Part shown: positions 1-31,621 of the stretch, piece by piece
How the letters are laid out: the number at the start of each line of letters is the position of its first letter
How positions within the stretch are numbered: the stretch's first letter is position 1
Source of the DNA: a virus
DNA: 31,621 bases
IMG/VR virus record: IMGVR_UViG_3300035698_006175
Span: 1-31,621 of that record
Direction: 5' to 3' (one strand)
Made by a program: the position numbers and the translations under genes
Notes under the pieces: generated by a model
Told to the model about the DNA's origin: nothing
Database searches by the model: none
The model's input: only the letters and a program-made list of their open reading frames with translations

Positions 1-1
1 A

Positions 2-250
2 GGCCATATACTTTTAATGCAATTTTCTTTTGGATATTCTTTGTTGATGTCGCAAGCGCTGCAACCTGCATCAGTAGGCTGGTTGCATGGTCTCCAAATG
101 ACAACCAAAAGTCAACCAAATGACGGCATAGATAAGACTAGATTAGATAAGATTAGATTAGGGGATGAAGCCCCAAAAATCTTAGAAGCTTATAACTCAC
201 TTTACGGGAAGAAACTCACCTCGAGTACAGCTTGGAAAAAAACTTTCTAG
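2..250 (+). pseudogene. 3' fragment of a DUF6291-like replication protein, frameshifted copy
   Basis: This frame is open from the left edge of the window and ends at a TAG at 248-250. Its last 23 residues (ILEAYNSLYG, then KKLTSSTAW) closely match an internal segment of the next gene (VLEAYNKIYS, then KNLTSSSAW). At the DNA level 182-250 aligns with 764-833. The upstream copy lacks one G in the TTGG(G)AAAAAAACTTTCTAG stretch, which turns CTA GAA into TAG, so the stop arises from a one-base deletion relative to the intact copy. Similarity ends at that CTAG. A low-complexity KTRLDKIRL linker precedes the shared segment, as the VEVEV linker does in the intact gene. I read it as a truncated duplicate or a recombination relic; a small functional protein cannot be excluded. 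The real start lies outside the window or at ATG 17. Confidence 0.5.
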
Positions 251-264
251 TTAAAATATTGAAT

Positions 265-293
265 TTGACACGCCTCGAAATCATATCTATAGT
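265..293 (+). promoter_or_regulatory. sigma70-type promoter
   Basis: TTGACA (265-270), a 17-base spacer, then TATAGT (288-293), placing the predicted start near 300. It stands in the gap between the truncated copy and the full replication gene at 413 and would drive the early genes 413-2134. Confidence 0.75.
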
Positions 294-342
294 GTAGTAG
301 AAATTAGCAGCTGGTAAATAATTTTTCTAGATAAAACGTATT

Positions 343-383
343 GGGCGATCAAGGTTTTTCTTACCGGTTCGCCGTGGTCGCCC
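343..383 (+). other. GC-rich inverted repeat in the early-gene leader
   Basis: GGGCGATC (343-350) can pair with GGTCGCCC (376-383), 8 bp including one G-T, within the roughly 110-base leader between the promoter at 265-293 and ATG 413. Inside it, ACCGG-TTCG-CC forms a competing small hairpin with GGT further on. The segment is much richer in G+C than its surroundings. It is too short for a tRNA and has no T-run immediately after it. A regulatory leader fold is possible but unproven. Confidence 0.3.
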
Positions 384-412
384 GCTATGTTTTATTTATT
401 AAGCAACTGGTA

Positions 413-1060
413 ATGAACGCAAAGAAAGCATTCGTAATTTATTACTCCTATAATGAAGCCGTTGAAGATCTGTCGGATTCTGAGAAAGGTCAACTTTTCC
501 AGTCCATGATGGATTATGCAATTGATGGCAAAATCCCACCTAAGAAATCTTCCATTTACAGAGACTTTAAGTACATAAAAATACAGATGGATATCGACTT
601 AAAGAAGTGGAATGATGCGGCAGACCGAAGCCGCGAAAATGGCAAGGGCGGTGGCAGGCCTGCCAAACTAAAGAAACCTAAAAAACCCAGTGGGTTATTT
701 AAGAACCCAGAAGAACCCAGAAAACCTGTAGAAGTAGAAGTAGAAGTAGAAGTAGAAGTAGTTTTAGAAGCTTATAATAAAATTTATAGTAAAAATCTCA
801 CCTCGAGCTCGGCTTGGGAAAAAAACTTTCTAGAATGGAGAAAAGAATATGAACTTACAGACATCTTAAAAGCTGTTAGTAATATGAAAAACCATCACTG
901 GATCGGAAAGCTGGATAATCCGTTTAGTCTTACCAACTTTTTTAGAAGGGATAAGGACTGGATAGGGGAATGTAAGGACTTAAAAGCCCTAGAAGATAGC
1001 GAAGAGTGGGCACCTATGATTACTAACAAAAAATTCAAAAACGGGGTTAGAAGATTATGA
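413..1060 (+). CDS. DUF6291-like phage replication protein
   Basis: A 215-residue protein that begins with the DUF6291-type pattern: MNAKKAFVIYYSYNEAV, then an acidic segment, FKYIKIQMDIDLKKW, and a basic GKGGGRP turn near residues 77-84. A hydrophilic linker with a VEVEVEVEVEV run follows. The C-terminal part (about residues 115-215) carries LEAYNKIYSKN and HHWIGKLDNPFSLTNFF, a pattern typical of phage replication-initiation or helicase-loading proteins. A TTG at 341 would add 24 residues, but those are encoded by the GC-rich hairpin and do not look like the family, so ATG 413 is chosen. The stop overlaps the start of the helicase gene in ATGA, so the two are translationally coupled. The role in replication is inferred from family and neighbour, not from catalytic residues. 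Confidence 0.75.
   Translation: MNAKKAFVIYYSYNEAVEDLSDSEKGQLFQSMMDYAIDGKIPPKKSSIYRDFKYIKIQMDIDLKKWNDAADRSRENGKGGGRPAKLKKPKKPSGLFKNPEEPRKPVEVEVEVEVEVVLEAYNKIYSKNLTSSSAWEKNFLEWRKEYELTDILKAVSNMKNHHWIGKLDNPFSLTNFFRRDKDWIGECKDLKALEDSEEWAPMITNKKFKNGVRRL
728..760 (+). repeat. GTAGAA hexanucleotide tandem repeat
   Basis: Five and a half perfect copies of GTAGAA encode the alternating Val-Glu linker between the N- and C-terminal parts of the replication protein. The unit is a multiple of three, so copy-number slippage changes linker length without breaking the frame. Confidence 0.9.
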
Positions 1061-1878
1061 AACTGGAACTTAAACGAGAACTAGCAACGTATTTCAAAGA
1101 TATCAGAGAGGGCAACGTACGCGGGATTTCTTGGGGGTATGACAAGCTAGACAAAACAACTGGACGGATGGAGCCAGGACAAATAACCACCATCGCAGCG
1201 TATTCGGGAGTCGGTAAATCCTACTTTGCAGGAAACGTAATTGATAATATATTACATAACGACCCATCAAAAAAGATCAATGTTTACAGCTCAGAAATGG
1301 ACACTATCGATTATGTGAAAAGGCATATTTATATGCGGGCTGGAGTCTGGTCGATGTCTCATAAGAACTATCCGCAGCAGCACAGTGCCAAGGTTGAAAG
1401 CGCCGCTGCACAGTTCATGTCGGAGCAGGACTTAAGCCCAAATCTCGACATCATAGCGCCAATTTTTGACTGGTTAAAAATCAAAGAACACCTGTACCAA
1501 ACTAAGCCAGACGTGTTTTTTATTGATTTCATTCAGCAAATTTATACCGGGAGCGCAAAACGCATATCCGATGCAATGCCACTAATCGCAATGGATTTAC
1601 TCGAGACGGTAAAAGACTTGAAAACAAACGCCGTTATCTTGTCACAGGTAACGAATTACTCGACCGCTGAGAGCCGTGTGGATACGATGAGAACCGCGAT
1701 GGACCACGGAAAAGAGTTGTACAGGCTATCTCACAGATCTTTTACACTTCAAAGAAAAAAAGTAGAGGGTGAATTATCTAGAACTATGGATTTGTACATT
1801 GATAAAAGCCGAGAAGGGCAAACAGGATTAATTCCTTTTGATATTTTAGAGGGGTATAGGCTACGTGAACAACATTAA
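1057..1878 (+). CDS. DnaB-type replicative helicase, RecA core only
   Basis: A 273-residue protein matching the C-terminal ATPase domain of DnaB-family hexameric helicases. It shows Walker A AAYSGVGKS at residues 47-55, the catalytic glutamate of the VYSSEM strand (E80), Walker B VFFIDF with D157, the ILSQ motif with Q197, and a C-terminal DKSREGQTG segment matching the arginine-finger region. The N-terminal primase-interaction domain of cellular DnaB (normally about 150 residues) is absent, as in many phage helicases. It should unwind DNA at the phage fork. It overlaps the DUF6291-like gene upstream by four bases and the next small gene by 14. The RecA-fold helicase call is firm; whether it loads alone or through the neighbour is not visible. 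Confidence 0.85.
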   Translation: MKLELKRELATYFKDIREGNVRGISWGYDKLDKTTGRMEPGQITTIAAYSGVGKSYFAGNVIDNILHNDPSKKINVYSSEMDTIDYVKRHIYMRAGVWSMSHKNYPQQHSAKVESAAAQFMSEQDLSPNLDIIAPIFDWLKIKEHLYQTKPDVFFIDFIQQIYTGSAKRISDAMPLIAMDLLETVKDLKTNAVILSQVTNYSTAESRVDTMRTAMDHGKELYRLSHRSFTLQRKKVEGELSRTMDLYIDKSREGQTGLIPFDILEGYRLREQH

Positions 1879-2134
1879 GCAACCCATCAAAGACTACCTG
1901 ACAGGTAAAAGAGGCCTGCCAGACCTAGAATCGTATTTATTTAATCTTGAGGTACTAGAATCACCGAATGCAGATAACGTGTGTCTAGCAATCAGCTTTG
2001 CAATAGGGGTTAGAGCTGCAAAGCTACAAAAAAATAACGAGATGTTTAAGTATTTCCTTGATAAATTAAAGCAGCTACTAGATCAAGAGGCTATGACTAA
2101 CGAAAAGTCCGTAGAAAAGATGTTTAACTCTTGA
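1865..2134 (+). CDS. small hypothetical protein
   Basis: An 89-residue, mostly helical protein starting at GTG inside the end of the helicase gene (14-base overlap). I do not recognise a family. It has no membrane segment or metal motif; the middle (SFAIGVRAAKLQKNNEMFKY) reads as an amphipathic helix hairpin. Its place directly after the helicase in a coupled unit suggests a replication accessory, but that rests on context alone. The stop codon lies within the -35 element of the next promoter. Confidence 0.6.
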   Translation: MNNIKQPIKDYLTGKRGLPDLESYLFNLEVLESPNADNVCLAISFAIGVRAAKLQKNNEMFKYFLDKLKQLLDQEAMTNEKSVEKMFNS

Positions 2135-2159
2135 CTTATTTTCTAGGATATTATATATT
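2131..2159 (+). promoter_or_regulatory. sigma70-type promoter
   Basis: TTGACT (2131-2136), 17 bases, TATATT (2154-2159). The predicted start near 2166 gives a roughly 22-base leader to the gene at 2188. Confidence 0.7.
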
Positions 2160-2187
2160 AGGTTAGATATTTATTACTCCTCACAAA

Positions 2188-2439
2188 ATGAAGGAATTAA
2201 CCGAGAACGAATTAACCCAGGTGCGCGTGTCGATTATGATGGCCAAGAATGAGCTTGGAAAGCACCTAGGACTCACCAAAGGTACAGACTCGTACATTGT
2301 GCTACTTGAAAATGCACTGTCGATTCTAAAGCCATCTGAGAGCGATTCTATAAATTACGAAAATGAGGTGATGATAAAAAGCAAAACTTATTATGTTATA
2401 AGTCGGGCAGAAGTTTTCGAGATGACAGATGAAAAGTAA
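2188..2439 (+). CDS. small hypothetical protein
   Basis: An 83-residue protein with an N-terminal helical segment (MKELTENELTQVRVSIMMAK), a second helix (IVLLENALSILK) and a short C-terminal strand-rich tail. I do not recognise a family. It has its own promoter upstream (2131-2159) and no obvious Shine-Dalgarno sequence before ATG. It overlaps the next gene by 11 bases, so the two are probably co-expressed. Confidence 0.6.
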   Translation: MKELTENELTQVRVSIMMAKNELGKHLGLTKGTDSYIVLLENALSILKPSESDSINYENEVMIKSKTYYVISRAEVFEMTDEK

Positions 2440-2761
2440 TAGAGATTGGTACGACCAATTGGACAGAAAAGAAAGGAAGACTTTGCGGCTTTTAGCAGCC
2501 TCTGCAAAGCGGCTCGGAGGTTATGACTATAGGGTGTTGCCACTTGGGCAATTCATGGAGGTCAGATACGTCAATAATTCCCCAATTTTTCAGTACGTTA
2601 AAATCAACAGTGATGGAGAATTTGAAACAATTTCAGGGGTCTGGCATTATTTCGGTCCGAAAGAGATCGGGAGTGACAGCGGCAGGGGTTACAACCCGTC
2701 GCAAGCTGAAATGGATATCAACCCGTATGACTGGACGATGATAACTAGGATAATTGACTAG
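2429..2761 (+). CDS. small hypothetical protein
   Basis: A 110-residue soluble protein, basic at the N-terminus (DRKERKTLRLLAASAKRLGG) and rich in aromatic residues and strands afterwards (GVWHYFGPKEI). The family is not recognised. It overlaps the preceding gene by 11 bases. Its stop falls inside the spacer of the promoter before the sugar operon, so this pair forms a short two-gene unit. Confidence 0.6.
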   Translation: MKSNRDWYDQLDRKERKTLRLLAASAKRLGGYDYRVLPLGQFMEVRYVNNSPIFQYVKINSDGEFETISGVWHYFGPKEIGSDSGRGYNPSQAEMDINPYDWTMITRIID

Positions 2762-2783
2762 TCGTATGATGTACTGATACACT
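2754..2783 (+). promoter_or_regulatory. candidate promoter of the sugar operon
   Basis: TTGACT (2754-2759), 18 bases, TACACT (2778-2783). The predicted start is about 2790 and the ATG of the next gene is at 2792, so the transcript would be nearly leaderless. The -10 element is imperfect. Confidence 0.5.
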
Positions 2784-2791
2784 ATTGCAGG

Positions 2792-5236
2792 ATGACAAAA
2801 AACCTCAAAATCGGACTAGCAATAATCGCAAAAGATAAGGCTAGTATAATAACTGACATGCTTGATTCCACACAGGGTGTGTTTGATGGCTATTTCCTAC
2901 AAGACACAGGCAGTACTGATGACACCATTGAGGTGTTTGAGGCTTGGTGTAACAAACACAATAAACATTTCTCATTTTCACAAAAATTCGTAGGTAAGGA
3001 CTACAAGGCTGTTTACCCAAACGGTAAGGCAACACTTGGCGACTTTGGTGCAGCTAGGAATGATTCGTTTGCACTTGCAGGAGTTGCAGGAATGGATTAT
3101 CTAATGTGGCTTGATACAGATGACATACTAATCGGAGCACAGAACATACGTAGTGTTGTGAACAAGATGGACGGTAATAGCGTACCTATGATACGTATAG
3201 ATTACACATATGCAAAGGACGAGAACAATAACAAGGTTATAGAGCAGGATAGAGAAAGGATTATGAAAGTCGGTTCCGGATCTTGGATAAAAAGAGTACA
3301 TGAGAATTACTGGATAGATGGTTTTGAACCACCACATTTAACAAAACTAGTACGTAACAATCCTATAACAGTAGATCATAATAGAAAGCCGGAGCAGGTC
3401 TTTGCTACTGGCCGTAGAAACCTATTAATTTTAGAGGCTCAGGAAGAGGAAGAAGGGCTTGAAGGTCTAGACGCTTCCGAGATCAGGAATTTAGCGTATG
3501 ACCACTGGGAGTATAAAGAATGGAGCAAATCGTTGAAATACTACGAATACTTCTTGGAGAATTACAGCAATTCAGCACCTAGCATCCTGTTCGGTATATA
3601 CGATAACTTAGCTACTTTATACAGGTCTACAGGCCGCCCACAGGACGCCGTTGCCATGTCGTTTAAGGCAATGTCTATCAACGCAAACTTGCCACAACCG
3701 TACCTACAATTAGCACATGCTTATGCAATGATCGGTAATTGGGTCGAGGTTGATTACTACGCTAAGAAGATATTAGAAATTGGTATTCCTAAGTTAAGTA
3801 TGCCGACAAATGAATTAGAGTTAAAGGTAGTACCAAGACAATTGATGTTGCAGAGTGCATTATTCCGTGGCGATACAGAGACAGCTAAGATCATACTAAA
3901 AGAACTATCACAAATAACACCGGGTGATTCTGGCATACCTAAAAAAATACAGAACCTAAACGCTGATATCAGAAGAAACAAGGCGGTTCGTGGGCTTTCC
4001 CACTTGATGAATTACATCCAGCTAGAATCCGATCCGTTATATTTAGAACGTTTTAAAGATGCTATCCCACTAGATTTAAAGGATGATGAAGTTGTGAGAT
4101 CGCTGATTAAAGAAGCTGCTAGCGATTTTGATAGAAAGGTTAATTTCGAGAAGCCTTCTGGATCTAAGTCTATATTCTTCTTCATAGGTGGTCACTTCGA
4201 GCCTTGGGATGGTAATACAGATAATGAAAAGGGTATTGGTGGTAGTGAGGGAATGGCGTTGCAGATGGCTAGGGAACTGGCAGCGTTAGGTAATAAGGTG
4301 ACGTTGTTTGGAGAACCGGGTGATAGCACAGGTAAGGTGATTGACGGCGTACTATATGAACATCACAGCAAATGGGATCCTAAATCAAAGGTAGATGTAT
4401 TCATCGCCTCAAGAAGGCCTGATCTATTTGATCAAGTCATCAACGCAAGTCAACAGTACTTATGGCTGCATGACACTGGTTATGGCGAAGTCTCACTTAG
4501 AAACTTCAATGTACCTAATAAAGTGTTTGCACTTAGTGAGGCACATAAGGAAGTATTAATACAGAATTACGGGATAAAGGACAAGGTATTTCATCTGACA
4601 AGAAACGCATACAACACAAAAGCTTTAGGGTATGCCAAGGAGAACGCTGGAGAGCGAGTACCGTATCAAATGATTTATGCATCGAGCTATGACCGTGGTC
4701 TTATAAATATATTAAAGATGTGGCCAGAAATTAAAGCTGCAGTACCGGAAGCTACCCTCAAAATATTCTATGGATGGAACACATTCGATGCAATTATGCA
4801 GGCTAATATGGATAATGCCAGAGGGCAACAGATGCAACAAATGAAGTCCTATATAGTTAACCTGATCGCTAACTCTGATGGTGTACAGGAGTTAGGGCGT
4901 GTTTCACAAAATGAATTGTACAAAGAGTTCATGGAAAGTGACGTGTGGGTCTACCCTAGCGACTTTTACGAGATCAGTTGCATTACAGCCATGCAAGCAC
5001 AGGTTACAGGTGCTGTACCTATCTGTACTCCATTCGCGGCGTTGAAAGAGACCGTTCACAGTGGTTATGGTTTTAAATATGAGTTAGCTAACTTTAAAGA
5101 AGGTTTGATTCATGTAATGAAGAATAGGCAAATGTTAGAGGATAGAAGGCAACCAATGATAGATTGGTCTACTGATGAATATGATGTTAAAAAGTTAGCT
5201 GAGGAGTGGGACGAGTACTTTGGTGGTCAATCTTAA
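2792..5236 (+). CDS. GT2-TPR-GT4 fusion glycosyltransferase
   Basis: An 814-residue, three-part protein. Residues about 5-230 are a GT-A family 2 glycosyltransferase (GLAIIAKDKASII, LQDTGSTDDTIEVFE, and the metal-binding LDTDD at 107-111). Residues about 235-400 are TPR-like helical repeats (KYYEYFLENYSNSAP, LATLYRSTGRPQDAVAMS). From about 459 there is a GT-B domain of the GT4/GT1 type with GIGGSEGMALQMARELA, YASSYDRGL and a C-terminal EISCITAMQAQ segment. In that segment the first glutamate of the usual EX7E motif remains and the second is replaced. It probably adds two sugars in sequence to a glycan or protein acceptor in the cytoplasm. It is the first gene of the sugar operon, and its GT4 half is paralogous to the gene at 13558. 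Confidence 0.85.
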   Translation: MTKNLKIGLAIIAKDKASIITDMLDSTQGVFDGYFLQDTGSTDDTIEVFEAWCNKHNKHFSFSQKFVGKDYKAVYPNGKATLGDFGAARNDSFALAGVAGMDYLMWLDTDDILIGAQNIRSVVNKMDGNSVPMIRIDYTYAKDENNNKVIEQDRERIMKVGSGSWIKRVHENYWIDGFEPPHLTKLVRNNPITVDHNRKPEQVFATGRRNLLILEAQEEEEGLEGLDASEIRNLAYDHWEYKEWSKSLKYYEYFLENYSNSAPSILFGIYDNLATLYRSTGRPQDAVAMSFKAMSINANLPQPYLQLAHAYAMIGNWVEVDYYAKKILEIGIPKLSMPTNELELKVVPRQLMLQSALFRGDTETAKIILKELSQITPGDSGIPKKIQNLNADIRRNKAVRGLSHLMNYIQLESDPLYLERFKDAIPLDLKDDEVVRSLIKEAASDFDRKVNFEKPSGSKSIFFFIGGHFEPWDGNTDNEKGIGGSEGMALQMARELAALGNKVTLFGEPGDSTGKVIDGVLYEHHSKWDPKSKVDVFIASRRPDLFDQVINASQQYLWLHDTGYGEVSLRNFNVPNKVFALSEAHKEVLIQNYGIKDKVFHLTRNAYNTKALGYAKENAGERVPYQMIYASSYDRGLINILKMWPEIKAAVPEATLKIFYGWNTFDAIMQANMDNARGQQMQQMKSYIVNLIANSDGVQELGRVSQNELYKEFMESDVWVYPSDFYEISCITAMQAQVTGAVPICTPFAALKETVHSGYGFKYELANFKEGLIHVMKNRQMLEDRRQPMIDWSTDEYDVKKLAEEWDEYFGGQS

Positions 5237-5252
5237 ATCTACAGTTAACAAA

Positions 5253-5438
5253 ATGGGGAAGAGTGTCACTCAAGTATTTCACTTTGAGGGTAACGAAAAA
5301 CTCACTTACGAAGGCTTACTACCTGAAACCATAAAAGAAGGCGAGATGACTAAAATCATGTGTAAGGATGGGCGCATGCTTTTGATCAACCGCAAGAAAC
5401 TGTTACTTGTCGAGGTGTTTGATGAGAAAGATGATTAG
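5253..5438 (+). CDS. small hypothetical protein in the sugar operon
   Basis: A 61-residue protein read from ATG 5253. A TTG at 5220 in the same frame would overlap the glycosyltransferase end and is less likely. The sequence alternates strands and turns (VTQVFHFEGNEKLTYEG, RMLLINRKKLLLVEVFDEK), suggesting a small beta-barrel or SH3-like fold. No family is recognised. Confidence 0.5.
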   Translation: MGKSVTQVFHFEGNEKLTYEGLLPETIKEGEMTKIMCKDGRMLLINRKKLLLVEVFDEKDD

Positions 5439-5457
5439 AGAACTGGAGACCTGGACA

Positions 5458-5691
5458 ATGAAAAACCAATCATTTATACCTAAGGAAGGTGAACTAATCC
5501 TAAGCACTAACACTAATTACGGTATTATGAAAAAGATTATAAAAAGTCTGAAGCCCGGTTACTTATTCGGGTTTGCTTGTGAGACCGAGGATGCTGATTC
5601 AGAAATCGCATTCGTCAGAAGCTTTGGCTTTAAAATGCTAGAACGTGAAGAGGTCGATTCTTATCATACATTTGTTAAATTCAGTATATGA
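5458..5691 (+). CDS. small hypothetical protein in the sugar operon
   Basis: A 77-residue protein. ATG 5458 is preceded by GGAG at 5445-5448, a good Shine-Dalgarno sequence at 9 bases. An ATG at 5431 in the same frame is an alternative that would overlap the previous stop. The sequence ends in a strand pattern (FVRSFGFKMLEREEVDSYHTFVKF) reminiscent of the last strands of small acyltransferase or methyltransferase-like folds, but it is too short to assign. It overlaps the next gene in ATGA. Confidence 0.5.
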   Translation: MKNQSFIPKEGELILSTNTNYGIMKKIIKSLKPGYLFGFACETEDADSEIAFVRSFGFKMLEREEVDSYHTFVKFSI

Positions 5692-6383
5692 AGTGTGTAC
5701 AAGTACTATTGCCAGCATTAATAGAAAGTGAAGAGCAGAAGTTGATGACTGAAAGGTGCCAAAAATCCCTCGTCTCATTCGACAATTGCGTCAAGCTAGA
5801 GGTTGATACAAAGAAGTATGATACTGCAGTCGGCGGCGTTTGGAATAACTTTTTGAGCAAGTGGCGTGGTGAGGAATACGACTACTTGATGATCACAGCT
5901 AACGATACAGAGGCTGACCCTAACGCGATTGACTTTATGATTAGATGTTTAGAAGAGAACCCGCAGGCCGGCATTGTGACCGGGAAAGTAACTAGAGACC
6001 ATGATGATTTTAAAAAAGGCTTTGGGCAGCTAACATATACAGAAGACTTGACAACAGGCCCTATTGATCCTGCTTGTTTTGTGATCAGAAAAGGTGTGAT
6101 TGAGGCGGTCGGTGAGATTGACCACACTGTGTTCCCCAGAGAATTTGTTGAACGTGATTACATATGGCGTGCCAAGCAGCTAGGATTTGATACTATACAG
6201 CCGGATGTGGTGCTATGGTACCATCCACCGTATGCCGGTACTATAGGTAACGACAGGTCGAGGCTAAATGCAGCACTTAAAAGATACATGAGAAAGAGTG
6301 GCGGTGATGCAAATGCAGAGAAATACAGATACCCATACAACGATGCGAACTTAGATTTTACATTCACAGGAGAATACGTATGA
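5688..6383 (+). CDS. GT2-like glycosyltransferase
   Basis: A 231-residue GT-A fold protein. The segment DYLMITANDTEADPNAIDFM carries the nucleotide-sugar and metal-binding acidic cluster, followed by NPQAGIVTGKV. The acceptor-side block PACFVIRKGVIEAVGEID then FVERDYIWRAKQLGF is the classic family 2 pattern, in which the ED/ERD acidic residue is the likely base. It is shorter than typical GT2 enzymes (about 250-300 residues) and has no membrane anchor, so it should act in the cytoplasm. It overlaps both neighbours by four bases (ATGA), so it is translationally coupled in the sugar operon. Donor and acceptor cannot be read from the sequence. Confidence 0.78.
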   Translation: MKCVQVLLPALIESEEQKLMTERCQKSLVSFDNCVKLEVDTKKYDTAVGGVWNNFLSKWRGEEYDYLMITANDTEADPNAIDFMIRCLEENPQAGIVTGKVTRDHDDFKKGFGQLTYTEDLTTGPIDPACFVIRKGVIEAVGEIDHTVFPREFVERDYIWRAKQLGFDTIQPDVVLWYHPPYAGTIGNDRSRLNAALKRYMRKSGGDANAEKYRYPYNDANLDFTFTGEYV

Positions 6384-6976
6384 AACTACACATTGCAGCT
6401 GGAACGGTTTACTTGAGAGGTTACACGAACGTAGATCTTGACTTAGACCACCATTACTTAGCCTCCGATCGTGCTGACTTGGTCGAGAAGAACGGCACAA
6501 CTATGAGCAACTATTATAAAGCAGATGTAACGAAAGAGAATTTTATGTCTGGAGAATTTCATAAGAAAGAAGTGGTAGTTGACGAGTATGCAAACATAAA
6601 GGACTTAACGAAGTACGAAGATATACAAGAAATACTAGGAGTTCACATATTCGAGCACTTCACATTTGAAGAGGGTGAGGCACTACTAAATCACTGGTGG
6701 GATGTAATGAGCCCTGGAGGCAAGCTAAAGCTATACATGCCTGACACACTTGGCATCTGGGAAGAGTATGGGTTGGATGGTGACCTAAGCTGGACCCTAA
6801 GACAGCTTTACGGTAGCCAGAAAAACGAGTTTGGGTTACACAAAGCAGGGTATACATTTGAACTAATGAGGAGAAAGATGATGGATGCTGGCTTCAAGAG
6901 GATTAAAAAGTTAGACAACATTAATAGTTATCCAGCGTTCGGGGTTGAGGGGGAGAGACAATGGAAAAACAAATAG
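6380..6976 (+). CDS. SAM-dependent methyltransferase-like protein
   Basis: A 198-residue protein resembling the class I methyltransferases found in sugar clusters (COG4627-like). The N-terminal strand LHIAAGTVYLRGYTNVDLD corresponds to the usual LNIGCG..YLPGYINVD, and VHIFEHFTFEEGEALLNHWW followed by MSPGGKLKLYMPD matches the motif around the catalytic cleft. The glycine-rich SAM loop is altered (AAG in place of GCG), so activity is less certain than the fold. It probably modifies a sugar or glycan end made by this operon. Four-base overlap upstream and 16-base overlap downstream. Confidence 0.72.
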   Translation: MKLHIAAGTVYLRGYTNVDLDLDHHYLASDRADLVEKNGTTMSNYYKADVTKENFMSGEFHKKEVVVDEYANIKDLTKYEDIQEILGVHIFEHFTFEEGEALLNHWWDVMSPGGKLKLYMPDTLGIWEEYGLDGDLSWTLRQLYGSQKNEFGLHKAGYTFELMRRKMMDAGFKRIKKLDNINSYPAFGVEGERQWKNK

Positions 6977-7824
6977 GCATCGCAGTATTCGGGAGCTTTG
7001 ATAGTTATTCTCATATGGGTAATTGGGTAGCCAATTCTTGGGAAGATAACGGGCATAAGGTAACTCGGATTGATAGGTCTAACCCTATACCAAAGGACGG
7101 TTATAGCATGATCATATTCACTGACTGTAGTGAAGACTACAGCTCCAAGATAACCGATACAAAAGCAATTAAGGTATTCTGGGCTATGGATACACACATG
7201 CCTACAGGTACTGAGAGAAGTGTAAATATTGCTAGGAAATGCGACATCGTATTTTCAACCAACTACGAACATGGTGTTAAATTGTTAGCTAAGTTTGGAA
7301 TAAAAAGCAACCTACTCCCAATCACATACAGTAACAGGCTTCTCGGTATGGAGGCAGAAGACATAATAAATCTAGATGTATGCATGATAGGAAACGCAAA
7401 TAGTGCTCAGAGATTAGACCTATGGAACATATTGAAGGCGTACAAGTCCTTTACAGGGCCTGCTAAGACGGCTCAGGACTATGTGAACGCAATGGCTAAC
7501 TCTAAGATAGTGATCAATCAACCAACCGAGCCGTGGGATATCATATTAAACAACAGGTTCTTTGAGGCACTGGCCTTTGGAAAGATACTATTGCAAAAGA
7601 GATTAAAAACTGATCTGATAGAAAAGTTAGGTTTCAAGGAAAATCAGGACTTCATATACTGGGATTCATTAGACGAGATCCCAGGACTAGTAGATCGTGC
7701 ATTAGAACATGAGTTTGACCATATTGGTATTGATAATGGAGTGCACAGGTACTCGATAAACGCACAGGTAAAGAAAATGGAAGATATAGTAATTTCTAAC
7801 TTTTACGATACTATCAATGTCTGA
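6961..7824 (+). CDS. CgeB-like glycosyltransferase
   Basis: A 287-residue GT-B type protein. The N-terminal half has a Rossmann-like start (IGIAVFGSFDSYSHMGNWVA) and KVFWAMDTHMP, with CDIVFSTNYEHGVKLLAKFG resembling the CgeB/DUF3880 family of spore-coat and phage glycosyltransferases. The C-terminal half has NSKIVINQPTEPWDIILNNR and FFEALAFGKILL, where the glutamate would contact the nucleotide-sugar donor. It is somewhat short for the family. A GAGGGGGAG Shine-Dalgarno stretch precedes the ATG at 6961, inside the end of the previous gene. Probably a glycosyltransferase of the operon; the sugar is not predictable. Confidence 0.72.
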   Translation: MEKQIGIAVFGSFDSYSHMGNWVANSWEDNGHKVTRIDRSNPIPKDGYSMIIFTDCSEDYSSKITDTKAIKVFWAMDTHMPTGTERSVNIARKCDIVFSTNYEHGVKLLAKFGIKSNLLPITYSNRLLGMEAEDIINLDVCMIGNANSAQRLDLWNILKAYKSFTGPAKTAQDYVNAMANSKIVINQPTEPWDIILNNRFFEALAFGKILLQKRLKTDLIEKLGFKENQDFIYWDSLDEIPGLVDRALEHEFDHIGIDNGVHRYSINAQVKKMEDIVISNFYDTINV

Positions 7825-10800
7825 GAAAAAAAGAGATGCAGAATTAAATGCCGATGAAATGAGAAGGCACTTCAGGATCGACGGTCCTATCAATCCCGCT
7901 AAACAGATAATGGGTCCAGAAGAGCGTGCAGCTATGATGGGGGTGATCGATTCAGAACATTTAGCAGAGGGTGAACAAGCGGAGTTATTTAGGAATTCCC
8001 TTAAAAAGTACCTAGGTGTGAGACATGTGACACTTGTAAACAGTGGGAGTAGCGCCAATCTAGCAGCCCTGATGTCCTTAACTACACAGTATGTCCCGGA
8101 AGAGAGAAGGTTAAAGCCGGGTGATGAAGTAATAACTACAGCTCTAGCCTTTCCGACAACAGTCAGCCCTATACACCACGCCAAGTGCGTACCAGTATTT
8201 GTAGATGTTGAGCCTGGTACTTGGAATATCGATCCTGAGCAAGTCAGGTCTGTTATTACTGATCGCACCAAGGTAATTATGGTAGCCCACAACTTAGGTA
8301 ATCCATTTGATTTGGCTAGCATAATACAGATTTGCGAAGAACATAACTTAACACTTATCGAGGATAACTGCCTGGCTGGTGAAGTCTTAGTGACCACAGA
8401 TAAGGGAGATGTACAGATAAAAGATATAAAAGTAGGTGATATGGTAATGACACGCTACGGTTATAGGAAAGTATTGGAGTCACAGAAGACAGGCACTAGG
8501 AAAGTTGTTTCTCCTTTCGGTGTACCAGCGACTACTGATCATCCATTCATAACAATAGAGGGAGTTAAACGCCTTGACGAACTAAGTCCATCTGATATAA
8601 TGTATGTATGGAACCCAAAGAAATTAATTACAGAGATAAAATCTTTAGAAGATATCCAAAGTCAAAGAAACATCACCTCCAGGTATACTATTGGAATGGG
8701 TCAGGGAAAAAGCGTGATTCATTACACAGGTGTACTTGGCGTGACATCAATGGTCCAATACCTCGGGGCCAAGTTATCCATCATAAGGACGGCAACCCTT
8801 TCAATAATCATATCAATAATCTTGAGTGTATGGAGAAAGGTAGACATCATAGTTACCACACCAACTTACCAGAAAATATTACAAAAGTTAAAAAGAATCT
8901 GGAACTTGCCAGGGAAGGTGCTAAAAAATGGCACAGAAGTCCAGAGGGGAGAAGATGGCATTCAGAACATGGAAAAGAAATATGGGCTAAAAAGAAACAA
9001 GTCACAGCAAAGTGTACCGTATGCCATAAGACTTATAAAACATATTTCCCATCTCGATCCAAATATTGTAGTCAATCATGTAAGGGAAAGGGTCGTAGAC
9101 GTTTACAATCTAAAGGTTGAGCAGCACAGCGAGTTCTTTGCAAATGGAATTCTTGTTCACAACTGTGATGCATTAGGCAGTGAGTGGAACGGTAAAAAAA
9201 CAGGAACAATAGGACACATCGGCACATCTAGCTTTTACCCTGCACACCACATATCCACAGGAGAAGGTGGTGCGGTGTACACAAATAATAGCGATATATT
9301 TAGAGGCGTTAGAGCAATGGTTAACTGGGGTCGAGACTGTTTTGTAAAAGGAACTATGATCACGACGGAGAATGGGTTGATCCCTATCGAACATATACAG
9401 GGTGGCGACCAAGTACTAACTAGATATGGTTATCAGACTGTCAATACTGTGATTGTGAAAGAAGGGAGGACTGACCTGGTTAGTATTAAGGCTGGGGGGT
9501 TTAAGCCTTTAACTACAACACCTGACCATAGGTTACTTGTACTAATGGAGGGGAAGTGGGAGTGGAGGGATGCAAATGACATAGGTGTTGGTGATAAATT
9601 AATGCTTAACCATGGAGTTAATAACTCCACTAGTATCGATAAAGACTTGATGTTTTTATCAGGGGTTTATCTGGCTGATGGTTGTTTGGTCAAAGGTAGC
9701 AAGGGTCCCAGTGGCTACAAAGGGAACAAGTACTATTACTATGCCGTAGAATTTAGTTTAAACAAATTGGAGACTAAACTTATTAAAAGGCTAGAAGATA
9801 TAGTACGCAGCCAATTTGGAGTAAGAAGTTATATCAGACAGGATAAGTCTACTAATGGGGTTAAGATTAGGTTTAAATCGAGGAGGTTATACGAATTTTT
9901 AATGGCAAGCTTTGGTACTGGAAGCCACAATAAATTTATATGGACAAACATACTTGAATCAGGCCCAACTCTGGCGCATTTATTATCAGGCTATTTCGAA
10001 GGTGATGGGTACAGAAACGATAAGAAGACTACAGTGGCTTCTAGTAATTTGGGGTTGATAACACAAATACAATCCATAATAGCTGCATTAGGTATTAGGT
10101 CTGGTATTAGCACTCAATCTAGACGACAGCCTATTGTAATTAATGGTAAGGTTGTGAAATCTGCGAAAGATTCCCATTCCCTAAATCTTTACGGAAGCTG
10201 GAAGCGATCCTTCGACCATATACTAGACAACCCGGAATGGGCTGCAACCCCTTCAGATTCGCCTACGGAACACATAGTGGAGAGTGTCAAACATTCTGAT
10301 TATAATGATTTGCTTTACGATCTATCTGTAGAGAACCACCACGAATACACCGCCAATGGTGTATTGGTACATAATTGTTGGTGTGCACCCGGTGAGGACG
10401 ATACATGTAATAAAAGATACGGGCATCAATTAGGCGATTTACCTTTCGGTTACGATCATAAGAACACCTATTCAGAACTTGGCTTTAATCTAAAAATGAC
10501 TGACATACAGGCATCAATGGGTGTTGTGCAAATGGAAAGGCTGCCAGGCTTTGTTGAGGCTAGACGCGAAAACCACGAATGGATGAAAAGTTACTTCAAA
10601 AGATGGCAACGTTTTGAGAATACGAAAGATTGGTTTGAGTTACCTGAGCAATATGAGGATGCAAACCCAAGTTGGTTTGGCTACGTTATCAAGCTCAATA
10701 ACGCACCTTTTGAGAAACAAGAATTCGTGAATTTTCTAGAGGAATACGGTATCAATAGCAGGGCATTTTTCTGTGGTAATATAACTAAGCAACCTGCTAT

Positions 10801-10963
10801 CCATGGGAGGGAAGGGATAACCTACAAAACTAGTGCAAGTTTGCAGGTAAGCGATGGCATGATGGAAGATGCTTTTTGGATAGGTGTACACCCCGGGATA
10901 GGTGAAAAGGAAAGAAGCTATATGGAGTTAGTATTTACAAGGTTTTTACAACAGTACATATGA
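7817..10963 (+). CDS. rfbH: RfbH/E1-type CDP-4-keto-6-deoxyhexose 3-dehydrase precursor with two inteins
   Basis: A 1048-residue precursor. Removing intein 1 (residues 185-449) and intein 2 (508-853) leaves 437 residues, the usual length of E1/RfbH. The DegT/DnrJ/EryC1 aminotransferase fold is clear (NSGSSANLAALM; TTALAFPTTVSPI; SSFYPAHHISTGEGGAV). In mature numbering D186 contacts the cofactor ring, Y209 is present, and H212 replaces the usual PLP-binding lysine, the signature of the PMP-dependent dehydrase. C185, C243, C245 and C253 give C-X57-C-X1-C-X7-C, the [2Fe-2S] pattern of E1. The enzyme removes the C3 hydroxyl of a CDP-4-keto-6-deoxyhexose and needs electrons from an E3-type reductase, which is not in the window. 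The gene overlaps its neighbours by 8 and 4 bases. Function is firm by residue pattern; the exact nucleotide sugar is inferred. Confidence 0.93.
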   Translation: MSEKKRDAELNADEMRRHFRIDGPINPAKQIMGPEERAAMMGVIDSEHLAEGEQAELFRNSLKKYLGVRHVTLVNSGSSANLAALMSLTTQYVPEERRLKPGDEVITTALAFPTTVSPIHHAKCVPVFVDVEPGTWNIDPEQVRSVITDRTKVIMVAHNLGNPFDLASIIQICEEHNLTLIEDNCLAGEVLVTTDKGDVQIKDIKVGDMVMTRYGYRKVLESQKTGTRKVVSPFGVPATTDHPFITIEGVKRLDELSPSDIMYVWNPKKLITEIKSLEDIQSQRNITSRYTIGMGQGKSVIHYTGVLGVTSMVQYLGAKLSIIRTATLSIIISIILSVWRKVDIIVTTPTYQKILQKLKRIWNLPGKVLKNGTEVQRGEDGIQNMEKKYGLKRNKSQQSVPYAIRLIKHISHLDPNIVVNHVRERVVDVYNLKVEQHSEFFANGILVHNCDALGSEWNGKKTGTIGHIGTSSFYPAHHISTGEGGAVYTNNSDIFRGVRAMVNWGRDCFVKGTMITTENGLIPIEHIQGGDQVLTRYGYQTVNTVIVKEGRTDLVSIKAGGFKPLTTTPDHRLLVLMEGKWEWRDANDIGVGDKLMLNHGVNNSTSIDKDLMFLSGVYLADGCLVKGSKGPSGYKGNKYYYYAVEFSLNKLETKLIKRLEDIVRSQFGVRSYIRQDKSTNGVKIRFKSRRLYEFLMASFGTGSHNKFIWTNILESGPTLAHLLSGYFEGDGYRNDKKTTVASSNLGLITQIQSIIAALGIRSGISTQSRRQPIVINGKVVKSAKDSHSLNLYGSWKRSFDHILDNPEWAATPSDSPTEHIVESVKHSDYNDLLYDLSVENHHEYTANGVLVHNCWCAPGEDDTCNKRYGHQLGDLPFGYDHKNTYSELGFNLKMTDIQASMGVVQMERLPGFVEARRENHEWMKSYFKRWQRFENTKDWFELPEQYEDANPSWFGYVIKLNNAPFEKQEFVNFLEEYGINSRAFFCGNITKQPAIHGREGITYKTSASLQVSDGMMEDAFWIGVHPGIGEKERSYMELVFTRFLQQYI
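8574..8601 (+). promoter_or_regulatory. candidate internal promoter for the nested HNH gene
   Basis: TTGACG (8574-8579), 16 bases, then a perfect TATAAT (8596-8601) preceded by TGA, giving an extended -10. The predicted +1 falls on about 8608, the A of the HNH start codon, so the transcript would be leaderless. It lies inside intein-coding DNA and could be fortuitous. Confidence 0.5.
8608..9120 (+). CDS. HNH homing endonuclease encoded out of frame inside intein 1
   Basis: A 170-residue, strongly basic protein in the -1 frame relative to the dehydrase/intein frame. Residues 49-75 form a canonical HNH domain (GPIPRGQVIHHKDGNPF then NNHINNLECM): H58-H59, D61, N63 and the later asparagines. The C-terminal part holds a zinc-finger-like pair, C136-X2-C139 and C154-X3-C158 (KYCSQSCKGKGRRR). 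It should cut DNA at intein-less alleles and promote intein homing. It has its own ATG and a TGA that ends inside the block F coding bases of the intein. Start 8608 is chosen because the frame is closed just upstream (TGA 8593-8595). No Shine-Dalgarno sequence is seen. Expression could come from the promoter-like sequence ending at 8601 or from -1 slippage at CCCAAAG (8614-8620). Confidence 0.85.
   Translation: MEPKEINYRDKIFRRYPKSKKHHLQVYYWNGSGKKRDSLHRCTWRDINGPIPRGQVIHHKDGNPFNNHINNLECMEKGRHHSYHTNLPENITKVKKNLELAREGAKKWHRSPEGRRWHSEHGKEIWAKKKQVTAKCTVCHKTYKTYFPSRSKYCSQSCKGKGRRRLQSKG
9338..10375 (+). mobile_element. intein 2 with in-frame LAGLIDADG endonuclease
   Basis: A 346-residue full-length intein between NWGRD and CWCAPG of the dehydrase. 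Cys1 begins CFVKGTMITTENG; block B is TTTPDHRLLVL. The endonuclease domain has two LAGLIDADG-type motifs, FLSGVYLADGCL and LLSGYFEGDGYR, each with the catalytic aspartate. The end is YDLSVENHHEY, then TANGVLVHN with penultimate His and terminal Asn, followed by the +1 Cys. It should splice and may home. Its splicing ends resemble intein 1 (TRYGY near the start, ANG-LVHN at the end), so the two splicing domains are related although their endonucleases are not. Confidence 0.95.
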
Positions 10964-11712
10964 GCAAATTCAGGATAGTAGTAACCGGATCTACAGGATT
11001 TATAGGCAAGAATGTAATGAACCATCTAGATAAACTAGGTTACGAGATTGACACAATCAGGACACAGGAGTTAATGACTGAAGACTGGAGCCGTCTAGAT
11101 GACTTCCAGCTAGACGATCGCGGCGGGCCGACTCATGTTATCCACTGCGCATGGCCGAGAGAAGGTGACCTACAAAGCAATGTGCATATGGAGTTTGCGG
11201 AGCATACTACTAACTTCTTTGACGAATGTGCTAAACGCGGTATCAAAGTAATCAACATCGGAAGTAGTAGCGAATATGGGCCAAAAGATGAGCCAATGAG
11301 GGAAGATATGATCTGTGAGCCTATTTCAACATACGGTATTGCAAAGCTTGCTGTTACATTACACGCTAAAAGGCACGGGTTTAACACACTCAGGGTATTT
11401 ACGGCATACGGCGAGGGAGGTCATAGCTTTATGGACATTATGGACAAGGCTGATAAGTATACTAGTCCTTTCCATACAAGGCATTATATAGCTGCGTCAG
11501 ACGTAGCTATAGCAGTCGAAAGGGTGATCCATGCTCAGCATTTATACGGTGGAGTTATAAATCTGGCCGCTGGTTCGATATCCGATAATATTAAGGTTAT
11601 AGATGGTGTAGATATATTTAACGAAAAATGGCACAAGTACCCACAAAGGCAATACGAACCACGAAGATGGGAAGCAGATTTAACTAAAATGAATAAACTT
11701 ATAAATATATGA
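10960..11712 (+). CDS. NAD(P)-dependent SDR nucleotide-sugar reductase/epimerase
   Basis: A 250-residue extended short-chain dehydrogenase. The N-terminal dinucleotide-binding motif is VVTGSTGFIGKNV (residues about 7-19). IGSSSEYGPKDEP supplies the serine, and STYGIAKLAV the YxxxK pair. It is shorter than the usual 300-340 residues, the loss being mainly in the substrate domain. Coming straight after the E1-type dehydrase (ATGA overlap), it may be the 4-ketoreductase or epimerase that finishes a CDP-3,6-dideoxyhexose, the step done by paratose or abequose synthase in O-antigen clusters. The SDR call is firm; the substrate is inferred from position. Confidence 0.82.
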   Translation: MSKFRIVVTGSTGFIGKNVMNHLDKLGYEIDTIRTQELMTEDWSRLDDFQLDDRGGPTHVIHCAWPREGDLQSNVHMEFAEHTTNFFDECAKRGIKVINIGSSSEYGPKDEPMREDMICEPISTYGIAKLAVTLHAKRHGFNTLRVFTAYGEGGHSFMDIMDKADKYTSPFHTRHYIAASDVAIAVERVIHAQHLYGGVINLAAGSISDNIKVIDGVDIFNEKWHKYPQRQYEPRRWEADLTKMNKLINI

Positions 11713-12413
11713 AAAAACAACTAGACAGGCAAAAGATAAAGCAGAGGATAATGGAGATCGGTCATAAGACCGGTGCCGGACATGTCCCAAGTGCCATGAG
11801 TGTTACAGACCTATTGTGCAGTATTTACGATCAGGTAGATCCTAAGAAAGACATTGTAATACTATCCAAGGGCCATGGTGTGCTTGCACAATACGTAATT
11901 CTAAATGAGCTGGGGTTATTCCCAGATGAAGTATTGGCAACCTACGTACAGCCTGGGGGTTTATCAGAACATTCCACACTAATGCCAGAGTACGGTATAT
12001 ATGCCTCTACAGGCAGCTTAGGACATGGGTTACCTATAGCCTTGGGTTATGCGATAGCTGATAAAAAACGAAGGGTTATATGTATAATGGGAGACGGCGA
12101 ACTGGATGAGGGTAGTAACTACGAAGCGTTCAAATTAATGTTCGATTTAAAACTAACTAATGTAACACCGGTTGTAGAAATTAACGACTGGCAAGGATTT
12201 AAAAAGACTAGTGATTGGACTTTTGCACTAGTGAATAAAGACGACCCGACAACTACATTCCCTATGTACAAAACATTCTTCTCTGTGAAGGGGTTAGGAA
12301 TGGGAAAGAAGTATCAAGATAAACTGGATAGCCACTACGCTAAGATCACTGATGAAGTTATGGAACACTGGGATAAATTTAATTCTGAAACGCCAAAGGA
12401 TGAAAAATCATGA
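11709..12413 (+). CDS. transketolase, N-terminal (thiamine diphosphate) subunit
   Basis: A 234-residue protein matching the diphosphate-binding half of transketolase. KTGAGHVPSAMSVTDLLCSIY and LSKGHGVLAQYV are the conserved N-terminal blocks. GSLGHGLPIALGYA precedes the thiamine diphosphate motif GDGELDEGSN ending near EINDW. It needs the pyrimidine-binding partner encoded by the next gene, whose start overlaps this stop in ATGA. Because such split pairs occur in sugar clusters, the likely job is transfer of a two-carbon ketol unit to a keto-sugar, giving a branched sugar, rather than pentose-phosphate metabolism. That role is inferred from context. Confidence 0.85.
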   Translation: MKKQLDRQKIKQRIMEIGHKTGAGHVPSAMSVTDLLCSIYDQVDPKKDIVILSKGHGVLAQYVILNELGLFPDEVLATYVQPGGLSEHSTLMPEYGIYASTGSLGHGLPIALGYAIADKKRRVICIMGDGELDEGSNYEAFKLMFDLKLTNVTPVVEINDWQGFKKTSDWTFALVNKDDPTTTFPMYKTFFSVKGLGMGKKYQDKLDSHYAKITDEVMEHWDKFNSETPKDEKS

Positions 12414-12970
12414 GGAACACATTAGTAAAACACATCAAAAAGAAGGCAACTAAAGACACTTACTTTCTAACAGCCGACCTAGGGTTTGGGGTTTTAGAGC
12501 CACTACAGAAGAAGCTGCAGAATAGGTTTATCAATGTCGGTATTGCAGAGCAAGCCATGATTGGTGTAGCTTCCGGACTAGCATTAAGCGGCAAAGAGGT
12601 GTATACATTCACTATTGCAGCCTTCTATCTTAGGTGCTTGGAACAGATAAAACTGGATCTTTGCTATCAGAATGCACCTGTAACCATGATCGGGACAGGG
12701 CATGATGAGGAATACACAGAACTTGGCACAAGCCATTACTCGAATGAAGTTCCTGCGATACTGGAACAATTGAGTAATATCGAAGTGCATCAGGTGTATA
12801 CCAAAAGGGGGCTAGATGCTCTGCTATCTATCCCAGCTGACAAACCTAGATACATTCAGATCAGTAGATTTGGAGAAGTCGAAGGCACAAACAAACACAT
12901 AGTTGATACAAATGAGTATTTAAAGTTTTTACCGAAAGATGATGACAACGGGGAACATACTGCTACTTGA
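12410..12970 (+). CDS. transketolase, pyrimidine-binding subunit, short
   Basis: A 186-residue protein matching the middle (Pyr) domain of transketolase. RFINVGIAEQAMIGVASGLAL contains the glutamate that activates thiamine diphosphate, and GTSHYSNEVPAILEQL is the typical later block. The usual split C-terminal subunit is about 300 residues with a third, C-terminal domain; here the protein ends about 20 residues after the Pyr domain, so that domain is missing. With the preceding gene it would form the two-domain active site. It overlaps the next gene by 32 bases. Confidence 0.83.
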   Translation: MRNTLVKHIKKKATKDTYFLTADLGFGVLEPLQKKLQNRFINVGIAEQAMIGVASGLALSGKEVYTFTIAAFYLRCLEQIKLDLCYQNAPVTMIGTGHDEEYTELGTSHYSNEVPAILEQLSNIEVHQVYTKRGLDALLSIPADKPRYIQISRFGEVEGTNKHIVDTNEYLKFLPKDDDNGEHTAT

Positions 12971-13568
12971 TCGTAGCGAAAACAGAGATTACTATTCTAC
13001 AAGCGATGGCAACTTCATGCCACTAGAACAGTCACTACAGGCTCACAAGGGTCTAAGTAGGGTCAAGTGGGTACGAGAATGGGTGCATAACATATTGAGC
13101 AGAAGACATCTAGATGTGGGGTGTAAAGATGGTTATACATGCCTCACGCTACAGGCTGAAGGTATCGAGTGTGTAGGGATCGACCCTAGCAGCGATGCTG
13201 TAGACGCTGCAAGACTAAAGGCTGTACAAGCCAATTTAGAGCCTGTCTACATCACATCCTTTGCAGAAGATTACGTGAATCCTAAGAGATTTGACAGCGT
13301 AAGCTGTATGGAAGTGGTCGAACACGTAACAGACGTGGACGTCCTACTAAAAAAATTATGTAGCTTAGGTGATCATATCTTCATAACAACACCAGACGCT
13401 ATAGGAAGGCATGGCATGAAGGATGCTATACGCAACCAGGAGCATGTAAGACTATTTGGGAAGGATGAACTAAACGAGTTATGTTTTAAGTATGGAGAAG
13501 TAATAGATATACAATCAATTGATGATCAATTATTCATATATTTTATAGCTAACACCGATGACAATTAA
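12939..13568 (+). CDS. class I SAM-dependent methyltransferase
   Basis: A 209-residue protein with a clear class I fold. The SAM-binding motif I is HLDVGCKDGYTCLTLQAEG (residues about 58-76), the acidic end of strand 2 is CVGIDPSS, and motif IV is FDSVSCMEVVEHVTDVDVLL, followed by HIFITTPD. It resembles UbiG/Methyltransf_11-type enzymes that methylate small molecules or sugar hydroxyls. The start at ATG 12939 lies 32 bases inside the transketolase gene. In this operon it most likely methylates a sugar or glycan; the acceptor is not visible. Confidence 0.82.
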   Translation: MMTTGNILLLDRSENRDYYSTSDGNFMPLEQSLQAHKGLSRVKWVREWVHNILSRRHLDVGCKDGYTCLTLQAEGIECVGIDPSSDAVDAARLKAVQANLEPVYITSFAEDYVNPKRFDSVSCMEVVEHVTDVDVLLKKLCSLGDHIFITTPDAIGRHGMKDAIRNQEHVRLFGKDELNELCFKYGEVIDIQSIDDQLFIYFIANTDDN

Positions 13569-14544
13569 GGTATACACAAATATAGTATTTGGCGGCTGGA
13601 ATCCAGCGGACATTGAAACCGGTATTGGTGGTAGCGAAGAGAAATTGATTGAGTGGGCTAGCTTTATGTCAAAGGATAATGACGTAACGATATATATGAA
13701 TGGTGTCCATGGGGAGTACGGTGGTGCGAAGTACGAACCTTACCAAAATTTCAAACCATGGGAAGAATGTGACGTATTCATATCATTCAAGAATGCAGCG
13801 GTACTTGATCAGAGTATCAATGCTAAGACCAAACTGCATTGGACTACTGAGGTAGAGACTAAGTGGTCGATGAGTAGGTTAAGAGATGTACAAAATATTA
13901 TTACAATATCCGAATACCACAAGTCCAGAATGGGTGAGGATTCAGACAAGGTGATGCATTCATACCTATGGGCTGACTTCGATAAGATAGATAAGGTCAA
14001 GGTCAAAAAGGAAAAGGATTCTATGTTGTATTGTTCGAGTTACGATAGAGGGTTAGAAGAGTTGTTAATGAAATGGGATGAGGTCAAGGCTAAACTAGGT
14101 TTAAAAAAACTGTATGTAGCTTATGGATGGGACTTCATGGATAGGATAATAGCCCAAGATCCAAACATGGCTAGGTGGAAAGATCATATGAATTCGCTAA
14201 TGGATCGAGATGATATAAGGCATGTAGGTAGACTGAGTGAGTCCGAGATAAACAAGCTGTACTGGAAGTCTGAATATTGGGCGTTACCACTTAACAACCC
14301 GGATAGCGAACTATTCTGTATGAACGCTATCAAGGCTCAGTACTGTGGTTGTAAGCCGGTTGTAAGGCGCATAGGAGCGTTGCAGGAGACCGTGAATGAG
14401 TTCATAGACTGGGATTCATTGCTTGGTCAAAAGGTAGGGCAATCAACACTAGACAGCAAATACAAGTCTGTCAATAAGTCGCACGCTAAGAAGTTCGGGA
14501 TTAAGGAGGCTAAGAAAGAATGGGGAAAACGGCTGAAAGGATAA
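13558..14544 (+). CDS. GT4-like glycosyltransferase, paralogue of the fusion protein's C-terminal half
   Basis: A 328-residue GT-B protein. It shares several blocks in the same order with the C-terminal half of the 814-residue fusion at 2792: TGIGGSEEKLIEW, YCSSYDRGLEELLMKWDEVK, LYVAYGWDFMDRI, HVGRLSESEINKLY, SELFCMNAIKAQYCG. As in that protein the first glutamate of the EX7E region is kept and the second is not obvious. It should use a nucleotide sugar in the cytoplasm. The pair probably arose by duplication and diverged strongly. The start overlaps the methyltransferase gene by 11 bases. Confidence 0.8.
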   Translation: MTIKVYTNIVFGGWNPADIETGIGGSEEKLIEWASFMSKDNDVTIYMNGVHGEYGGAKYEPYQNFKPWEECDVFISFKNAAVLDQSINAKTKLHWTTEVETKWSMSRLRDVQNIITISEYHKSRMGEDSDKVMHSYLWADFDKIDKVKVKKEKDSMLYCSSYDRGLEELLMKWDEVKAKLGLKKLYVAYGWDFMDRIIAQDPNMARWKDHMNSLMDRDDIRHVGRLSESEINKLYWKSEYWALPLNNPDSELFCMNAIKAQYCGCKPVVRRIGALQETVNEFIDWDSLLGQKVGQSTLDSKYKSVNKSHAKKFGIKEAKKEWGKRLKG

Positions 14545-14762
14545 ACCTAGAGGACAACATCAAGCTATCAACTGATCTGTTACAAGAGTATTACTTGCAG
14601 TGGTTTGATACCAAGGCGAGAGAGTACATGCACCATAAACTGAGAGGTAGAATCATCATGGAATTTAGTAACGGGCATATCAGCAATGTTTACAACCAGG
14701 AGGTCATAGCTGGTGCAACTGCTATCGACTTCTCACTAAAGAAAATTGACACAGCACTTTAG
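14520..14762 (+). CDS. small hypothetical protein, last gene of the sugar operon
   Basis: An 80-residue protein whose ATG is preceded by a strong Shine-Dalgarno sequence AAGGAGG (14503-14509) at 10 bases, within the end of the glycosyltransferase gene (25-base overlap). The middle (RGRIIMEFSNGHISNVYNQEV) looks like a beta-hairpin between two helices. No family is recognised. Its last codons overlap the promoter of the structural operon. Confidence 0.65.
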   Translation: MGKTAERINLEDNIKLSTDLLQEYYLQWFDTKAREYMHHKLRGRIIMEFSNGHISNVYNQEVIAGATAIDFSLKKIDTAL

Positions 14763-14774
14763 CAAGTGTAATAT
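14746..14774 (+). promoter_or_regulatory. strong sigma70-type promoter of the structural operon
   Basis: TTGACA (14746-14751), exactly 17 bases, TAATAT (14769-14774). The predicted start is near 14781. It is the best promoter match in the window and sits right before the head genes, so it is probably the late or structural promoter. Confidence 0.8.
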
Positions 14775-14812
14775 AGAATAGAGCTAAAATTTAATAGGCT
14801 AGTTATTATCAG

Positions 14813-14851
14813 GCCACTTGTAAGCATTAATTTGCGAACAGGTGGCTTTTT
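14813..14851 (+). terminator. terminator-like or attenuator hairpin in the structural leader
   Basis: GCCACTTG (14813-14820) pairs with CAGGTGGC (14839-14846) over 8 bp with one G-T and an 18-base loop, followed directly by TTTTT (14847-14851). It lies about 32 bases after the predicted start of the promoter at 14746-14774 and 5 bases before ATG 14857. It could end sugar-operon transcription, or attenuate the structural transcript. Confidence 0.6.
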
Positions 14852-14856
14852 GCATT

Positions 14857-15951
14857 ATGGGAAAGAAAAAAGTAAGAAAACAAATATTAAGATACGGTAA
14901 GTGGATGGATCCAAGGAACCCTGGCCGCGTGCTTGAGTTCACTAGAAAGCTTGGTGAGAAGATTGTGGAGAACTTCAAACATACACCATTTGCCCCAGTG
15001 CTTAAAGGTCATCATAGTTTGCAAGAGGCAGATTCAAACCCTAGTCTAATCGCAGCTAAGAACCTAGCAAAGGTTGAGGCAGATGAGGATGGTGTGTTTG
15101 CAGAGTTTGAGGCAGATGAGGAAGTACTAGATAAGTACAATGACGTTTCTGTGGGACTTGACCTGGATTACACTAATAAGGAGACAGGGGAAAACATCGG
15201 TGCAACACTGAGACATCTAGCACTAACTACAGACCCATATATCAAGGGCTTAAAAGGATTCGCTGCATTAAGCGAACCGAATGAAAGCATATTAATTAAT
15301 TTATCAGATATTCAAATTATGAATAAGGCAGATAAAAACACTGAGCTATCAGATGAGCAGGCTGTTGAAACAACTGAAGAGCAGGTAGTTGAAGAAACTA
15401 CTGAGACTAAAGTTGAAGCAGTTGAGACTGAAGAAAGCAAAGTTACAGAAGAAGTAACGCCAAAAGTAGAGGAAGTAGCTGAGGCTGCACCCGAAACAGC
15501 TGGTCAGATACAAGCTTCTGATCTTGAGTTAAAGATCAAGGAATTGGATGACAAAAACAAAAGCCTAACGGCAGAGCTTCGGACTAAAACCGCCGAAGAG
15601 AAATACAATACATTGCTTAGCGATGGAAAAATATTACCAGTTATGAAAGATGTGGTAACACAACTGTACATGGCAGATAATACAACTGTAAATCTTTCAG
15701 ATGGTTCTGAAGTAAGCTTAAGTGACAAGCTGGACGAGTTCTTTAAGAGCATGCCATCACTTGTAAACACAAAGGCGCAAGGAGTAAACCTAAATGACAA
15801 CAGCACTGTTAACGCAGTTGATGTTGATCCAAAAGTAATGGACGGACTACGTGCATCAAGGAAAAACTTGAGCGACGAAGAATTCGCATCATTCATTGAG
15901 AAGAACACAACACTAATTAACAAGTTCGTTGAAGAAAAGGGAATTAAATAA
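14857..15951 (+). CDS. Mu I-like prohead protease fused to scaffold
   Basis: A 364-residue protein. Residues about 1-150 match Mu I-type head maturation proteases: FKHTPFAPVLKGHHSLQEAD supplies the histidine, and KYNDVSVGLDLDY the serine region. An acidic, low-complexity stretch of Glu/Thr/Val follows (about residues 170-225), then a coiled coil (DLELKIKELDDKNKSLTAEL) and a helical C-terminus, typical of scaffold that is digested during capsid maturation. ATG 14857 is chosen over GTG 14842, because the GTG lies inside the hairpin stem. It precedes the decoration and capsid genes, the usual order of Mu-like heads. Confidence 0.82.
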   Translation: MGKKKVRKQILRYGKWMDPRNPGRVLEFTRKLGEKIVENFKHTPFAPVLKGHHSLQEADSNPSLIAAKNLAKVEADEDGVFAEFEADEEVLDKYNDVSVGLDLDYTNKETGENIGATLRHLALTTDPYIKGLKGFAALSEPNESILINLSDIQIMNKADKNTELSDEQAVETTEEQVVEETTETKVEAVETEESKVTEEVTPKVEEVAEAAPETAGQIQASDLELKIKELDDKNKSLTAELRTKTAEEKYNTLLSDGKILPVMKDVVTQLYMADNTTVNLSDGSEVSLSDKLDEFFKSMPSLVNTKAQGVNLNDNSTVNAVDVDPKVMDGLRASRKNLSDEEFASFIEKNTTLINKFVEEKGIK

Positions 15952-15954
15952 TCT

Positions 15955-15967
15955 TTATTAAATAAAT
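15955..15967 (+). repeat. AT-rich leader motif, copy 1
   Basis: TTATTAAATAAAT directly abuts ATG 15968. An identical 13-base copy occurs at 31380-31392, three bases before ATG 31396. Neither has a Shine-Dalgarno sequence. Confidence 0.7.
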
Positions 15968-16450
15968 ATGTCAGCAGCAACAACAAACCGTGACGGTCAA
16001 AGACAGCCAGCGGAAAAAACTTTCTACACTGGCGCTAGCGGCTACACATACTACAAAGAAACACTATTGATGAAGGCACCAACTGGAGCTGTATTGCAAC
16101 CTGCAGTACAGGGAGCTGGAGCTTCTAACGGTCGTTTCTTGGGTGTTGTGGAAGATCGAGTAGATCTTTTGGCAGGACTTGGGTCTTCTCAAGCTCCTCT
16201 AAACGCTTGGAAAGAAGGTGAATTCACTTTCGCAACAAATGGAACAGGTACATCAGCTCACATTGGTCAACGTGCTTACGCGTTAGATGATCAAACAGTA
16301 GGTGTATCAATGGCACCACCTGCCCTTTGGGTTGGCGAAATTACAGCCGTTCCAACAACTAGCACATATCGTGTGCGAATTGACGGAGCAGTAGGCGTAC
16401 CAATGAGTAATCTTTCTCTAGGTGCATCTTGGGCAGTAGCTCAAAACTAA
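15968..16450 (+). CDS. capsid decoration/cement-like protein
   Basis: A 160-residue protein rich in Gly, Ala, Thr and Ser with short alternating strands (AYALDDQTVGVSMAPPALWVGEI; VPTTSTYRVRIDGAVG). Its size, composition and place between protease and major capsid protein match DUF2190-type or lambda gpD-like decoration proteins. No enzyme motif is present. It starts at ATG after an AT-rich leader without Shine-Dalgarno. The class is inferred mainly from position and fold pattern. Confidence 0.65.
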   Translation: MSAATTNRDGQRQPAEKTFYTGASGYTYYKETLLMKAPTGAVLQPAVQGAGASNGRFLGVVEDRVDLLAGLGSSQAPLNAWKEGEFTFATNGTGTSAHIGQRAYALDDQTVGVSMAPPALWVGEITAVPTTSTYRVRIDGAVGVPMSNLSLGASWAVAQN

Positions 16451-16479
16451 ACTAATTACTAATTTATTAACTTAAAAAT

Positions 16480-17508
16480 ATGGGATTAACAAAATCAAAT
16501 TTCCCGGAAACAACTCAGATCGACCTAAACATCGCCTGGGGTGAGTCAATGGAGAAGGCAGCTGGAGACAGCTACAATCAACTTGTAGAAGTTGTTCCAA
16601 CTACATCCACAGCGAAGGTTGAAGTGTTCTACGGAGCACGAGGCCTTATGCGTCGATTCAGAGCTGAGCGACAACCTCAGACTTTCCGAGAATACAAGCA
16701 AGTAATCACGTTGGATGACTGGGAATACACTCACACTGTTACCCGTTCTACTTTGGATGATATCCAAGATCCATCACAGTACTTGCGTACTGAAGTAGAA
16801 AACTTGGCTCCTGTAGTCGCTCATACTAAAGAGATTAAAGTATGGGAATTCTTGAGAAATGGTGTATCTGTTAAAGGATACGATCAAAACCAATTCTTCG
16901 ACTTCAACCATACCTACACAGATTCTAGTAAAGACACTGTTGCAGGTATTACACAGTCAAACATGAACCTAGGTGGTTCAGCTCTTGATACAGCAACTAT
17001 TCAACTTGTAGGAGAACACTTCTCTAATCTAAAAGATGACAAGGGCAAAGCTTGGAGAGGTCGCTTGACACATGTTGCTGTTGTAGAAGGTTCTTTGAAC
17101 CATCATAACGCTCGTGAGATTGCTAATGCAGAATTCACAGTACAAGCTAATACAGTAAAGGGTACTTTCACTCCTAACACATTGCGTGGTAGTTTTGACA
17201 TTATCTCTACTCACTATGGTTTGGGAAATACTGAATGGATGGCATTCGATCTATCCGACCCTAGAATGAAACCAATTAAGGTTTTGTCTCACTCTCGCAG
17301 TGGTGGTTGGAATGATCCAGAGTTTGAAGTTCAAACAGAAGGGTCATACGATAGCTTCTGGAGACGTGACTGGGCATTCGGAATCTTCAATAGATTCGAT
17401 GTTAACCCTGGTTATTGGCAGACTGCTTATCTTCAAGGTTCTAGCAATTATACTTTTGCTACAGATGACTTTGAAAATCAGCGTATCGTAGAACCTAATA
17501 GCTTCTAA
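16480..17508 (+). CDS. major capsid protein, Mu gpT-like
   Basis: A 342-residue protein in the expected capsid slot, after protease-scaffold and decoration. It shows the Mu-like head subunit pattern: an N-terminal arm, RRFRAERQPQTFREY, the DDIQDPSQYLRTEVENLAP helix, LKDDKGKAWRGRLTHVAVV, and a C-terminal block describing GSYDSFWRRDWAFGIFNRF. Codon use is more uniform than in the sugar genes, fitting high expression. It would self-assemble on the scaffold to form the icosahedral shell. A hairpin follows the stop at 17521-17550. Confidence 0.82.
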   Translation: MGLTKSNFPETTQIDLNIAWGESMEKAAGDSYNQLVEVVPTTSTAKVEVFYGARGLMRRFRAERQPQTFREYKQVITLDDWEYTHTVTRSTLDDIQDPSQYLRTEVENLAPVVAHTKEIKVWEFLRNGVSVKGYDQNQFFDFNHTYTDSSKDTVAGITQSNMNLGGSALDTATIQLVGEHFSNLKDDKGKAWRGRLTHVAVVEGSLNHHNAREIANAEFTVQANTVKGTFTPNTLRGSFDIISTHYGLGNTEWMAFDLSDPRMKPIKVLSHSRSGGWNDPEFEVQTEGSYDSFWRRDWAFGIFNRFDVNPGYWQTAYLQGSSNYTFATDDFENQRIVEPNSF

Positions 17509-17520
17509 GGTATTAGATGT

Positions 17521-17550
17521 GGTGGTGGGTGTGTAAAAGCATCCACTACT
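17521..17550 (+). terminator. hairpin after the capsid gene
   Basis: GTGGTGGGTG (17522-17531) pairs with CATCCACTAC (17540-17549) over 10 bp with two G-T pairs and an 8-base loop; 17521-17550 may add another G-T. A modest T-rich stretch follows. Position suggests a partial terminator or an RNA-stabilising 3' hairpin that keeps capsid mRNA abundant. Confidence 0.5.
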
Positions 17551-17578
17551 TTAGAATAATTATTAAGGATACAAAAAG

Positions 17579-17806
17579 ATGGAAAAGAAACTAAACAAAT
17601 TCATGGTTTTATTCAGGGTAGGCGGCGGATATAACGACGGTAAACCACTAGAAGGTTGGCAAGAAGTAGAGACCGAAGAAAGCAAAGAAAGACTTTTACA
17701 ACATTCACATGTACAAGTTGTAAAGGAAATAGAACAAGAAGTAGTTGAAGAAGTAGTTGAACCAAAAGTAGAATCAAAAAAGGCTCCTATTAACAAAAAG
17801 AAATAA
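17579..17806 (+). CDS. small hypothetical head protein
   Basis: A 75-residue protein after the major capsid gene. The N-terminal part (KFMVLFRVGGGYNDGKPLEGW) forms a short strand and turn region. The rest is highly charged (EIEQEVVEEVVEPKVESKK) and ends in lysines. AAGG at 17565-17568 gives a Shine-Dalgarno sequence at 10 bases. No family is recognised; position suggests a head or connector accessory. Confidence 0.6.
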   Translation: MEKKLNKFMVLFRVGGGYNDGKPLEGWQEVETEESKERLLQHSHVQVVKEIEQEVVEEVVEPKVESKKAPINKKK

Positions 17807-17809
17807 TAA

Positions 17810-18634
17810 ATGGCATTGACCACACACGAGAAAATTAGAAAGTATGCTGGACTCCAAGAAGAGTTCATCAGACAGCCTTTCCAAAATGATCCAGATAGCG
17901 GATCTACTTTGTTTTATGTCACATCCGACTATAATTACAGAGTGATTCCGTATCTAAGCACTGGTAATACAGTAGCTGGGATATCCGATGTTAGGGTATA
18001 TGCTGGTCTTTCAGGAATTGCGGGCATGTCCCAACTAACAGTAACTGTGGTTGACCCTGAGTTAGGGTATATCGGAGTTGATACAGCCGTTAATACAGGT
18101 GTATCGCTTGTAGTTAACTACTCATCATCTAGTGTTTCTAGTGATGATATAGAGCAAGTAAGGCTAGAGGCAGAGAACATTGTTAATAGAAGACTATCGA
18201 TATGTTATGACACATTATTGTCACCAACACCGTCAAGCGTTACCAGCTTAGCCACAAGGCTATCTAGTGCACTGTTGCTTATTAGGGGTTACGGAACGAT
18301 GGGGCAGGATACATCGAGGGATGGCTACGCATTGTATGGACAAATAATGGGTGATAACCAAGCTGTAGCCAATAGAGGGGACGGTAGTGAGGTTTTAGGA
18401 GTTGGTGAATTGGGTCTGATCTGTACTGAAAACTTTGAGCTCACTTACGATGATGGATCTATAGTGCCTAAGAATACTGATGGTGCAGCGGATGCTGGTA
18501 ATTTCATACCAGGTGGTGATGTTAGAGGAAGATTGAATGTAATACAGGATGAAGAATTCAGATTCAAGAACTGGGGGAATAACCAGCCTAATACAAATAA
18601 AGGGGGCTCAGGTCGTGGCAGGGGCAACTATTGA
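17810..18634 (+). CDS. putative head-tail connector protein
   Basis: A 274-residue protein. The opening MALTTHEKIRKYAGLQEEFI and the helix DDIEQVRLEAENIVNRRLS resemble gp6/DUF1320-type head-completion proteins. Between them (about residues 30-110) lies a strand-rich insert (VTVVDPELGYIGVDTAVN), which makes it longer than the usual 100-160 residues. The C-terminus is Gly/Asn-rich and overlaps the next gene by 20 bases. It should sit at the portal exit. The assignment is based on weak family resemblance plus its place before the morphogenesis and tail-completion genes. Confidence 0.6.
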   Translation: MALTTHEKIRKYAGLQEEFIRQPFQNDPDSGSTLFYVTSDYNYRVIPYLSTGNTVAGISDVRVYAGLSGIAGMSQLTVTVVDPELGYIGVDTAVNTGVSLVVNYSSSSVSSDDIEQVRLEAENIVNRRLSICYDTLLSPTPSSVTSLATRLSSALLLIRGYGTMGQDTSRDGYALYGQIMGDNQAVANRGDGSEVLGVGELGLICTENFELTYDDGSIVPKNTDGAADAGNFIPGGDVRGRLNVIQDEEFRFKNWGNNQPNTNKGGSGRGRGNY

Positions 18635-19145
18635 ATTTGACCATAAGAAACTGAGCAAGCTACTTAACAAAATTGACGACTTAGCCGAACAAGACTATAC
18701 AAAACCTATGAAGAGGTCGGCGCAAATACTGAGGGATGAGATACAATCTAACTTCGACCAACAGGGAGCACTGTATGAAGGTGGTGGCTTTGTTAGAACA
18801 GGTGGAGCGTTTGCTAATAAAAGTAGAGCAACAACAAGTAGAAGTTCATGGTCTCCACTAGCAGCGTCAACAAGGAAACAAAGGGTTAAGTTAGGCTTCC
18901 CAGGCAGTAGACCGATACTAGTAAGAACTGGGAAAGGTAGAAGAGGATTTAAGGTAACTAGATTAACGAGAGATGAGATGATGATTGAGAACGATGTAGA
19001 CTATATGAAATGGCATCAAACGGGCACTAAGAAGATGCCAAGAAGACGAGTACTAGGCTTCACGAAGAAGAGTAAGGCCGCTATTTTAAGAGTATTCGGA
19101 AACTATATAACAGGGATTATTAAAGGACGAGCTATAACAATATGA
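18615..19145 (+). CDS. phage virion morphogenesis (tail completion) protein, Mu gpG-like
   Basis: A 176-residue protein read from GTG 18615. An AAAGGGGG Shine-Dalgarno stretch lies upstream, and the protein then opens with the family pattern ATIEFDHKKLSKLLNKIDD. Later blocks are SAQILRDEIQSNFDQQG, SSWSPLAASTRKQR, ILVRTGKGRRGF and DYMKWHQTGTKKMPRR, with RRVLGF before the end, which match Phage_tail_S/virion morphogenesis proteins. It should help join head and tail. An ATG at 18549 in the same frame would overlap the previous gene far more and adds residues unlike the family. Four-base overlap with the next gene. Confidence 0.78.
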   Translation: MAGATIEFDHKKLSKLLNKIDDLAEQDYTKPMKRSAQILRDEIQSNFDQQGALYEGGGFVRTGGAFANKSRATTSRSSWSPLAASTRKQRVKLGFPGSRPILVRTGKGRRGFKVTRLTRDEMMIENDVDYMKWHQTGTKKMPRRRVLGFTKKSKAAILRVFGNYITGIIKGRAITI

Positions 19146-19627
19146 ACTACGTAATAACAAAATTATTGAAAAAACTGGAAGACGGTATAAAAGAAAGTGA
19201 TGTAAAACATTACTACTTTGGAAAACCTGATGTAGATAATGTATTTGAAAACATAGTTGGTAAAGGTGTAATTATGGTTGAACCAATGACCACATCAATA
19301 ACATCCGTAACAACAGGGTTACAAGATGAAGACACTTACTCGATTGCGATTCATTTAGTTAAGAAGCTAACAGGTAACCCAAGAAACGCACAGATAGAAC
19401 CCGGTGCCCAATACCTAACAAGGGTAATGGAGGGCCGTAACGAAGAAACTGGGGCATTTCTAACTGACACAATACGGTTTGTAGTTAGGAATAATTTTAA
19501 AACCCTTGGATTGATGGAAACAGGTGTAGAGATCGATTATGAAACAGACGTCTTTGATATAAAGGGTGCATTTAGCGCAACGATGACAATCGGAGTTATT
19601 GAACATACAACACAACCAATTTTATAA
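19142..19627 (+). CDS. putative tail terminator protein
   Basis: A 161-residue protein with alternating helix and strand pattern (MNYVITKLLKKLEDGI; GKGVIMVEPMTTSITSV; TYSIAIHLVKKL; VVRNNFKTLGL), as in the small terminator subunits that cap the tail tube. It sits between the virion morphogenesis gene and the tail tube gene, the standard slot. No catalytic motif. The assignment is by position and secondary-structure pattern. Confidence 0.6.
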   Translation: MNYVITKLLKKLEDGIKESDVKHYYFGKPDVDNVFENIVGKGVIMVEPMTTSITSVTTGLQDEDTYSIAIHLVKKLTGNPRNAQIEPGAQYLTRVMEGRNEETGAFLTDTIRFVVRNNFKTLGLMETGVEIDYETDVFDIKGAFSATMTIGVIEHTTQPIL

Positions 19628-19641
19628 ATTAATTAATATAT

Positions 19642-20625
19642 ATGGCAAGTAATCAAATAGTCTATAAAGACATAGGAATTGAAGACGAGAACTCTTTTGG
19701 AGCATCTGCAGCCGGCACACTAGCCAGATTGCATGTAACTACAATGGGTTTGGGTCTGAATCCAAATAAAGAACTCGTAGAAGATACCACAGGAACTGTG
19801 AAAGGTCGTGACCGAATACAACGTATAAAAAACGACGTAGAAGGCGATATTTCAGGTTTCGGAAGCCCAAGGGTACTACATCACCTATTAGAACTAGGAA
19901 TGGGTGTAGCAGCAACTGAGACAGCTGTAGGTACTAGCGCAATGTTGTACACATACAACCAAAACGTTACAGGTACAATGCTCTCAAAAACTATCAACGT
20001 AGACCGTGCTAAGTCACAAGAGAAGTTTTCAGGTGTAGTAGGACGTAGCGTTGAGTTATCATTCAGTGATAATAAGCTAGAAGTTACAACCGACACTATC
20101 GCTAAAAGTAGGTCCGTTGGGGTTGCGATGAATGATATTGGACAGGAAACAACAAGACCCTTCATATATGCAGATGCAACTGTGAGTATTGGTAATACAT
20201 TGAACTATTTTGGTGTAGGTATGACAACACTCAAGGTTTCTGAATCTTCAGCAACTTACGATAACGGAACAGAAGGTGCACACCTTTCAGGTAGCAGGAA
20301 TATCGACCGTGTAGACCCTAGCATCCCAACAATTGAAAGCAACTTCACAATATTCCATGAAAATGATGGACTTGTACAAGGAACTTTCGGGAGTGCTTTC
20401 TACGCAATGCGTATTGAATTCTCTTCAGATACTGATAATGGGTTGATTGCTGGTGTAACACCTTACTTACTAAGAATGGATTTCCCAAAAGTTTCTTTGA
20501 GTTCAAACACTAGGAACTATGAACAGGCAAACATGTCTATGGAAGAGGTGGAAGTGATGCCGACAGTACACTCTGGGGCAAGTGCTCTATGGACTGTCTA
20601 TCAGACAGCTGATATAGGTATGTAG
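19642..20625 (+). CDS. major tail tube protein
   Basis: A 327-residue protein with the tail-tube opening (VYKDIGIEDENSFGASAAGT, LARLHVTTMGLGLNPNK), a KGRDRIQRIKNDVEGDISGF segment and repeated beta-strand pairs. It is followed by the frameshifted chaperone and tape measure genes, the invariant order for siphophage tails. No sheath gene is present, so the tail is probably non-contractile. The ATG follows an AT-rich leader without Shine-Dalgarno. It ends in tandem stops TAG TAG (20623-20628). Confidence 0.8.
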   Translation: MASNQIVYKDIGIEDENSFGASAAGTLARLHVTTMGLGLNPNKELVEDTTGTVKGRDRIQRIKNDVEGDISGFGSPRVLHHLLELGMGVAATETAVGTSAMLYTYNQNVTGTMLSKTINVDRAKSQEKFSGVVGRSVELSFSDNKLEVTTDTIAKSRSVGVAMNDIGQETTRPFIYADATVSIGNTLNYFGVGMTTLKVSESSATYDNGTEGAHLSGSRNIDRVDPSIPTIESNFTIFHENDGLVQGTFGSAFYAMRIEFSSDTDNGLIAGVTPYLLRMDFPKVSLSSNTRNYEQANMSMEEVEVMPTVHSGASALWTVYQTADIGM

Positions 20626-20637
20626 TAGTGGCCAAAA

Positions 20638-20693
20638 CTAGGGGTTGTGTGTCATCCTCGACCCCTAGAAAGCCTAAACAAAACAGGATGACA
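20638..20693 (+). promoter_or_regulatory. H-type RNA pseudoknot between tail tube and chaperone genes
   Basis: Stem 1 pairs CTAGGGGT (20638-20645) with ACCCCTAG (20661-20668), 8 perfect bp. Stem 2 pairs TGTCATCCT (20650-20658) with AGGATGACA (20685-20693), 9 perfect bp. The stems interlock in H-type order, with loop 1 of 4 bases, loop 2 of 2 bases and an A-rich loop 3 of 16 bases. AATTATTATTTTTT-like sequence follows, so stem 2 alone could act as an intrinsic terminator. It starts 12 bases after the tail-tube stop. Confidence 0.65.
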
Positions 20694-20720
20694 ATTATTA
20701 TTTTTTAAGAGGATGGCGAA

Positions 20721-21062
20721 ATGGATAAGACAAATATCCCAACAAGAGAGCTAAAGCTAAAACACAGTAAACTAGAAGATGGAACACCAACCGTTGTTAA
20801 ATATTACTCATGGCTAACAGAATCAGAAGATGGGGAACACCAAGAACTAATGATTGGTGATAACAAAATAGAGATTTCAGAGGGTGAAGCAGACAAGGAA
20901 ATGGTATTCACGGTTGGTATGGCGCAGATGAACATCGCTAATAAATATCTTGTAGAGCACTTATTAGCTGATATGAACTACGAAACATTCGACGCATTAC
21001 ACCCGGAAGATAGAAATTTAGTCAAAGAAGCACTTAACAAAATAAAAGAAAAAAAAGCATAA
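20721..21062 (+). CDS. tail assembly chaperone, short form (G-like)
   Basis: A 113-residue acidic protein between tail tube and tape measure genes, the universal slot of the tail assembly chaperone. AGAGGA (20708-20713) is a Shine-Dalgarno sequence at 7 bases. The C-terminus runs into KIKEKKA and stops at TAA 21060-21062, just past an eight-A run that allows a -1 shift into the following frame. It binds the tape measure protein during tail assembly. The sequence itself is not strongly conserved in this family, so position and the frameshift signal carry the call. Confidence 0.78.
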   Translation: MDKTNIPTRELKLKHSKLEDGTPTVVKYYSWLTESEDGEHQELMIGDNKIEISEGEADKEMVFTVGMAQMNIANKYLVEHLLADMNYETFDALHPEDRNLVKEALNKIKEKKA

Positions 21063-21085
21063 GCTATCGTGACTGGGTGATAGCT
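21050..21085 (+). promoter_or_regulatory. programmed -1 ribosomal frameshift signal
   Basis: The slippery heptamer A-AAA-AAA (21050-21056) is in phase with the chaperone codons. A 5-base spacer follows, then a perfect 7-bp stem AGCTATC (21062-21068) with GATAGCT (21079-21085) and a 10-base loop. The zero-frame stop TAA overlaps the stem start. Confidence 0.85.
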
Positions 21086-21274
21086 ATAGAGACAAAGATA
21101 TTTAAAGGTAAGGTAGGTAAGATATATAAAAAGATTGGTTTTGCTGAAAGGTTCCCAGTCTTTGCTGATTATAATACCTTACAATCACAACCTAAGTGGT
21201 GGCTGGATACTCTGGATGACTATTACACAGCATCAAGAGATGTCAAAGAAGCTAACACACCAAAGGATAAATAA
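21056..21274 (+). CDS. tail assembly chaperone, -1 frameshift extension (T-like)
   Basis: The region reached by -1 slippage from the short chaperone. The frame reads SISYRDWVIAIETK and continues to WWLDTLDDYYTAS and TPKDK, adding 72 residues to make a fusion of 184. It has no convincing start of its own (only GTG 21077 inside the hairpin), so it is probably made only as the fusion, equivalent to lambda gpGT. The T part should contact the tail tube protein. The tape measure gene starts five bases after its stop. Confidence 0.78.
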   Translation, partial: SISYRDWVIAIETKIFKGKVGKIYKKIGFAERFPVFADYNTLQSQPKWWLDTLDDYYTASRDVKEANTPKDK

Positions 21275-21279
21275 ATCAT

Positions 21280-23025
21280 ATGGCAGAAGAATTAGCAATA
21301 AAGGTTACAGTTAGCGGCACAAAACAAGCCACAAACGACCTAAAGAAATTCAAGTCAGGATTGAAGGATATACAGTCCGGCGTTGGTGGCATCTCTGATA
21401 AGATGCTCGGCTTCACTGCAGCCCTGACAGGCTTCGCGGTAGCCGGTGCCGGGTTTGCTATAAGCACCGCCGCCGAATTCGAGCAGGCAGAAATTGGTTT
21501 AAAAGGTGTATTGGGTTCTACAGAGAATGCTAGAAAGACTATGGCTAGATTGAAGGAAGAAGCTAAGAGAACACCCTTCGAGTTCTCTGGGCTTGCTAAA
21601 TACACACAATTACTAGGAGCTGTTACAGGCGAAGGTGATAAGGCGATAGATATAACACTTGCACTTGGAGACGCAATCTCGTTCGGTGGTAAGGGTGAGG
21701 TCGAACTATCCAGAATGGTGGACAACTTGCAGCAAATTAGTAATGTAGGTAAGGCTGATGCACGTGATATGAGACAGTTTGGATTTGCAGGGATAGACAT
21801 CTTTGGGTTACTATCCGAAGAAACTGGCAAAACAAGAGCAGCACTAAATGATATGGTTACAGATGGTACACTCAGTTTTGACTTACTGCAAAGGACTCTT
21901 ATTAACGCTGGGAAGGAAGGTGGTAAATTTTTTGGAGCAATGGACAGACAATCTAATACATTGATTGGTGTACTTTCAAATGTTAAAGACGCAATCGAAA
22001 TTGGTTTAACTGATGCTCTTATAGACTCAGGTGCATTTGAAGAGATTAAGATACTAGCAACAGAGTTTCTAGAGGTTGTAGAAGCTGGTATGCCAATATT
22101 TGCCCAAATAGTAAAAGATGATGTCATTCCAGCACTTAGGGATGGTGCAACACAGATAGCTGCGTTCGTAGGACCAATTATAAAATGGATGCAGGATAAT
22201 CCCGAAACGGTGAAGCAAATAGGACAACTGGTACTGAAGCTACTTGCTTTTAATGCGGTCATTAGGACTGGTACATTCCTGTTTGGTGATTTTGCAAAGG
22301 TAGGTAAGGGTGTATTTACAATGCTGAGTGATGGACCTCAGTCTGTTGGGACATTAAAGGACTCAATGGGCAGTCTGAAGAGCTTTATGACAGCTGGGTT
22401 TTTAGGCCCTGTAGGTCTATTTGCCCTCCTGGGTGCGGCATGGGTATTATTTCTTAATGACGTTATGCAAGGGATAAAGGACGCGGAAGCCGCTGCACGG
22501 CATGCTGCACAGGTTGCAAGTGGCCTTAGGCTAAAAGTCTCTAAAAAGGTCGCCAGCTTTAAGGGTACAAAATTAGGGAAAAGAAGTAAGGCATCCACTT
22601 CCACAGGGGTTATCGCAGCGCAGAGGGCCAGATCATCAGGCAAGAATGTACGACTGGCAGCGAGAGCTGGAGATATTAGAAATTCTTTGGGTATACTAAA
22701 GCAGGCGATCAGGTCGGGTAAGGCTTCATCTCAAATGAGAACTACAGCAAACAAATTAGCTACTGAGCTTGCTACATTGCAAGCCCGTGGATATGCAAGC
22801 GGTGGTATAGTACCTGGTAATAGCTTTGGTGGCGACAAGGTTAATGCTAAACTAAACTCAGGTGAAATGGTATTAAACAAATCAATGCAACAGAACCTAT
22901 TAAAGATCCTTGGACAACCTAGGGTTACAAACAATATAAGCGGTGTAAATTTTGGAGGCGGTGGAAGATCTAGAGGACAAGAGATGAATGGGTTCGAATC
23001 TTTACTTATTAACGCAGCAAGATAA
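21280..23025 (+). CDS. tape measure protein
   Basis: A 581-residue protein with the N-terminal helix and LGFTAALTGFAVAGAGFAIS hydrophobic stretch, the typical AAEFEQAEIGLKGVLGSTEN block, and a second hydrophobic segment (LGPVGLFALLGAAWVLF). The hallmark C-terminal YASGGIVPGNSFGGDKVNA then LNSGEMVLNK region is present. It sets tail length. At about 0.15 nm per residue the tail would be roughly 85-90 nm, short for a siphophage. It directly follows the frameshifted chaperone. Confidence 0.88.
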   Translation: MAEELAIKVTVSGTKQATNDLKKFKSGLKDIQSGVGGISDKMLGFTAALTGFAVAGAGFAISTAAEFEQAEIGLKGVLGSTENARKTMARLKEEAKRTPFEFSGLAKYTQLLGAVTGEGDKAIDITLALGDAISFGGKGEVELSRMVDNLQQISNVGKADARDMRQFGFAGIDIFGLLSEETGKTRAALNDMVTDGTLSFDLLQRTLINAGKEGGKFFGAMDRQSNTLIGVLSNVKDAIEIGLTDALIDSGAFEEIKILATEFLEVVEAGMPIFAQIVKDDVIPALRDGATQIAAFVGPIIKWMQDNPETVKQIGQLVLKLLAFNAVIRTGTFLFGDFAKVGKGVFTMLSDGPQSVGTLKDSMGSLKSFMTAGFLGPVGLFALLGAAWVLFLNDVMQGIKDAEAAARHAAQVASGLRLKVSKKVASFKGTKLGKRSKASTSTGVIAAQRARSSGKNVRLAARAGDIRNSLGILKQAIRSGKASSQMRTTANKLATELATLQARGYASGGIVPGNSFGGDKVNAKLNSGEMVLNKSMQQNLLKILGQPRVTNNISGVNFGGGGRSRGQEMNGFESLLINAAR

Positions 23026-23483
23026 TGGCAATTGATCCATTGGGACTCAATCCACTAAGACAAGTGATAATTCAAGGTAGGCACTTTGCTTATGAGCCTG
23101 GTACCTATAGAAGAGAAAGGGGTCTTAAAAACACTACATCAGAATCACAAAGTGCCAGAAGAGCAGCACAATTAAACGGTTTTGTTCTTCCAACACATTC
23201 TATAACGCTAGTATTAGAATCTAACTTTACTCCTAGAGAGGGTGAGAATGATCTACCAGGCGGTGTTACACAATGGGCTGGCGTATCAAGGTTGTATGAT
23301 TTAGAGGAATTTGTGCTTGGTGGTCTTGGTACCAGTATGCCTATCTACTTCGTGGATCCAGCCGGGATATCACACAGTGTTATAGCTACAGGAGGCGTAG
23401 ACGTCTCTGAGTTCCTTCTGACACCCACAGCTGCAGCTGGTATAGAGTACAAAGTCTCTATTACATTGGAAGACATCGCATAA
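23025..23483 (+). CDS. putative distal tail protein
   Basis: A 152-residue protein overlapping the tape measure stop (TAATG) and the next gene by one base. Strand-rich blocks (HSITLVLESNFTP; VSRLYDLEEFVLGGLGTSM; IEYKVSITLEDIA) suggest a beta-sandwich, as in Dit-type distal tail or baseplate hub proteins. I do not recognise a specific family. Position immediately after the tape measure supports a tail-tip role. Confidence 0.55.
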   Translation: MAIDPLGLNPLRQVIIQGRHFAYEPGTYRRERGLKNTTSESQSARRAAQLNGFVLPTHSITLVLESNFTPREGENDLPGGVTQWAGVSRLYDLEEFVLGGLGTSMPIYFVDPAGISHSVIATGGVDVSEFLLTPTAAAGIEYKVSITLEDIA

Positions 23484-24667
23484 TGCTGACAGGCTCTAGC
23501 GCACTTACAAACGAAGCGAGAAGTAGCATAAATACACCTAAGATTAAAGTTGACCTATACCAGGAATACTACAAAACAGAGTCACCAACCTTTACGGAGC
23601 TGGGATTAGTATCAGCCGCGTATATGTTCAATGAAAAAATCTACATTCATGGAACTAGTACAATTTCAGGTGGGGGGGATACAGAGATCCAAGAATGGGA
23701 TACTGCGGGAGCGACTATGCTCAATCGGATATCACTTCCTGGTGTAGACCAATATTATACATCGACTTTCTATGATTCGGGCACAACCCTATCTCTTTAC
23801 TACACGAGAACAACCTCACTCGCACCAGGTACAACTGCCTTGATCTACAAGATATCTACAGATGGAAACGACTATGGAGGTTCTGTACTATTATATAGTG
23901 GCCTTTCATCTGTTATATATGGGATAGCTCCCGTCTCGGATGAACAGGTTTATATAATGGAAGCAAACGGCTCTACATACAATACAGTACCAAATATAGA
24001 AGCTACAATTTCAACCTTAAATAATAATGGTTCAACCTGGGGAGCGAGTATATTTTACTCAGGTAGGTTATGGACAGCATCAAGAAGCTTATTGCATAGG
24101 GGTTTGCTAGGTACAAAAGTAGGCTCTTTTGATTACCTTTCCTTCTATGGCACTATCCAACCCAATAAAAGTAATTCGCGAATGGTTATAAAATCTGATG
24201 GTATAAACATATTAGGACTCAAGTCACTGGATGAAGGGGGAGAGGGCTCATACCTCAAGCCAAATAGCCTGGGGCTTGTGAAAGGTGCAAGTTACTACTA
24301 TATTGCTGATCAACCTTATGAGTACACTACCATAAAGAGAGGTGCCACTACAGTTAATCTCGCGTTGTCATCGCCACCCTTTTACAAAAGAAGCCCTGAC
24401 ATGTGGAATTGGTCTCATTCAAAGCTAATAGCTGGAGGTAGTGCCATCTCACAAGATACCATTCCACCTATCTATTCAGGTAGTTCCGGGTATGAGGAGT
24501 TCGGTATTATGGGTATGTTCGGGTCGACCAGTAATTCACTTTACCCCCAACAACTCAGTACTAGAGTTCTGAAGTCAGATACTCCTATCGACATTAGTGA
24601 TGATATAATAAGATATTCCAATACTAATAATGAACGGGTTTCAATTACATTAGCGAACATGTCATAA
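23483..24667 (+). CDS. putative tail protein with beta-rich domain
   Basis: A 394-residue protein dominated by short strands and turns rich in Ser, Thr, Gly and Tyr (YIHGTSTISGGGDTEIQEW; EQVYIMEANGSTYN; KSDGINILGLKSL). The spacing of similar strand groups resembles a beta-propeller or receptor-binding repeat fold. It ends with SDTPIDISDDIIRYSNTNNE, a tail-adaptor-like pattern. It sits in the tail-tip block with one-base overlaps on both sides, so it probably contributes to host recognition. No family is recognised. Confidence 0.55.
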   Translation: MLTGSSALTNEARSSINTPKIKVDLYQEYYKTESPTFTELGLVSAAYMFNEKIYIHGTSTISGGGDTEIQEWDTAGATMLNRISLPGVDQYYTSTFYDSGTTLSLYYTRTTSLAPGTTALIYKISTDGNDYGGSVLLYSGLSSVIYGIAPVSDEQVYIMEANGSTYNTVPNIEATISTLNNNGSTWGASIFYSGRLWTASRSLLHRGLLGTKVGSFDYLSFYGTIQPNKSNSRMVIKSDGINILGLKSLDEGGEGSYLKPNSLGLVKGASYYYIADQPYEYTTIKRGATTVNLALSSPPFYKRSPDMWNWSHSKLIAGGSAISQDTIPPIYSGSSGYEEFGIMGMFGSTSNSLYPQQLSTRVLKSDTPIDISDDIIRYSNTNNERVSITLANMS

Positions 24668-26631
24668 TGAGCTTAACGAATATATACAGAGGATCCACAT
24701 TTATACCAGGTGCTACATTCTTAGACTCACGGGGGTTCCTGCGGGTTCAAGAGGGTTATTCATATGGTTCTACTACAGAATATCAGAATATTGGTGATTT
24801 CCAAATACAAGGCTATAGGTATGGAGGGTTGGGCAACCAGAGTGTATCCATATCAGCAGAATCCTATAATAACAGGATAGATTATACCGATAACAATCTA
24901 CCGATTCTATATAGGTCTCATAGGAGATATGCGGAACCATTCCTAAACCCCAACACACTAAGTGATTACGTAGATCCGGCCAGTACAGGGGTGATTACCG
25001 CGAACGGATTAGAGATTACAGCTGTTTCTAACAATGACGAGATATTATATTCCGTTCAAACATTTGAAGAAAGTATCATCATTGATACTCAGGTGGAGAA
25101 TAATAGACTCTCTGGTGGCACTGGTGAAATTATTATAGAATGGTTTGCAAAAGACGCACAAACCACTTCATCCTATTTCCTACAGATCAGGGGCAATAAT
25201 ACAGTCCGTGTGAGAAGACGCGACGATGGTTCTGTCAGTACTATTATAAATGCAGTGGCTTTTACCACTGCGAGTAATACGGTATACCATGTAAGGATTA
25301 CCCACATAAATGGGTTTATTAAGGTATACCTTAGTACCGATGGTCTTTCTTATACTAAATACCTTGAAGGCTTCGATAACACATACAACCGAGGTCTTAT
25401 TGGGTTTGCCTCTATCACTACAGATGCCCAAGTAACCATTGCACACTACCTATCAGCAATAGAAGTAACAGACTTACAATCGAGGGCTAGCTTAGTAGAG
25501 CAAGGTTATGCATTAGCTGATTTTAATAATGTCACTTTTCAGAATGATTATGCAGGGGTGGCGGGTTCTACTCACAGCACTGGAAGCAGTTGGGTATTCG
25601 ATTCTGGTGAATTAACCTACTATCCCACTACAGGTAATAGTGTCGTCTACAATTACACAGATACATCCAACCTTAGTGATCCCATATTCGAGTTTGAAGC
25701 GAGGGGGGCATCTGGGAATTATATAGGCATCTTGCTGAAAGATAGGAATGTTTTTTATTCCAGTCTTTGGCAGGTTGGGTCATCCAGTAACAACTTCATG
25801 TTGTTGAAGGGTTCAAGTGTTAACTATGTAGGTGATAACATTTCCCTCAAACCAGATACATGGTATAAGTTTAAGCTTAGTCGGGAAGATGACTTTTTAG
25901 CTTTTTATATTGAGAACGTTATTTCATCTTATACCTATGGCGCGACATCGCAAGCATTATTCCTTAACGACTTCCTCCAGACAAGCAGCCAGGCAACCGC
26001 ATTCACAGATGTAGGTTTTGCGTCAATGTCCAGGGGCAATAGTGTAGTTATCTTTAAAAATCCGCAGGTGAAATCTGGTAACATAGCAGTGAATACCACA
26101 CTATTGAACGACAGTAGTTCTCCAGGTGGGCTAATCTCCTCCTATTCACCACCAGGCTTCTTAGAGTCTCATGGCAATGGTAACCTAAACATATTCCAGA
26201 AGGGGGTTTCACGAGGGATTAATGAATTTGGGCTTTCTGATTATTTCAATTTCAATTTGTCTAACGATAATGTGCAAGGTTCTGACTTGGTCAAAATTAC
26301 AGCTAACGAAACTCAACTACCTGCTTATGACTACTCTAGCGATCAGAGGGATATGATTGATCGTACGAAAACAGGTAGGGTTACGGACTACAACCCAGAA
26401 AGCTTTGGGCAAGTACGAAGCACACTAACGCCTGTGATAAACAATGATGTTAGGTCATCTCGAATAGGTGTCATAGGAGCTAATGCCCGGGTTGGACTTG
26501 AGATGGGTGACCAAGTTAATGTCATTATCCCTAGCATGGGTGTTAGTCGAATATACACAGCCAACAACCACACCAAGACATACGATGCTGATAGTTCAGG
26601 ATTTAGACATGATATAGATTTGGAGGCATAA
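24667..26631 (+). CDS. putative tail hub/tip protein with LamG-like inserts
   Basis: A 654-residue protein. Two segments (about residues 105-270 and 290-470) share a jelly-roll-like pattern. In the first, IIEWFAKDAQTTSSYFLQI and TVYHVRITHINGFIKVYLS; in the second, PIFEFEARGASGNYIGILL and TWYKFKLSREDDFLAFYI. These resemble concanavalin/laminin G-type carbohydrate-binding domains. The C-terminal part (LEMGDQVNVIIPSMGVSRIYT) matches tail hub proteins that keep a GDxV beta motif. It is likely the tail-tip component that binds surface sugar. Domain names are inferred from pattern. Confidence 0.6.
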   Translation: MSLTNIYRGSTFIPGATFLDSRGFLRVQEGYSYGSTTEYQNIGDFQIQGYRYGGLGNQSVSISAESYNNRIDYTDNNLPILYRSHRRYAEPFLNPNTLSDYVDPASTGVITANGLEITAVSNNDEILYSVQTFEESIIIDTQVENNRLSGGTGEIIIEWFAKDAQTTSSYFLQIRGNNTVRVRRRDDGSVSTIINAVAFTTASNTVYHVRITHINGFIKVYLSTDGLSYTKYLEGFDNTYNRGLIGFASITTDAQVTIAHYLSAIEVTDLQSRASLVEQGYALADFNNVTFQNDYAGVAGSTHSTGSSWVFDSGELTYYPTTGNSVVYNYTDTSNLSDPIFEFEARGASGNYIGILLKDRNVFYSSLWQVGSSSNNFMLLKGSSVNYVGDNISLKPDTWYKFKLSREDDFLAFYIENVISSYTYGATSQALFLNDFLQTSSQATAFTDVGFASMSRGNSVVIFKNPQVKSGNIAVNTTLLNDSSSPGGLISSYSPPGFLESHGNGNLNIFQKGVSRGINEFGLSDYFNFNLSNDNVQGSDLVKITANETQLPAYDYSSDQRDMIDRTKTGRVTDYNPESFGQVRSTLTPVINNDVRSSRIGVIGANARVGLEMGDQVNVIIPSMGVSRIYTANNHTKTYDADSSGFRHDIDLEA

Positions 26632-26634
26632 TCA

Positions 26635-26925
26635 ATGGAAATAAAAACATCAGAACAACTAACAAAACTAATAGGTTCTATAGTAGCGAAGACATTACAG
26701 ACTGCTAACCGTACAACTGGGAATTTGATACGTGAAGGCGTGGTAGTCGCTACACAAGCAGATACTAGCCTTATAAGTGTGAAATCTATAACCGATAACC
26801 AAGTACTAACCAACCTAGGGTATCAGTTCGGAGTGGATCAAACCACTGTTTACGTGGGGCAGCCGTGCTTGATACTATCAGCCGACCCCAGCAACCAAAG
26901 CAGGAACAGGGTGTTATTGCTTTAG
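26635..26925 (+). CDS. small putative tail-tip protein
   Basis: A 96-residue protein with an N-terminal helix (SEQLTKLIGSIVAKTLQ) and a small beta-barrel-like end (REGVVVATQADTSLISVKSI; VYVGQPCLILSADP). The fold suggests an OB-type baseplate or spike piece. It lies three bases after the hub gene and is the last gene of the tail block. No family is recognised with confidence. Confidence 0.5.
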   Translation: MEIKTSEQLTKLIGSIVAKTLQTANRTTGNLIREGVVVATQADTSLISVKSITDNQVLTNLGYQFGVDQTTVYVGQPCLILSADPSNQSRNRVLLL

Positions 26926-26942
26926 ATATGGTAATATAAGAT

Positions 26943-27377
26943 ATGATGACATCTAGACACAAGAACTTCGCAGAAGCCTATGTTGCAAATGGCCGGAACG
27001 CTACACAAGCCTATAAATCCATCAGTCCCAAATCCACCGATAAAACAGCTGCGCAAGAGGGGATGGTATACCTTAGAAAACCTGGGATCGTAGAATATAT
27101 AAAAGAACTTGAGTCAGAGCTTTCAACAGAGCTTAAAATCACCAGAGAATCCATCCTAGCTGACTTCCAAGACATAAAGGACAGGAACCTCGATGGGAAT
27201 GATAAGGTGGCTATACAGGCACTACAGGAGCAAGTAAAGATGCTTGGGTTTTACGCTCCAGATAAGAACCTTAATTTGAACTTAGATGAGAAGGTTAAAT
27301 TAACTAATGAACACAAACGAGCTTTACAATCTGCTTTTGGAGAGTCCGGAAGCAAGGAAGGTAGCAGCGGAAACTAA
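26943..27377 (+). CDS. terS: terminase small subunit
   Basis: A 144-residue DNA-binding protein of the Terminase_2 type. It opens with the classic helix-turn-helix pattern (HKNFAEAYVANGRNATQAYK, then a second helix near KTAAQEGMVYLRKPGIVEYI) and ends in a coiled segment and an acidic tail. It recognises the packaging site and hands DNA to the large subunit. The large-subunit gene starts 71 bases inside this gene in another frame. Confidence 0.85.
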   Translation: MMTSRHKNFAEAYVANGRNATQAYKSISPKSTDKTAAQEGMVYLRKPGIVEYIKELESELSTELKITRESILADFQDIKDRNLDGNDKVAIQALQEQVKMLGFYAPDKNLNLNLDEKVKLTNEHKRALQSAFGESGSKEGSSGN

Positions 27378-28743
27378 CATAGCTTTCTTCGCTCGCTATT
27401 ATCTATCACACCACGTAAACACAGAACTGTCTGACCTACACAAGGAATGGACACAAATCATGCTGGACTACGACAAGATCGGTATAGCGGCCCCACGTGG
27501 GCACGCCAAGTCAACATGGTTCTCACTAGTGTATCCTTTATGGTGTATCCTATTCAAGAAGAAGAAGTTCATAGTATTGGTATCTGACTCGATGTCACAA
27601 GCCTGTGACCTATTAGGATCTATCACAGCGGAATTAGAAACTAACGATAAGATCATGAATGACTTTGGTAGGATTGCCGGATACATCCCACCAAGCGCAG
27701 CGGATAAGCAGAAGTGGTCTATGAAAGAGATAGTCACAACCACTGATATAAAGGTAGTAGCCAAATCATGGTCGTCCAGGATACGTGGTATTAAGCATAA
27801 GGAACAAAGACCCGACCTTATCATCACAGACGACTTAGAGAATGATGATAATGTCAGAAGTGAGGATCAGAGAGCCAAGGTGTGGAAGGTGTTTACAAGA
27901 TCTATTATGCAGATAGGTAGCCCAGATGTACAAATAATTATCGTAGGTACTATACTGCATTTCGACTCTCTGCTAATGCGGATACTAGGCAACCCACAGA
28001 AGGGCTGGTTTACTAAGCTTTACAGGGCAATAAATGAGGATAATATCCTGTTATGGCCTGAGAGGTGGACTATGGAACGGTTTGACGAGTTGCGCACAGA
28101 CCCAGCTCTCGGTGGTGAGGTCGGCTTCCAGCAAGAGTACATGAACAACCCGCTAGACCCATCACAACAAATTCTCAAGCCTATTAAGTACTATTCTGGA
28201 AACATTGATCTATCAATGGTAGTATGTTATGCATACATTGATTTGGCTATAAGCGAGAAGGAAACCGCTGATTACACAGCTATAACCACGATCGGTGTTA
28301 GTAAGAATGATGGTTCTATGAAGGTAATAGACCCAATTAGAAGGCGTGCAGGCATACTAGAGCAGCTGGATATGTTGTTTGACTACTATTCCAGGTACAA
28401 ACACCGTATAATAGGAGTAGAATCTGTAGCATATCAAAAGGCTTTCTACCAGATCGCTATGCAAGAAGGCAAGAAGAGAGGTATTTACTTACCGTTGGTT
28501 GAGGTGTTGGTTGATAAGGATAAGGTAAGAAGGGCGCAAGAGGTTGCACCATATGTAAATAACGGAACGGTTGAATTCAACACAGCGTATGTAGACTATA
28601 TGGCTGAAGTTATTCAATTCCCTAAGGCTGCTCATGATGACTGGGTAGATTCAACAGTCGGCGCTATCAGGATTGCACTAGATAATGGTGTGTCAAGCGG
28701 CAAAGGCGTGTTGTCAGCTAAGAAGTCATTTAATTATAAATAA
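27307..28743 (+). CDS. terL: terminase large subunit
   Basis: A 478-residue packaging motor. Walker A is APRGHAKST (residues 62-70) and Walker B LIITDDLE (171-178). The nuclease domain keeps its acidic residues at YIDLAIS (D312), IGVES (E372) and HDDWVDS (D444/D445, D448). It resembles the TIGR01630 family. The ATG at 27307 is the only one upstream of the FARYYLSHH block, so the 71-base overlap with the small subunit gene is real. It cuts concatemers and pumps DNA through the portal. Confidence 0.92.
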   Translation: MNTNELYNLLLESPEARKVAAETNIAFFARYYLSHHVNTELSDLHKEWTQIMLDYDKIGIAAPRGHAKSTWFSLVYPLWCILFKKKKFIVLVSDSMSQACDLLGSITAELETNDKIMNDFGRIAGYIPPSAADKQKWSMKEIVTTTDIKVVAKSWSSRIRGIKHKEQRPDLIITDDLENDDNVRSEDQRAKVWKVFTRSIMQIGSPDVQIIIVGTILHFDSLLMRILGNPQKGWFTKLYRAINEDNILLWPERWTMERFDELRTDPALGGEVGFQQEYMNNPLDPSQQILKPIKYYSGNIDLSMVVCYAYIDLAISEKETADYTAITTIGVSKNDGSMKVIDPIRRRAGILEQLDMLFDYYSRYKHRIIGVESVAYQKAFYQIAMQEGKKRGIYLPLVEVLVDKDKVRRAQEVAPYVNNGTVEFNTAYVDYMAEVIQFPKAAHDDWVDSTVGAIRIALDNGVSSGKGVLSAKKSFNYK

Positions 28744-28748
28744 AACAC

Positions 28749-31181
28749 ATGGCAGAAAAAATCAACCTTCAAGACATTAAGAAAGATACCAAACAGGATA
28801 ATAAAGAAGTAAAAGACAAGCCGCTATCTAGACCAGCTGGCCTGACAAAGGCTGTTGGTGTTAGAAGTGAACTCTCGTATAACATATACCAGAAAGAAGA
28901 AAGGCGTGTTGACGACTTAGGTCTGCTCGACTATAGAGGCATGGTTGATAATGACGGGACTATGCAGATGATCGTCAATGCTATCACTAACCTTATACTA
29001 AGCGCATCATTTGAAATACAAGATGATGCAGTATATAGTGAAGAACACAAAGAAGGTGAAGAGCAGGAAGACAGCGCCGAATTAGAATTCATTCAGGATT
29101 TATTTACCAAGCCAAGGTGGCAGGGTGGCATGAGCCGTCCGCTAGAGGAAGTGATGAGGGACTTTCTGAGGGCATACATAGAAGGTTACAGGGCCTTTGA
29201 GATCGTTTATAGGAAAGAAGGCGACATGCTTGTGATCGACAAGATCGCTGCTAGATCCGTTTACAAAAGCGAGAGTGAGATAAAGATATTAGTAGATGAA
29301 GAAGGTGAGCCGATCGGTATTAGGCAGCGTGTAGGAGCAGGTGGACGGTACAGAGACGTTGATATAGTAGATAGTGGTGATGTGTCCAAATATCTTCTTG
29401 TTACATTTGGTAAAGAGTACGGTAGTAATTACGGTCGCTCTGGTGTGAAGGCTGCTTGGTATCATTACGATAAAGCGCATAAGTCTATGTTCCTTGTGAA
29501 CACAGGCATAGAGCTTGGTTCTGTAAAGGCTAGAGTGATTAAGAAGGCCGGTGCTGTGGATGCGGATGACGCAACTGATCAGAATATAATAGATGTATTC
29601 CAGAATGTTTGGCAGGAAACAACTGCGCTAATCAATGGTAACCAGTACGAGGTTGAGTTGTTGGATCTATCAGACGCTGCGGTACTATCTGTAGGACTTG
29701 ATAACATTAGTAAACATCAATCACAAATGGCTATGTCTGTGCTTGCACAGTTCTTGCAACTAGGTAGCGAGACGTCTGCCACAGGTAGCAGGGCGCTTGG
29801 TGATACACAGGTGAACGTATTTAGAGACGGGTTACAGTCCATTGCACGAATACTGTTAGAAACCCCTTTGAACAAGCTGATTGCTGACTTGGTGCGGATT
29901 AACTTCAATAACGACATATACCCTACCCTGGTATGGAATCCTATATCAGACACTGATACACAAATTATATTTGATGCGTTTATGGAAATGGTTAAGAAAG
30001 GTACTATCCCAGAGAACATGCAAGACAAGCTAACTGCTAAGGTATCAGAGAACTTGGGTCTTGGATTAACAGAAAAGGAATTGTCAAAAGCGAGAGAATT
30101 AGATAAAGAGAAACAACAGGTAGAAACAGAAGCTCAATTTGGCAGAGATATGGAGATGCAAGGCGCTAAACAGGTATTGCCTCCAGCTAGCGGTGGTAGA
30201 CAATTTGCGGATGCAATACAGACAGCTATTGTACAAGATAACGCTGTTCGTATGACGCCACAGGAGGATACTACAGCCATAATCAGAGACCTATTCGAGA
30301 ATGAAAAGAGGGTGCCGTTTGTTGACATTAAAAGACAGTTAGAGAATACTAGTAGGGACGCTGAAAGATTACTTGCCGAAAAGATGGGCCTACAAAGAGA
30401 TGCAATCATACAGCAATATATTGAGGCTGTTAGGTCAGGTACTAAGTCAATTACAAAGGTATCTGTAGAACTTGCAGATAGTGAGAACGGGTTTAAGTAC
30501 TCAGAGGCATTGTTGCTAATCGCCTTGACCACAATGAACTTTGGTAAGGACGTGGCAGCAACTGAAATAGGGCAATCACCACCTAAGACGCCACTAGCTG
30601 TGAGGGTAAGGCTAACAGAAATGATTAGACGTACAATAACTAAGCAAGAAGCTGATCTTGAATTCAGAATGCAGACAATATCACAACAAGCCCTTGACGC
30701 TGTAAGGCCAGAGAATGAGACACGAATCTTGCTAGAGGCTGAGTATGATGATTACTTCTCAAAGAACATTAAGAAGGGTCTGAGGACCACTATTAGTGAT
30801 GCTTTGAACACTGGTAGAAGTATCACATTCGATAACTACCAAGACCTCATATATGCATATAGGTACAGCGCTATAATAGATAACAGGACTACTGAATACT
30901 GTAGAACCATGGACGGTCGTGTATTACAATTCAATGATCCTAACTTTGCAATGATCACACCACCTAATCATCACGGTTGCAGAAGTATTTGGACTGCTAT
31001 CCTCGAGACTGAGAAAGAAGGTATTGTTGTAGAGGGTACACCAGGAAACCTTCCCCTGTACGGTGCTTCATTAGGTAGATTCAAGGATGTACTTAGCGTC
31101 GCTGAATTATCAGACGACCCATTCAAACGTAACAAGCAAATACTGCAAAACATATGCTTGGGAAACAAATTAGAATTATAA
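28749..31181 (+). CDS. portal protein (Mu gp29-like) fused to MuF head protein
   Basis: An 810-residue protein with two parts. Residues about 40-460 match the DUF935/Mu gp29 portal (VDDLGLLDYRGMVDNDGTMQ, KYLLVTFGKEYGSNYGRSG, then a wing rich in NLILSASFEIQ). Residues about 560-780 match the MuF/SPP1 gp7 head protein, ending in the zinc-like signature TTEYCRTMDGRVL with PPNHHGCRS. In Mu these are separate genes. The protein forms the dodecameric DNA gate, and the MuF part is probably packed in the capsid. It begins five bases after terL. Confidence 0.85.
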   Translation: MAEKINLQDIKKDTKQDNKEVKDKPLSRPAGLTKAVGVRSELSYNIYQKEERRVDDLGLLDYRGMVDNDGTMQMIVNAITNLILSASFEIQDDAVYSEEHKEGEEQEDSAELEFIQDLFTKPRWQGGMSRPLEEVMRDFLRAYIEGYRAFEIVYRKEGDMLVIDKIAARSVYKSESEIKILVDEEGEPIGIRQRVGAGGRYRDVDIVDSGDVSKYLLVTFGKEYGSNYGRSGVKAAWYHYDKAHKSMFLVNTGIELGSVKARVIKKAGAVDADDATDQNIIDVFQNVWQETTALINGNQYEVELLDLSDAAVLSVGLDNISKHQSQMAMSVLAQFLQLGSETSATGSRALGDTQVNVFRDGLQSIARILLETPLNKLIADLVRINFNNDIYPTLVWNPISDTDTQIIFDAFMEMVKKGTIPENMQDKLTAKVSENLGLGLTEKELSKARELDKEKQQVETEAQFGRDMEMQGAKQVLPPASGGRQFADAIQTAIVQDNAVRMTPQEDTTAIIRDLFENEKRVPFVDIKRQLENTSRDAERLLAEKMGLQRDAIIQQYIEAVRSGTKSITKVSVELADSENGFKYSEALLLIALTTMNFGKDVAATEIGQSPPKTPLAVRVRLTEMIRRTITKQEADLEFRMQTISQQALDAVRPENETRILLEAEYDDYFSKNIKKGLRTTISDALNTGRSITFDNYQDLIYAYRYSAIIDNRTTEYCRTMDGRVLQFNDPNFAMITPPNHHGCRSIWTAILETEKEGIVVEGTPGNLPLYGASLGRFKDVLSVAELSDDPFKRNKQILQNICLGNKLEL

Positions 31182-31198
31182 ATAAGAATACGTCGGAC

Positions 31199-31224
31199 GG
31201 TACTAATTGGTACTAATATATTAG
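31199..31224 (+). repeat. tandem GGTACTAAT repeat and palindrome
   Basis: GGTACTAAT occurs at 31199-31207 and 31209-31217, 10 bases apart. The palindrome CTAATATATTAG overlaps at 31213-31224. The segment lies between the portal stop and a small ORF and looks like a possible operator or promoter; no good -35/-10 pair is present. Confidence 0.5.
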
Positions 31225-31233
31225 ATTAAAATT

Positions 31234-31347
31234 ATGAGTAAGTTTGCAGAAACACAAAATGTAATATCGACAACATCCTTTAACAGTCGGGATGCTGCTA
31301 TATTAGCGGCATCGGCTACCTATAACTTTTTAGCAACCAAATGCTAA
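31234..31347 (+). CDS. very small hypothetical protein
   Basis: A 37-residue ORF (MSKFAETQNVISTTSF, then NSRDAAILAASATYNFLATKC) from ATG to TAA in the gap after the portal gene. No Shine-Dalgarno sequence is seen. The composition is protein-like, but evidence is limited to the open frame and its placement after the repeat block. Confidence 0.35.
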   Translation: MSKFAETQNVISTTSFNSRDAAILAASATYNFLATKC

Positions 31348-31379
31348 ACTAAAATACGCAGCAACCGCAGCTGTAATAA

Positions 31380-31392
31380 TTATTAAATAAAT
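31380..31392 (+). repeat. AT-rich leader motif, copy 2
   Basis: TTATTAAATAAAT, identical to 15955-15967, three bases before the ATG at 31396. Confidence 0.7.
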
Positions 31393-31395
31393 AAT

Positions 31396-31621
31396 ATGGC
31401 ATTTGAAACAAACGACATAGCAGATTGTACATTTACTATAAAAGGTTCTGAGGAATTTACAAAAGGTGTGATAATTGGAACTAATGAGGAGTTCGGATTT
31501 AAGGTATTGGCAATCAAGCAGAACGAATCCGAGCAATGGATAACGACTAACACTTGGCAATACAAACAGGCTAATGAATTATCTGTTAGCGCTGATACTA
31601 TAGATAGTCTAAACCTTATTA
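31396..31621 (+). CDS. hypothetical protein, runs off the right edge
   Basis: An open frame of 75 codons beginning MAFETNDIADCTFTIKGSEE and continuing past the window end. It alternates strands and turns (VIIGTNEEFGFKVLAIKQNE). The identical AT-rich leader shared with the decoration protein gene suggests similar expression and perhaps a structural role. No family is recognised from this piece. Confidence 0.6.
   Translation, partial: MAFETNDIADCTFTIKGSEEFTKGVIIGTNEEFGFKVLAIKQNESEQWITTNTWQYKQANELSVSADTIDSLNLI

Follow-up and report, generated by a model that had tools for sequence, protein, structure and literature searches.

Fractured phage genes, in which a split intein interrupts the gene and a free-standing endonuclease lies between the two halves, were reportedly described by Dassa et al. 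in 2009 (NAR 37:2560). Canonical mobile inteins with an in-frame endonuclease are found in the terminase large subunit (TerL) of mycobacteriophages BAKA and Bethlehem (PMC5050341). A third kind of arrangement is the ShiLan domain, a hidden HNH in mycobacteriophage methylases (Arsenault, Gosselin and Gogarten 2025, PMC11855218; see also phage Applejack, PMC12613952). No intein or intron splicing element was found in the ShiLan insertion, which is thought to be retained in the protein (PMC11855218). The same paper cites a preprint by Gosselin, Arsenault and Gogarten (bioRxiv 2025.01.02.630785) for frequent overlapping frames in actinobacteriophages.

Here we analyse a stretch of 31,621 nucleotides of viral DNA (IMG/VR record IMGVR_UViG_3300035698_006175, hereafter the window), for which an earlier reading made from the letters alone, the sequence-only reading, had proposed that an HNH gene lies out of frame inside an intein. 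The nested layout is real and represents a little-described kind of mobile element, which occurs mostly in a DNA-packaging gene. With a probability of about 0.8 we read it as a mobile intein whose homing enzyme is separate from the spliced polypeptide, the HNH gene occupying the endonuclease site in another frame.

Intein 1 and its nested HNH gene

The host gene (7817..10963, + strand) is a single unbroken ORF of 1048 codons that encodes a 3-dehydrase-like member of the DegT/DnrJ/EryC1 family (PF01041, E=8.5e-76), with a His replacing the PLP lysine ('HHISTGEGGA'). Its exteins are 327/432 identical to the gene of a syntenic phage, L003 (3974-5272), which is empty at both intein sites. The L003 sequence is unbroken across the intein 1 site, in the IEDNC|DALGS region, and this empty site was used to set the boundaries of intein 1 (265 aa, 8369..9163, + strand). 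The sequence-only reading had suggested a search for the same intein in relatives of the dehydrase, and a second phage contig, L002, does carry it, in the same gene, at the same site and with the same nested layout and offset; its HNH is 63% identical and its host ORF is unbroken. Intein 2 (9338..10375, + strand) lies outside the nested element and is an ordinary in-frame LAGLIDADG intein (PF14528 LAGLIDADG_3 and PF14890), the site of which is empty in both L002 and L003. Neither intein is present in L003 and only the first in L002, so that they move independently of each other.

Intein 1 has the motifs of a class 1-type intein, namely Cys1, a block B TxxH (TTDH), blocks F and G and a C-terminal HN followed by Cys (HN|C), and matches PF14890 Intein_splicing (E=1.3e-11). 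Residues C1, T55, H58 and N265 are invariant among 34 relatives. Foldseek matches its Hint fold to the gp41-1, DnaB and RecA inteins (E<=1e-3), the best match being the gp41-1 intein 6qaz (E=2.3e-6). In the AlphaFold model of the intein frame two confident Hint halves flank a filler with a pLDDT of 33-68. The N-terminal half comprises residues 1-86 (8369..8626, + strand; pLDDT 89-98 over residues 1-80) and the low-confidence filler residues 87-236 (8627..9076, + strand), where the other frame encodes the folded HNH. The C-terminal half, with blocks F and G, is VYNLKVEQHSEFFANGILVHN (9089..9163, + strand; pLDDT 93-97) and is homologous to the corresponding part of L002 and 93 other nested inteins. 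By motifs and modelled fold intein 1 is thus of class 1 type and is predicted to be active in splicing. As had been claimed, it lacks an in-frame endonuclease: a Pfam search of its frame returned Intein_splicing only and no endonuclease domain.

The nested HNH endonuclease ORF (8608..9120, + strand) runs from ATG to TGA (9118-9120), encodes 170 aa and is offset by 2 mod 3 from the intein frame. That this would be a complete out-of-frame gene with its own ATG and TGA, overlapped throughout by an open intein frame, is borne out by the ORF list, by a match to Pfam HNH_3 (PF13392; E=6.6e-11, 42.1 bits vs a cut-off of 24.8) and by the absence of stops from the host ORF. In L001, a copy of the window, a TGA is read in the HNH frame at 8593..8595 (+ strand), four codons 5' of the ATG, which limits any N-terminal extension of the HNH. 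At the other end, direct sequence reading shows that bases 9089..9120 (+ strand) code in both frames, for the HNH end (RLQSKG*) and the block F start (VYNLKVE); the stop of the HNH lies over bases that encode block F, as the sequence-only reading had it, with ..RRRLQSKG* over the ..VVDVYNLKVE codons. The HNH core consists of H40..H58-H59..N66/N67 and is accompanied by the Cys pairs C136/C139 and C154/C158. Among 42 relatives H58, H59 and H80 are invariant and N66, N67 and N71 near-invariant. The AlphaFold model of the HNH frame has a pLDDT of 96.6, with values of 91-99 over 8627..9076. In a profile search against solved structures I-HmuI (1u3e) was the sole match with E<0.01 (E=0.0017); it is also the top fold match, a weak one (TM about 0.26).

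Two familiar layouts were rejected. A canonical intein with in-frame endonuclease does not fit intein 1, given the HNH offset of 2 mod 3. A group I intron ORF does not fit either, since a search of the window against Rfam for an RNA intron around the HNH gave no match and the host frame is open throughout.

Distribution of the nested layout

Wide scans and profile searches were performed for the HNH and for both Hint halves, and the best 80 relatives per scan were considered; pattern scans used A2 and A3, not A1 (15 HNHs, too diverse). These best 80 relatives per scan contained at least 165 distinct HNHs, of which 115 are nested and leave the intein frame open (both Hint halves detected in 110), 19 separate the halves of a split intein, 30 are not surrounded by a Hint domain and one is unclassified; the queries were built from nested members and the counts are not population frequencies. 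The offset is identical in all 115 nested HNHs of this set, and reduction at 80% identity leaves at least 104 nested lineages of the same best 80 relatives per scan. In-frame homologues, or an origin by an indel pair, had been named as refuting observations; both were sought and neither was found, 0/165 HNHs (best 80 relatives per scan) being fused in frame with an intein. An in-frame ancestor with compensating frameshifts was rejected on the same count.

Where position was measured, in 93 relatives, ~90 codons separate Cys1 from the HNH start and ~23 separate the HNH end from that of the intein. All 93 inteins retain Cys1 and N|C/S/T junctions, a count that is not independent, as junction residues helped to delimit these inteins. 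Isolate phages TJE1, Highwayman and LS06 carry the nested layout within their terminase large subunit genes, and L004-L006 and L008, which were retrieved by similarity of the intein and host region and not of the HNH, contain a nested HNH as well. Sequencing or assembly error was rejected in view of the at least 104 lineages under 80% identity with three isolate genomes among them. The proposal that a free HNH gene colonised a mini-intein holds in so far as a free-type gene sits in a splicing-compatible frame; it is not unique to the window but recurs, mainly in TerL inteins. The TerL of BP10 was evaluated as empty-site partner of Highwayman and rejected, the two terminases being 26% identical (105/401).

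Several further loci were observed. One terminase gene (L009:1880-5032) has two inteins, each harbouring its own out-of-frame nested HNH, and at L188:2463-3074 a same-family HNH has the same second frame open with no Hint domain detected around it. In Lactobacillus phage CL2 (L033, 455-2771) a split intein divides the terminase gene, with a same-family HNH between the halves, and the C-terminal half (IntC and C-extein, about 2487-2771) is unannotated; split-intein terminase genes with a same-family HNH also occur in L058, L082, L086, L110, L119 and others. Nested HNH inteins were also seen on contigs binned to a Methanimicrococcus MAG (L118), to Berkelbacteria and Patescibacteria MAGs (L122 and L124) and to Bacteroides and Parabacteroides MAGs (L116 and L117); the contigs binned to archaea or candidate phyla are presumably phage or prophage. 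Free-standing same-family HNHs lie near terminase genes, usually between terL and portal, in L016, L017, L030, L031, L032 and L034, and such genes are a possible source of the nested ones.

Nested lineages are scattered over the HNH tree, with 16 label changes of which at least 5 are forced by strong branches; many other branches are weak, and it is on these that the number of origins and the nested-to-split direction depend. The named host families of nested HNHs are all terminase, except for the window and L002 (dehydrase), and these two DegT-hosted HNHs fall among TerL-hosted ones in the tree.

HNH proteins that assist terminase are known. They are also mentioned in PMC11855218. With nearly all nested hosts being TerL, and free-standing family members adjoining terL in PAE1, SN1, EauM-23 and others, the HNH might be a packaging-associated protein of the terminase neighbourhood that is parked in inteins, rather than a homing enzyme. 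We consider this unlikely. In the window and L002 the host of the HNH is a gene for a sugar-nucleotide dehydrase that lies far from terL, which in the window we take from its sequence to be 27307-28743. Moreover, the HNH occupies the canonical endonuclease position of an intein, and the intein-free L003 allele is without it. A homing function remains the preferred reading of the nested HNH.

Constraint on the two frames and translation of the HNH

The sequence-only reading had put the probability of chance openness near 3 in 10,000. This is too small: when synonymous codons of the window gene are shuffled, 3.5 stops are expected in the intein frame and P(open)=0.0025. Across the family, nested HNHs have 0 stops in the intein frame vs 5.6 expected upon recoding with free/split codon usage (P(open) about 0.004 per gene), and free HNHs show 6.9 stops in the same frame, with 6.9 expected. 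The remaining alternative frame has about 21 expected stops and is never open. The HNHs of this family contain many Lys, Asn, Arg, Asp and Glu residues, so that realistically a single alternative frame can be kept open, which is why the offset is always the same; for the other frame to be open, no codon followed by one for Lys, Asn, Asp or Glu, or by certain Arg or Ser codons, could end in T. The protein sequence bears a further mark of the overlap. Met followed by Lys, Asn, Thr, Ile or Met occurs at 0/187 Met in nested HNHs vs 21/73 in free and 19/45 in split HNHs, because such pairs force a stop in the open intein frame. This shows that the overlap shapes the HNH protein itself, in which Met does not precede any of these five residues.

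Substitutions were counted in 25 independent pairs and amount to 0.27/0.22/0.45 per site at HNH codon positions 1/2/3, with an identity of 64% in the HNH frame vs 44% in the intein frame. Between the window and L002 there are 55/43/88 changes at HNH codon positions 1/2/3 in the overlap and 31/21/43 by host codon position in the Hint-N flank, and on either side of the HNH the Hint halves show constraint in the host frame. The HNH frame is therefore conserved in sequence while the overlapping intein frame is merely kept free of stops, with the exception of the last 30 or so HNH bases, which also code for block F. Of the earlier claim that both frames are under selection, conservation of the HNH frame stands, and the intein frame over the HNH is selected for the lack of stops only; equal selection on both frames was rejected, that part of the intein frame being variable. 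Chance openness was likewise rejected, by the recoding tests together with the conservation.

A P(open) of 0.0025 is not negligible for a single genome, and taken alone it would leave room for a decayed passenger whose open frames were produced by chance or by faulty assembly. This seems to us highly improbable. Nested cases number 115 (best 80 relatives per scan) and include the isolate genomes TJE1, Highwayman and LS06, the HNH frame is under purifying selection, and the catalytic and zinc residues are near-invariant. We take these comparisons to refute the passenger reading.

An HNH start codon was found in 101/102 nested loci. Where a locus offers only one candidate ATG, a Shine-Dalgarno match of >=5 bases precedes the nested start in 25/79 cases, vs 6.5% of other ATGs (p=4e-11); the window's own ribosome-binding site is weak, with a best match of 3 bases. 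The enrichment supports internal initiation in general without proving expression in the window, and nested HNHs are, as a rule, likely to be translated separately from their own start.

The HNH could instead be made as a fusion to the N-terminal intein half by programmed -1 frameshifting, with no part for internal initiation. A slippery-type heptamer, CCCAAAG (a perfect X XXY YYZ), is present in the right (host) phase at 8614-8620, over HNH codons 3-4, and the frequency of such heptamers is mildly raised around nested starts (0.0095 vs 0.0056 per position upstream in the host, about 1.7 times). However, any such heptamer is seen in the start zone of 27/102 nested loci only, so that frameshifting was rejected as a general route, and according to sequence reading the CCCAAAG site is absent from L002. 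Furthermore, most nested starts are ATG (88/101), ribosome-binding sites are over-represented at them, and a stop usually closes the HNH frame shortly 5' of the start (median 13 codons; 4 in the window). Frameshifting is therefore quite improbable in our view, and internal initiation is the route assumed below.

Proposed mechanism and comparison with known systems

In the proposed mechanism a free HNH gene with its own start and stop would have come to occupy the usual endonuclease position of a mini-intein, between blocks B and F. Ribosomes on the host gene would translate the HNH region into a loosely folded loop, over which the two Hint halves would close to excise the intein from the dehydrase. 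Other ribosomes would initiate internally at the HNH ATG, as the starts and the enrichment of ribosome-binding sites suggest, and produce a separate HNH endonuclease. This enzyme could cut or nick intein-free alleles such as that of L003, whereupon repair would copy the whole intein with its HNH into the cut allele. Within the overlap the intein frame would be selected only to stay free of stops. Since the HNH is out of frame and has its own start and stop, homing would be decoupled from splicing. The HNH enzyme probably spreads the intein in which it is inserted; we infer homing from the empty L003 allele and the scattered hosts. An intein-frame stop before the HNH together with an internal start after it would yield a split intein with the HNH between its halves.

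It is conceivable, at slightly less than even odds, that inteins with an overprinted, independently translated HNH form a large and old class of phage elements, with an offset fixed by codon make-up, and that they gave rise to natural split inteins via one stop and one start. The layout bears on two open questions, the first acquisition of a homing endonuclease by an intein and the origin of split inteins. An overprinted endonuclease is spared folding inside the intein and needs only a stop-free frame, and the nested form is few changes away from a split intein whose halves flank a gene. Overprinting carries a visible molecular cost, seen in the avoided Met pairs and in a codon choice that keeps one further frame free of stops. 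The class is easy to overlook, because annotation pipelines predict a single long terminase or enzyme at such loci without the endonuclease, as happened in TJE1, Highwayman and LS06.

The sequence-only reading knew of no precedent. Partial ones exist in the intein-free ShiLan HNH and in genes fractured by split inteins, though none is identical. Our literature search found no paper that describes a whole intein with an out-of-frame HNH; priority is uncertain, since the preprint on non-canonical actinobacteriophage inteins (bioRxiv 2025.01.02.630785) may include cases like the terL of TJE1. ShiLan was absent among the matches listed in tblastn searches with these HNHs.

The described systems each share part of the layout. 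I-HmuI resembles the nested HNH in its HNH core and in being translated as a free-standing protein within a splicing element, but that element, a group I intron, is RNA, unlike the window's intein. The inteins of BAKA and Bethlehem, as well as intein 2, resemble intein 1 in splicing domain, in the location of the endonuclease between blocks B and F and in the preference for TerL, whereas their LAGLIDADG endonuclease is translated within the intein, unlike the nested HNH. Like the nested HNH, ShiLan is a complete out-of-frame HNH in an open host gene with homing-like spread, and the GTG reported for base 18 of its insertion places it at an identical offset, 2 mod 3 (PMC11855218). The window likewise has an out-of-frame HNH inside an open host gene, but, unlike in ShiLan, a splicing element is present, the HNH being surrounded by a full Hint splicing domain. 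With the Dassa type our family shares an intein-interrupted phage gene and a separate endonuclease gene, a layout seen as such in the 19 split-intein loci, and gp41-1 is the best fold match of intein 1. An endonuclease gene with its own start and stop lies between the intein halves in the window too; the host gene, however, is not broken into two ORFs there, and the nested loci in general keep one host ORF, with the endonuclease overlapping it in another frame. The nested class thus joins the ShiLan and the Dassa types, combining a whole intein with an out-of-frame endonuclease.
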